From assembly GCA_017883165.1 (NCBI GenBank), contig JADGOC010000010.1:1-52228 (forward strand): DNA of 52,228 bases, written 5' to 3'. The number at the start of each line of letters is the position of its first letter. The stretch's first letter is position 1. A model generated the notes under the pieces. That model was given only the letters and a program-made list of their open reading frames with translations, had not been told where the DNA came from and made no database searches. A program made the position numbers and the translations under genes. Positions 1 to 52,228 of the stretch are shown one piece after another. This DNA comes from Acidobacteriota bacterium. GTDB taxonomy: Bacteria; Acidobacteriota; Vicinamibacteria; Vicinamibacterales; CAVVIG01.

Positions 1-381
1 CCGCCCCCGCCGATCCCGCTGCCCGAGGAGCCCGCGCGCCGCACGCCGCCGGCCACGGCACGGCGTCTGCCGACGCCGCCGCCCGCGGCCGAACCGCCGA
101 AGCCGGCCGAAGAGCCGCACAATCCGCCGCCGCCGCAGGCGGCCCCCGCGGGGAGAGAGAGCGAAGAGGAGCAGCGGATTCGCGCGCAGTTGATGCACGC
201 GACGACCGACTTGAATCGGATCGACTACCGCGCGCTGAACGCCGACGCGCGCACGCAGTACGACACCGCGAAGCGATTTGTGACGCAGGCGGAAGAGGCG
301 CTGCGTGCGAAGAACTTGGTGTTCGCTCGAAGCGTGGCTGACAAAGCGGCCGCGCTGGCGGCTCAGTTGGCGGGCAAGTAG
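1..381 (+). CDS. C-terminal part of a proline-rich protein of unknown function
   Basis: The frame is open from the first base to a TAG at 379-381, so the start lies outside the window; 126 residues are visible. The first ~50 residues are rich in proline, alanine and glutamate (runs such as PPPPIPLPEEP), which suggests a disordered, perhaps periplasmic or cell-wall-spanning linker. The last ~70 residues are charged and predicted helical: an EEEQRIRAQL stretch, then a segment ending in AKNLVFARSVADKAAALAAQL with regular alanine/leucine spacing, like a short helical hairpin. I do not recognise a named family. The gene is separated from nrdJ by a 350-bp regulatory region, so it is probably unrelated to it. 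Confidence 0.75.
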   Translation, partial: PPPPIPLPEEPARRTPPATARRLPTPPPAAEPPKPAEEPHNPPPPQAAPAGRESEEEQRIRAQLMHATTDLNRIDYRALNADARTQYDTAKRFVTQAEEALRAKNLVFARSVADKAAALAAQLAGK

Positions 382-415
382 GCCGGCGGGTCATCCGGCG
401 CCCTGGCGCCCTGGC

Positions 416-455
416 CTGACGCGAGAAAAGCTCATCTGACGTAAGAAAAGCTCAT
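416..455. repeat. Two head-to-tail copies of a 20-bp sequence
   Basis: The 20-mer at 416-435 is followed at once by a second copy at 436-455 with only two differences (GCG versus GTA at the sixth to eighth bases). The shared part is CTGACG..AGAAAAGCTCAT. A 20-bp period puts both copies on the same DNA face. They lie 62 bp before the NrdR box and 86 bp before the -35 element of the nrdJ promoter, so a regulator-binding role is possible. No known operator matches by eye. Confidence 0.6.
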
Positions 456-516
456 CGGTTGAGATACGCAGAAATCGGCCCAGGCGTCAACATCTTGCGA
501 CTGCCCTAAAAGAAAA

Positions 517-532
517 GCACAATATGTAGTGT
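517..532 (+). promoter_or_regulatory. NrdR box upstream of nrdJ
   Basis: The 16 bases GCACAATATGTAGTGT match the NrdR-box consensus acaCwATATnTwGtgt at 15 of 16 positions, including the ATAT centre and the CAC/GTG arms. NrdR is the ATP/dATP-sensing zinc-finger/ATP-cone repressor of ribonucleotide reductase genes. The box ends 8 bp before a TTGACA -35 element and the next gene is a ribonucleotide reductase, so both sequence and context agree. NrdR boxes usually occur in pairs about 31 bp apart; I see only one here. nrdR itself is not in the window. Confidence 0.8.
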
Positions 533-540
533 TTACACGC

Positions 541-569
541 TTGACAAACCGGTGGCCTGGGTCCATATT
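541..569 (+). promoter_or_regulatory. Sigma-70-type promoter of nrdJ
   Basis: A perfect -35 TTGACA at 541-546 is followed after 17 bp by CATATT (564-569), 4 of 6 against TATAAT. Transcription would start near 576, giving an mRNA leader of about 155 nt before the nrdJ start codon. The NrdR box sits directly upstream. Confidence 0.6.
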
Positions 570-575
570 TGACCG

Positions 576-731
576 CCGTAGAGCGACAGGCGAAACCGCG
601 AAAGTCCCCAGCTTTCGCCACTGGTGCCGGGCTCGATTAGCCCTTCATCCGGTTCTGTTTGCGCTACGAACCCAATAAAGTTTGCGAGGGCTTTCGGGGC
701 AGAAAGCCGTCGGCAGTCGGACGGAGGATAC
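576..731 (+). ncRNA. Structured 5' leader of nrdJ, candidate cis-regulatory RNA
   Basis: Three hairpins follow one another. Hairpin 1 pairs 598-604 (GCGAAAG) with 612-618 (CTTTCGC). Hairpin 2 pairs 629-633 (GGGCT) with 639-643 (AGCCC). Hairpin 3 pairs 689-695 (GGCTTTC) with 702-708 (GAAAGCC). The loops of 1 and 3 carry CCCC and GGGG and could kiss. In addition, 600-607 can pair with 688-695 over 8 bp with one G-U, which would exclude hairpins 1 and 3. The ribosome site GGAGG at 723-727 follows hairpin 3. The pieces GGCGAAACC and GCCACTG recall cobalamin riboswitch segments, but there is no recognisable B12 box. A regulatory role is inferred. Confidence 0.4.
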
Positions 732-3575
732 ATGAAGGAACGCGCCGCCTATCAAGCCGCGAGTGCTGGCCAGACCGTGGAAACGAGCGTCGGGACGCCG
801 GTCATCGTACCGAGCGTCGAGCACTCGCGTGCGAAGTCGAAGGCGGCCCCGGGCCTGACGTTTCCGCGCTTCTTTACTGAAGCGGGTCTCGACCCGTTCG
901 ACGAGGTCGAGTGGGAGCAGCGCTCCGCCGTGATCGGAAACGAGCGCGGCGAGGTGGTGTTCGAGCAGCGCGACGTCGAGATGCCGAAGGCCTGGTCGCA
1001 GCAGGCGACCAACATCGTCGTCTCGAAGTATTTCCGCGGGCAGATCGGCACGCCGGAGCGCGAGCGCAGCGTCAAGCAGCTGATCGGCCGCGTCGTGACG
1101 ACGATCACCGAGTGGGCGCGGTCGAACAAATATTTTGCCTCCGATGAAGATCTGCAGGCATTCAGCGACGACCTGAAGCACATCCTCGTCTACCAGAAGG
1201 CGGCGTTCAACAGTCCCGTCTGGTTCAACTGCGGGTTCGAGAAGGCGCCGCAGTGTTCGGCCTGCTTCATCAACTCGGTGCAGGACACGATGGATTCGAT
1301 TCTCACGCTGGCGCGGACCGAGGGGATGCTCTTCAAGTTCGGGTCGGGCACGGGGACCAATCTATCGCCGATCCGGTCGTCGAAGGAGCTGCTCGCGGGT
1401 GGCGGCACGGCGTCGGGGCCCGTATCGTTCATGAAGGGGTACGACGCGTTTGCCGGCGTCATCAAGTCTGGCGGCAAGACGCGGCGCGCGGCGAAGATGG
1501 TCATTCTCAACGCCGACCATCCCGACATCGTCGAGTTCATCAACTGCAAGGTCGAGGAAGAGAAGAAGGCCTGGGCGCTCATCGACGCGGGCTACGACGG
1601 GTCGTTCACCGGTCCAGCGTACTCGTCGGTCTTTTTTCAGAACTCGAACAACAGCGTGCGCGTGACCGACGATTTCATGCGCGCGGTGCTCGACGACAGC
1701 ACGTGGGACACGCACGCGATCCGCGACGGTTCGGTGATGGACACCTACAAGGCGCGCGATTTGATGCACCTTATCTCCGAGGGGACGCACGTCTGCGGCG
1801 ATCCCGGCATGCAGTTCGACACGACGGTCAACGAGTGGCACACGTGCCCGGAGACCGACCGCATCCACGCGAGCAATCCCTGCTCCGAGTACATGTTCCT
1901 CAACGATTCGGCGTGCAACCTGTCGTCGATCAACCTGATGAAGTTCGTTGGCGAGGATGGTGAATTCGATCCCGTGGGCTACAAGGCGGCCATTCGCACG
2001 CTCATCACGGCGCAGGAGATCATCGTCGACAAGGCGAGTTATCCGTCGGCGACGATCGAGAAGAACAGCCACGCGTATCGGCCGCTCGGCCTCGGCTACG
2101 CGAACCTCGGCGCGCTGCTGATGTCGCGTGGTCTGCCGTACGACAGCGACGGCGGCCGCGATTATGCCGCCGCGCTGACCGCGCTGATGACGGGCGAGGC
2201 GTACGCGCAGTCGGCGCGGATCGCGCGCGATCACGGCGGGCCGTTCAGCGGCTACGAGAAGAACCGCGAGCCCTTCTTGCGCGTGATGCGCAAGCACCGC
2301 GACGCCATGCGCGACGTCAACGGGCGCAACGTCCCGTCTAATCTATACGGCGCGGCCAAGGCCTCCTGGGACGACGCGGTGGAGCTCGGCGAAGAGTTCG
2401 GGTACCGCAACGCGCAGGCGACCGTGCTGGCGCCGACCGGCACCATCGGCTTCATGATGGATTGCGACACGACCGGCGTCGAGCCGGACATCGCCCTGGT
2501 CAAATACAAGAAGCTGGTCGGCGGCGGGCTGATGAAGATCGTCAACCAGACCGTGCCGATGGCGCTCAGAAAGCTCGGCTACGCGGAGCCGCAGATCGAC
2601 GCCATCATCGGTTACATCGACAAGAACGAGACGATCGAGGGGGCCCCGGGCCTCAAGGAATCGCATCTGCCGGTGTTCGACTGCGCGTTCAAGGCGTCGA
2701 AGGGCAACCGGTCGATTCACTACATGGGCCACATCAAGATGATGGGCGCGACGCAGCCGTTCATCTCGGGCGCGATCAGCAAGACCGTCAACGTGCCGAA
2801 GGACGCGACCGTCGAGGAAATCATGCAGGCCTACATCCAGTCGTGGAAGCTGGGTGCGAAAGCGATTTCGATCTACCGCGACGGCAGCAAACGGACGCAG
2901 CCGCTCAATACGTCGAAGGACAAGACGCCGGCCGAGCTCAAGGCGCTCGCGGCGCAGGCCGCGCAGCTGGCGAACCAGCCGACGCGCAGCAAGCTCCCCG
3001 ACGAGCGCAAGGCGATCACGCACAAGTTCGACATCGCGGGCCACGAGGGCTACATCACGGTCGGCCTGTTCGAAAACGGGCAGCCCGGCGAGATCTTTCT
3101 CGTGATGGCGAAGGAAGGCTCGACGATTTCGGGCTTCGCCGACGCGTTCGCGCAGGCGATCTCCTACGCGCTGCAGTACGGCGTGCCGCTGCAGGCGCTG
3201 GTCGACAAATTCAGCCACGTCCGCTTCGAGCCGTCCGGCGTGACGCGCAACCCGGAAATCCGCTTCGCGAAGTCGATCGTCGACTACATCTTCCGCTGGA
3301 TGGCGTCGAAGTTCCTGTCGAACGACGCGCAGTTTTATGCCGGCGTCAACGGCCGCGAGCTCGAGAACGGCAACGGCCACGCCGCGGCCGCCTCCGCCGC
3401 CGCAGAAGCGATGCCGGCGGGTTCATCGTCTTTGGGGCTCAAATCGGTGGGCCCGCTGTCGACGATTCAGAATCAGGAAGACGCGCCGCCGTGCTCGACG
3501 TGCGGGGCGATCATGATCCGCAGCGGCGCCTGCTACAAGTGCTCGAACTGCGGGAACACGTCGGGCTGCGCGTAA
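732..3575 (+). CDS. nrdJ: Adenosylcobalamin-dependent (class II) ribonucleotide reductase
   Basis: Reduces ribonucleotides to deoxyribonucleotides using a 5'-deoxyadenosyl radical from coenzyme B12, so it supplies DNA precursors with or without oxygen. The 947-residue protein has the class II landmarks: FNSPVWFNCG and CSACF near residues 160-178, NPCSE near 382-386 (the radical cysteine and glutamate), PTGTIGFMMD near 430, a TSCPD-type domain near 780-880 (KFDIAGHEGYITVGLF onward), and a C-terminal four-cysteine knot (CSTCG, then CYKCSNCG) in the last 27 residues that carries the redox cysteines. The ATG at 732 is chosen because GGAGG lies 4 nt before it; the frame is open further upstream, but that part is leader. 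Regulation by NrdR is indicated by the upstream box. No class I or III reductase genes are in the window. Confidence 0.95.
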   Translation: MKERAAYQAASAGQTVETSVGTPVIVPSVEHSRAKSKAAPGLTFPRFFTEAGLDPFDEVEWEQRSAVIGNERGEVVFEQRDVEMPKAWSQQATNIVVSKYFRGQIGTPERERSVKQLIGRVVTTITEWARSNKYFASDEDLQAFSDDLKHILVYQKAAFNSPVWFNCGFEKAPQCSACFINSVQDTMDSILTLARTEGMLFKFGSGTGTNLSPIRSSKELLAGGGTASGPVSFMKGYDAFAGVIKSGGKTRRAAKMVILNADHPDIVEFINCKVEEEKKAWALIDAGYDGSFTGPAYSSVFFQNSNNSVRVTDDFMRAVLDDSTWDTHAIRDGSVMDTYKARDLMHLISEGTHVCGDPGMQFDTTVNEWHTCPETDRIHASNPCSEYMFLNDSACNLSSINLMKFVGEDGEFDPVGYKAAIRTLITAQEIIVDKASYPSATIEKNSHAYRPLGLGYANLGALLMSRGLPYDSDGGRDYAAALTALMTGEAYAQSARIARDHGGPFSGYEKNREPFLRVMRKHRDAMRDVNGRNVPSNLYGAAKASWDDAVELGEEFGYRNAQATVLAPTGTIGFMMDCDTTGVEPDIALVKYKKLVGGGLMKIVNQTVPMALRKLGYAEPQIDAIIGYIDKNETIEGAPGLKESHLPVFDCAFKASKGNRSIHYMGHIKMMGATQPFISGAISKTVNVPKDATVEEIMQAYIQSWKLGAKAISIYRDGSKRTQPLNTSKDKTPAELKALAAQAAQLANQPTRSKLPDERKAITHKFDIAGHEGYITVGLFENGQPGEIFLVMAKEGSTISGFADAFAQAISYALQYGVPLQALVDKFSHVRFEPSGVTRNPEIRFAKSIVDYIFRWMASKFLSNDAQFYAGVNGRELENGNGHAAAASAAAEAMPAGSSSLGLKSVGPLSTIQNQEDAPPCSTCGAIMIRSGACYKCSNCGNTSGCA

Positions 3576-3615
3576 ATAACACGATCACCGGCGGCAGAAC
3601 ATTCACAATCGGATC

Positions 3616-4413
3616 GTGCCAACAGTAGGCCGGCTGCGCTATCTCGACGCGTTGCCGCGCGGGCCTGCCCGCCCGCGCGGCACGCTCATTCTTCTTCACG
3701 CCTTTCCACTCAACGCCCGCATGTGGGAGCCGCAGCTCGCGCTGGCCGACCTCGGCTGGCGCGTGGTCGCGCCGCAACTGGGCGGCGTCGACGGCGGCGT
3801 CGCAGGCCCCGCGTCTTCAATGGCCGACTACGCCGGCGAGGTCGTCGATCTGCTCGACGTGCTGCGGATCGAAGACGCGGTCATCGGCGGCCTCTCGATG
3901 GGCGGCTATGTCACCTTGGCGCTCTTCAGACACGCGCCGCGATACTTCCGCGGCATGGTGCTCGCCGACACGCGGCCGCAGGCCGATACGCCGGAAGGGG
4001 TCGAAGGGCGGAAACGGATGCTGGCGCTCGTGCGCGAGAAGGGCGCGGCGGCGGTCGCCGACGAGATGCTGCCGAAGCTCCTGTCGGACGAGGCGCGCGA
4101 GCACCACCCGGAACTCGTCGCGCGCACGCGCGCGCTGATGCTCACCAACTCCGCCGACGCGATTGCCGGAGCGATCACCGCGCTGATGACGCGGCCCGAC
4201 TCGACGCCGCTTCTTCAGACGATTCACTGCCCGACGCTGATTCTGGTCGGCGATCGCGACGTCGTCACGCCGCCGCCGCTCAGCGAGGGGCTGCACGCCG
4301 CCATCGCCGGGTCCGAGCTGGTGGTGATCGCAGGCGCGGGACACCTGTCGAGCCTCGAGCAGCCGGCGGCCTTCAACGCGGCGCTCGCACGGTTCCTCGA
4401 GCATCGGGTATAG
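3616..4413 (+). CDS. Alpha/beta-fold hydrolase
   Basis: A 265-residue single-domain hydrolase. Visible parts are the oxyanion strand-loop LILLHAFPLN (24-33), the nucleophile elbow GGLSMGG with Ser94, the acid turn VGDRDVVTPP with Asp215, and the catalytic histidine in GAGHLSSLEQP (His243). This is a complete Ser-Asp-His triad, and the pattern is closest to 3-oxoadipate enol-lactonase or proline-iminopeptidase-like esterases. The true substrate is unknown. The GTG at 3616 is the only reasonable start, 40 bp after nrdJ, so the gene may be read from the same transcript. An 11-bp perfect inverted repeat (3654-3681) lies in the coding region at PRGPARPRG and looks like an insertion before the first core strand. 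Confidence 0.85.
   Translation: MPTVGRLRYLDALPRGPARPRGTLILLHAFPLNARMWEPQLALADLGWRVVAPQLGGVDGGVAGPASSMADYAGEVVDLLDVLRIEDAVIGGLSMGGYVTLALFRHAPRYFRGMVLADTRPQADTPEGVEGRKRMLALVREKGAAAVADEMLPKLLSDEAREHHPELVARTRALMLTNSADAIAGAITALMTRPDSTPLLQTIHCPTLILVGDRDVVTPPPLSEGLHAAIAGSELVVIAGAGHLSSLEQPAAFNAALARFLEHRV
3654..3681. repeat. 11-bp palindrome inside the hydrolase gene
   Basis: GCCGCGCGGGC (3654-3664) is inverted as GCCCGCGCGGC (3671-3681) around a 6-nt loop. It is translated in frame as LPRGPARPRG, at a place where related hydrolases have a short turn. It is one of several in-frame palindromes in this window. Confidence 0.6.
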
Positions 4414-4422
4414 TCGAGAGTC

Positions 4423-5277
4423 ATGCGTGTGTGCTTCGGTCCGGCCAAAGCCGGACACTACGTCTTGGTCATCGCGCTGTGTCTGGTCGCCGCGCCACGG
4501 GCGCAGGACGGCCAGGCAGGGGCTCCGCCGGTCCGCAGGTCGTACGATGAAATCCTCGACCTGAACGTCCGCGACGGCTTCGTCTACTATCGCGCGCTCA
4601 AAGCCGACCGCGCGAAGCTCGACGGTTTCATCGCGACGCTCGCGACCGCCGACATCGACAACGCGCCGCGCAACGAGCAGGTCGCGTTCTGGCTGAACGC
4701 CTACAACGCGATCGTGCTCAGAACGGTCGTCGATCATTACCCCATCGTCCAGCGCGTGCCCGGCTATCCGCCGCACAGCATTCGGCAGATTCCCGGCGCC
4801 TTCGAACGCGTGCCGCACCGCGTCGCCGGCCGCACCCTCACGCTGGACCAAATCGAGCAGGACGTGCTCTCGACGTTCCACGACCCACGCGTGTACCTGG
4901 CGCTCGGCCGCGGCGCCATCGGCGGCGGCCGGCTGCGGAGCGAAGCGTATGCCGCCCCGCGGCTCGAGGCGCAGCTGAAGGAAGTCGCCGAGGAGTGCGT
5001 CAGCCGGTCCGAGTGCGTGCGGATCGATCGGGACGCGAACACGCTGAATGTGAGCTCGCTGTTTTCTTGGCGGGAGAAGGAATTCAGCGCCGCGTTCGCC
5101 GGAACGGCACCCGCGACGTTCGCGGCCCGGAGCCCGATCGAGCGGGCGGTCATCGCGCTCGTCGAGCCAAGGCTGCTCACGACCGAACGCGACTTCCTGG
5201 CGAAGAACGAGTTCAAGATGGTCTATACGCCGTTCGACTGGTCGCTCAACGACCTCACCGGACGAGGCGGCCGTTAA
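4423..5277 (+). CDS. DUF547-domain protein, probably exported
   Basis: A 284-residue protein with the DUF547 hallmarks: YYRALKADRAKLDGFIATL, then NEQVAFWLNAYNAIVL (near 86-101), then DPRVYLALGRGA with the basic LRSEAY stretch (near 155-175). DUF547 proteins are widespread in bacteria; their activity is not established. The N-terminus is hydrophobic (YVLVIALCLVAAPRAQ), consistent with a signal peptide and export. The start is uncertain: the first ~10 codons contain a palindromic repeat (GPAKAGHY), and a TTG in codon 15 would also leave a signal peptide. It lies 9 bp after the hydrolase stop, so the two are likely co-transcribed. Confidence 0.8.
   Translation: MRVCFGPAKAGHYVLVIALCLVAAPRAQDGQAGAPPVRRSYDEILDLNVRDGFVYYRALKADRAKLDGFIATLATADIDNAPRNEQVAFWLNAYNAIVLRTVVDHYPIVQRVPGYPPHSIRQIPGAFERVPHRVAGRTLTLDQIEQDVLSTFHDPRVYLALGRGAIGGGRLRSEAYAAPRLEAQLKEVAEECVSRSECVRIDRDANTLNVSSLFSWREKEFSAAFAGTAPATFAARSPIERAVIALVEPRLLTTERDFLAKNEFKMVYTPFDWSLNDLTGRGGR
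4439..4456. repeat. Palindrome in the start region of the DUF547 gene
   Basis: GTCCGGC-CAAA-GCCGGAC is a perfect 7-bp inverted repeat with a 4-nt loop, read as GPAKAG. From memory, a GPAKAGHY-like string recurs at protein termini in acidobacterial sequences, which would mark a genome-wide repeat. I cannot confirm this here. Confidence 0.55.
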
Positions 5278-5284
5278 ATCCTTT

Positions 5285-5308
5285 CATCCCTACATCCTTA
5301 CATCCTTA
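5285..5308. repeat. Three tandem copies of an 8-bp unit
   Basis: CATCCCTA, CATCCTTA, CATCCTTA fill the short spacer between the DUF547 gene and the SDR gene. The first copy differs at one base. The array ends 10 bp before the SDR start and offers no Shine-Dalgarno sequence on the plus strand. Confidence 0.7.
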
Positions 5309-5318
5309 GATTCCGTCC

Positions 5319-6113
5319 ATGGATCTCCAACTCGTCGATAGGGTCGCCATCGTCACCGGTTCGAGCCGCGGGCTCGGGCTGGCGAGTGCCGCCGCCCTCG
5401 TTCAGGAGGGGTGCCGCGTCGCGATCTGCGCGCGCGGCGAGGAGCGGTTGGCCGAAGCGGCCGCTGAACTGCGCCGGCTGGCCGGGTCGGGGAGGAGGGA
5501 CCACGGCGACGCCGTTCTGGCGATTGCCGCCGACCTTGCGACTCCGGCAGGCGTCGAGGAAGTCGTTGCCCGCACGGTCGAGGCGTTCGGCGGCCTGGAC
5601 ATCCTCGTCAACAGCGTCGGCCTCGCACGAGGCGCCACCATCACCGACACGAGCGACGCGGAGTGGAGCGAAGCGATCGACCAGACCTTGTTTCCGGCGA
5701 TTCGGGCGTCGCGGCTCGCCGTGCCGCACATGCGCCGCCGCGGCGGCGGCGCCATCGTGATGATTGCGTCGATTTACGGGCGCGAATCGGGCGGACGGAT
5801 GACGTACAACGCCGTCAAGGCGGCCGAAATCAGCCTGGCCAAGTCGCTCAGTCAGCAGCTTGCCAAGGACAACATCCGCGTCAACAGCGTGGCGCCTGGG
5901 TCGATTCTGTTTTCTGGGGGGACCTGGTACCGCCGGCAGCAGGACGATCCGGCGGGTATCGCGGAGTTCGTGCGGCGGGAGCTGCCATTCGGCCGGTTTG
6001 GCCGCCCCGAGGAGGTCGGGGCGGTCGTCGCGTTCCTCGCCTCGCCGCGCGCGAGCTGGATCAGCGGTTCAAGTGTGCCCGTTGACGGCTGCCAGTCACG
6101 CTCCCAGATCTGA
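5319..6113 (+). CDS. Short-chain dehydrogenase/reductase (SDR)
   Basis: A 264-residue classical SDR with a Rossmann fold. It has the dinucleotide motif TGSSRGLG (13-20), the NAG-type position as NSVG (98-101), catalytic Ser151 (MIASIYG), Tyr163 and Lys167 (YNAVK), the PGS motif after the active site, and a C-terminal SGSSVPVDG typical of FabG-like enzymes. The reaction is NAD(P)H-dependent ketone/alcohol conversion. The substrate cannot be read from sequence, and 3-oxoacyl-ACP reductase is only a nearest-family label. Loop residues 55-66 are longer than usual. The ATG at 5319 places TGxxxGxG at the standard distance from the N-terminus. Confidence 0.88.
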   Translation: MDLQLVDRVAIVTGSSRGLGLASAAALVQEGCRVAICARGEERLAEAAAELRRLAGSGRRDHGDAVLAIAADLATPAGVEEVVARTVEAFGGLDILVNSVGLARGATITDTSDAEWSEAIDQTLFPAIRASRLAVPHMRRRGGGAIVMIASIYGRESGGRMTYNAVKAAEISLAKSLSQQLAKDNIRVNSVAPGSILFSGGTWYRRQQDDPAGIAEFVRRELPFGRFGRPEEVGAVVAFLASPRASWISGSSVPVDGCQSRSQI

Positions 6114-6467
6114 TCGCGGGCATTCCCTCGTCCAACGGCGCTTGTGAGTGGGAACGGCCGCCGCCGAGCCGCGAGCTCGAGATGGCGCGCGGTGTCGGTT
6201 GCCTGGATGCGTGGGAAGCGGTGACCCGGACGCGAACGACGAATCCTTCCGGATTCTCGTGTTCGGCGGTGTCCGGTTCGCCAGTCGTTTCGGAGTGAAG
6301 GAAGAAGCCTCGGCGCCGCACTCGCGGCTCGGTTACATCCATCTGCTCAGTCTCCTCTTTAGCAATATCGGTCGTACGCGAGAAGAGTAACAGTGCTCGC
6401 GCGACGCGTAAACAAAAAAACGACACGATCGCGTGTAAAAAAATCGTGTGGGCGCCGGTCGGAGGCG
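6114..6467. other. Gene-free spacer between converging genes
   Basis: No frame in these 354 bp resembles a protein; the open stretches lack start signals and family motifs. It contains a small palindrome, GAATCC-TTCC-GGATTC, at 6241-6256, and the intrinsic terminator of the permease near its right end. The 6150-6360 part may be decayed coding sequence, but nothing recognisable remains. Confidence 0.5.
6414..6449 (-). terminator. Intrinsic terminator of the permease gene
   Basis: Read on the minus strand, a 5-bp stem ACACG-CGAT-CGTGT (6436-6423) is followed by CG and seven T (6420-6414). A larger alternative stem ACACGAT/ATCGTGT (6449-6423) can also form. It sits 18 bp after the permease stop codon. 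Confidence 0.7.
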
Positions 6468-7808
6468 TCAGCGCCGGCGATCGCCGAACGCGACGTAGTA
6501 GACGGGAATGCCGGTGAGAATCAGCGCGAAGGTGATGGCCGTGTTCATCGTGTCGTTGACGAGCGCGTTGACGACGAAGCCGACGACCGAGAGGATGAAG
6601 ACGGCCGGCACGACCGGATAGCCGACCACCTTGTAGGGCCGCGGCATGTTGGGCCGCAGGCGACGCAGCCGGTAGATCGCCGCGACGCTCAGCGCGTAGA
6701 ACGGCCAGATGGCGAGCACGAACGTGTTGGTCAGCGCCTCGAAGCTCCGGCTGAGGACCAGCACCATGCCGAGCAGCGCCGCCAGCAGAATCGCCACGTG
6801 CGGCGTCTTGAAGCGCGGATGCACTCGCGCGATCGACTTGAAAAACAACCCGTCGTCGGCCATGGCGAAGAAGATGCGAGGGGACGCGAGCATCGTCCCG
6901 TTGAGCGAGCTGAAGGACGAAATCATGACGAAAAGCGAGACCAGGACGACCCCGACGCGCCCGAAGAGCGCCATCATCGTGTCGGCGGCCACGAGCGGCG
7001 AGCGCGCGACCGCCTCGATGGGGCTGACGTAGAGATACGCCACGTTGGTCAGGACGTAGATGCCGATGATGGCGAGGGTGCCGATGATGATGGCGCGGGG
7101 CAGGTTGCGCTGCGGATCCTTCACTTCGCCGCCCGCGAACGAGAGGTCGCCGAAGCCGTCATAGGCCCAGAGCACGCTGACGAGCGCCAGGCCGAGGCTG
7201 CCGAGGCCGATCGATGCTCCCGTCCCGGTCGTCAGGTGCGAGACCGCCGCGCCGTGGCTGCCGCCGAGGACCAGCGCCGCCACGATCAGCACGGCCAGCG
7301 CCGAGAACTTCGCCACCGTCGACACCCCGACGATCGCCGCGCCGAGGTTGACCCCGATGATGTTGACCGCCGCGGCGAACGCGATCGCGCCGGCCGACAG
7401 GCCGCGCGCCGCCAGCACATGCGTCACGGGATCGACGCCGAACGACCGCAGGAAGTAGTCGCCGAAGGCGACGGCGATGCCGCCGAGCGCGGACGCGCGG
7501 ATCAGCACGAGCTGTGACCAGCCGAACAGAAAACCGGCGAGTCGTCCCCACCCTTCGCGAAGATAGGCGTAGAACCCGCCGGTTTCGGGCAGCGCGGCCG
7601 CGAGCTCGGCCAGCGAGAGCGCGCCGCACAACGTGATGACGCCGCCGACGACCCACAAGCCGAGGATCAACAGCGGGCTGGGCACTTTCTGCGCGATGCC
7701 GGCGGGCGACCTGAAGATCCCGGATCCAATCGTGATGCCGATGACGAGCGCGACCGAGCTCCAAAGGCCCAGACGGCGGGGCAAACCGGTCGTGTGAGTG
7801 GTCGGCAT
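6468..7808 (-). CDS. APC-superfamily amino acid permease
   Basis: A 446-residue integral inner-membrane protein with about 12 hydrophobic segments. TM1 contains the broken-helix signature IGITIGSGIFRSPA near residues 22-35, where APC transporters bind the amino group of the substrate. TM2-TM3 carries SLAELAAALPETGGFYAYL, as in the LAT-like (L-type) branch. It probably imports or exchanges amino acids. A conserved AYDGFGD segment near residue 217 in TM6 fits the same family. The gene is monocistronic, divergent from the repair operon and closed by an intrinsic terminator. Confidence 0.88.
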   Translation of the reverse strand: MPTTHTTGLPRRLGLWSSVALVIGITIGSGIFRSPAGIAQKVPSPLLILGLWVVGGVITLCGALSLAELAAALPETGGFYAYLREGWGRLAGFLFGWSQLVLIRASALGGIAVAFGDYFLRSFGVDPVTHVLAARGLSAGAIAFAAAVNIIGVNLGAAIVGVSTVAKFSALAVLIVAALVLGGSHGAAVSHLTTGTGASIGLGSLGLALVSVLWAYDGFGDLSFAGGEVKDPQRNLPRAIIIGTLAIIGIYVLTNVAYLYVSPIEAVARSPLVAADTMMALFGRVGVVLVSLFVMISSFSSLNGTMLASPRIFFAMADDGLFFKSIARVHPRFKTPHVAILLAALLGMVLVLSRSFEALTNTFVLAIWPFYALSVAAIYRLRRLRPNMPRPYKVVGYPVVPAVFILSVVGFVVNALVNDTMNTAITFALILTGIPVYYVAFGDRRR

Positions 7809-7873
7809 GAGCTGGAGAGCCTAACACACGGCACGAATCCTCAAAGTGACCTGAAAGATCCGACTTTCACCTC

Positions 7874-7902
7874 TTGATCGCCCCCCGGCCGGCTGCTACG
7901 AT
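7874..7902 (+). promoter_or_regulatory. Promoter of the mrfA-mrfB operon
   Basis: TTGATC (7874-7879), a 17-bp spacer and TACGAT (7897-7902) form a good sigma-70-type promoter. The predicted start of transcription, near 7909, is within 2 nt of the ATG at 7911, and no Shine-Dalgarno sequence precedes that ATG, so the message would be leaderless. Confidence 0.55.
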
Positions 7903-7910
7903 TCCCACCC

Positions 7911-10325
7911 ATGGCCGATCACCTGATGGAAACACGCGCGCTCGAGAGCCGCTCCCGGCGCGACGGGGCCCTCGACGCGGCGCTCGAGCGTCTGGCGCCG
8001 GGCCACCTGCCAGAGCGGCCCGATACCCCCGATTTGCACGTGACGGCCGTGCGCCGCCTCCCGGCCGTCGCCGCGCAGTACGCGCCGTTTCCCGCCGGCC
8101 TCGACGAACGGCTGCGGCACGCGCTCGCCACGCGAGGCATCTCGCAGCTCTACACCCATCAGGCGGAAACGATCGACCATGCGCTCGCCGGCCGCAATGC
8201 CGTCGTCATCACGCCGACCGCCTCCGGCAAAACGCTGTGTTACAACGCGCCGGTGCTGCACTCGATCCTGCAGGATCCCTCGAGCCGCGCGCTGTATCTG
8301 TTCCCGACCAAAGCCCTCGCGCAGGATCAGCTCGCCGAGCTGCAGGGGCTGTGCGAGACGCTGGCCGCCGGCTCCGGCGGCGAGATCGGTGTGTTCACCT
8401 ATGACGGCGACACGCCGCAGGACGCGCGCCGCACGATTCGCGCGCGTGCCCATCTGGTGCTCAGCAACCCTGACATGCTGCACTCGGGGATTCTGCCGCA
8501 CCATCCGCGATGGGCGAAGCTCTTCGAGAATCTGCGCTACGTCGTCGTCGACGAGCTGCACGCGTATCGAGGCGTCTTCGGCAGCCATCTGTGCAACGTG
8601 CTGCGGCGGCTGCGCCGCATCTGCCGCCACTACGGCTCGAACCCCGTGTTTCTGTGCTCGTCGGCGACGATTGCGAACCCGCGCGAGTTGGCCGAGCGCC
8701 TCACCGAGCAGCCCTTCGAGCTCGTGGACACGAGCGGCGCCCCGCGCGGTGAAAAGTATTTTGTCTTCGTCAATCCGCCCGTCGTCAACCAGCAGCTCGG
8801 CATCCGGCGCTCGTATCTGAGCGAAACGCGGCGCATCGCGTCCGAATTTCTGAAGCGCAACCTGCAGATCATCGTCTTCGCGCAAAGCCGTCTCTCGACC
8901 GAGATTCTGACGACGTACTTGAAGGATGACTTCGAAGGGGTGCCGGGCGCGCCCGAGCGGATCCGCGGCTATCGCGGCGGCTATCTGCCGCGGCGGCGCC
9001 GGGAGATCGAAAAAGGCCTGCGGGAGGGCGCTGTGCGCGCCGTCGTGTCCACCAACGCGCTCGAGCTCGGCATCGATATCGGGGCGCTCGACGTCAGTGT
9101 GATGGCGGGCTATCCCGGCACGATCGCCTCGACGTGGCAGCGCGCCGGGCGGGCCGGGCGCCGGGCGAGCCGATCGGCGGCGGTGATGGTCGCGAGCAGC
9201 GCGCCGATCGATCAGTTCGTCGTCCGCAACCCGGCCTTCTTCTTCAATGCATCGCCCGAGCGCGCGCTCATCGATCCGGACAACCTGCACATCCTCGTCG
9301 ATCACATCAAGTGCGCCGCGTTCGAGCTGCCGTTCACCACCTCCGACGCGTTCGGCGGACACGACCTGCAGGAGATTCTGGGCATTCTGGCCGAGCAAGG
9401 CCTGGTGCACCTCGACACTTCAGGCCAATACACCTGGACCAACGAATCGTACCCGGCCGATGCCGTCAGCCTGCGGTCGGTGTCGTCGGATAACTTCGTG
9501 ATCGTCGACACGACACAAGAGTCGCGCGTGATCGGCGAGACCGACTTCACGAGCGGTCCGGCGACGCTGCATCCGAAGGCGATCTACATCGTGGAAGGCA
9601 AGCTGTATCACGTGGAGCGCCTCGACTTCGAAGGACGAAAGGCGTTCGTGCGCGAGATCGATTGTGACTACTACACGACCGCGATCACCTACAGCCGCGT
9701 CACGATCCTCGACACCTTCGCCCAAAGCGACGACCAGCGTGCAGGTGTAGGGGCCGAGCGTGCTCGGCCTGCGCATGGCGAAGTCCACGTGGTGTCGCGC
9801 GTCGTCGGGTTCAAGAAGATCAAGTTCTACACGAACGAGAACGTCGGCTCAGGCGAGCTCGACTTACCCGAGCAGCAGATGCATACGACCGCGTATTGGC
9901 TGACGGTGCCGGCGCCGCTGATGGCGCTGCTGCCGTATGCGGCGGACGACCGCCGCGACGGTATCGTCGGCCTCGCGTTTGCGATGAAGCAGGTCGCGCA
10001 GCTCCTGCTAATGTCGGATGGACACGACATCGGGATCTCCATCGACACGCCTGGTAGCACCGGCAGCACGGACAGCCGGATCTTCGTCTACGACAACTAC
10101 CCGGGCGGCATCGGCTTCAGCGAGCCGCTGTATCGGATGCACGATGAGCTCGTCGCGGGCACGCACCGGCTGATCGCCGAGTGCGAGTGCGAGAACGGCT
10201 GCCCGGCGTGCGTGGGGCCGGTTGGCAACACGGGGCCGCTGGCCAAGATCGCGGCGCTCCGCATTCTGGATCGGCTCATGACGAATCGTTTCGCGATGGA
10301 GGGCACCGGCGTGCAGAAGGCGTGA
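7911..10325 (+). CDS. mrfA: MrfA/YprA-type DEAD-box DNA helicase with C-terminal four-cysteine domain
   Basis: An 804-residue superfamily 2 helicase. Visible motifs are Q-like TRGISQLYTHQ, Walker A TPTASGKT (101-108), the DEAH position as VVDELHAYRG (about 213-219), motif III SSATIANP, motif V STNALELGIDIG and motif VI QRAGRAGRR. The C-terminal DUF1998/MZB-type domain has the cysteine cluster CECENGCPAC near 757-766. In Bacillus subtilis, MrfA (YprA) works with the exonuclease MrfB (YprB) in mitomycin C repair. Here the next gene is a MrfB homologue that overlaps the stop codon, which strengthens the call. A palindrome (9752-9769) inserts GVGAERARPAHGE near residues 614-625 just before the conserved EVHVVSRVVGFKK. 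Confidence 0.88.
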   Translation: MADHLMETRALESRSRRDGALDAALERLAPGHLPERPDTPDLHVTAVRRLPAVAAQYAPFPAGLDERLRHALATRGISQLYTHQAETIDHALAGRNAVVITPTASGKTLCYNAPVLHSILQDPSSRALYLFPTKALAQDQLAELQGLCETLAAGSGGEIGVFTYDGDTPQDARRTIRARAHLVLSNPDMLHSGILPHHPRWAKLFENLRYVVVDELHAYRGVFGSHLCNVLRRLRRICRHYGSNPVFLCSSATIANPRELAERLTEQPFELVDTSGAPRGEKYFVFVNPPVVNQQLGIRRSYLSETRRIASEFLKRNLQIIVFAQSRLSTEILTTYLKDDFEGVPGAPERIRGYRGGYLPRRRREIEKGLREGAVRAVVSTNALELGIDIGALDVSVMAGYPGTIASTWQRAGRAGRRASRSAAVMVASSAPIDQFVVRNPAFFFNASPERALIDPDNLHILVDHIKCAAFELPFTTSDAFGGHDLQEILGILAEQGLVHLDTSGQYTWTNESYPADAVSLRSVSSDNFVIVDTTQESRVIGETDFTSGPATLHPKAIYIVEGKLYHVERLDFEGRKAFVREIDCDYYTTAITYSRVTILDTFAQSDDQRAGVGAERARPAHGEVHVVSRVVGFKKIKFYTNENVGSGELDLPEQQMHTTAYWLTVPAPLMALLPYAADDRRDGIVGLAFAMKQVAQLLLMSDGHDIGISIDTPGSTGSTDSRIFVYDNYPGGIGFSEPLYRMHDELVAGTHRLIAECECENGCPACVGPVGNTGPLAKIAALRILDRLMTNRFAMEGTGVQKA
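9752..9769. repeat. In-frame palindrome within mrfA
   Basis: GGCCGAGC-GT-GCTCGGCC is a perfect 8-bp inverted repeat preceded by GTAGG. It is translated as GAERARP. A relative of it occurs 633 bp later in mrfB, in the same reading frame. Confidence 0.7.
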
Positions 10326-11593
10326 GCACGCTCGGCGATCGCATCCGCGGGATTGTCGCGCCCCGGTCGCAGATGTCGCCTGCGGGGGCCGAGCCAACTC
10401 GGCCCCGTCCGGAACACGCCGCGCCCCAGCACGGAACGCCGTCCGACGTCGCTTTCGTTCTCGGCGGCGAATGGCGCGAAGACGCGCACGGGTCGTGCCT
10501 GGTCGTCGAGCGGCGTGTCGAGGCATCGGCGGCACACGGCCGCGCGCGAGTCGGCGATTTTGCGATCGCGTTGCGAGACGCCGCCGTCGAGGCGCCAATG
10601 CTCGCGGCGGGCGCGCTCGTCCGGCCGCCGTTCATTTTCTTCGACCTCGAGACCACGGGCTTGAGCGGCGGTGCCGGTACGCACGCCTTTCTCGTCGGCT
10701 GCGGCTGGTTCGACGATGAGGGCGGGTTCGTGACGCGGCAGTATGTGATGACGCGCTACGCGGACGAGCGGCCGTTGCTCGGCACGGTCGCCGGCGAGCT
10801 CGCGCGCGCGGGCGCGCTCGTCAGCTTCAACGGCAAGTCGTTCGACGCGCCGGTGCTCGAAACGCGGTATCTGTTTCATCGTCTCGAATGGGCCGGCGCG
10901 CGGCTGCCGCATCTCGACGTGCTCCATCCGGCGCGCGCGTTTTGGGGAGATCGATCATGTTCGCTCGGGGCCCTCGAGCAGCAGCAGCTCGGCGCGCGGC
11001 GCGCCGGCGACGTGCCCGGCTGCGAAATCCCCGCGCGGTATTTTCAGTTCGTGCGGAGCGGCGACGCGCGGCCGCTCGCGGCGGTCCTCGAGCACAACCG
11101 CTTGGATCTCCTCTCGCTGGCCGGCCTCGCGGCGCGGCTGCTGCGCCTGGTGCGGGCGGGCGCTGCCGCGTCGAGCGATTCGCGCGAAGCGCTGGCGCTC
11201 GGACGTGTGTACGCCCGCGCCGGTCTCGAGGCGCGCGCGTACGAGGCGTACGAATGCGCGGTCAGGACTGCCACCGCAAGCAGCGGGGCGATCGCGAGTG
11301 ATGCCTTGCGCGCGCTCGCCTGTCTGTCGCGCCGCGCGAAGCGATACGCCGACGCCGCCGAGTATTGGCAACAGGTGCTCGGCCTGCGCGGCTGTCCGCC
11401 GTCCATCGCGCGCGAAGCGAGCGAAGCGCTCGCGATTCATCACGAACATCGCGTCCGCGATCTCGCCGAGGCGAAACGCTTCGCGCTGCAAAGTCTGGAG
11501 AACGGGATGCACACGGCCTGGGCCGAGGCCGGACGCCATCGGCTGGCGCGAATAGAGAAGAAGATCGACCGGCGACTTGCGACTGGCGACTAG
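10322..11593 (+). CDS. mrfB: MrfB/YprB-type RNase H-fold exonuclease with C-terminal helical repeats
   Basis: A 423-residue protein, close to the length of B. subtilis MrfB. The nuclease domain spans roughly 100-275: [18 protein letters not shown] gives Asp108 and Glu110, [10 protein letters not shown] gives Asp175, and [12 protein letters not shown] gives His258 and Asp262, a DEDDh-like metal site. The C-terminal ~140 residues form alanine-rich helical pairs ([21 protein letters not shown], then [18 protein letters not shown]) that look like TPR repeats. GTG at 10322 overlaps the mrfA stop (GTGA), so translation is coupled. The first ~95 residues are poorly conserved and contain a palindrome. 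It probably degrades DNA at lesions opened by the helicase. The stop shares CTAG with the facing rpmE stop. Confidence 0.85.
10385..10406. repeat. In-frame palindrome within mrfB
   Basis: GGGGCCGAG-CCAA-CTCGGCCCC is a perfect 9-bp inverted repeat with a 4-nt loop. It is translated as GAEPTRPR, in the same frame relative to the core GGGGCCGAG as the copy in mrfA (GAERARP). Confidence 0.7.
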
Positions 11594-11859
11594 CGCGCCG
11601 TTGCCGGCGAGGGCTTTTTCGTCTTCGTCGCGGCCGCGGCCTTCTTGCGGCTCTCGGACGTCTGCGCGCCGAACTTCTTGGTGAACCGCTCGACCCGGCC
11701 TTCCGTATCGATCAGCTTCTGCCGGCCGGTGAAGAACGGGTGGCAGTTCGAGCAGATTTCGAGGTGCAGCTCCGGCTTGGTCGAGCGGGTCTTCCACGTC
11801 GCCCCGCACGCGCAGCGCGCTTCAACCTCGTGGTATTTGGGGTGGATGGCTTCCTTCAC
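11590..11859 (-). CDS. rpmE: 50S ribosomal protein L31, zinc-binding type
   Basis: Starts [22 protein letters not shown], the standard L31 beginning, with Cys16, Cys18, Cys36 and Cys39 ([11 protein letters not shown]) as zinc ligands, so this is the zinc-containing form. At 89 residues it is longer than the usual ~70 because of a lysine/alanine-rich tail ([13 protein letters not shown]). The GTG at 11859 is chosen over an upstream in-frame ATG: AAGGAG lies 6 nt before it and the family begins there. It sits after the aldo/keto reductase gene but has its own promoter. Its stop codon overlaps that of mrfB by four bases (CTAG). Confidence 0.95.
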
Positions 11860-11891
11860 GGCGTACTCCTTGCGCTTAACGCGAAACCCCA

Positions 11892-11900
11892 ATTATACCA
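11892..11900 (-). promoter_or_regulatory. Extended -10 promoter of rpmE
   Basis: On the minus strand TGGTATAAT is a perfect extended -10 (TGnTATAAT). The -35 position 17 bp upstream (GCTGGC, inside the end of the aldo/keto reductase gene) is weak, as is common with extended -10 promoters. Transcription would start near 11885, giving a leader of about 26 nt that contains the AAGGAG ribosome site. Confidence 0.7.
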
Positions 11901-11904
11901 CGCC

Positions 11905-12870
11905 CTAGCGAATCGCCAGCTCGCGGTCCCACCGGTGCGCGCGCAACGCGTCCACCAGGCGCGGCGGCAACGGCGCGCCGTCGCTGACACTGATGTTGCG
12001 GTCGACGTGGCGCGGCTTCCGCATCCCGGGGATCGTCGTGCTGACGACGGGATGCTCGAGGATGAAGCGCAGCGCCAGCTCCGCCAGGTCCATGCCTTCG
12101 GGCACCAGCGGCCGCAGCCGCTCGACGCGCGCGACCGCGTTCGCCAGATGCGCCGGATTGAAGTACGTATTGCGGAAGTCGCCTTCGGGCCACCGCGATT
12201 CCGGCGTCAACGCGCCGGTCAGGCTCCCTTCGTCGAACGGCACGCGCGCGATGATCGCGATGTCGTGCGCCTGGCAGTACGGAAACAGGACGTCTTCCGG
12301 CGCCTGATCGAAGATGTTGTAGACGACCTGCACGGCGTCGACGAGGCCGGTGTCCAGCGCGCGAATGACGTTGGCCGGCTCCCCGCGGTTCACGCTGATG
12401 CCGAATCCTCCGACGAGGCCGCTGTCCTTCAGATCGCGGATCGCGCGCTGCCAGCCTGGATCGTCCGCCCACGCGTCGCTCCACACGTGCAGCTGCTGGA
12501 GGTCGATCGTTCCGATGCCGAGGTTCTCGAGACTCTTCTCCGTGCACGCGCGGATGTGATCGGGCGGGAACACGTCGGCGATCGGCGTGCTGGCGTTCGC
12601 GGGCCACTTCAGATTCTTGGGCGGCACCTTGGTCGCGACAAAGAGCCGCGAGCCGGCGTGCGCGCGAAGCGTCTGGCCGAGGAGCTTCTCGCTGTGCCCC
12701 TGGCCGTAGGCCCAGGCCGTGTCGAAGAAGTTGCAGCCGAACGCGATCGCCCTATCCAGCGCCCCCAACGACTCGTCGTCGTCGGAGCCGGTCCACCCGC
12801 CCATGCCCCACATGCCGTAGCCGATTTCGGAGACTTGCCAGCCGAGCCGTCCAAACCGCCGGTCGCGCAT
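11905..12870 (-). CDS. Aldo/keto reductase
   Basis: A 321-residue TIM-barrel NADPH-dependent oxidoreductase. The catalytic tetrad is complete: Asp50 and Tyr55 in FFDTAWAYGQG, Lys81 in VATKVPPKN and His128 in LQQLHVW. The C-terminal cofactor-binding part shows ILEHPVVSTTIPGMRKPRHVDRN, typical of the YhdN/Tas-like subgroup. Substrate unknown. The ATG at 12870 puts RFGRLG at the normal N-terminal position and lies 4 nt after the preceding stop; a GTG at 12897 would add nine residues and overlap that gene. It is the last member of the long minus-strand chain before rpmE. Confidence 0.9.
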   Translation of the reverse strand: MRDRRFGRLGWQVSEIGYGMWGMGGWTGSDDDESLGALDRAIAFGCNFFDTAWAYGQGHSEKLLGQTLRAHAGSRLFVATKVPPKNLKWPANASTPIADVFPPDHIRACTEKSLENLGIGTIDLQQLHVWSDAWADDPGWQRAIRDLKDSGLVGGFGISVNRGEPANVIRALDTGLVDAVQVVYNIFDQAPEDVLFPYCQAHDIAIIARVPFDEGSLTGALTPESRWPEGDFRNTYFNPAHLANAVARVERLRPLVPEGMDLAELALRFILEHPVVSTTIPGMRKPRHVDRNISVSDGAPLPPRLVDALRAHRWDRELAIR

Positions 12871-12874
12871 GACT

Positions 12875-14536
12875 TCAATATATCTCTTGACGCCCACTCA
12901 CTGCGCCGCTCGGCGTCGTGGCAATCGCCGGCCGCCGCTGCCAGCAGGCCATCGGGCTGTCGGGCACCTCATGCGTGCAGCGCGTCCAGTGCTCGCGCAG
13001 GCGCTCCGGCGAGATGTAGAGCGCGACTTGCTCCGGCCAGTCGATCATCACGTCAATCCTGTCGTGCGCCAGATATTCATCCAGCGTGCCCGATCGTAGC
13101 GCTGCCAGCGCGTCGGAGTTCATTTTGCCGTCGAGGTTCACCACGTTCTCGTGGAAGAAGCCGGCGATGCCGCTGTTGAACGTGCCCACGCGGACGCTAG
13201 GCGGAAACTCGTGCTCGATGAACCACGACATGATCGATAGTTGATCCCCCACTAACCCGCGATGCAACGTCACCACGGCGCTGAGCACGAAGACACCGGC
13301 GAGAAGCAGTGGCCCAAGCGTCGCCGTGCGCGGCCGCTCCGACGTCCGGCACGTCCAGCCGACCGCGACGGCCGGCAATGCGATCACCGTGAGCGGTGCG
13401 CTGTAGCGCAGAAAGAAATAGGTCGGATCGAAGAACGCCGGATACACCAGGAGGAGCGAGCCCGTCGATGCCGCCCACAGCCAGAGTGTTCCGTCCTCCG
13501 CGTCCCGCCACTCCGCGATCGCCGCGATCACCAGGTACGCGGCGGCGGCCGCGAAGGCGGATAACACGATCGGCTTGACGGCGAACAGCATGCCGCGCGG
13601 CACGAGACGGCCGATGGCGCTGTAGAGAAGGTTCAGATCCGCCCACGGCGTCGCGTGCTGAATCGCCGCCATGATCATCGTCACGGCTCGCTCGCTCGCG
13701 CTGCTGCGGTCGAGCAGGCTCCCCTCAGCAAGGCCGGAGGAGGGCAGCCAGTGCCCGGATACGTGGTGCACCCAGAGCAGCCACGGCCCGACCGCCAGCC
13801 AGAGCAGCGCACCCACGACGACCGCATGCGCGAGGCTCATCCGCCGCGAGAGGATCGCCGCCGAGAGGAACACGAACATGACGACCACGAAATCGATGCG
13901 TGCCAGTCCGGCCGCGCCGCAGAGCAGGCCGAACAGGATCGCGTCAGACAGCCGCCACGCGCGCGTGGGGTGTCTGAGCGTGTACAGCACGCACAGCCCG
14001 ATGGTGATGAGGTAGAGGCCGGTCTCGAGCCCGAAGGTGATGACGCGGAAGAGCGCGTAGCTGCAGAGCGTGGCGACGAGGGCGAACGCCGACGCGCGTG
14101 CTGCGAGCTGTGCGTGGCCGAAACGCACGGCGATCGCCGCGGCCAGCTTCGCGAGGACGAAGGCGAGCAGCACGAGCTCGAGGAATCCGACGAGCAGGGC
14201 GGCTCGCGTCAGCGTCCACTTGTCGCCGCCTGTTGTCTGGACGATCGCCGCGAGGACGCCGTCGATCGCCGTCGACAGCGGCTGAATGCCGGTCGTCGTG
14301 CGTCCCTGGTTATAGATCGGGCCGCGGCCGGCGCCGAGATTCCACCCGACCGTGAGCATGAGGAAGCCGTCCTCGCCGAACGGCTTGTCCGCGACGTACG
14401 GCCACGCGTTTCCGGTATGCCGGTGCTCGGGAAATCCTGAAGGGGAGAACGTGGCGAGGGCGACGCCGTACGCCACCATCAGCAGCGCGACGGCCTTGGC
14501 GAACGTCCAGGCGCGGTCGTCTCGGCCTGTCGGCAT
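12875..14536 (-). CDS. Polytopic membrane protein, glycosyltransferase-C/GT39-like
   Basis: A 553-residue protein with about ten hydrophobic segments. TM1 is near residues 13-30. An extracytoplasmic loop follows with GEDGFLMLTVGWNLGAGRGPIYNQG; the acidic pair after TM1 resembles the catalytic region of GT-C lipid-phosphosugar transferases. Further helices run to about residue 430, then a soluble C-terminal domain of ~110 residues (VGTFNSGIAGFFHENVVNLDGKMN). Similar proteins are usually annotated as hypothetical or ArnT/PMT-like, so the activity is uncertain. It starts 9 nt after the rho stop and ends 4 nt before the aldo/keto reductase start, so it belongs to the same transcript although no functional link to rho is evident. 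Confidence 0.7.
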   Translation of the reverse strand: MPTGRDDRAWTFAKAVALLMVAYGVALATFSPSGFPEHRHTGNAWPYVADKPFGEDGFLMLTVGWNLGAGRGPIYNQGRTTTGIQPLSTAIDGVLAAIVQTTGGDKWTLTRAALLVGFLELVLLAFVLAKLAAAIAVRFGHAQLAARASAFALVATLCSYALFRVITFGLETGLYLITIGLCVLYTLRHPTRAWRLSDAILFGLLCGAAGLARIDFVVVMFVFLSAAILSRRMSLAHAVVVGALLWLAVGPWLLWVHHVSGHWLPSSGLAEGSLLDRSSASERAVTMIMAAIQHATPWADLNLLYSAIGRLVPRGMLFAVKPIVLSAFAAAAAYLVIAAIAEWRDAEDGTLWLWAASTGSLLLVYPAFFDPTYFFLRYSAPLTVIALPAVAVGWTCRTSERPRTATLGPLLLAGVFVLSAVVTLHRGLVGDQLSIMSWFIEHEFPPSVRVGTFNSGIAGFFHENVVNLDGKMNSDALAALRSGTLDEYLAHDRIDVMIDWPEQVALYISPERLREHWTRCTHEVPDSPMACWQRRPAIATTPSGAVSGRQEIY

Positions 14537-14545
14537 CCGTTCGAG

Positions 14546-15889
14546 CTAGCCTTTGCCGTTCGACATGGCCGCCAGGAAGTCGGCGTTCGACTTGGTCTTG
14601 CCCATCTTCGACAGCAACAGCTCCATCGCTTCAACCGGCGACAGGGGAGTCAGCACTTTGCGCAGCACCCACACGCGGTTGAGATCTTCCTTGGGCAGCA
14701 GCAGCTCTTCTTTGCGCGTGCCGCTCTTCAGGATGTCGATCGAGGGGAACACACGACGGTCGGTGAGCTTGCGGTCGAGATGAATCTCGAGGTTGCCGGT
14801 ACCTTTGAACTCCTCGAAGATCACTTCGTCCATGCGCGAGCCGGTGTCGACGAGCGCGGTCGAGATGATCGTCAGCGACCCGCCTTCTTCGATGTTGCGC
14901 GCGGCGCCGAAGAAACGCTTCGGGCGCTGGAGGGCGTTGCTGTCCACGCCGCCTGAGAGCACTTTGCCAGAGGGCGGCACGATCGTGTTGTAAGCGCGCG
15001 CCAGCCTCGTGATCGAATCAAGGAGGATGACGACGTCTTTCTTGTGCTCGACGAGGCGCTTCGCCTTCTCGATCACCATCTCGGCGACCTGCACGTGGCG
15101 CTGCGCCGGCTCGTCGAAGGTCGACGAGATCACTTCGCCGCGGACCGACCGCTGCATGTCGGTGACCTCTTCGGGCCGCTCGTCGATGAGCAGCACGATC
15201 AGGTACACCTCGGGATGGTTGTGCGTGATGCTGTTGGCGATGTTCTGCAGCAGCATCGTCTTTCCCGTGCGCGGCGGCGCGACGATGAGGCCGCGCTGAC
15301 CCTTGCCGATGGGCACCATCAGATCGAGCACGCGGGCCGAGAGATTTTCGGCCTCGGTCTCGAGCGAGATCTTCTCCTGCGGGTAGAGCGGCGTCAGGTT
15401 CTCGAAGAACACCTTCTCGCGCGCCTTTTCGGGCGGCTCGAAGTTGACCGCTTCGACCTTGATGAGCGCGAAGTAGCGCTCGCCGTCCTTGGGCGGCCGA
15501 ATCTGGCCCGACACCGTGTCGCCGGTGTGCAGGTCGAACTTCCTGATCTGCGACGGCGAGACGTAGATGTCGTCGGGCCCGGGGAGATAGTTGTAGTCGG
15601 GCGCGCGGAGGAAGCCGAAGCCGTCCGGCAGCGTCTCGAGCACGCCTTCCGAGAAGATCAGGCCGCTCTTCTCGGCACGCGCTTTCAGGATCTCGAAGAT
15701 CAGCTCCTGCTTGCGCATGCCGGTCGCGCCCGGCACATCGAGCTGCTTGGCGATCTTGGTCAGCGCGCTGACGCTCATGTCCTTGAGCGTCGAGAGCTCG
15801 ATCTTCTCTATTTTTTCGGGGGCCTCGGCGACACCGGCGCCGGGCTTGGTGAGTTGGGGCTGTTCGCCAGCCGGTCGATCAGTTTCCAC
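14546..15889 (-). CDS. rho: Transcription termination factor Rho
   Basis: A hexameric RNA-dependent ATPase that ends transcription. The 447 residues show the N-terminal helical domain ([20 protein letters not shown]), the cold-shock-like RNA-binding domain ([28 protein letters not shown], 83-118), Walker A APPRTGKT (204-211), Walker [16 protein letters not shown], and the Q/R loops through to the conserved end. The start is uncertain: GTG at 15889 gives an N-terminus overlapping engB by 82 nt. An ATG at codon 38 would remove part of the first conserved helix, so the GTG is preferred. Position just after engB suggests shared transcription. Confidence 0.95.
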
Positions 15890-16427
15890 AGTAGGTCCAG
15901 TCCTTCGCCCGTGACCGCCGAAACCGGCAGCACGGAATCTTCAAATACCGATTCGAGTTGTGTGAGGGCCCGCGTCCGCTCCGCCCTCGAGAGCTTGTCG
16001 ATCTTGGTCGCGACAATCGCCAGTTCCGCCGCCGCCGTGTGCATCCATCGCCATGCCGCGCGATCGGCGTCGAGCCCGGGGTGCCGCGAGTCGACCAGCA
16101 GGATCCCCGCCGCCGTCTCGCGTCCGAAGTACGCGCGCGTGAGCGTCTCGAATTCCGCCGCCGACTCGCGTCCGCCCCTCGCGTACCCGTAGCCGGGCAG
16201 ATCGACGAGATAGAGCGGCGCGGCGCTTCCCCGCGTGACGCGGTAGATATTGGCCAGGCGCGTCTTGCCTGGCGCCCCGCTCGTGCGCGCCACGCGCTGG
16301 CGGACGAGCGCGTTGACCAGGCTCGACTTGCCGACGTTCGAGCGCCCGATCAGCGCGACCTCCCGGAGCCCATCGCTCGGGAAATCAGCCGCGGAGGCGG
16401 CGCTCGTGACGAATTCAGCGGCGATCT

Positions 16428-16431
<4 letters not shown>
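15808..16431 (-). CDS. engB: Ribosome-biogenesis GTPase EngB/YsxC, with a likely CTG start
   Basis: A 207-residue GTP-binding protein needed for large-subunit assembly. The G motifs are G1 GRSNVGKS, G2 region [12 protein letters not shown]3 VDLPGYGYA and G4 TKIDK. The family's usual opening (MKI..AEFVTSA, then a glycine/leucine-rich stretch and [12 protein letters not shown]) is matched by codons beginning at CTG 16431, whose last two bases are the first two of the lon stop (CTGA). No ATG, GTG or TTG occurs in frame upstream before the reading frame enters lon. The first internal GTG would remove Walker A. The C-terminal 82 nt overlap rho. The tail [15 protein letters not shown] is a variable extension. 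Confidence 0.9.
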
Positions 16432-20083
<3,652 letters not shown>

Positions 20084-20094
20084 GCTTAGCCTTT

Positions 20095-20122
20095 AGCCCT
20101 TTGCCCTCAGCCCTTTGCCCCT
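20095..20122. repeat. Tandem 14-bp repeat in the clpP-clpX spacer
   Basis: AGCCCTTTGCCCTC (20095-20108) is followed by AGCCCTTTGCCCCT (20109-20122), with two differences. On the coding (minus) strand it reads as purine-rich GGGCAAAGGGCT units leading into an AAGG ribosome site of clpX. It touches the clpP stop codon. Confidence 0.65.
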
Positions 20123-20735
20123 AGGCCCTTTTTCGGATGACATCATCAATAATACCGTATTCTTTGCCCTGATCCGCAGACATGATGTAGTCGCGCTCGG
20201 TGTCGTCCTGGATGCGTTTGACCGTCTGGCCGGTGTGGTGAACCAGGATGTCGTTGATGCGCTCGCGCATCCGCAGGATTTCACGGGCTGCAATATCAAT
20301 ATCGGTCGCTTGGCCCCCGAGGCCAGACATCAGCGGCTGATGAATGACGATCCGTGAATTCGGGAGCGAAAAACGCTTTCCTTTCGCCCCAGCCGCCAGC
20401 AGGACCGCCGCCATCGAGGCCGCCTGACCGATGCAGTAGGTCTGCACGTCCGGCTTGATGAACTGCATCGTGTCGTAAATCGCCATCCCGGCCGTAATCG
20501 ACCCACCGGGGCTGTTGATATACAAGAGGATGTCCTTGTCGGGATCCTCCGCCTCCAGGAAGAGCATCTGCGCGATGACGAGATTGGCAATCTGGTCGTC
20601 AATCGGCGTGCCGATGAAGATGATGCTGTCCTTGAGGAGCCGCGAGAAGATGTCGTACGCCCGTTCGCCGCGGTTGGTCTGTTCGACCACCATCGGCACA
20701 AGTTGCATCCGCAGATCGGGAAGCTGGTAGCGCAT
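20121..20735 (-). CDS. clpP: ClpP, proteolytic subunit of the ClpXP protease
   Basis: A 204-residue serine protease forming a double-heptamer barrel. It has the catalytic triad Ser107 ([11 protein letters not shown]), His132 (RIVIHQPL) and Asp178 ([12 protein letters not shown]), and the [18 protein letters not shown] oxyanion strand. The frame is open for 24 codons upstream, but the ATG at 20735 ([12 protein letters not shown], then [17 protein letters not shown]) fits the family length, and the propeptide is short. It lies 46 nt after tig, so tig-clpP-clpX are probably one transcript. Confidence 0.97.
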
Positions 20736-20781
20736 AGCGTTTGAGTCGGCTGATTGTCGGGGAAATTCGAGCGGGGAAGTC

Positions 20782-22056
20782 TTACGCTTCTCCTGAAAGT
20801 GTAGCACGAGCCATCAGGAAGTCAATCGACTTCTCGCGGCGCAGCCCGGCCGACACTCTTGAGAGCCCGCCCTCACTCACGAGCCGCGCGCGCACGGCGG
20901 CCGGCGTCCGGCCCGTCCGTTCCGCGTGGCGGCCAATTTCCTGATCGATCTCCTCGTTCGTCACGTCGAGCTGCTCGCGCCGCGCCACCTCGTCCAGCAC
21001 GATGGCGCCGGCCACCGCTTCGCGGGCCACCTCGCGCTGGCTCTCGCGGAACGCGTTCCAGTCGACCCCGGCCTGCCGCGGGTCGATGTTCTGCTCGATC
21101 AGCCGGTGCGCGAACTCCTCGAGCCGCCGATCGATCTCGCGATCGATGAGCGAGGGCGGCACCTCGAACGGCACCCGCGCGGCGAGCTGCTTCATGAGCT
21201 GGGCGCGCACGTCGCGCTCGGCGGCGTGCCGCGCTTCGTGCTCGAGATCCTCCCGCACGCGGGCGCGCAGCGCGTCCAGCGTCTCGAACTCCCCGAGGTC
21301 CTTCGCGAACTCGTCGTCGAGCTCGGGGAGGATGCGCCGCTTGATGCCCTTCACCGTCACGGTATACGAAACGTCGGTCCCCGCCAACTCCCCGATCGGG
21401 TGGTCGGCCGGATAGTGAATGTCGAAGCTCTTGGTTGCGCCGACCTCCAGGCCGAGTAGCTGTTCGTCGAACCCCGGCGGGTTCGCCTTCGCGCCGAGCT
21501 CGATGCTGACGTTGTCGTGCGTGTCCGGCTTCCCGTCGGCGAGCCGCTGCAGGTCGACCGTGATCGTGTCGCCGTGATCGACGCCGCGGCCCTCGACCGG
21601 CTCGAACCGCGCCGCGCGGTCGCGCAGCCGCTGCATCGCGAGGTCGACCGCTTGCTCTTCCACCTTGCTGGACGTGCGCGTGAGCGCCACCGTGGTGTAA
21701 TCACCCGGATCGAACGACGGCACCGTGTCGAAGGACGCCGTGAAGGTGAGCGGCTGCCCTTCGTCGACCGTGACATCGCGGATGTCCGGCGTGTCGACCG
21801 CTTCGACGCCCCGCTCGCGCAGCGCATCGTCCACCGCGCGCGGAATCAGATCGTGCACCACGTCGTGAAGGATCTGATCCTTGTAGCGCTGCTTGATGAC
21901 GCGCGACGGCGCCTTGCCGGGGCGGAACCCCGGGACGCGCGCCTTGCGCGAGTAGTCGCGCGTGATGCGATCGATTTCCGCGTCGACCACGTCCTGCGGG
22001 ATTTCGACGCGCACGTTCTTGCGCGTCTCGTTGACGTCGACAAATTCCGTTTTCAT
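20782..22056 (-). CDS. tig: Trigger factor, ribosome-bound chaperone
   Basis: A 424-residue three-domain chaperone and prolyl isomerase. The ribosome-binding signature GFRPGKAP is at 43-50. The central FKBP-like domain runs from about 150 to 240 ([16 protein letters not shown], then [17 protein letters not shown]). The C-terminal helical arm fills the rest ([26 protein letters not shown]). It is followed by clpP, clpX and lon, so folding and proteolysis of new chains are expressed together. It lies 85 nt behind tRNA-Leu and is probably read from the tRNA promoter, since I see no other strong promoter in that gap. Confidence 0.96.
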
Positions 22057-22141
22057 GGATGTTGGGTCCGCCTTTGCGGCTTCGCCGTGACTGGCTTGCC
22101 GAGCCGTAGCTCGCCAGGCTGGCGCGCGAGCGAGCGAACGC
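22057..22141 (-). repeat. Hairpin-rich spacer between tRNA-Leu and tig
   Basis: On the minus strand the spacer holds GCCAG-C-CTGGC followed by CGAGC-TACG-GCTCG and then GGCGAAGCCGC, i.e. several short dyads packed in 85 bp. Its composition (TCGCTCGCTCGCGCG, then AAGCCAGTCACGGCGAAG) resembles dispersed intergenic elements of acidobacterial genomes as I remember them. It would lie in the mRNA leader of tig. Confidence 0.4.
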
Positions 22142-22229
22142 TGGTGCGAAAGGGGGGAGTCGAACCCCCAAAGCCTTTCGGCTACCGGATCCTAAGTCCG
22201 GCGCGTCTGCCAAGTTCCGCCACTTTCGC
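22142..22229 (-). tRNA. tRNA-Leu (anticodon UAG), CCA encoded
   Basis: On the minus strand the acceptor stem pairs GCGAAAG with CTTTCGC, followed by discriminator A and an encoded CCA (22144-22142). The anticodon stem-loop is CCGGA-CTTAGGA-TCCGG, giving anticodon UAG. A long class II variable arm (TAGCCGAAAGGCT) and T-arm GGGGG-TTCGACT-CCCCC are present. All are as expected for leucine. Length is 88 nt with CCA. Confidence 0.95.
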
Positions 22230-22238
22230 GTCGATCCC

Positions 22239-22268
22239 AGCCTAGCATGCCGTTTGGAGCACTGACAA
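22239..22268 (-). promoter_or_regulatory. Promoter of tRNA-Leu (and probably tig)
   Basis: On the minus strand TTGTCA (22268-22263), an 18-bp spacer and TAGGCT (22244-22239) precede the tRNA. The -10 ends 9 nt before the mature 5' end, so transcription would start about 3 nt ahead of the tRNA. Confidence 0.55.
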
Positions 22269-22292
22269 CGAGGATATCCGCCCCGGCTCGGG

Positions 22293-23048
22293 TCACTTCA
22301 TCGCGTCGACGTACAGCGACTCCACGGCGTGCTCTTCGCGGTCGGCGCCGAGCGGCGCGAGCAGCGATCGCCGATAGGAGGTCTGCTCGATGCGGCCGAA
22401 GCCCGCGGCGCGCAGCCGGTGGGCGAGCGTCTCGAAATCGTAGGCCCAGTAGTGTTCATGCCACTGACGGAACACGTGGTTGACGATGTCCATGCGCGTC
22501 GGCAAATCGTCGGGAAACGGATCCGGGACGCCCAATTTCCGCAACGCCTCGTCGGTGCCGGCAGCATACGCCTGGAGAAACCGGGACGCATCCGGCACGA
22601 TGATTCGCAGGACCCCGTCCGGTGCCAGCGCACGGTGGCAATCCCGCAGCAGCGCCGGGATCTCCTCGCGCGGCTCCAGGTGCTCGACGAAATGTTCGAT
22701 CCGGATGCCGTCGGCGCACTCGTCGCCAATGGGGATTGATCGACGCGTGTCACACCCGATGACGCCGTCGTCGGTATCGTAGATGTCGAGGTTGACGAAG
22801 CCGTCGAGTGTGCGGCCGCCGCACGCGACGTTCACGAGGACGTGCCGCATCCGCCGCAGCCGCGCGAAGCGGCGGCGCCGCCAAGGCAGCACGGTGTTGC
22901 GCGCGGTGGTCAGACGCGCCCAGACCTCGCCGCGCAGCTGATCGAAGAGAAACCGCGTGATCGGCAAGCGCGGGAACAGCAGGCGTCCGATCCGTTGTTT
23001 GAGGGTTGACGCCGCCGGCGCGGTGCGCGCGTGCGGATTTTCGGTCAC
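22293..23048 (-). CDS. Predicted SAM-dependent methyltransferase
   Basis: A 251-residue protein with a basic N-terminal ~70 residues (PWRRRRFARLRRMRH) and a class I-like core. Motif I is LVNVACGGRTLDGFVNLDIYD, with G-G-R rather than the usual GxGxG; then come HFVEHL (the E-H-L step seen in COG4627-type methyltransferases), LAPDGVLRIIVPDASRF and a C-terminal LAHRLRAAGFGRIEQTSYRRS. The substrate is unknown. Homologues often sit near surface-polysaccharide genes. It stands alone here, divergent from the zinc-ribbon gene, and ends 24 bp before the tRNA promoter. Confidence 0.75.
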   Translation of the reverse strand: MTENPHARTAPAASTLKQRIGRLLFPRLPITRFLFDQLRGEVWARLTTARNTVLPWRRRRFARLRRMRHVLVNVACGGRTLDGFVNLDIYDTDDGVIGCDTRRSIPIGDECADGIRIEHFVEHLEPREEIPALLRDCHRALAPDGVLRIIVPDASRFLQAYAAGTDEALRKLGVPDPFPDDLPTRMDIVNHVFRQWHEHYWAYDFETLAHRLRAAGFGRIEQTSYRRSLLAPLGADREEHAVESLYVDAMK

Positions 23049-23131
23049 GCGGTTAGTCTACAGCGACCGTTGCAGCGAGGAGCCCCAATATATTGCGGTG
23101 TCGTATCTCGTATGGTACCCTGCGCGCCGAA

Positions 23132-23401
23132 ATGTCCGACTTCTATCACGGTCTGTTCCGCTCTCACACCGGCGCTGATGGCCGTACGCATCTGATGCGC
23201 CACGAGGCGGGGCCAGCCAGGATTCCGTGCCCGACCACCGGGCGTCCCCTGCGCGTGGCGACGATCGATGCGAACACGGCGGCGATTTGCCCCGCCTGCG
23301 CGAGCCACGGGCAGGGCGGCTTCGTGTCGTTCGACGGCGATCTACGCATGGCCTACGCCTGTCCGGAGTGCCGTCAGCTCGTCTGGGTCGAAGGCGCGTA
23401 G
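23132..23401 (+). CDS. Small zinc-ribbon-like protein, unknown function
   Basis: An 89-residue protein beginning MSDFYHGLFRSHTGADGR. Two cysteine pairs (ICPACASHG and YACPECRQL), with a further cysteine in RIPCPTTG, suggest a zinc ribbon. The rest is unremarkable, and no family is recognised. The ATG at 23132 is preferred over an in-frame ATG at 23093 because it follows the promoter-like AT-rich part of the divergent spacer. The last 28 bases overlap the end of the convergent Dam gene, an unusual arrangement that supports both frames only if both proteins are real. Confidence 0.55.
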   Translation: MSDFYHGLFRSHTGADGRTHLMRHEAGPARIPCPTTGRPLRVATIDANTAAICPACASHGQGGFVSFDGDLRMAYACPECRQLVWVEGA

Positions 23402-24339
23402 CTCGCCGCGCGGCTGATATTCGTAATCAAGTACTCTTCCACCGGGCCGCGGCGCGCGCCGTTGCTGTTGATCGCGCGGCGGGCCGGCACGCGCAGCGCG
23501 CGGAGCCCCGCTTCGCACGCCTCGGCATTCGCGTCGTACAGCGCCGCGATCTCCTCCGCGGTGGAATTGCTCAGCAGCACGTGACACCCGCGCCGCGCCA
23601 GCGACACGATGGCCTGCTGCAGCCGCTGCTGGTCGTGCCGATCGAAGCGTGTCATCGTGTACGACGTGAAGTTCGCCGTCTGGCTCAACGGCGCGTACGG
23701 CGGATCGACATACAGAAAATCGCCGGCCGTCGCCTCCTCGATCGCCCGCTCGAACGATCCGTACTCCAGCCGCACGCGCGGATCGCCGAGCGCGCCGGCC
23801 ACGCGCAGCAGCTTCTCCCGATCCAGAATCTTCGGCCGATCGTAGCGCCCCGCCGGCACGTTGAACGCGCCGCTCGCATTGACGCGGAACAACCCATTGA
23901 ATCCGGTCCGGTTGAGATAAATGAGCATCGCCGCCAGCTCGGGCGTGTACGCGATGCGGCCATCGGCCAGGCGGCGCTCCTCGCGCAGCGGATTGAATCG
24001 GCGATCGCGTACGTCGTAGTAGTGGGCGCGGCCGTCGCGCGCATGCGCCGTGGCAAGCCGGTCGAGCACCGCCGCCACCTCGTCCGGCTCGTCGCGCACC
24101 GCCTCGTAGCACCCGATGAGATCGGCGTTGGAGTCGATGAGGATGACGTCGTGGCCGCGCAGGAGGCCGGCGCTGTGGAGATCGAAGAACACCGCGCCGC
24201 TGCCAAAAAACGGTTCGATGTACCGCCCGAACGCGCGCGGATAGAACGGCCGCAGATGCGGCAGGAGCTGCCGCTTGCCGCCGACCCACTTCAGTAAGGG
24301 ACGAACTTGTATCAGATTCAGATCTCTTTTTCCGCCCAC
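23374..24339 (-). CDS. Dam-type DNA adenine methyltransferase
   Basis: About 321 residues. Visible motifs are the FxGG-type SAM motif as LLKWVGGKRQLLP, YIEPFFGSGAVFFDL, the catalytic DPPY (VDPPYAPLSQTANFTSYT) and the final LLSNS. This order matches the Dam/D12 family that makes N6-methyladenine, usually at GATC. No ATG starts this frame: GTG at 24339 lies inside the anti-sigma gene, and CTG at 24315 just after its stop would give the standard family N-terminus (IQVRPLLKWVGGKR). No restriction endonuclease is adjacent, so it looks like an orphan methylase. It is translated behind the sigma/anti-sigma pair and may belong to that regulon. Confidence 0.85.
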   Translation of the reverse strand: MGGKRDLNLIQVRPLLKWVGGKRQLLPHLRPFYPRAFGRYIEPFFGSGAVFFDLHSAGLLRGHDVILIDSNADLIGCYEAVRDEPDEVAAVLDRLATAHARDGRAHYYDVRDRRFNPLREERRLADGRIAYTPELAAMLIYLNRTGFNGLFRVNASGAFNVPAGRYDRPKILDREKLLRVAGALGDPRVRLEYGSFERAIEEATAGDFLYVDPPYAPLSQTANFTSYTMTRFDRHDQQRLQQAIVSLARRGCHVLLSNSTAEEIAALYDANAEACEAGLRALRVPARRAINSNGARRGPVEEYLITNISRAASYAPSTQTS

Positions 24340-24791
24340 CACCAGATGCCCAGCGCCGCGGCGAGCAGCGCCGTCGCGCCGGCGTAGACCGGTACCGCCG
24401 GCGCGGCGCGGCGCGCGAGCCTCATGACGCCGCCGCTCATGACGTCCATCGCGCCGTTCCCGATCGACGTCACGCCGGCGCGGTTGAGCAGGACGACCAC
24501 GCCGCCGACGACCGCCAGCGCGACCACCCCCAGCGCGAGGTTGAAGCCGACGTCGAGAAACTGCTCGCTCCGCCAGCGCCGCCGGCGCAGAATCGTCATC
24601 GTACGCGCGGTGAAGCGCGCCGGCGCGCGGGGCACCGGGCGCGCCCGCAGCGCCTGTTCGAGCCGCCTCGCGCTGTCGAGCGCCGCCGCGCAGTTGGGGC
24701 ACGTCGCCAGATGCGCCGCCACGCGCCCTTCGGGCGTCAGCTCGCCGTCCGCGATCGATTCGACGAGATCGAGGGCTTCGTCGCAGAACAT
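24318..24791 (-). CDS. Membrane anti-sigma factor with zinc-finger domain
   Basis: A 157-residue protein. The N-terminal anti-sigma zinc domain has HLATCPNC (His27, Cys31, Cys34) after an acidic stretch (CDEALDLVESIADGELTPEG). Hydrophobic segments near 84-104 (LALGVVALAVVGGVVVLL) and 135-152 (VYAGATALLAAALGIWWW) anchor it in the inner membrane. It would hold the adjacent ECF sigma factor until a signal arrives. The start is 3 nt after the sigma stop (TAAgacATG), so expression is coupled. The final segment overlaps the possible Dam start. Confidence 0.85.
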   Translation of the reverse strand: MFCDEALDLVESIADGELTPEGRVAAHLATCPNCAAALDSARRLEQALRARPVPRAPARFTARTMTILRRRRWRSEQFLDVGFNLALGVVALAVVGGVVVLLNRAGVTSIGNGAMDVMSGGVMRLARRAAPAVPVYAGATALLAAALGIWWWAEKEI

Positions 24792-24794
24792 GTC

Positions 24795-25352
24795 TTACTT
24801 CAACTCCGTCTCGAGCAGCCGCCGGAGCTGTTGCTTCGCGCGATAGAGCTGCGTCTTCACCGTCCCGAGCGGCAGACCCAGCGCCTCCGCCAGCTCCTCG
24901 TAGCGCACGCCGTCGAGATAATGCGCCGCCACCAGGAGCCGCGCATTGGCCGGCAGCCGCGCGACCGCTTTCTCCAGCCGATCGCGCAGCTCGAAATCGC
25001 GGAAGCCTCGATCCACCGCCGACGGCGTGTGCCGCTCGCCCGTGCGCTCATCGTCGAGCGACACCGTCGTCGTCGCCAGGGCCGGACGCGCCTGATTCTG
25101 CACGCACACATTGGCGACGATGCGGTAGATCCACGTGGAGAGACGCGCCTCGCCGCGGAAATACGGCAAGCCCCGATGGATGCGAAGGAAGACGTCCTGC
25201 GCCAGGTCTTCGGCCCGCGATTTGTCCTGGACCGTGCGCGCAATCAGCGCGAAGACCAGGTCCTTGTAGCGGTCGACCAGCTCCTCAAATGCGCCTTCAT
25301 CGCCTCGGCGGCAGCGCTCGACGAGCTCGCGCTCATGGACGGGGTCAAACAT
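24795..25352 (-). CDS. ECF-type RNA polymerase sigma factor
   Basis: A 185-residue sigma-70-family factor with only region 2 and region 4. Region 2 is FEELVDRYKDLVFALIART through DLAQDVFLRIHRGL and LSTWIYRIVANV. Region 4 is LPANARLLVAAHYLDG through YEELAEALGLPLGTVKTQLYRAKQQLRRLLE. Frame is open upstream, but the ATG at 25352 (MFDPVHERELVERCRRGDEGAF) fits the family. The promoter elements GTGAAACAATTC and TCTAAT precede it and are repeated for the divergent gene, which indicates autoregulation. The -10 lies 10 nt from the ATG, so the message may be leaderless. Confidence 0.92.
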   Translation of the reverse strand: MFDPVHERELVERCRRGDEGAFEELVDRYKDLVFALIARTVQDKSRAEDLAQDVFLRIHRGLPYFRGEARLSTWIYRIVANVCVQNQARPALATTTVSLDDERTGERHTPSAVDRGFRDFELRDRLEKAVARLPANARLLVAAHYLDGVRYEELAEALGLPLGTVKTQLYRAKQQLRRLLETELK

Positions 25353-25362
25353 CCGCCATCGT

Positions 25363-25394
25363 ATTAGAGCATGCCGGCGGGGGAATTGTTTCAC
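25363..25394 (-). promoter_or_regulatory. ECF-type promoter of the sigma/anti-sigma operon
   Basis: Minus strand GTGAAACAATTC (25394-25383), 14 nt, TCTAAT (25368-25363). The -35 half contains TGAAAC, as in several ECF promoters. The arrangement is identical in sequence and spacing to that of the divergent promoter at 25416-25447, strongly suggesting that this sigma factor reads both. Confidence 0.8.
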
Positions 25395-25415
25395 TTCCTT
25401 ACGGGAAACCCCGAC

Positions 25416-25447
25416 GTGAAACAATTCAGCGGCGGTTCCAGTCTAAT
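25416..25447 (+). promoter_or_regulatory. ECF-type promoter of the divergent membrane-protein gene
   Basis: GTGAAACAATTC (25416-25427), 14 nt, TCTAAT (25442-25447). The 12-bp upstream element is a perfect inverted copy of that at 25383-25394, with 21 bp between the two. Transcription would start near 25454, about 25 nt before the ATG. Confidence 0.8.
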
Positions 25448-25478
25448 CTGATCGAGTCGGTCTCTCTTTGGAGGCGTG

Positions 25479-25961
25479 ATGCACGAGTGGGTTGGAATGG
25501 TGTGGGTGCTGGTCCCGATCGTGGCCATTATCGGGGGGATTGCTTCCGCGATCGCCGCGACGTTTGCCAAAGCCCGCGTGCGCGAGCTTGAAATCCGAGA
25601 GCGCATCGCCCTCATCGAGAAGGGGATCGTCCCGCCGCCCGAAGTGGATCCGCAGGGATTCGACCGCGGAATCGACCGATACGACAGCCTGCGCGCGTGG
25701 CCCCGCGGCTACGCCACCGCCAGCGCCGGCCGTCATCGCCGCGCCGGGATTACGCTCCTCGGCGTCGGCTTTGGCCTCATGGTCCTCATCGGCTTCAGCG
25801 GCAGCCCGGACGAAGGGTTCGCCGTGGGCGGATTCATCTGCGTGCTGGGGATCGCATTTCTGATCAACAGCTTCTTCGAGTCGCGCCCGCTGCCCTCTGC
25901 GCCTCCCAATCCGTCAGCACCCCCAGGGCCCCCCGCGCCCCGCTCGCCGATCCAGCCGTAA
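25479..25961 (+). CDS. Small membrane protein, DUF6249-like, likely target of the ECF sigma factor
   Basis: A 160-residue protein with three hydrophobic segments: residues 6-27 (VWVLVPIVAIIGGIASAI), and a pair near 91-107 and 115-132 (GITLLGVGFGLMVLIGF; GFAVGGFICVLGIAFLI). Between them is RELEIRERIALIEKGIVPPP, a motif shared with DUF6249-type proteins, and the C-terminus is a proline-rich tail. GGAGG at 25470-25474 sets the ATG at 25479; a GTG three bases earlier is less well spaced. The function is unknown. Its promoter is a mirror copy of the sigma gene promoter, so it probably serves in the same envelope response. Confidence 0.8.
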   Translation: MHEWVGMVWVLVPIVAIIGGIASAIAATFAKARVRELEIRERIALIEKGIVPPPEVDPQGFDRGIDRYDSLRAWPRGYATASAGRHRRAGITLLGVGFGLMVLIGFSGSPDEGFAVGGFICVLGIAFLINSFFESRPLPSAPPNPSAPPGPPAPRSPIQP

Positions 25962-26294
25962 CGACGTATCGTTTCTTGCCCGCCAGCCTATCCTGTTTGA
26001 TACAGGCTCATGCGCCGATAAGCAGGCAGCATGGCGCCAGGCGCTATTTGTCGCCGTAAATTACTGCAAAAAATAGGTTTACTCGGCAGATAGAGTCGGC
26101 TTATTGATGAGCTGTCCGTATCGATTTGTATCGATGCGGAAGGCATTGCGTGTCATTATTGACACGATTAGTCTATTAAGTCACAACTTGTCGTCTATTG
26201 TCGTTGCTGTGGATCGCCTGTCGTCGTAGCCGCCCTGTGAGTCACGGGGCGGAGCTGTATCAACCCCTCTCTTCTTACTCAACGGTCTAAAGCC
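25962..26294 (+). promoter_or_regulatory. Regulatory region of the exopolysaccharide locus
   Basis: These 333 bp are clearly less GC-rich than their surroundings and contain no gene. Visible elements are an 11-bp imperfect inverted repeat, TCCGTATCGAT-TTGT-ATCGATGCGGA (26115-26140); a perfect GTGTCA-TTAT-TGACAC (26150-26165); three TGTCGT sites at 26189, 26199 and 26219, in 10- and 20-bp steps; and a 23-bp near-palindrome (26230-26252) with core GTGA-G-TCAC. No clear sigma-70 -10 or sigma-54 -24/-12 pair stands out. The elements look like operator sites and a leader hairpin for the downstream locus. Confidence 0.5.
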
Positions 26295-27299
26295 ATGGCA
26301 GACACCTTGTCTCTGGCCGGCGCACGGTCCGCCCGCCTCGCGCGGACACCGACCGGCGCGCTGGAACTGGTCGGCCGATCCGCGATCCTCGCCCGCCTGC
26401 AGGAATTCGTGCAGCGCGCCGCGGCACTCGACGGCGGCGTGCTGCTCGTCGCCGAGCGCGGCACCGACGTCGAGTCGATCGCGCGCGAGCTCCACCTGCG
26501 CGGGCGCCCGGCCTCGGCGCCGTTTGTGGGCGTCGAATGCAGCGCCGACGGTCTCGACGCGGCGCTCTTCGGCGCTCGCTCGCATCCCGCGTCGGATCTC
26601 GAATCGGCTTCCTCCGACAGTCTCCTCGCGGCGGCGCGCGGCGGCACGCTCTTTCTGCGCGACGTCGGCGAGCTGCCCGCGGCGGTGCAGGCGCGCCTCG
26701 CGCGCGTGGCGCGCGACGGCGAGGTGCGCATCGACGGCGAGCCGGTGGCGACTTCGCTCCGGCTGATCGCAAGCTCGCCCTCCGGCATCGACGCCGACAT
26801 GCAGGAGCAGCGCTTCCGCGCCGATCTGTATCGCCGGCTGTCGGCCTCCCGCATCGATGTGCCCGCGCTCCGCGATCGGCCCGACGATGTGCCGGCGATG
26901 GCGGCGCGGGTGATCGAGGATCTCTGCGCGCAGCACGGCCTGGCGCCGCGAACCTTCACCCCGCCCGCGCTGGCGCTCCTTGGCGCGCTCCCGTGGCCGG
27001 GCAACGTCGCCGAATTGCGCGACGTCGTCGAGCGCATCGTCTCCGCGACCGACGCCGAGACGCTGCACGTCGAGCATCTGCTGCCGGCGCTGCCGCTCGA
27101 ACGCGCGCCGCTGCCGTTTGTGCCGGCCGGCACCCTGCGCGAGGCGCGCGTGCGGTTCGAGCGCGACTACATTGCTGCCGTCCTGCAGCATCACGGGTGG
27201 CGAATGGCCGACGCCGCGACCACCCTCGGCATCCAGCGTCCAAATCTATATCGCAAAGCCCGCCAGCTCGGGATTCCGCTCGCGCGGGTCACCGAGTAG
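26295..27299 (+). CDS. Degenerate sigma-54-activator-like transcription regulator with Fis-type HTH
   Basis: A 334-residue protein with the fold of an enhancer-binding protein: LVGRSAILARLQEFV (25-39), PFVGVECSADGLDAALFG (76-93), GGTLFLRDVGELP (116-128), FRADLYRRLSASRIDVPALRDRPDDVP (174-200), PWPGNVAELRDVVERI (233-248) and a C-terminal Fis-like helix-turn-helix near 303-326. The ATPase is broken: Walker A GESGTGKE is AERGTDVE (53-60), the sigma-54 contact loop GAFTGA is absent (LFGARSHPASD instead), and Walker B DE is RD. It lacks a receiver domain. It therefore probably binds DNA without ATP-driven sigma-54 activation. It is the first gene of the EPS locus and is its likely regulator. Confidence 0.8.
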   Translation: MADTLSLAGARSARLARTPTGALELVGRSAILARLQEFVQRAAALDGGVLLVAERGTDVESIARELHLRGRPASAPFVGVECSADGLDAALFGARSHPASDLESASSDSLLAAARGGTLFLRDVGELPAAVQARLARVARDGEVRIDGEPVATSLRLIASSPSGIDADMQEQRFRADLYRRLSASRIDVPALRDRPDDVPAMAARVIEDLCAQHGLAPRTFTPPALALLGALPWPGNVAELRDVVERIVSATDAETLHVEHLLPALPLERAPLPFVPAGTLREARVRFERDYIAAVLQHHGWRMADAATTLGIQRPNLYRKARQLGIPLARVTE

Positions 27300-27321
27300 C
27301 ATCTGAACGAAAGAACGAGCC

Positions 27322-28152
27322 ATGACTGCCATTGCCACACTGCTGATTGCTCTCACGTTGACGACGCAAACGCCGCCGGCGCAAGCCAAGCCGGACCTGA
27401 CGCAGCCTCCCGCGCATTACACGCTCGGTCCGGCGGATCAGCTGAAGATCACGGTGTTCGACGAACCGGATCTGACCGGCAGCTATCGGGTCGATTCCGA
27501 CGGGTTTGTCGCGTTTCCGCTCATCAATAAGATTGAAGCGAGCGGGTTGACGCTGACCGAGTTCGAGCAGCGCCTGAAAACGCGATTGGCGGCGGGATTT
27601 CTCAACAACCCGCAGCTGCACGTCGACATCGAGGCGTACAAGAGCCAGTTTGTGTTTGTCGGCGGTGAGGTGCGGGCGCCCAACCGCATTCCGCTCTCCG
27701 GCGCCATGACGCTGCCCGAAGCGCTCGCCCAGGCGGGATCGACCTTGCAGACGGCCGCCAACGAGGTGGTGGTGACGCACGCCAAGAAGCCGAACCCCGA
27801 CGGCACGTTGCCCGACAAGGATGCCGACAGCATCCACGTGAGCCTGAGCGATCTTCAGCTCGGGAAGGCCGGACAGGACATCTTCCTGCAGGACGGCGAC
27901 ACCGTCTTCGTGCCGAAGGCGCAGCGGTTCTACATTTCCGGCCAGGTCCACAATTCAGGCACCTACATCATCGAGCCGGGCATGACGGTGGCGCAGGCGC
28001 TCGCGCTCGCCGGCGGTCTGAACGACCGCGGGTCGGACCGCCGCATCCAGGCGACGCGCATGATCAACGGCAAACCGAAGACGGTGCATTTGAAGCTCAC
28101 CGATAAAGTCCTGCCGGACGATCTGATCGAAGTCGGGGGCCGAATCTTCTAG
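27322..28152 (+). CDS. Wza-type polysaccharide export protein
   Basis: A 276-residue secreted protein. The N-terminal signal peptide (MTAIATLLIALTLTTQTPPAQA) has no lipobox cysteine, so unlike E. coli Wza it is not an obvious lipoprotein. The polysaccharide-export domain begins HYTLGPADQLKITVFDEPDLTGSYRVDSDG (33-62). Two SLBB-type domains follow, around 110-170 (FVFVGGEVRAPNRIPLSG) and 205-260 (FYISGQVHNSGTYIIEPGMTVAQAL). Such proteins form the outer-membrane channel for EPS. It follows the regulator by 22 nt, and its stop overlaps the next start (TAGTG). No Wzc-like kinase is in the window. Confidence 0.9.
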   Translation: MTAIATLLIALTLTTQTPPAQAKPDLTQPPAHYTLGPADQLKITVFDEPDLTGSYRVDSDGFVAFPLINKIEASGLTLTEFEQRLKTRLAAGFLNNPQLHVDIEAYKSQFVFVGGEVRAPNRIPLSGAMTLPEALAQAGSTLQTAANEVVVTHAKKPNPDGTLPDKDADSIHVSLSDLQLGKAGQDIFLQDGDTVFVPKAQRFYISGQVHNSGTYIIEPGMTVAQALALAGGLNDRGSDRRIQATRMINGKPKTVHLKLTDKVLPDDLIEVGGRIF

Positions 28153-29957
28153 TGTCCCGAACGACCGGCGTGTTTGCGCGGGTCGAGGCGACGCTGGCGT
28201 GGCTCGCGCTGGTGGCGCTCGCGGCGTGCTTCGCGTGGACGTCGCTGCCGCTCGCATGGATCGCGTCGGAGAACGGCCGGTTGCTGACGGCGTTCTACAC
28301 CGACGAGTTCTACCATCTGCACATGCTCGCGGAGGCGGTGCAGGCGCGCTCGTTTCATTTCGGGATCAACGCGTACGGGCATCTCTTCTTCGACCTGGCG
28401 CTGCTGCCGCTGTGGCTGCGGCGCGGGCCGATCGGCGATCACACGATCATTCTCACCCTGCGACTGGTCTCGTGGACGTTCGCGCTGGCGACGCTCGTGA
28501 TGTTGTTTGGCGCCACGCGCCGCTTCTGCGGGCTCCTGGCGGCGGTCATCGCCACGGCGCTGTTGGCGCTGACGCCGGTGTTCGTGCGGTGGTCGGTCAT
28601 CTCGCACCCCGACATGGTCCAGCTGTTCTTCATCACCGTCTGCCTCTACGCGATCGGCCGGCGGCTCGATCGCGGTGCGTGGGGCTGGACGGTGGCGGCG
28701 GCGACGGCCGCCGGGCTGGCGTTCGCGTCGAAGTACGCCGGTCTCTTCATCCTGCCGATCGTGTGGGGCGCCGAGTTCGTCGCGCCGATCGCGGGGCCGC
28801 GCGCATCGGATCGCGCGGTCGCCGTCAGCCGGGCGGTGGCCGGCGCGCTGGCGCCGGCGCTGGTTGTCGCCGGCGTGCTCTTCTCGCCGGCCTTCGTGGC
28901 CGCGCATCTGACGGTCGACGGGAGCATCGCTCCCGAGTTGGTGGGCCGCGTGGAGCACCTGATCCAGCAACTGCGCCTGCTCCTGGTGTGTGGGGGCATG
29001 GCCCTGGGGGCGCTCGTCGCATGGTGGCGGCCGATCGAGCGGTCCGCCCGGCTGCGGTGGATGGCGGTGATGCTCGTGACGACCTCGGTCGTGTTTGTGG
29101 CGGTCTTCACGACTGTCTCGCCCGATTCGTGGCGGGGTTTCGCGTTCGCGAAGGGTCTAATCACCGAGGCGTCGTTTGCCGAGCTGAACGATCCAGAACC
29201 GACGGAATGGTTCCGCGTGCTCGTCGGTCCTTATGTGCTCTCCCGGCTGCTGTTCATCTTCGTCGTCGCGGGCGCGGTCGCGGCGGTGTGGCGGTTGCGC
29301 GATAGCTCGCAGCTGATGTTCGAGAAGGTGTGCCTCGCCTGGGTGCTGCTTTTCAGCGCGGTTGTCATGGCGGGCGCGCGGCAGCGGCCGGCGTACTATC
29401 TCCTGCCGATCCTGCCGGCGTTGCTCGTGCTGGCGGTCACCGGCGGACGAGCCGTGCTGGCGTGGGCCGCCGCGCGTGTTCCGATGAGCGCGCGTCTTGC
29501 GGGCGGGCTGCTTGCGGTGGCGGTCGTGTTCGAGCTGAGCCACGACGCCGGACGGACGCTGCGCATGCGCCGCGAGGTCCTGACCGAAATGGAGACCAGT
29601 GCGGCAGTGCAAGTGGGCGGCATGCTGCAGTGCCGCGTCGTGCCGGCCGCCACCATTCTGTTCGATTACTTTTCGTACGTGCCGCCGACGTTTCCGCACG
29701 CGGAGCCGACGTGGGGCGCGACGCTCGCCCTGCTGCAGCGTCTGACGCCGGACGTCGTTATCACCACTCAACGGATCGAGAATCTGTACCGGTCGGGCGA
29801 TCAGTACATCTACTACCAGTCGCTGAAGCGCGATCGGACGCCCTACCGTCTCGCGGCGACGCGCGGCGACGTCCGCGTGTACGTGCGGCGCGGATCGCCG
29901 AACGTATTGAGCGCCGGCGGCGACCGATTCGACGCCGCGTGGAGCGCGTGCCGCTGA
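28152..29957 (+). CDS. GT39-like membrane glycosyltransferase
   Basis: A 601-residue polytopic protein with about 11 membrane segments. The first periplasmic loop carries FYTDEFYHLHMLAEAVQ (near 47-63); the Asp-Glu pair is the acid site of GT-C enzymes such as PMT/ArnT, which transfer sugars from polyprenyl phosphate. The next loop GINAYGHLFFDLALLPL and the PAYYLLPILPALLVLAV helix are typical. The C-terminal ~110 residues are soluble. It may decorate the polymer or a lipid in the periplasm. The GTG start overlaps the export gene's stop by one base, so the two are coupled. Confidence 0.8.
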   Translation: MSRTTGVFARVEATLAWLALVALAACFAWTSLPLAWIASENGRLLTAFYTDEFYHLHMLAEAVQARSFHFGINAYGHLFFDLALLPLWLRRGPIGDHTIILTLRLVSWTFALATLVMLFGATRRFCGLLAAVIATALLALTPVFVRWSVISHPDMVQLFFITVCLYAIGRRLDRGAWGWTVAAATAAGLAFASKYAGLFILPIVWGAEFVAPIAGPRASDRAVAVSRAVAGALAPALVVAGVLFSPAFVAAHLTVDGSIAPELVGRVEHLIQQLRLLLVCGGMALGALVAWWRPIERSARLRWMAVMLVTTSVVFVAVFTTVSPDSWRGFAFAKGLITEASFAELNDPEPTEWFRVLVGPYVLSRLLFIFVVAGAVAAVWRLRDSSQLMFEKVCLAWVLLFSAVVMAGARQRPAYYLLPILPALLVLAVTGGRAVLAWAAARVPMSARLAGGLLAVAVVFELSHDAGRTLRMRREVLTEMETSAAVQVGGMLQCRVVPAATILFDYFSYVPPTFPHAEPTWGATLALLQRLTPDVVITTQRIENLYRSGDQYIYYQSLKRDRTPYRLAATRGDVRVYVRRGSPNVLSAGGDRFDAAWSACR

Positions 29958-30030
29958 AGATGGCGACCGCTTGCCTCGAGCCGGGTGCGGTGGGCGTCGG
30001 GCCTGCGACGTACGCGGTGTCGCGCGTCTG

Positions 30031-31911
30031 ATGTGTGGCATCGCCGGCTTCATGACGGCCGGGCGGCCCATCGCGGCGCCGGCGGAGCTCGCCGATCGGC
30101 TGGCGAGCGCGCTCGCGCATCGCGGCCCCGACGGCGACGGGCGCTGGCTGTCGCCAACCGCCGATGTGTTGCTGGTGCATCGCCGCCTGGCGATCATCGA
30201 CCCGAGTCCGGCCGGCGCACAGCCGATGTCGACCGCCGACGGCCGGCACCAGATCGTCTTCAACGGCGAGATCTACAACTACCTCGCGCTCAGACGCGAT
30301 CTCGAGCAGCGAGGCGAGCGCTTCCTCACGGGCAGCGACACGGAAGTGCTGCTGCGGCTCGTCGCGGGCGAGGGCCCGGCAGCGCTGTCGCGCGTACGCG
30401 GGATGTTCGCGTTCGCGTGCTGGGACCGGGAGGAGCGCGCCCTTCTCATGGCGCGCGATCGATTCGGCATCAAGCCGCTCTACGCGGCGGCCACGCCAAC
30501 CGGCGTGGCTTTTGCCTCCGAGATCCACGCGCTGCTCGCCTCGGCGCTCGTCGACAACAGGCCGTCGCCGGCCGGGGTCGTCGCCTTCCTGCGATGGGGC
30601 AGCGTGCCGCCGACGTTGACCTGGCAGCGTGACGTCGAGACGATTCCGCCGGGCGGCTGGCGGCGGTTCTTCCAGGATGGCCGGCAGTCCGGCGGCACGT
30701 TCGCCGATACGCGCGACGCTTATCTCAGCGATCGCCGGCGGCCGCAGACCGCAGGCGCGTTCCGCGAAATGGTCGGCGCCGCCGTCCGCGACAGTGTCCA
30801 AGCGCACCTGGTGGCCGACGTCCCGGTCGGCGTCTTCTTGTCGGGCGGCATCGATTCGTCGGCTCTTGTCTCGGCGGCCACCTCAATCGGCGCCGCCAAT
30901 CTGCAGACGTTCACGGTCGGCTTCGACACGCCGGCGTCGGAAGCCGCCGCGGCGCAGGCGGTCGCCTCGCGATTCGGGACGAACCATCATGCGCTGATCG
31001 TCAGCGGCGAGGACGTGCGGCGCGATCTGCCGCTGATTCTCGCGCGCCTCGATTCGCCGACGATCGATGGCATTAACTCGTTCTATGTCGCCCGCGCCGT
31101 GGCGGCGAGCGGCATCAAGGCGGTGTTGTCCGGGATGGGCGGCGACGAACTGTTCGGCGGGTACCCCTCGTTCACGCGGGTGCCGCTGGCGGCGGCCGCC
31201 CGGCGCACCATCGGTCCCTTATGGCCGGCCGTCGCGCCGCTGGCGGGACTGCTCCTGCCACAGCGGCTGAGCGCGCGATGGCGTCACTTTGCCGCCGCCG
31301 ACGGCGGCCTGGTCGAATCGTACCGCGTGCAGCGCGGATTCCTGATGCCGGAGGAACTGGACGCGCTCATCGGTCCCGCGCTCAAAGACGATGCGGGACG
31401 GGATGAGGCGAACGAGCGGATCGATGCGGTCGAGCGCGAGCGGCTCGAGCCGAATGGGGACGAACAGCCGAGCGCGTCGATCGCGCGGCTCGAGAGCCGT
31501 CTGTATCTCGAATCACAGCTGCTGCGCGACATCGACGCGATGTCGATGGCGCACGGCCTCGAGGTCCGCGTGCCCTTCGTCGATCACGAGATCCTCGGCG
31601 CCGTGTGGCCGGAGCTCGGGTTTCATCCCTCGCTGCTCAAGCACAAGCATCTGCTGCACGCCACGCTCGCGCGGCCGCTGCCAGACGAAATCGTGCAGCG
31701 GCCCAAGCAAGGCTTCATCCTGCCGTTCGAGAAGTGGCTCGCCGGCGATCTCGCGCCCGTCGTGCAGGACGGCATGCGGGCGCTCTCCTCGCGCGGCTGG
31801 ATTCGTCCCGAGACGCCGGACGCCGTGTGGCGCGCGTGGAAGTCGGGCGCCGCGCACTGGACGCGCCCGTGGGGGCTCGGCGTCCTCGGGCTGATGGTGA
31901 GCGCGTCGTGA
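30031..31911 (+). CDS. asnB: Glutamine-hydrolysing asparagine synthetase (amidotransferase)
   Basis: A 626-residue two-domain enzyme. The N-terminal class II glutaminase domain starts MCGIAGF, so Cys2 is the nucleophile after methionine removal, followed by HRGPDGDG, FNGEIYNY and GSDTEVLLRL. The synthetase domain has the PP-loop LSGGIDSSALVS (near 270), SGMGGDELFGGYPSF, and LEVRVPFVDHEI near the end. It converts aspartate or a carboxylate to an amide using glutamine and ATP. AsnB homologues are frequent in EPS loci, where they are thought to amidate uronic acids. The ATG at 30031 is required for Cys2; a 73-bp gap precedes it, so it may open a sub-operon. Confidence 0.93.
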   Translation: MCGIAGFMTAGRPIAAPAELADRLASALAHRGPDGDGRWLSPTADVLLVHRRLAIIDPSPAGAQPMSTADGRHQIVFNGEIYNYLALRRDLEQRGERFLTGSDTEVLLRLVAGEGPAALSRVRGMFAFACWDREERALLMARDRFGIKPLYAAATPTGVAFASEIHALLASALVDNRPSPAGVVAFLRWGSVPPTLTWQRDVETIPPGGWRRFFQDGRQSGGTFADTRDAYLSDRRRPQTAGAFREMVGAAVRDSVQAHLVADVPVGVFLSGGIDSSALVSAATSIGAANLQTFTVGFDTPASEAAAAQAVASRFGTNHHALIVSGEDVRRDLPLILARLDSPTIDGINSFYVARAVAASGIKAVLSGMGGDELFGGYPSFTRVPLAAAARRTIGPLWPAVAPLAGLLLPQRLSARWRHFAAADGGLVESYRVQRGFLMPEELDALIGPALKDDAGRDEANERIDAVERERLEPNGDEQPSASIARLESRLYLESQLLRDIDAMSMAHGLEVRVPFVDHEILGAVWPELGFHPSLLKHKHLLHATLARPLPDEIVQRPKQGFILPFEKWLAGDLAPVVQDGMRALSSRGWIRPETPDAVWRAWKSGAAHWTRPWGLGVLGLMVSAS

Positions 31912-32786
31912 TCACCGTCGCTACATGCGCCGTCTGCGGCTCCACCGAATTGTCGCCGTTTTCGCGGGTGGCGCCGGGGCCCGATCATCTGCACTCGGCG
32001 CAGGTCCGCTGCCGCACGTGCGGCTTGTTCATCTCGCAGCCGCGCGCCGACGTGGCCGAGATGGACGCGTACTATCGCTCGCGCTACTACGAAACGCACT
32101 GGGCCGACGCGGAGCCGCTGTGGCAACTCAACCTGCGGATGCATGCGCGCCACACGTTGCCCGCCCTCGACGCACTGGCCGGCGCGTGGCTGCCGAAGCC
32201 CGGATCGCGCGTGCTCGAAGTCGGCTGCGGCTACGGCTCGATGCTGATGTCGATGGTCAGGCGCGGGTACCGCGTGGTCGGCACCGAGCTCAGCGCGAAG
32301 GCGGCGGCCTTCTGCCGTTCGAAGGAGCTCGACGTGGTGATCAGCCGCGTGCCTCCCGTGCGACCCGGATCCTTCGACGTCGTGATCGCCCGCCACGTCA
32401 TCGAGCATGTGAGCGATCCACGCGAGTTCGTGCAGACGCTGGTGGCCGCGGCCCGGCCCGGCGGTGTCATCTTCATCGAGACGGAAAACAGCTGGATCAG
32501 TCAGTACGCATGGGAACGGATTCGCGCCCGAGCCCTGTGGCGGCCGCTGCCATTCCGCAGTTCGAGGGACCACACCTACGTGTTCGCCGCCCGCCACCTG
32601 GAGCGCCTGCTTCGCGAGGAAGGCTGCTCGGAGGTCCGCACCATGTCGTTCGATGAACAGGCCGACCGCGAGAGCCTCCATTGGCGGCTGTACAAAGGGC
32701 TGTTCCGCGCGATCGATCGCGCAATGGGCGGCGGCGAATTGCTCGCGGCGGCCGGACGGCTGCCGCTGCGCGGGTCGGCCTCATGA
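31908..32786 (+). CDS. SAM-dependent methyltransferase with N-terminal zinc ribbon
   Basis: A 292-residue protein. The first 40 residues form a zinc ribbon (CAVCGS, then CRTCGLF), as in sugar C-methyltransferase and MetW-like families. The class I core has LEVGCGYGSML (near 102-112), TELSAKAAAFC, DVVIARHVIEHVSDP (near 158-172) and RPGGVIFIETEN. In this context it probably methylates a sugar residue or precursor. GTG at 31908 overlaps the asnB stop (GTGA), so translation is coupled; upstream open sequence in this frame lies within asnB and is disregarded. Confidence 0.85.
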   Translation: MITVATCAVCGSTELSPFSRVAPGPDHLHSAQVRCRTCGLFISQPRADVAEMDAYYRSRYYETHWADAEPLWQLNLRMHARHTLPALDALAGAWLPKPGSRVLEVGCGYGSMLMSMVRRGYRVVGTELSAKAAAFCRSKELDVVISRVPPVRPGSFDVVIARHVIEHVSDPREFVQTLVAAARPGGVIFIETENSWISQYAWERIRARALWRPLPFRSSRDHTYVFAARHLERLLREEGCSEVRTMSFDEQADRESLHWRLYKGLFRAIDRAMGGGELLAAAGRLPLRGSAS

Positions 32787-33922
32787 TCCTCGGTGCGGCC
32801 AAGGACGCCTTCCTCAAGACGATCTCCGTGATGACGCGGCGCTCCGCCGTCCTGCTGCCGGCTGAAGCCGGCGACGAGTCCCGCACGCTGCCGCTCTCGA
32901 CCCGGTACCGCGTGGAGGGTCCGCGTCTCGACATCGACATTCACTTCGAGGGACGCGGCTGGCTGCGCGCCGTGCTCCTGGGCTACGAGACGTACTATCC
33001 GACCAAGCGCCTGTGGACGTCCGGGCCGGCGCGCTACGAGGGCCGGACCCTCCTCAGCTTCGATCTCTCGACGGGACAGTTGAGAAGCGGCGCGATGCTC
33101 TGGGGCACGATTCCCATCGCCGCGATCGGCCGCCGATTCTGCTGGCGGCTCGAGCTGACGAGCGATGACGGTCGCACGTTCGAGCGGATGACCGGCCACT
33201 ACCGCGCGGCGTCGACCGCCGAGGCGTCGAGCGATTATTTTCAGGGAGCCAATTACGTCGACTACGAATCACAGAGTGCGGCGGGCCGCCGCGACGCGGC
33301 CGCGCTGATTGAAGCGCACCCGTTCGAAGGCACCGCGCTCGAGATCGGGTGCGCCACCGGCGCACTGCTGCTGGAGCTGCAGCGCCTCGGCATTCCCGCG
33401 ATGGGCGTCGATTTTTCTGAATGGGCCGTCGAACAGGCGCGCGGCCGCGTCGGGGCCGATCGCGTGTTCGTCGCGGACGTCGAACGCCAGGGGCTGCCCG
33501 AGCCGATCGTCCGTGAGGCGCCTTTTGGCGCCATCGTGCTGCACGCAGTGCTCGAGCATTTCGGCGACCCGCTCAGCGTGCTCGAGCGGCTCACGGCGCT
33601 GACCCGGCCGGGGTCGCGCATCTTCATCACGACCACCAACGCCGACAGCCTGTGCCATCGTCTCTTCGGGCCCGATTGGGAAGGGTACTTCGACGGTACC
33701 CATCGCGGCGTCGATCGCGTCAGCGTCGAAGAGCTTCGGCGATGGCTCACGACGCTTGGCTGGCGGATTGAGCGGCTCGACACGACGCTCATCTGGGACG
33801 GCAGCGCCGACCCGGAGCACGCGACTCTTCGCGACTGGTGGAGGACCGACGCCAGATTCCGCGCGCTCGTCGCCGGGAAGGATCTCGGCGATCTCCTGAC
33901 GTGCGTGGCCACCCGCCCATGA
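32783..33922 (+). CDS. SAM-dependent methyltransferase with an unrecognised N-terminal domain
   Basis: 379 residues in two parts. Residues 1-150 (GRGWLRAVLLGYETYYPTKR, then FCWRLELTSDD) look beta-rich and match no family I recognise. Residues 155-300 are a class I methyltransferase: LEIGCATGALLLELQRLG, GVDFSEWAVEQARGRV and FGAIVLHAVLEHFGDPL. A tail with GYFDGTHRGVDRVSVEELRRWL follows, resembling O-antigen-cluster methyltransferases. The ATG overlaps the preceding stop (ATGA). A short palindrome (32857-32872) lies at codons 25-30. It probably modifies a polysaccharide unit. Confidence 0.8.
   Translation: MILGAAKDAFLKTISVMTRRSAVLLPAEAGDESRTLPLSTRYRVEGPRLDIDIHFEGRGWLRAVLLGYETYYPTKRLWTSGPARYEGRTLLSFDLSTGQLRSGAMLWGTIPIAAIGRRFCWRLELTSDDGRTFERMTGHYRAASTAEASSDYFQGANYVDYESQSAAGRRDAAALIEAHPFEGTALEIGCATGALLLELQRLGIPAMGVDFSEWAVEQARGRVGADRVFVADVERQGLPEPIVREAPFGAIVLHAVLEHFGDPLSVLERLTALTRPGSRIFITTTNADSLCHRLFGPDWEGYFDGTHRGVDRVSVEELRRWLTTLGWRIERLDTTLIWDGSADPEHATLRDWWRTDARFRALVAGKDLGDLLTCVATRP
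32857..32872. repeat. In-frame palindrome GCCGGCT-GA-AGCCGGC
   Basis: A perfect 7-bp inverted repeat with a 2-nt loop, read as LPAEAGD in the methyltransferase. It shares the core GGCTGAAGCC with the copy at 44293-44306. Confidence 0.5.
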
Positions 33923-34650
33923 CCGTGACCATGTCGACCACGCGGCGTCTGGCCAGCCAGTGGCTCGGTCCGAAATGGACGACCCGGGCGCGTTGCCTCA
34001 TGCGGGGCCGGCCGCTGCCGCGATGGGGCAATTTGCGTCGGACCGCACCGCTGTCGACCGAGTTCGGCGGCGATCGCGGCACCCCCATCGATCGTTATTA
34101 CGTCGACGATTTTCTACGCCGCCACCGCTCGTCAATCCGCGGCCGCGTGCTCGAAATTCAGGGTTCGGGCTACACGCGGCGGTTCGGCCACGATCTCATC
34201 GCATGCGATACGCTCGACATCAGCGCGCGCTTCGCGCCGACGTACACGTGCGATCTGGCGCATGCCGAACACGTCGTGCCCGACAACGCGTACGACTGCT
34301 TTCTGCTGCCCAATACCGCGCAGCATCTGCGCGAAATCGACCGGGCGCTCGTGAACGCGCGGCGCGTCGTGCGGCCGGGAGGCGTGATTCTCGTCACGGC
34401 CGCCGCCTTCGTTCCGCTCATCGCCGACGCACCCGACTACTGGCGTGTCACACCGGACGGATGGCGCGAGCTCGCCGCCCGCTGCTGGCCGGATGACGAA
34501 GCCGAGATCGTGGGGTACGGCAACTGTCTCGCCGCGATCGCGGCGCTCCACGGCATCGCCGTGGAGGAGCTGACGCCGGCCGAATTGGACGTGTGCGACC
34601 CTCGGTATCCCGTTCTCATCGGCATCATGTGCCGAAAGCGCGACCAGTGA
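33919..34650 (+). CDS. SAM-dependent methyltransferase-like protein
   Basis: 243 residues. After a basic start (RRLASQWLGPKWTTRARC) comes IDRYYVDDFLRRHRSSIRGRVLEIQGSGYTRRFG, where LEIQGSGYT replaces the usual LEIGCGxG motif I, then DTLDISARFAPTYTCDL and VVRPGGVILVTAAAFVPL. The conserved DYWRVTPDGWRELAARC segment is typical of cluster methyltransferases that act on sugars. Function inferred from fold and context. ATG overlaps the upstream stop (ATGA), and the stop overlaps the deacetylase start (GTGA). Confidence 0.75.
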   Translation: MTVTMSTTRRLASQWLGPKWTTRARCLMRGRPLPRWGNLRRTAPLSTEFGGDRGTPIDRYYVDDFLRRHRSSIRGRVLEIQGSGYTRRFGHDLIACDTLDISARFAPTYTCDLAHAEHVVPDNAYDCFLLPNTAQHLREIDRALVNARRVVRPGGVILVTAAAFVPLIADAPDYWRVTPDGWRELAARCWPDDEAEIVGYGNCLAAIAALHGIAVEELTPAELDVCDPRYPVLIGIMCRKRDQ

Positions 34651-35555
34651 GCGTGTTCGGCGAAACGGCGAAGCTCGCGCTGCTTGGCTCGGGCTATTAC
34701 GCGCGGCGGATGTCGCGGCTGACGTTCCCCGGCGTCGCCGTGCTCTGTTATCACGGCGTGGCCCCGGGCGCCGGCGAGCGCATGGCCTTCGGACCGCTTC
34801 ACGTGACCGCCGCGGCCTTCGAGGGCCACTGTCGCGTGATCCGCAAACTGTGCAATCCCGTCAGCTTCGCCGACTGGCAAACGGCGATGGACGGCGGTCC
34901 GCCGCTCCCGCCGCGCGCCGTGCTCGTGACGTTCGACGATGGGTATCGCTCGATTCTGACGCTGGCGAAGCCGATCCTCGAGCGCTACGGCATCCCGGCG
35001 GTCGCCTTTATCTGCAGCGATCCGGCCGAGCAGCGCGTCCTGTTGTGGTACGACGCTGTCGAACGGCTCCGCGGCGAGGACGCCGTCGAGCAAATGAAAT
35101 ACGCGCCGTTCCCCGAATGGCGCCGCCTCGTGCAGGGCACACTGACAACAGCTGACGACGCGGATCCGCAAGCTGTGCTGCGCCCGGACGAGATCCGCGC
35201 CCTCGCGCGTGTGCCGGATTTCGCGATCGGCGCCCACACGGCCTCGCACGTCATCCTCGCGCGCGCGACGCCGGAGGAGCAGCGAACCGAGATCGTGCGC
35301 AACAAGGCGGCGCTCGAAGCGTGGACGGATCGTCCGGTTACCCTGCTGGCGTATCCCAATGGACGGCCGGGCACAGACTATACGCCCGAGTCGGTCGACA
35401 TCGTCCGCGCGGCCGGATTCACGGCCGCGTTCTCGATGCGCACCGGATTCGCGACCGCGTCGCAGCCCCGGTTCGAGCTGCCGCGCTTTCTGATGTTGCG
35501 CGCGATTACGGCGCCAGACCTCGCGCACCGGCTCGCCTACAGCTGGTATCGATGA
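34647..35555 (+). CDS. Polysaccharide deacetylase (NodB homology domain)
   Basis: A 302-residue carbohydrate esterase 4-type enzyme. It has AVLCYHGVAPG (near 31-41), motif 1 VTFDDGY (near 93-99; first Asp is the base, second binds metal), motif 2 GAHTASH (near 195, the metal histidines), and the later RPVTLLAYPNGRPG and LPRFLML. It removes N- or O-acetyl groups from sugars, probably on the EPS or its lipid-linked unit. No signal peptide is obvious, so a cytoplasmic or membrane-side role is likely. The GTG overlaps the previous stop. Confidence 0.88.
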   Translation: MSVFGETAKLALLGSGYYARRMSRLTFPGVAVLCYHGVAPGAGERMAFGPLHVTAAAFEGHCRVIRKLCNPVSFADWQTAMDGGPPLPPRAVLVTFDDGYRSILTLAKPILERYGIPAVAFICSDPAEQRVLLWYDAVERLRGEDAVEQMKYAPFPEWRRLVQGTLTTADDADPQAVLRPDEIRALARVPDFAIGAHTASHVILARATPEEQRTEIVRNKAALEAWTDRPVTLLAYPNGRPGTDYTPESVDIVRAAGFTAAFSMRTGFATASQPRFELPRFLMLRAITAPDLAHRLAYSWYR

Positions 35556-36877
35556 GGATCGTGCAGGCGGTCGGCTGGTACTATCCCGACCACGCTGGCG
35601 GCACCGAGGTGTATGTTGCGGCGCTCTCCAGACGCCTTCGCGACGCCGGCCACGACGTGCGGATCGCGGCGCCCGACGCGGCGGCAACGGTCGCTCGCAC
35701 CTACGAACATGACGGCATTCCGGTCTATCGGTATCCGATTCCGGCCCGACCGACGCGCGAGGAATCGCAGGGAGCCGTTGCCGTCCGCGGCACCGAGCGC
35801 CTGCACGCGTGGATCGCGGAGTACGCGCCCGACGTCGTCCACATGCACACCTTTGTGACCGGTCTCGGGATGCCGGAGCTGCGCATCATCAAACAGCTCG
35901 GGGCGCGCGCCATTGTCACCACGCATTCGAGCAGTCTTGGGTTCGTCTGCATGCGAGGCACGCTGATGCGGTGGGGCACGGAGCTGTGCGACGGCGTGGC
36001 GCTGCCCGCCAAGTGCGCCGCGTGCGTGCTCGACGAACACGGGATGCCGCGGTCGCTCGCGAATGCCGTCGCGCGGACGCCGGCCGTGTTGGCGCGGCTG
36101 TCGGCGCGGATTCCGGGGCCGCTCGGGACGACGCTGTCGATGCCGGATCTCGTGCGGCGCAACCTCGATCTGCAGCGTGAGCTGCTGGCGCTCGCCGATC
36201 GATTCGTCGTGCTGACCGACGGCGCGCGGCAGATTCTCCTGGCCAACGGCCTCGACGATGCCAAGGTGCGGGTGAATCGCCTTGGCGTCGCGTTCGAGCC
36301 GAACGGCCCCACGTCGCCCGCGAAGGCGCGAACACGCAATCGTCCGGTCGTGGTCGGCTACATCGGGCGCTTCGATCCGATCAAAGGCGTCGAGGTGCTG
36401 GCGCGCGCGGTGTCGTTGCTCGCTCCGGACGTGCCGCTCGTCGTCGAGTTCCGCGGCGCCGCTCGCAGCGGCGCGGAGACGCGGACGCTCGAGCGCATCC
36501 GGATGCTGACTGGCGGCGATCCGCGCGTGCGGTTCGCGAATTTCGTCGAACACCGCGAGATGTCGGGCGTATTGGCCGCCTACGACGCGATCTGCTGCCC
36601 GGCGCTGTGCTTTGAGGGCGGGCCGACGGTGGCGCTCGAGGCCGCCGCGGTGGGCGTGCCGGTCGTCGGCAGCCGAATCGGGGGGCTCGCGGAGATCGTC
36701 ACTGACGGCGTGGATGGCCGTCTGGTCCCGCCCGGCGACGCCGCGGCGCTGGCCGAGGCGTTGACCGCGATCGCGCGCGACCCCGCCATGATCGATTCTT
36801 GGCGAGCGGCACTCGTCAGGCCGCGGACGATGGATGAGGTCGCGGCGGATTACATGGCGATGTATGCCGGTGGCTGA
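35552..36877 (+). CDS. Family 4 glycosyltransferase (EPS, 1st)
   Basis: A 441-residue GT-B enzyme. The acceptor domain begins MRIVQAVGWYYPDHAGGTEVYVAAL, where the GGTE loop is the usual GT4 signature, with DVVHMHTFVTGLGMPEL. The donor domain starts VVVGYIGRFDPIKGVEVLARAV (near 268-289), and CFEGGPTVALEAAAVGVPVVGS contains the E-x7-E donor site. A four-cysteine patch (CMRG, CDG, CAACV, near 132-155) resembles a zinc-binding insertion seen in some GT4 proteins. Retaining mechanism from family knowledge; sugar unknown. ATGA overlap with the deacetylase. Confidence 0.88.
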   Translation: MRIVQAVGWYYPDHAGGTEVYVAALSRRLRDAGHDVRIAAPDAAATVARTYEHDGIPVYRYPIPARPTREESQGAVAVRGTERLHAWIAEYAPDVVHMHTFVTGLGMPELRIIKQLGARAIVTTHSSSLGFVCMRGTLMRWGTELCDGVALPAKCAACVLDEHGMPRSLANAVARTPAVLARLSARIPGPLGTTLSMPDLVRRNLDLQRELLALADRFVVLTDGARQILLANGLDDAKVRVNRLGVAFEPNGPTSPAKARTRNRPVVVGYIGRFDPIKGVEVLARAVSLLAPDVPLVVEFRGAARSGAETRTLERIRMLTGGDPRVRFANFVEHREMSGVLAAYDAICCPALCFEGGPTVALEAAAVGVPVVGSRIGGLAEIVTDGVDGRLVPPGDAAALAEALTAIARDPAMIDSWRAALVRPRTMDEVAADYMAMYAGG

Positions 36878-38168
36878 CGTCGACGAGGCGCGCGACACCT
36901 CGCGCGCCTCGAGCCCCATGCGCCGGCAAGCCGTCGCGTGCGCGCGACCCTTCGAGCCGGCGGAGCAGACGGCGCTGGCTTTTTACGAACGCGACTGCCT
37001 GTCAGCGTACGCGACCGGGTTCACCTGGCCGCGCTCGACGACCGCGGCGTTCACCGCGCGGCTGCTGGGCAGGATGTTCGGGCCGCCCGCCGCCGGCGCC
37101 TTGTCGCGTCGCACGGTGCCGACGCTGCCCGCCGCGGCGGTGCGATCGTTCGCCACGATCGATTTGGGCCGCACGGTCGCATCCGCATTGGGGCTTCGCG
37201 GCTTGGAGGATCGGCTGTGGGAGTACGACGACCACCGGTTCTCGCAGCTCGCGGCCGAGCACGTGCTGCCCTCGTGCGACACGATCCACGGCATCGAGCA
37301 CGCGTCGCTCGAGCTGTTCCAGGCGGCGAAGGCCAGCGGGCGGGCGACCGTGCTGCACATCGCGAGCGTTCATCCGACGTTTCACGACGAGATTTTCGAC
37401 CGCGCGTATCGCGAGCACCCGGAGTTTCAGGAATCACTCGCCTGGCGCCTTCGTGAGCGTCGTCAGCGGCGCGACGCCCGGCGCATCAAGGAATACGAGC
37501 TCGCCGATCTGCTCGTGACCTGGTCGCGCTTCTCGAGCCGGAGCCTGACGACGCACGGCGTCCCTGCGGACCGGGTGGTGATCGTGCCGCTGGGCGCGGC
37601 GCCGGTGCGCCAGCTGGCGACGCCGGCCCCTGGAGACATGACGCGCAGCGGACCCCTTCGCGTGATGTTTGCCGGAAAGATCAGCTTTCACAAAGGCTGT
37701 CATGTGCTCCTCGAGGCATGGTCGCTGTTCGACTCGCGAGACGCCGTGCTCGTCCTCGCAGGACGCAACGAGCTGCCGCCGGCGCTGACCGCGGCGCGCG
37801 GTATCGAGCTCGCCGGCTCGCTGCCGCAGGAGGGCCTCTTCTCGCTGATGAATCAATGCGACCTGCTCGTGCTTCCGACGCTCAGCGACAGCTTCGGTAT
37901 GGTGGTCACGGAAGCGCTAATGCACGGGTTGCCGGTGTTGACCACCGCCAATGCGGGGGCGGCCGATTTGATTGTCGAAGGACGGACGGGATGGATCGTC
38001 CCGGCGGGCGACGCGGCGGTCCTGTGCGCGCGGCTGCGCTGGTGCGAAGCGAATCTGGCGGAGGTCCGCGACATGCGGGAGCGCGTGCGCGGATCGGTCA
38101 CGCCGCGCACCTGGTCGGACTACCGCGCGGATCTGCGCACGACGCTGCGCGAGCGCGGTCTGCTCTAG
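36864..38168 (+). CDS. Family 4 glycosyltransferase (EPS, 2nd)
   Basis: About 434 residues. The N-terminal domain is unusual, with CARPFEPAEQTALAFYERDCLSAYATGF, and the text around CDTIHGIEHASLELFQAAK lines the acceptor cleft. The donor domain shows VMFAGKISFHKGCHVLLEAW and SDSFGMVVTEALMHGLPVLTT with the E-x7-E pattern, then GRTGWIVPAGD. The start is uncertain: ATG 36864 overlaps the preceding gene by 14 nt, GTG 36870 by 8, and ATG 36918 by none. Its stop overlaps the next GTG (TAGTG). It builds one EPS linkage; the sugar is unknown. Confidence 0.82.
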   Translation: MPVADVDEARDTSRASSPMRRQAVACARPFEPAEQTALAFYERDCLSAYATGFTWPRSTTAAFTARLLGRMFGPPAAGALSRRTVPTLPAAAVRSFATIDLGRTVASALGLRGLEDRLWEYDDHRFSQLAAEHVLPSCDTIHGIEHASLELFQAAKASGRATVLHIASVHPTFHDEIFDRAYREHPEFQESLAWRLRERRQRRDARRIKEYELADLLVTWSRFSSRSLTTHGVPADRVVIVPLGAAPVRQLATPAPGDMTRSGPLRVMFAGKISFHKGCHVLLEAWSLFDSRDAVLVLAGRNELPPALTAARGIELAGSLPQEGLFSLMNQCDLLVLPTLSDSFGMVVTEALMHGLPVLTTANAGAADLIVEGRTGWIVPAGDAAVLCARLRWCEANLAEVRDMRERVRGSVTPRTWSDYRADLRTTLRERGLL

Positions 38169-39415
38169 TGGCGACGCCGTCCATCACGGTGGCGACATCC
38201 GGTCATCTGTCGACGTGTCCGCGTCTCGTCAAGGCGGCGACCTCGTTCAGCGAGGCCGGTTACCGCGTCCGCGTCGTGAGCGCCCTCTACTTCGATCACT
38301 TTCGCGCCATGGACGAAGCGCTCGCCGCCAACCACGCGTGGACGTGGGATCCGATCGAGTGGAGCCGTGATCGCGCGTGGGCCACGTGGTTCTGGAGCGG
38401 CGTCCGCCATCGCGCCGCGCAGCGTGCGGCGGCCGTCATCGGCGCCGATCGCGTCCCGTATGCCGTTGCGAGGCGGGCGTTTACGAGATTGGAATCAGAG
38501 CTGGTGAACCATCTGGCGTCGGAGCGCCCGGACCTGTATTACGGCGGCGGTGGAGGAGCGATTGACGCCGTGGCGGTGGCGGCCCGGCGCCGCGGGACGC
38601 GGTACGGCCTGGACCTCGAGGATTTTCACACCGGCGAACGCTGGCATGGCAGCGGCGTCGACGCGCGGCTGGCAGTGATCGAACGGGTCGAGCGCGAAGT
38701 GCTTCCGGGCGCGGTGTTCCTCACGGCGGGCAGCGCGCCGATTGCCGACGCGTACGAACGGAAGTACGGCGTGCGTCCGGTCCCGATCTGCAACACCTTC
38801 TCGCTTCCGCTGACGCCGCCGATGCCGCCGCCTCCGCATGACCGCCTGCGCACGTACTGGTTCAGCCAGACGATTGGGCCCGGACGCGGGCTCGAAGACG
38901 CGGTCCGCGCGATGGGAGTGGCGAACGTGCCGATGGAGCTGCATCTGCGCGGCGCCGCGCTCGACGGGTACGTCGAGAGCCTCCGCGCCCTGGGCGCGCG
39001 TGTCGCGCCGCGGCTTCGGATCGACGTGCATCCGGTCGCGCCGCCCGATCAGATGATCGCGCTCTGCCACGGCTACGACGTCGGATTGAGCGTCGAGCCG
39101 GCGAGCTCTGAAAACAGCACGCTGCTGCTGTCGAACAAGATCCTCACGTTTCTTCCCGCCGGCCTCGCCGTGGTGATGACCGACACGTTGGGCCACCAGG
39201 CGGTGATGGCCGATCTTGGCGCCGCCGCCGTCGTCTGCGCGCCTGGCGACACCGAGCGGTTGGGCGCCGGCTTCCGTCGCTGGTACGAAGACCCGTCGGC
39301 GCTACGGGCCGCGATGCAGGCATCGTGGCAGGCGGCGTGCCGGCGCTGGCACTGGGAACATGCCGCCGATCGGGGAGCGCTCCTGGCGAAGGTCGCGGCG
39401 GCGACCGCCGCATGA
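38168..39415 (+). CDS. Glycosyltransferase-like protein, divergent GT4 (EPS, 3rd)
   Basis: 415 residues. It opens TPSITVATSGHLSTCPRLVKAATSFSEAGYRVRVVSAL, the typical GT-B start. The donor part has RTYWFSQTIGPGRGLEDAVRAMG, MELHLRGAALDGYVESL and DVGLSVEPASSENSTLLLSNKILTFLPAGLAVVMTD. The normal E-x7-E is not present; Ser-Asn-Lys occupies the donor loop, as in some divergent GT4-like proteins. Activity is likely but less certain than for its neighbours. The GTG overlaps the upstream stop by one base. Confidence 0.75.
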   Translation: MATPSITVATSGHLSTCPRLVKAATSFSEAGYRVRVVSALYFDHFRAMDEALAANHAWTWDPIEWSRDRAWATWFWSGVRHRAAQRAAAVIGADRVPYAVARRAFTRLESELVNHLASERPDLYYGGGGGAIDAVAVAARRRGTRYGLDLEDFHTGERWHGSGVDARLAVIERVEREVLPGAVFLTAGSAPIADAYERKYGVRPVPICNTFSLPLTPPMPPPPHDRLRTYWFSQTIGPGRGLEDAVRAMGVANVPMELHLRGAALDGYVESLRALGARVAPRLRIDVHPVAPPDQMIALCHGYDVGLSVEPASSENSTLLLSNKILTFLPAGLAVVMTDTLGHQAVMADLGAAAVVCAPGDTERLGAGFRRWYEDPSALRAAMQASWQAACRRWHWEHAADRGALLAKVAAATAA

Positions 39416-40458
39416 CCACTTTGCGAATCGCCGTGACGGCCGACCCGTATCTCGCGGTGCCGCCGCGCTTGTATGGGGGCATCGAGCGCATCATCGATCT
39501 GCTCGTGCGCGGCCTGATCGCACGCGGCCACCAGGTGACGCTTTTTGCGCATCCCGACAGCCGCGTCGAGGGCGCGACGCTCGTGCCGTACGGCGCGCCG
39601 CCGCATGTCGGTGCCATCGCGCGCGCGCGCGAGCTGTGGCAGCTCGGGTTTCCGCTCTGGTACGACCGGCGGCAGTTCGACATCGTCCACAGCTTCGGGC
39701 GCCTCGCGGCGCTCCTTCCGCTGATGCCGCTGCGTGCGCTGCCGAAAATTCAGAGCTATCAGCGCGCGATTCCCTGGACCGGCGTCCGCCGTGCGGTCCG
39801 GCTGGCGGGCGGGTCGCTCCGCTTCACCGCGTGCTCGGCGAGTCTCTTCCGCGGCCACACCAGCGCGCGCGACGATGGACAGTGGCGCGCGATCTTCAAT
39901 GGCGTCGAGCTCGATCGCTACAGCTTCTCAGCCCATGTTGCCGGTGACGCGCCTCTCGTGTTCCTCGGACGCCTCGAGCCTGAAAAAGGGACGCACGTGG
40001 CGATCGAGATCGCCAGGCGCGCGGGCCGCCGGCTCGTGATTGCCGGCAACCGCGTCGACGCCCACGCCGATTATTTCGACGCCCAGATCGCGCCCGCCCT
40101 CGACGGCCACTCCGTCACCTACGTGGGACCGGTCGACGATCGCCAGAAAAACGCACTCCTCGGTTCCGCTGCGGCGCTGCTGTTTCCGACGCTCTTCGCC
40201 GAGCCCTTCGGCATCGTGATGGCGGAGTCGATGGCGTGCGGAACGCCGGTGGTCGCGCTGCCCAACGGCGCGGTTCCCGAGGTGGTGCGGGATGGCGTCA
40301 ACGGATACGTGTGCAAGACGGCCCAGGAGGCGGCGTCCGCGGTCGGCCGGCTCGATCGCATCGACCGTCGCGCCGTTCGACAGGACGCCGAACAGCGGTT
40401 TGCCGCCGGCGTCATCGTGTCGCAGTACGAGGCGCTCTATCACGAGGCGCTCGCCTGA
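39412..40458 (+). CDS. Family 4 glycosyltransferase (EPS, 4th)
   Basis: A 348-residue GT-B enzyme starting MTTLRIAVTADPYLAVPPRLYGGIERIIDLLVRGLIARGHQV. The GGIER loop is the GT4 nucleotide-sugar signature. The donor domain has LVFLGRLEPEKGTHVAIEIARRAG and LLFPTLFAEPFGIVMAESMACGTPVVALPNGAVPEVV with E-x7-E. It is at the short end of the family range. The product is one linkage of the EPS repeat. ATGA overlap with the upstream gene. Confidence 0.9.
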   Translation: MTTLRIAVTADPYLAVPPRLYGGIERIIDLLVRGLIARGHQVTLFAHPDSRVEGATLVPYGAPPHVGAIARARELWQLGFPLWYDRRQFDIVHSFGRLAALLPLMPLRALPKIQSYQRAIPWTGVRRAVRLAGGSLRFTACSASLFRGHTSARDDGQWRAIFNGVELDRYSFSAHVAGDAPLVFLGRLEPEKGTHVAIEIARRAGRRLVIAGNRVDAHADYFDAQIAPALDGHSVTYVGPVDDRQKNALLGSAAALLFPTLFAEPFGIVMAESMACGTPVVALPNGAVPEVVRDGVNGYVCKTAQEAASAVGRLDRIDRRAVRQDAEQRFAAGVIVSQYEALYHEALA

Positions 40459-40466
40459 GCGACCGC

Positions 40467-41789
40467 ATGCGGCGCGTGTTGATGGTGAGCCCGCATTTTC
40501 CGCCCGACAACAACGCGGGCACGCACCGCACACGGCTGCTCGCGCCGCATTTGGAACGGTACGGATGGCAGCCGACCGTCGTGACGATCGATTCGCGCGA
40601 CTACGAGGGACGGATCGATCCGACCCTGCTGGCGCTCGTGCCCTCGTCGCTACGCGTCGAACGATGCCGCGCCTGGTCGCCTGCGTGGACCCGCGCCATC
40701 GGCATCGGCGATCTCGGCTTGCGCGCCCTGATGGGGCTGTACCGCCTCTGTGGACGCCTCATGACGCGCGAGCGATTCGACGCCCTGTTCATCACGATCT
40801 ATCCGACGTACCCGGCGCTCCTCGGGCCGCGCCTCAAGCGCCGCTTCGGTGTCCCGTTCGTGCTCGACTATCAGGATCCATGGGTCGGTGCGTGGGGCGA
40901 CACGGTCGGCGGGGGACCCGGCAACCGCGTCGACTTCAAGAGCCGCGCGACGCGGCGTCTCGCGTCCTGGCTCGAGCCGCGGGTCATCAGCGCGGCCGAC
41001 GGCGTGACCGCCGTGTCGACCCGCACCTACACGGACGTCCTCGCGCGAACCAGGAACGCGCCCGATCTGGTGTGCGCCACCATCCCGATTGGGGGAGATC
41101 CGGCCGACTTCGAGGCCGCGCGGCGCCGGGCGGCGCCCAACACGTGGTTCAACCGAGACGATGGCCTCCTGCATTTTTGTTACGTGGGCACGCTGCTGCC
41201 GCACGGCGTCACGACGCTTCGAGGGCTGCTCAAGGCGGCAACCTTCGCTCGCGCGGCACATCCGCGCGCCTTCGAACGGCTGCGCCTGCATTTTCTTGGC
41301 ACGAGCAACCAGACCGGCGGGAGTCCCGAGCCTCGCGTGCTGCCGCACGCCAGGGAATTGGGTCTCGAGGCGCACGTGACCGAGGAACCGACGCGTCTCC
41401 ACTACCTCGACGCGCTCCAGGTGCAGCTTGACGCGCATGTGCTGCTGTTGATGGGAAGCAGCGAGCCTCATTACACCGCGAGCAAGCTGTATCCGGCATT
41501 GCTCGCGCGACGTCCGATCGTCGCGCTCTACCATCGCGACAGCAGCGTCGTCGACCTTCTGCGGCAGCGGTCGAAGGCGCCGAGCGTCGAGCTCGTGACC
41601 TACGACGGCGACGCGACGGAAGACGACATCGCGGCGTCCGCCGCGCCGGCGTTCGCGAGATCGCTCGCCTCGCCTGTCTACAACGAGGCGGACATCGACA
41701 TGGCGGCGCTGACGGAGTTTTCCGCTGAGCATCTGGCGGGCCGCCTTGCCGGCGTCCTCGACCAGGTGGCTGTCCGGGCCGGGCGATGA
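40467..41789 (+). CDS. Glycosyltransferase, GT4-like (EPS, 5th)
   Basis: 440 residues beginning MRRVLMVSPHFPPDNNAGTHRTRLLAPHLERYGWQPTVVT. AGTHR is the acceptor-side loop. FDALFITIYPTYPALLGPRL and PFVLDYQDPWVGAW are typical of GT4-like O-antigen enzymes. The donor side is LLHFCYVGTLLPHGVTTLRGLL and MGSSEPHYTASKLYPALLARRPIVAL, where SEPHYTASKLY takes the place of the E-x7-E loop. The ATG at 40467 lies 8 nt after the previous stop, one of the few gaps in the operon. The stop overlaps the FkbM start (ATGA). Confidence 0.82.
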   Translation: MRRVLMVSPHFPPDNNAGTHRTRLLAPHLERYGWQPTVVTIDSRDYEGRIDPTLLALVPSSLRVERCRAWSPAWTRAIGIGDLGLRALMGLYRLCGRLMTRERFDALFITIYPTYPALLGPRLKRRFGVPFVLDYQDPWVGAWGDTVGGGPGNRVDFKSRATRRLASWLEPRVISAADGVTAVSTRTYTDVLARTRNAPDLVCATIPIGGDPADFEAARRRAAPNTWFNRDDGLLHFCYVGTLLPHGVTTLRGLLKAATFARAAHPRAFERLRLHFLGTSNQTGGSPEPRVLPHARELGLEAHVTEEPTRLHYLDALQVQLDAHVLLLMGSSEPHYTASKLYPALLARRPIVALYHRDSSVVDLLRQRSKAPSVELVTYDGDATEDDIAASAAPAFARSLASPVYNEADIDMAALTEFSAEHLAGRLAGVLDQVAVRAGR

Positions 41790-42523
41790 AGGAACTGCTG
41801 CAACGTGCGCTCACACGCGCCGGGTTCCGGCTCGAGCGGTGGCGTCCGGCCAACCGCTTCAGCGGCCTGGACGAGACGCTGATGATGCTGAGTGACCGCG
41901 GGTACGATCCCCGGCTCGTCATCGACGCGGGCGCCAACATGGGGCAGTGGACGGCCGCGGCCTCGAGAGTCTTCACGTCGGCCCGCTTCGAGATGATTGA
42001 GCCGCAGTCGGCCTGCCATCCCGCCCTGCGGGCGGTCGCCGCCGATCGGCCAAACACGAGGTTGCATCCGGTCGCGGTATCGAAGCCCGGCTGCGCCGCG
42101 GTGGCGATGACCGGCGTGGCCGAACACGGCAACACCGGCGCCTGGGTGGTCGACCACGACGACCCGCGCCGCGAGCAGTCGTTTCCCGCCGTCACCTTCG
42201 ACGATCTGTTCGGCGACGTCTCGCGCGACGATCGCGCGTTGTTGAAGCTCGATATCGAAGGCCACGAGCTCGCCGCGTTGAGCGGCGCGCAACGCTTGCT
42301 GACCAGCGTGGAGGTCATCGTCACCGAAGTCCAGTTTTTCGAAATCGGGGACAACGGCCTGCCGTGCGCCGGCGACGTCGTGTCGTATCTGAGCGACAGG
42401 GGATTCAACCTATACGACGTGGCGACGCTCAGCGGGCGCGAGCGCGACACGCGGCTGGCCCTGGGCGATCTCGTGTTTGCCCGGAAAGATAGCGCCCTCT
42501 GTCTCGATACGAGGTGGCCGTGA
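41786..42523 (+). CDS. FkbM-family methyltransferase
   Basis: A 245-residue SAM-dependent O-methyltransferase. The family landmarks are VIDAGANMGQWTAAASRVF (near 45-63), MIEPQSACHPAL, ALLKLDIEGHELAALSGAQRLL (near 152-173) and IVTEVQFFEIG. FkbM enzymes methylate hydroxyl groups on macrolides and sugars; here a sugar of the EPS is the likely target. ATG overlaps the previous stop (ATGA), and its own stop overlaps the next GTG. Confidence 0.88.
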   Translation: MKELLQRALTRAGFRLERWRPANRFSGLDETLMMLSDRGYDPRLVIDAGANMGQWTAAASRVFTSARFEMIEPQSACHPALRAVAADRPNTRLHPVAVSKPGCAAVAMTGVAEHGNTGAWVVDHDDPRREQSFPAVTFDDLFGDVSRDDRALLKLDIEGHELAALSGAQRLLTSVEVIVTEVQFFEIGDNGLPCAGDVVSYLSDRGFNLYDVATLSGRERDTRLALGDLVFARKDSALCLDTRWP

Positions 42524-44937
42524 AGCCGCTGCGCCTGTGCGTGGTGCTGACGCATCCCGTGCAGTACTACGCGCCGTGGTTCCGGCACATCGCGATGTCG
42601 CGTCCCGACGACATCGATCTGACGGTGCTGTACGCGACGCGCCCGCTGGCGTCGCAGCAGAGCGTCGGCTTCGGCGGCGCGTTTGCCTGGGACGTGCCGC
42701 TGCTCGAGGGATATCGATCCGTGGTCTTGCGGCCGGCGACTTCCGAAACCGACGTCCATAGCGATTCGTTCTGGGGCGCCGATGCGCCAGAGGTCGGCGC
42801 CGCCATACTCGAACAGCGGCCGGACGCCGTGCTCGTCATGGGCTGGTACTCCAGCACCTACTGGCGGGCGATCTGGACCGCGCTCCGCCACGGCATTCCG
42901 CTGTTGTATCACGGCGATACGAATCTGATGAGCGCGCCGTCGGGATGGCGCCGGCCGTTGTGGGCGATCAAAACGCGGTTCCTGCTGTCGCGGTTCGACG
43001 CGTTTCTGAGCGTCGGGCGTCGCGCCGGTGCGTTCCTGCGCTTCTTTGGCGCGACCGACGATCGCATCTTTGCGGCTCCGCACGCGGTCGACAACGATTT
43101 CTTTGCGAAGGCGAGAGCGCGGCGCGCCAAGAACAAACCGGAGCTGCGCCGGCGCTTCGGCCTTTCCGCCGATCGATTCGTCGTGCTGTTTGTCGGGAAG
43201 CTCGAATCGAAGAAACGGTTGGCCGATCTCCTGAAGGCCGCGGCCATGATGACGCCGGCTCCGGAACTGCTCATCGTCGGGCGAGGACCGCTCGAGGCGA
43301 GCAGCCAGCAGGAGGCCGTGCGGCTCGGTCTCGACGTCCGATGGGCCGGCTTCCTGAACCAGACGGCGGTGGTTGACGCGTACGCCGCCGCCGACTGTCT
43401 GGCGCTGCCGAGCGACGGCCGTGAAACCTGGGGGCTCGTCGTCAACGAGGCGCTCGCCGCGGGGCTGCCGTGCGTCGTCAGCAACGCGGCCGGCGCCGCG
43501 CCCGACATGGTCGGCGACGGGCTCGCGGGCGCCGTCGTGCCGGTCGGCGACGTGTCCGCCCTCGCGGCGGCGCTCGATTCCGTGCGGCAACGCCTGAGCT
43601 CCGGCGAAGATTTCGAGCGCGTGTGCGCTGCGCGGGCGGCGTCAGCCTCGTTTGCAGCGGCGGCCGAAGGGCTCGCCGCCGCGTGTCGAGCCGTGACGGC
43701 CAGCGACGCGTCGCCGCCGCCCGCGACGGTGCGGACCATCGTCTGCTGCAGCGGCATGGTGCTCGCGGGCGGTCTCGAGCGGATGACGTTCGAAGTGCTG
43801 CGAGCGCTGAGGCTGCGGGGCGCCGCGGTGCACTGCGTCGTCAACGACTGGGAGAACCACCGCATCGTCGCCCTGGCCGACGAGGTCGGCGCGAGCTGGT
43901 CCACGGGACGCTACCAGGTCGCCATCGCGCGGACGTTGAATCCGATCAGGGTCGCGGCGATCGCCTGGGACGTCCTCCGCGCCAGCGCGGGGCTCGTTCG
44001 AGACGCGCGCCGGTTCCGCGCGACGCACGTGCTGCTTCCCGACTACGTGTCGGCGCTGCACAACGCGCCGGCGATTGCGCTCCTTCGAGCCATGGGCGTG
44101 AAGATCGTGATGCGCCTCGGCAACGCACCGGAGCCGGGGCGATTCTACCGGTTCGTCTGGCGCGCCATCGTCGATCCGCTGACCGCGCAGTTTGTGCCCA
44201 ATTCGAACTTTACCGAGCGGGCCGTGCTCGCGCACGGCGTGCCGGCGCGCAAGGTCAGGCGCATCTACAACCCCGTCGCGACGCGTTCCAGGGCGGCTGA
44301 AGCCGCGCCGGCTCAACACGAAATCGGTCGATTGATCTTCGTCGGCCAGATGATTCCGGAAAAAGGCGTGGACGTCCTGCTCGACGCCGTGGCGCTGCTC
44401 GTGTCCCGCGGCTACGGTCACGTGCGTCTGGATCTGGTGGGCGACCTGGACGGCTGGGGACCGGCGTACACCGGCTACCGCGAGCAACTCCGCGCGCGCG
44501 CGCAGCAGGCCGACCTCGCCCAACACGTGCGCTTTCTCGGATGGCGCGAGGACGTGCCCGCGCTGCTTGCCGCGGCGTCGATCCATTGTTGCCCGTCGAT
44601 GCCCGCGATGCGCGAGTCGTTTGCGAACGTGGTCGTCGAGGCCAAGGCGGCCGGCATTCCCTCGGTCGTGTTTCCGACCGGTTCCCTCGCCGAGCTCGTC
44701 GACCACCGCGTCGACGGATGGGTGTGCGACGCCTGCACGGCCGCGTCGCTCGCCGACGGTCTCGAGTTCTTCTTGAGCGATGAGCCGCGCCGCGAGGCCG
44801 CGGGACGGCAGGCGCGCCGCAGCATCGACCGATTCGGATGGGATCAGTTCGCGACCGCCTGGTGGTCCGTGTTCGCCGCACCGCAGGCGGCTCCCGAGTT
44901 GACGCCCACGACGCATCCTGGAGCCTCCTCGGCGTGA
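42520..44937 (+). CDS. Tandem double glycosyltransferase (GT4-GT4 fusion)
   Basis: 805 residues containing two complete GT-B units. Unit 1 (about 1-390) starts LRLCVVLTHPVQYYAPWFRHI, with VVLFVGKLESKKRLADLL and GRETWGLVVNEALAAGLPCVVS (E-x7-E). Unit 2 (about 405-790) starts TIVCCSGMVLAGGLERMTFEVL, with RLIFVGQMIPEKGVDVLLDAV and MRESFANVVVEAKAAGIPSVVF (E-x7-E). A short alanine/proline linker (TASDASPPPATV) joins them. One polypeptide could add two consecutive sugars. The GTG at 42520 overlaps the FkbM stop (GTGA); another GTG at 42514 is in frame. A palindrome (44293-44306) lies in unit 2 at RAAEAAP. Confidence 0.88.
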   Translation: MKPLRLCVVLTHPVQYYAPWFRHIAMSRPDDIDLTVLYATRPLASQQSVGFGGAFAWDVPLLEGYRSVVLRPATSETDVHSDSFWGADAPEVGAAILEQRPDAVLVMGWYSSTYWRAIWTALRHGIPLLYHGDTNLMSAPSGWRRPLWAIKTRFLLSRFDAFLSVGRRAGAFLRFFGATDDRIFAAPHAVDNDFFAKARARRAKNKPELRRRFGLSADRFVVLFVGKLESKKRLADLLKAAAMMTPAPELLIVGRGPLEASSQQEAVRLGLDVRWAGFLNQTAVVDAYAAADCLALPSDGRETWGLVVNEALAAGLPCVVSNAAGAAPDMVGDGLAGAVVPVGDVSALAAALDSVRQRLSSGEDFERVCAARAASASFAAAAEGLAAACRAVTASDASPPPATVRTIVCCSGMVLAGGLERMTFEVLRALRLRGAAVHCVVNDWENHRIVALADEVGASWSTGRYQVAIARTLNPIRVAAIAWDVLRASAGLVRDARRFRATHVLLPDYVSALHNAPAIALLRAMGVKIVMRLGNAPEPGRFYRFVWRAIVDPLTAQFVPNSNFTERAVLAHGVPARKVRRIYNPVATRSRAAEAAPAQHEIGRLIFVGQMIPEKGVDVLLDAVALLVSRGYGHVRLDLVGDLDGWGPAYTGYREQLRARAQQADLAQHVRFLGWREDVPALLAAASIHCCPSMPAMRESFANVVVEAKAAGIPSVVFPTGSLAELVDHRVDGWVCDACTAASLADGLEFFLSDEPRREAAGRQARRSIDRFGWDQFATAWWSVFAAPQAAPELTPTTHPGASSA
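44293..44306. repeat. In-frame palindrome GCGGCT-GA-AGCCGC
   Basis: A 6-bp perfect inverted repeat with loop GA, in the second unit of the double glycosyltransferase (translated RAAEAAP). The core GGCTGAAGCC matches the repeat at 32857-32872 and is read in the same frame (A-E-A). Confidence 0.45.
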
Positions 44938-46772
44938 GCACGCTCTTTGGATGGCTGCGCGGCGACTCGGCGGACGACCCGCGTGGGGTCGCCTTGTCCA
45001 TGGCGCGGGCGCTGCGAGCAAACCCGGGCCAGGCGTGCGGCATGTGGACGGCCGGTCCGCTGGCGATCGGGCTGCTGGAGCAGGCCGATCCGGTCGCCGA
45101 CCCGATTGAACGCGCCTACGAGCCGGCGACCGCCGCTGCCGGCCGTTATCAGCTCTGGATGGCGGGCGAAGTCTTCGCGGCGCCGTTCGTGGAGATTCGC
45201 GACGTCGCATTCTCGCGCACGCGCGAGTTTCGACAGGCGCTGCTCGATCACGTGGTCGATCACGGCCTCACCGCGCTCGGGCGCATGGACGGGGAGTTCG
45301 TCATCGCGTTGTGGGACGGCGCGAACCGTCAACTCCGGATCATCAACGATCGCTTCGGCGGCCTGCCGTTCTACCAGGGCTCATCGCCTGCGGGATTCGG
45401 CTTCGCCGGCGGCGTCCGGGGCGTGCTCATGGCGCCCGGCATCAGCGCCGACCCCGATTCTGAAGCGATTCGCGAAGCGGTGACATTCGGCGGCTACCGC
45501 CTCGGCGATCGGACCAACGTCGCGGGCGTGAAGATGTTGCCGGGCGCGACGGCGATGTCGGTCGTCGGGAATCGGATCGCCACGGAAAAATACTGGCACT
45601 GGACCGACATTCCGCCGGTCGCGCGTCGGCCCCTGCCGGAGCTTGTGGAAGAGATCGATCGCCTATTCACTCGCGCGGTCGATCGGCGTCTGTCCGGCGC
45701 GGCGCGGCCGGGGCAGACGCTCAGCGGCGGGCTCGACAGCCGGGCGATTCTGGCGTCCGCCGCACCGCGCACCGCGCGGTGGACGGCGATCACCTTCGGC
45801 GTGCCGGGGTGTGACGATGCGCGGTATGGGTATGAAGCGGCGCGGGTCGCGAACGCAACCTGGGTGTTCTATCCGCTGTATTCGGGAGGCCGGTCCGATT
45901 GGCTGCTGCGGCGGTCGAGCCTCGTCCAGCCGACCGACGGCCTGATCGATCTTGTCGATCTGATGCACGTCGACACGTTGACGGTGCAAGTCCCGCTCAT
46001 CGACGTGCATCTCTCGGGATACATCGGCGATCTGGTCAGCGGGCCCACGTTTGCGAACGTCGTCGACGCCGAGTCACTGCTCTTTCAGATGCCGTATTAC
46101 GGCGGAGAGCTCGGGTTTCCCCTGGACGTGGCGCGCGCGCGCATGGCCGACACCGTGAAGGGACTCGACGGCGCGGCGGCGCGCTTCGGCTTCTTCACCG
46201 ACAAGGGGCCGCAGTCGACGAATCGGTGGAGCGCGGCGTGGCGACCGTGGCTGCGCGTCCGCAAGCCGTTTGTCGATTACGCGTTCTTCGATTTCTGCCA
46301 GGGCCTCGATGTTGACGTCCGGGTCGGAGGCGCGCTTCACGAACGGTGGCTGCTGCAGAAGTATCCGGCGTTCTTCGCGACCATCCCGAATCAGAAAACC
46401 GGCATGCCGGTCATGACGCCCCGGTGGCGCGTCGAAGTGGAACGGGCGGGCCGTGTGGCGCGGCGCCGCGCAGCGCCCTTGCTCGAGCGGCTCGGCAGCT
46501 CGCGCGCACCGCGCATGCGCAGCTTCACCAACGACGGCGTCGAGTGGCGGCGTCCGGAGGCGCGCGCCCTCATCGAGGGTACGATCCTGCGGCCCGACTC
46601 CCTCAGCTGCGGCATCTTCGGGCGCGAACGGGTCCGCCAGGTCGTCGCCGCGTGGTTCGATCGGCTCGCGGCGCCGACGCAAGTCGTCGGCGCGCTCTAC
46701 GTCTTCGAGAGCTATCACCAGCATCTGCAGGCGCATCTCGCGCAGGCACGCGCGCACGGGGCCTTCGCATGA
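44934..46772 (+). CDS. Asparagine-synthase-like protein lacking the glutaminase cysteine
   Basis: 612 residues. The N-terminal half keeps the Ntn fold (GRMDGEFVIALWDG, then LRIINDRFGGLPFYQ) but starts MSTLFGW, so there is no Cys2 to hydrolyse glutamine. The C-terminal half has the ATP PP-loop TLSGGLDSRAILAS (near 261). Known relatives without Cys2 include lasso-peptide cyclases and beta-lactam synthetases, which adenylate a carboxylate and join it to an amine without glutamine. No lasso precursor or RRE gene is near, so an amide-forming role on EPS or a dead glutaminase are the options. GTGA overlap upstream, ATGA overlap downstream. Confidence 0.82.
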   Translation: MSTLFGWLRGDSADDPRGVALSMARALRANPGQACGMWTAGPLAIGLLEQADPVADPIERAYEPATAAAGRYQLWMAGEVFAAPFVEIRDVAFSRTREFRQALLDHVVDHGLTALGRMDGEFVIALWDGANRQLRIINDRFGGLPFYQGSSPAGFGFAGGVRGVLMAPGISADPDSEAIREAVTFGGYRLGDRTNVAGVKMLPGATAMSVVGNRIATEKYWHWTDIPPVARRPLPELVEEIDRLFTRAVDRRLSGAARPGQTLSGGLDSRAILASAAPRTARWTAITFGVPGCDDARYGYEAARVANATWVFYPLYSGGRSDWLLRRSSLVQPTDGLIDLVDLMHVDTLTVQVPLIDVHLSGYIGDLVSGPTFANVVDAESLLFQMPYYGGELGFPLDVARARMADTVKGLDGAAARFGFFTDKGPQSTNRWSAAWRPWLRVRKPFVDYAFFDFCQGLDVDVRVGGALHERWLLQKYPAFFATIPNQKTGMPVMTPRWRVEVERAGRVARRRAAPLLERLGSSRAPRMRSFTNDGVEWRRPEARALIEGTILRPDSLSCGIFGRERVRQVVAAWFDRLAAPTQVVGALYVFESYHQHLQAHLAQARAHGAFA

Positions 46773-48349
46773 CGGCGGGCGAGATGCCTGTCGCGCCGTC
46801 GGATCCGGGAGCGCGCCGTAAACTGGTGATGCAAGGCCTGACGTGGAGTGTGATCTACAAGATCGTCGAGACCAGCGCGAGCTTCGTGGCCATGCTCGTG
46901 CTCGCCCACCTGGTCGCGCCGGCCGAATACGGCCGCGCGGCGGCGGCAGTCGGACTGCTGATGTTCGTCAACTCCTTCGGCGCGCACCTCGTCATCGGGC
47001 ACGCGCTGCAGCTCTCGGATCGCGAAGAGCCGGACTGGTCGATGTACTGGTCGCTCGCCGGTTGTTTCCAGATCCCGGTGTTTATCGGCTGCCAGCTCCT
47101 CGCGCTGCTGTGCCGCTCGTGGCCCCAGTACGCGCCGGTGGCGCCGCTCCTTCACATCGCGGCGTTTGGCGTCCTGCTCGACTGGCCGGGCCAGATCAGC
47201 ATGGCGATGCTGACGCGCGAAATGAACTTCAAGCGCCTCAAGTCGATCACGGCGGTCAGCGTCATGACGAAGCTGGCGACGACGATCGCGTTGGCGGTCG
47301 CGGGAAAAGGCGCCTACGCGATCGTGATCGGCGGCAATGTGATGACGGCCGTACCGCCCGCCCTGGATCTCCTGATCGTGCGCGGCTGGCGTCCGCGCCG
47401 CGGCTGGCTGCGCGTCCCGTCGCTCGGCGCCGCGCGGACGGCGCTGCATTTCGGAGGCCAGCAATTGCTGTCCACCCTTACGTCGAGCGGCCGCTCCGCG
47501 CTCGAGGCGGCCGTGCTCCCGACTGCGGTCGGCTTTGGCGGCCTCGGTCTCTGGAACCGCGCGCAGGCGCTCTACGGCTCGACGGCCGGCCGCGTCACCG
47601 ACGTGGTGATGGAGACCGTCTACCCATTCCTTCCCCGCAGCCGCCACGATGAGGCGCAGTTCGAGCGGCATGCGACGGCGTTCCTGCAGGTGATGGCGCT
47701 GCTGGCGATCTCGGGCGCGTTGTTCATGGGATTCGAGGGCCACGCCGTGTCCCGCGTGCTGTACGGATCGCGCTGGGTGGCGATGGACCCGCTCATCTGG
47801 CCGGGCGCCGTCGTCGGGCTGAGCACGACGCTGTTCGGGGCGAGCTCCATCGTGCTCCTGGCCCACAGCAATCTGCGCGCGTGCGTCGTGATCGACGGCG
47901 CCGCGGCGCTTCTCGGCGTGCCCGCGGTCCTTTTCGCGCTCGCGACGCATGCGACGCTTGGGTACGGAATCGCGCTCGCCGGATGCGAAGCGTGCGCGGC
48001 GGTCTTCGCGCTCTGGCACGTCGCGCAGATCCTCGGTCGTCGCTGGCTGCGGCCGGTGTTTCTGCCCGCGGCCACGGCCGGCCTCGCCGGATCGGCCGCC
48101 GTGCTGATCGCGCGCGTCTTTGCCTCGGGCCTGCCGGGGATCCCCAGGACGCTGGTGATGGCCGGTGTCTTTTTTGCCGCGGAACTGGCGGCGCTGGCGG
48201 CGTGGCACTCCGCGGCGCTTGGCCGTTTGATCGATATCACCGGGCTCGCCGCTCCGGTCGCGCGATGGCTCTCGCAGCGCGGCGAGCAGCGCGCGGTCCC
48301 GTTGGGTGACTCGGAACTCGTGTCGAAAACTCCAGGGCCAGTCGTATGA
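46769..48349 (+). CDS. Wzx-type oligosaccharide flippase (MATE/MOP family)
   Basis: A 526-residue inner-membrane protein with about 14 hydrophobic segments. It starts with a cytoplasmic stretch and KLVMQGLTWSVIYKIVETSASFVAMLVLAHLVAPAEYGRAAAAV, the classical opening of polysaccharide flippases, and REMNFKRLKSI and LPTAVGFGGLGLWNRAQALYG are matching internal landmarks. It would move undecaprenyl-linked repeat units to the periplasm. Its neighbours on both sides are coupled by ATGA overlaps. Confidence 0.9.
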   Translation: MTAGEMPVAPSDPGARRKLVMQGLTWSVIYKIVETSASFVAMLVLAHLVAPAEYGRAAAAVGLLMFVNSFGAHLVIGHALQLSDREEPDWSMYWSLAGCFQIPVFIGCQLLALLCRSWPQYAPVAPLLHIAAFGVLLDWPGQISMAMLTREMNFKRLKSITAVSVMTKLATTIALAVAGKGAYAIVIGGNVMTAVPPALDLLIVRGWRPRRGWLRVPSLGAARTALHFGGQQLLSTLTSSGRSALEAAVLPTAVGFGGLGLWNRAQALYGSTAGRVTDVVMETVYPFLPRSRHDEAQFERHATAFLQVMALLAISGALFMGFEGHAVSRVLYGSRWVAMDPLIWPGAVVGLSTTLFGASSIVLLAHSNLRACVVIDGAAALLGVPAVLFALATHATLGYGIALAGCEACAAVFALWHVAQILGRRWLRPVFLPAATAGLAGSAAVLIARVFASGLPGIPRTLVMAGVFFAAELAALAAWHSAALGRLIDITGLAAPVARWLSQRGEQRAVPLGDSELVSKTPGPVV

Positions 48350-49803
48350 CGACCCGCGAATCGTTCCGCAGTCCCGTGTCGTTGCGCGAACTTCTCATTC
48401 TGGTCGGCACCGTGGGCGTGGCGTGGCAGGTGTGCGACGAATGGATCGCCGGCGTAGCGGTGTTCGTGTTATGGCTCGTGTGGCGCGTCCCCACGGTGCC
48501 GGACGGCCCGCCGGTGCTCTCGATGGCCCTGACTTTTCAGTGGGTCCAGGGCTCGATCGGCATTTTTTATCACGGCCTGACCGGCCGGATGCTCCAGGCG
48601 ATGGTCGTCGACGAGTACCGGCAGATGACGCTCATCTCGCTCGGATGCGTCACCGCGCTGACCTTCGGGCTCCGGCTGGGCCTGCGCGCGCTGCCCGACC
48701 GGTTCCGCGACTCGCCGCTCGCCGCGCTCACGCTCAAGAGCATCCTCATCGCGTATGTCATCTCGATTCTGTCCGGCGGGGCGATCAACGAGTACGCGTG
48801 GGAGGTGCCCGAGCTGACGCAGGCGATTCTGGCGGCGAACTTCATCCATCTTGCGCTGGTCTTCCTGATTCTGCGCCGTCTGAGCTTTCCGACGTTTAAC
48901 TGGCCGGTGATGCTCGGCCTCCTGAGCTTCGAGATCGTGCTCGGGATGACCGGGTTTTTCGCCGGCTTCCGCGAACCGATCATCATGATGATGATTGTCA
49001 TCATCGAGCGGTTCAACCCGCGGCGCGTGCAGCAGTGGGTCGTGCTGGCGGGGCTGTTTGTGTTCATCGCAGGCCTGGGCGCGATCTGGATGAACGTCCG
49101 GTCCGGGTATCGCGCCGACCTCGTGTCCGGCGTCATCGGCGAATCGCGCGAAGATCGGGTCAACCGCCTCGGCCAGCTGTCGCGCGATTGGTTCAACTCC
49201 GATCACTCCGACATCATGGGGCAGTTCGACGTCGTCGTCGATCGAATGTGGACCGTATATTACCCGGCGCTCGTGCTGCGGCGCGTCCCGCAGTTGGTGC
49301 CGCATACCGATGGCGCGATCATCACGGCCGCGCTCGTCCATGTCCTCAGTCCGCGCGTCTTCTTTCCCACGAAGGCGGTTATTGAATCCGACAGCGCGAT
49401 GGTGCGCAAGTACTCCGGCGTGTTCGTGGCCGGCGAGGAGCAGGACACCAGTATCGCGTTCGGCTATGCCGCCGAGTCGTACCTCGATTTCGGCGTCCCC
49501 CTCATGTTCGTGCCGGTTTTGCTGTACGGCGCGTTTCTGGGCCTGGCGTTCAGCTTCTTCACGCGGATGCTCACCGTGTCCGAGCTGCGGATCGGCCTGA
49601 CGACCATGATCTTCTGGCTCTCGCTGTACCTGTTCGAACGATCGTGGGTCAAGACGCTCGGCCTCGCGTGCACTTTGATGCTCTATCTGGGCGCGCCGGC
49701 GATCATCCTGGACCGATACATCAGCCGGCGTCTCATCGGCGGCACCACGAGCCCTGCCTGGGACGTGGATGCGGACAACGCGGCGGAGGTGCACGAGTCC
49801 TGA
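48346..49803 (+). CDS. Wzy-like EPS repeat-unit polymerase, polytopic
   Basis: 485 residues with about 11 membrane segments and one large periplasmic loop near 255-330 (RADLVSGVIGESREDRVNRLG, then FNSDHSDIMGQFDVVVDRMW), the arrangement of O-antigen polymerases. Wzy proteins have little sequence conservation; topology, position next to the flippase and the absence of another candidate support this role. It would link lipid-borne repeat units at the periplasmic face. ATGA overlap with the flippase; TGATG overlap with the next gene. Confidence 0.75.
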   Translation: MTTRESFRSPVSLRELLILVGTVGVAWQVCDEWIAGVAVFVLWLVWRVPTVPDGPPVLSMALTFQWVQGSIGIFYHGLTGRMLQAMVVDEYRQMTLISLGCVTALTFGLRLGLRALPDRFRDSPLAALTLKSILIAYVISILSGGAINEYAWEVPELTQAILAANFIHLALVFLILRRLSFPTFNWPVMLGLLSFEIVLGMTGFFAGFREPIIMMMIVIIERFNPRRVQQWVVLAGLFVFIAGLGAIWMNVRSGYRADLVSGVIGESREDRVNRLGQLSRDWFNSDHSDIMGQFDVVVDRMWTVYYPALVLRRVPQLVPHTDGAIITAALVHVLSPRVFFPTKAVIESDSAMVRKYSGVFVAGEEQDTSIAFGYAAESYLDFGVPLMFVPVLLYGAFLGLAFSFFTRMLTVSELRIGLTTMIFWLSLYLFERSWVKTLGLACTLMLYLGAPAIILDRYISRRLIGGTTSPAWDVDADNAAEVHES

Positions 49804-50975
49804 TGCGGATCCTCCACACCACGCCGTACTTCGCGCCCGCGTTCGTGTACGGCGGCCCGCCGCGCAGCGTGCTGGGGCTGTGCCAGGCGCTCGGCCGGAT
49901 CGGCGCCGACGTCGAGGTGCTCACGACCGACGCCAACGGCGACCGCGAGATCGCGCCCGACATCGTTGCGCGAGGCGAGTACGACGGCGTCGCCGTGCGC
50001 TATTTGCCCCGGGCGTGGCCCCGCGTGTATTTCGGCGCGCGCGGGGCGACGGCGGCTGTCGACCGGCTGGCCGGCACGCTCGACGTCGTGCATCTGCATG
50101 GATGCTGGAACGTCTTCAACTGGCTCGTGGCGCGCGCATGCCGCCGCCGCCGCGTGCCGTACGTCGTCTCTCCCCGGGGCATGCTCAATGCCTGGTCGTT
50201 CGAGCATAGCGGCCTGAAGAAGCGGATTGCGTACTGGCTGGCCGAGCGGCCGATGCTGCGGGGCGCGTCCGTCCTGCACGCGACGAGCGAGGATGAGCGC
50301 CGGGAGATTGAAGCGCTGGGTCTGGCCGTGCCGATCGCCGTCGTGCCGAACGGCATTGACCGCATCGATGTGCCCGTCGATCCGCGTGACGTCGCGCGAT
50401 TCCGCGCGCGATACGGCTTGTCCGATCGCGACGTCGTCGTCCTGTACCTGGGACGGCTGCACTCCAAGAAGCGTGTGGATCTGCTGGCGGAAGCGGTCAG
50501 CGCGTCTCGGGCGAGCGCGCCATCGGTGAAGCTGCTCGTCGCCGGATCCGGCGACCGCCAGTACGAAGACGTGCTGCGCGCGCGCTTCCAACCGCTGATC
50601 GCGGACGGCACGCTCATATTTGCGGGCCGGCTCGAGGGCGACGATCGGCGCCTGGCGCTGGCGGCGGCCGACATGTTCGGGCTGACGTCGGAGTCGGAGA
50701 ACTTCGGCCTCGCGGTCGCCGAGGCGATGGCCGCGGGCCTCCCGGTCGTTGTCAGCCGCCATTGCCCGTGGCCGCAGATCGAGCAGTGGAACGCCGGGTT
50801 CTGGCTGCCCAATGACGTCGGCGCGATCGCGGCCGCCATTGCCTCTCTGGCGAACGATCCGGCGCTGAGGCGCCGCCTCGGGGACAACGGGCGCTGCGGC
50901 GTCCGGCGCTATCTCGACTGGGACCGCATCGCGACCGAGATGCTCAACCTGTACCGGCGCTCGGTGACGGCATGA
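49803..50975 (+). CDS. Family 4 glycosyltransferase (EPS, 7th gene)
   Basis: A 390-residue GT-B enzyme: MRILHTTPYFAPAFVYGGPPRSVLGLCQAL (GGPP acceptor loop), VVHLHGCWNVFNWLVA, VVVLYLGRLHSKKRVDLLAEAV (near 217-238) and TSESENFGLAVAEAMAAGLPVVVS with E-x7-E (near 298-315). The usual last motif, with CPWPQIEQWNAGFWLPND, recalls WcaI/WbjE-type enzymes. The sugar is unknown. TGATG overlap with the polymerase; ATGA overlap with the acyltransferase. Confidence 0.9.
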   Translation: MRILHTTPYFAPAFVYGGPPRSVLGLCQALGRIGADVEVLTTDANGDREIAPDIVARGEYDGVAVRYLPRAWPRVYFGARGATAAVDRLAGTLDVVHLHGCWNVFNWLVARACRRRRVPYVVSPRGMLNAWSFEHSGLKKRIAYWLAERPMLRGASVLHATSEDERREIEALGLAVPIAVVPNGIDRIDVPVDPRDVARFRARYGLSDRDVVVLYLGRLHSKKRVDLLAEAVSASRASAPSVKLLVAGSGDRQYEDVLRARFQPLIADGTLIFAGRLEGDDRRLALAAADMFGLTSESENFGLAVAEAMAAGLPVVVSRHCPWPQIEQWNAGFWLPNDVGAIAAAIASLANDPALRRRLGDNGRCGVRRYLDWDRIATEMLNLYRRSVTA

Positions 50976-52012
50976 AATATCGAACGCTGGATTTGTGGCG
51001 TGCGGTCGCGGCCTTGGCCGTCGTGGTCTTCCATTGCACGAACACGTCGGTGAGTCCGGAGATGGGCTGGTGGGCGCGGGCGCTGCTCGCCGGATGGGCC
51101 GGCGTGTTCATCTTCTTTCCGATCAGCGGCTATTGCATCTTCGCCGCGGTGTCGCGGCAGGAGAACGCGAGCGTCGGCGCGTTTCTGCGGCGCCGATGGT
51201 TCCGCATCGCGCCGCCATACTGGACGAGCATGGCGCTCGCGGTCGGTCTCGCCGTCGCCGCGCTGCCGTTCAACCATCAAACGTTGGTGGAGTACCACGT
51301 CGGGCCGGCGATCTGGTTGTCCGCCATCACCTTGACGCAAGGATTCACGACGCACGCAAGCGTCGTGAACCCGGTCTACTGGTCGCTGTGCTACGAGGAG
51401 CAGTTTTATCTGGTGATGGCGTTGACGCTCGTCGTCTCGGCTCGCCGCCGTCTCGATTTGCTGCTCGGCGTGACCGTGGCCGCGGTCCTCTACGTCACCG
51501 GCGCGTGGCCGGCGTCCTTGACCGTCACCGGTCTCTTTCTCAAGTACTGGACCGCGTTTGCCAGCGGGCTCGCGGCCTTCGCGTGGCTGAATCTGCCGGG
51601 CTCCCGGCGTTGGGCCGCCGCCGTGCTCGTCCTCACGGGCATCGCGGCGGTGAAAACCGCCGACCCGGGGCTGCTGGTCAGTCTGGCCGCGGCGGTCGTC
51701 TTCATCGCGCTCAAGCCGTTCGACGAAGCGCTGGCGTCGACGCGCGTCGGCGCGGCGCTCATCCGGGTCGGTCTCTTTTCCTACAGCCTCTATCTCATCC
51801 ACGTGCCGCTCGGCGGACGGGTCGTCAATCTGTTTCGCCGGTTCGACACGATTTGGCTGCTGCCGTCACTTCTCGGCATCATCGCGAGCGTCGTCGGCGC
51901 CTGGGCGTTCTATCGGCTCGTCGAACGGCACTTCCTGAACAGCGTGCGCGTCCCGACCGAGACGACGCACCGGATCGATGCGCGTGATGCGCCGGCCCGT
52001 TCCGCCGTGTGA
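50972..52012 (+). CDS. Acyltransferase family 3 (O-acetylase), EPS modification
   Basis: A 346-residue membrane protein with about ten segments. It opens KYRTLDLWRAVAALAVVVFHC, where His21 is the conserved histidine after the R-A-x-A-x-x-V-V helix, followed by VFIFFPISGYCIF and FLRRRWFRIAPPYW. These features belong to the AT-3 family (OafA, NodX, ExoZ), which O-acetylates sugars using cytoplasmic acetyl-CoA. It probably acetylates the EPS. ATGA overlap with the upstream GT gene; its stop lies 5 bp before the next ATG. Confidence 0.9.
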   Translation: MKYRTLDLWRAVAALAVVVFHCTNTSVSPEMGWWARALLAGWAGVFIFFPISGYCIFAAVSRQENASVGAFLRRRWFRIAPPYWTSMALAVGLAVAALPFNHQTLVEYHVGPAIWLSAITLTQGFTTHASVVNPVYWSLCYEEQFYLVMALTLVVSARRRLDLLLGVTVAAVLYVTGAWPASLTVTGLFLKYWTAFASGLAAFAWLNLPGSRRWAAAVLVLTGIAAVKTADPGLLVSLAAAVVFIALKPFDEALASTRVGAALIRVGLFSYSLYLIHVPLGGRVVNLFRRFDTIWLLPSLLGIIASVVGAWAFYRLVERHFLNSVRVPTETTHRIDARDAPARSAV

Positions 52013-52017
52013 CGCCG

Positions 52018-52228
52018 ATGACACCTGAATCGATCATCGTGCTGGCGACCGAGTTCGGGGCGCCTGGTGGCATTCAAGCCGTGACGAGAGACGTGATTGC
52101 CGCGCTTGCCGTCGGACCCGCTCCGCTGAGCGTCGTGTCGCTCCTCGATCCCCCGGACGCGCGATCGAGGCTGCCGCCCAACGTGCGCATCAGCGCCGCA
52201 TCCGGCGGGCGGCTGCGCTTTTGTCTGG
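52018..52228 (+). CDS. N-terminal part of another GT4 glycosyltransferase (cut by window edge)
   Basis: The frame from the ATG at 52018 reads MTPESIIVLATEFGAPGGIQ and continues to the window end without a stop, 70 residues. The pattern of a hydrophobic strand followed by GAPGGIQAVTRDVIAAL is the GT4 acceptor-domain start (GGIQ loop). It extends the EPS operon beyond the window. No Shine-Dalgarno is apparent; it probably depends on coupling with the acyltransferase stop 5 bp away. Confidence 0.75.
   Translation, partial: MTPESIIVLATEFGAPGGIQAVTRDVIAALAVGPAPLSVVSLLDPPDARSRLPPNVRISAASGGRLRFCL

Follow-up and report, generated by a model that had tools for sequence, protein, structure and literature searches.

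An intergenic region between an ECF sigma factor gene and a divergently oriented gene for a DUF6249 membrane protein carries two mirror-image elements, which are very probably two promoters arranged head to head and recognized alike by RNA polymerase holoenzyme containing the adjacent ECF sigma factor. Such an arrangement would combine autoregulation of the sigma/anti-sigma operon with expression of the divergent DUF6249 gene. The window, that is, the whole 52,228-nucleotide stretch of DNA analysed here, belongs to an acidobacterial genome of 4.24 Mb. Comparison of sequences among related loci established that the elements exist, that the spacing within each is fixed, that they are conserved together with the sigma gene, that they depend on how the genes are oriented and that both -10 elements co-vary.

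Results

A pattern search of the entire genome located GTGAAACAATTC-N14-TCTAAT with 0 mismatches at positions 25363-25394 (reverse strand) and 25416-25447 (forward strand), pointing apart, and thus bore out the sequence-only reading that had described identical elements on both strands. These are the sole sites in the genome with fewer than three mismatches; the third site within 3 mismatches (C198:22472, 3 mismatches) has no obvious ECF gene nearby and is at background level. Across the window, the pattern search returned no further copy of GTGAAACAATTC with at most one mismatch beyond the two arms. On the sigma side, the exactly matching putative -35 element GTGAAACAATTC occupies 25383-25394 (reverse strand; core TGAAACAAT at 25385-25393) and the putative -10 element TCTAAT, preceded by TGC and followed by AC, occupies 25363-25368 (reverse strand). 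On the opposite side, the -35 candidate, again an exact match, lies at 25416-25427 (forward strand; core TGAAACAAT at 25417-25425) and the -10 candidate TCTAAT, preceded by a conserved CCAG, at 25442-25447 (forward strand). The arms are separated by 21 bp (25395-25415) and, because the bases flanking them are unpaired, the inverted repeat is exactly 12 bp long. A general repeat search of this short stretch did not list the 12-bp inverted repeat, which the pattern search and the sequence itself do show.

The reverse-strand promoter precedes a gene for an ECF sigma factor of 185 amino acids (24795-25352, reverse strand), whose ATG start at 25350-25352 was taken from the ortholog alignment; an upstream TTG (25424) was rejected as the start, its frame being interrupted by stop codons in several orthologs. 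The protein contains Sigma70_r2 (residues 25-85) and Sigma70_r4_2 (residues 124-176) domains in Pfam, scores 94.6 bits against NCBIfam sigma70-ECF (cut-off 42.9) and, with sigma2 and sigma4 only and a short linker between them, has the make-up of a group IV sigma factor. Beginning 3 bp downstream of its stop codon is the gene for a membrane zf-HC2 anti-sigma factor of 157 amino acids (24318-24791, reverse strand; Pfam zf-HC2, 29.2 bits, cut-off 22.2) with the motif HLATCPNC and two hydrophobic segments. An adjacent anti-sigma gene is a hallmark of ECF sigma factors, this adjacency is conserved in the group, and the two genes are probably co-transcribed; all 16 named loci of the group retain the Hx3Cx2C motif. 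On the forward strand, the DUF6249 gene (25479-25961) encodes a membrane protein of 160 amino acids with three hydrophobic segments (Pfam PF19762, 35.3 bits, cut-off 33), which is the single PF19762 match in the whole genome; all 17 aligned members of the group match this family at E values up to 0.05. With the sigma, zf-HC2 and DUF6249 proteins all over their Pfam cut-offs, the gene order proposed from sequence alone, sigma and anti-sigma in one direction and a DUF6249-like protein in the other, proved right. A structure model of the DUF6249 protein, of moderate confidence (mean pLDDT 79.9, pTM 0.47), comprises three long helices and one short one, and a PDB search with it gave no significant fold match.

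The sigma ATG lies 10 nt past its -10 element (window positions 25350-25368) and in nearly all orthologs this distance is about 10-15 nt, so that the sigma mRNA should be near-leaderless; earlier ATGs in genomes G000 and G014 and at locus L077 are not the aligned start, and the leader is longer at L082. The DUF6249 gene, unlike the sigma gene, is usually preceded by a GGAGG-like site, and in the window a GGAGG Shine-Dalgarno sequence (25470-25474, forward strand) together with similar sites before most orthologs' starts favours ATG 25479 over GTG 25476 as the start. Downstream of the sigma operon and on the same strand, a Dam-like adenine methylase frame (approximately 23374-24330) starts where the anti-sigma gene ends and may belong to the same operon, and rho-, lon-, clpX- and trigger factor-like genes follow at 14546-22056.

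A set of 100 relatives contained 11 further genomes with an ortholog of the sigma factor (55-83% identity over the alignment). Six more (L077, L078, L079, L082, L083 and L085) came from a scan of 84,980 species genomes, for a total of 18 species, and every record that bears a name is from Acidobacteria/Acidobacteriota or a Vicinamibacterales MAG. Both mirrored promoters lie beside the sigma and zf-HC2 anti-sigma genes in 18/18 species, and a DUF6249-type gene is divergent in every ortholog locus whose contig extends far enough. Within the first 60 relatives, a good DUF6249 match is present in exactly the 10 genomes that bear the ortholog.

GAAACA and TCTAA are invariant in the 36 promoters from both sides of the 18 loci, and TGAAACAAT is followed by exactly 16 nt before the -10 element in 34 of them (17 of 18 species), with 0-2 mismatches to TGAAACAAT/TCTAAT. 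The exception, G068, was picked out by an N17-spacer scan that served as the spacer control: it has 17 nt on both sides, the spacing having moved in step. An AAC-containing -35 element and an ECF-type -10 element, as expected of an autoregulated ECF promoter, are thus conserved before the sigma factor's own gene in all 18 species. Constraint is limited to TGAAACAA(T) and TCTAA(T); the 12-bp arm varies at its outer G and its final TC, which leaves TGAAACAAT as the core. The spacers, described as unrelated from this one sequence, are not entirely free: each side has its own conserved ending in the 2-4 nt directly before TCTAAT, mostly C[CG]AG on the partner side and [TC]G[CT] on the sigma side; these endings may set different promoter strengths.

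The exact mirrored pattern TTAGA-N18-TGTTTC-N{0-30}-GAAACA-N18-TCTAA was matched in 16 of the 193 genomes analysed for the class, at one site each (reversed control, 0), and the matching sequences agree with the sigma loci; this count misses G018 and G068 solely owing to the gap and spacer limits of the pattern. When 12 genomes were scanned with at most two mismatches over the 15 specified bases, nearly all matches fell at this locus and the few others were at control level. The regulon scan proposed from sequence alone recovered both known sites and yielded no other above background. Judged by such matches, the evident regulon consists of two promoters serving sigma, anti-sigma and DUF6249, and weaker members with more than two mismatches could be missed. 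With just two sites evident in the genome, DUF6249 would be the main output or a third component of the system.

More distant relatives of the sigma factor, mostly 33-44% identical, were found in many phyla in the 84,980-genome scan, and 62 of their loci had sufficient upstream DNA for analysis. A divergent GTTTC..GAAAC pair is present in 24/62 of these, against 1 convergent and 2-3 tandem pairs and a shuffle mean of 0.45. The DUF6249 candidates at distant loci exceeded the Pfam cut-off in 10/10 cases in one set and 8/9 in another. When the 62 loci were sorted by DUF6249 orientation with a rebuilt HMM, allowing a gap of up to 50 nt between the mirrored elements, mirrored GAAAC elements were found at 25 of 26 loci with a divergent DUF6249 gene, at 0/18 with a co-directional one and at 1/18 with none detected, although the loci are related and such counts overstate their independence. 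In the lone mirrored locus of the last class, L106, a DUF6249 match that scores under the cut-off lies in divergent orientation. The co-directional loci, mainly from Myxococcota, carry GAAAC-N17-GGTC just before DUF6249 in 14/18 cases (Markov mean 0.05). At L097, L099, L101 and L117-L123 (Myxococcota, e.g. Nannocystis), the gene immediately upstream of sigma is a co-oriented DUF6249 gene, itself preceded by GAAAC-N17-GGTC. The mirrored elements track gene orientation and therefore behave as promoters must.

The -10 element differs by lineage, being TCTAAT in the acidobacterial group and CGTA-like in Eremiobacterota, and the two -10 regions of one locus resemble each other more closely than -10 regions taken from different loci (0/5000 shuffles). 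With the distant loci alone and near-duplicates thinned, the observed likeness was reached in 5/5000 shuffles. In the same shuffle test the spacers of the two sides showed no within-locus likeness beyond that of shuffled loci. Co-variation of the -10 elements but not of the spacers is what a single sigma factor reading both sides predicts. Phylogenetic footprinting, with its fixed -35/-10 distance, variable arm gap, co-varying -10 elements and dependence on orientation, thus supports the ECF promoter reading made from the single sequence, and the genomic comparisons indicate that the sigma/anti-sigma/DUF6249 partnership and its promoter logic recur across distantly related phyla.

In Eremiobacterota, the divergent operon at L147 (1402-2925, reverse strand) pairs a DUF4097 (Toastrack) gene with a DUF6249 gene behind it, and other loci of that phylum have DUF6249 at a similar distance. 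A Toastrack protein is present in the Lia envelope-stress system, and its occurrence beside DUF6249 therefore points to the cell envelope. A sigma/anti-sigma locus from Chloroflexia (L109, 41% identity) has TGAAACAAT-N16-TCTAAC upstream (2882-2911), and DUF6249 was not detected nearby.

Discussion

The elements could be read in other ways. First, both could be ECF promoters that a different or additional ECF sigma factor also, or mainly, recognizes on one or both sides. The genome has 16 ECF-like matches, hence at least 15 other ECF-like genes, and GTCTAA-like -10 elements precede some of these, such as GGAACTTTT..GTCTAAA before the paralog L005. However, TGAAACAAT-N16-TCTAAT was not seen upstream of the paralogs, the promoter pair accompanies the orthologous sigma gene in every one of the 18 species, the exact mirrored pattern occurs nowhere else in the 193 genomes and the -10 elements shift together by lineage, all of which makes control by another sigma factor improbable. 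The sequence upstream of L005 (G000:C276; 41% identity), GGAACTTTT...GGGGTCTAAAT (GGAAC..GTCTAA), resembles the paralog's own promoter; it combines the same TCTAA -10 with a different -35, so that the -35 may be what separates the ECF sigma factors of this genome.

Second, the 12-bp inverted repeat could be bound as an operator by a dimeric repressor or activator, with the TCTAAT boxes incidental or belonging to other promoters. In this one genome the perfect palindrome with its 21-bp gap does look like an operator. The ortholog comparison contradicts this. The T-to-T gap of TGAAAC between the arms ranges from 1 to 36 nt across the 18 species with no conserved phase, whereas a dimeric operator would have constant half-site spacing; a constant -35/-10 distance with a variable arm gap argues against an operator of fixed geometry, as a dimeric regulator needs the reverse. 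Moreover, the arms are symmetrical at 12/12 positions in this genome alone and at 8-11/12 in the other orthologs, each arm keeping its fixed distance from TCTAAT, and the mirrored pair is absent from the co-directional loci, most of which have a GAAAC site before DUF6249. The perfect repeat, though exact here, is consequently private to this genome and not a conserved unit, and we regard an operator as very improbable. Finally, a role for the repeat at the RNA level, as a transcribed hairpin, terminator or leader structure, has a close to negligible chance of being right: its arms could pair in a read-through transcript, but both predicted starts are downstream of it, no T-run is present, the loop length varies freely, and sequence is conserved beyond pairing, with TCTAA at a fixed distance.

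The favoured reading, a promoter pair served by the adjacent sigma factor, suggests a simple circuit. One promoter would drive the sigma gene together with that of the membrane-anchored zf-HC2 anti-sigma factor, creating positive autoregulation, and the opposite promoter would drive the divergent DUF6249 gene. In the resting state the anti-sigma factor would keep sigma at the membrane until an envelope signal releases it, whereupon sigma4 of the freed factor would read TGAAACAAT and sigma2 would read TCTAAT on both strands, and sigma/anti-sigma and DUF6249 would rise together. As to what the DUF6249 protein may do, we lean slightly towards an envelope effector; a feedback or sensing partner of the anti-sigma factor seems rather unlikely. 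A broader proposal, which we put at somewhat less than an even chance, is that the ECF sigma factor, the zf-HC2 anti-sigma factor and DUF6249 form an ancient three-part envelope-stress switch shared by many phyla, with DUF6249 as the only conserved output (plus Toastrack DUF4097 in Eremiobacterota), with mirrored promoters that co-evolve with sigma and would therefore give each lineage a private promoter code, and with DUF6249 acting directly on the anti-sigma factor or the membrane as the third component.

The closest solved structures to this sigma factor by sequence are those of P. aeruginosa sigma-H (AlgU), SigW and RpoE. It shares the domain order of the RpoE-like factors (E. coli RpoE, P. 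aeruginosa AlgU), its best match being 6in7 (2.1e-35); those factors are likewise autoregulated with a membrane anti-sigma factor, use a GGAACTT -35 and an anti-sigma factor of the RseA/MucA type, and to our knowledge have no divergent DUF6249 gene. B. subtilis SigW, with its zinc-motif anti-sigma factor RsiW, is also related by sequence (5wuq, 1.2e-31). The sigma4 recognition helix reads PLGTVKTQLYR here and PVGTVKTRIHR in SigW (6jhe), and the -35 element of SigW is TGAAAC; the shared GTVKT, taken with the logic of autoregulation, suggests that the sigma factor studied here binds and transcribes from both promoters. SigW has a large regulon and CGTA-type -10 elements in place of TCTAAT, although the Eremiobacterota members of the group do use CGTA-like ones, and we know of no DUF6249 partner of SigW.

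The EcfG regulon of Alphaproteobacteria is large. Autoregulation, AAC-containing -35 boxes and co-transcribed anti-sigma genes are typical of ECF sigma factors, and in the EcfG/PhyR-NepR general stress response an ECF operon and a divergent partner are both expressed from promoters of that ECF, with CGTT as the -10 (PMC8103513). There, the partner is a regulator, PhyR, where the present loci have a membrane protein, and NepR takes the place of the zf-HC2 protein as anti-sigma factor. An autoregulated ECF sigma factor with a divergent partner is therefore already known, and it is the breadth of the present group and the DUF6249 context that add interest. No description of the sigma/anti-sigma/DUF6249 triad, or of DUF6249 in such a role, was found in the literature searched, the main ECF reclassification lying outside its reach, and the search gave nothing relevant on DUF4097 with ECF sigma factors.

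In summary, these loci are a naturally occurring collection of promoter pairs, each expected to be read on both sides by one sigma factor, and such a collection would help to decode how ECF domains 2 and 4 choose their -10 and -35 elements, and the mirrored pairs are candidate orthogonal bidirectional promoters for synthetic circuits. DUF6249, an uncharacterised domain, is placed in a regulatory setting, since in many phyla it partners one ECF sigma/anti-sigma pair, and thereby gains a testable role in envelope stress.
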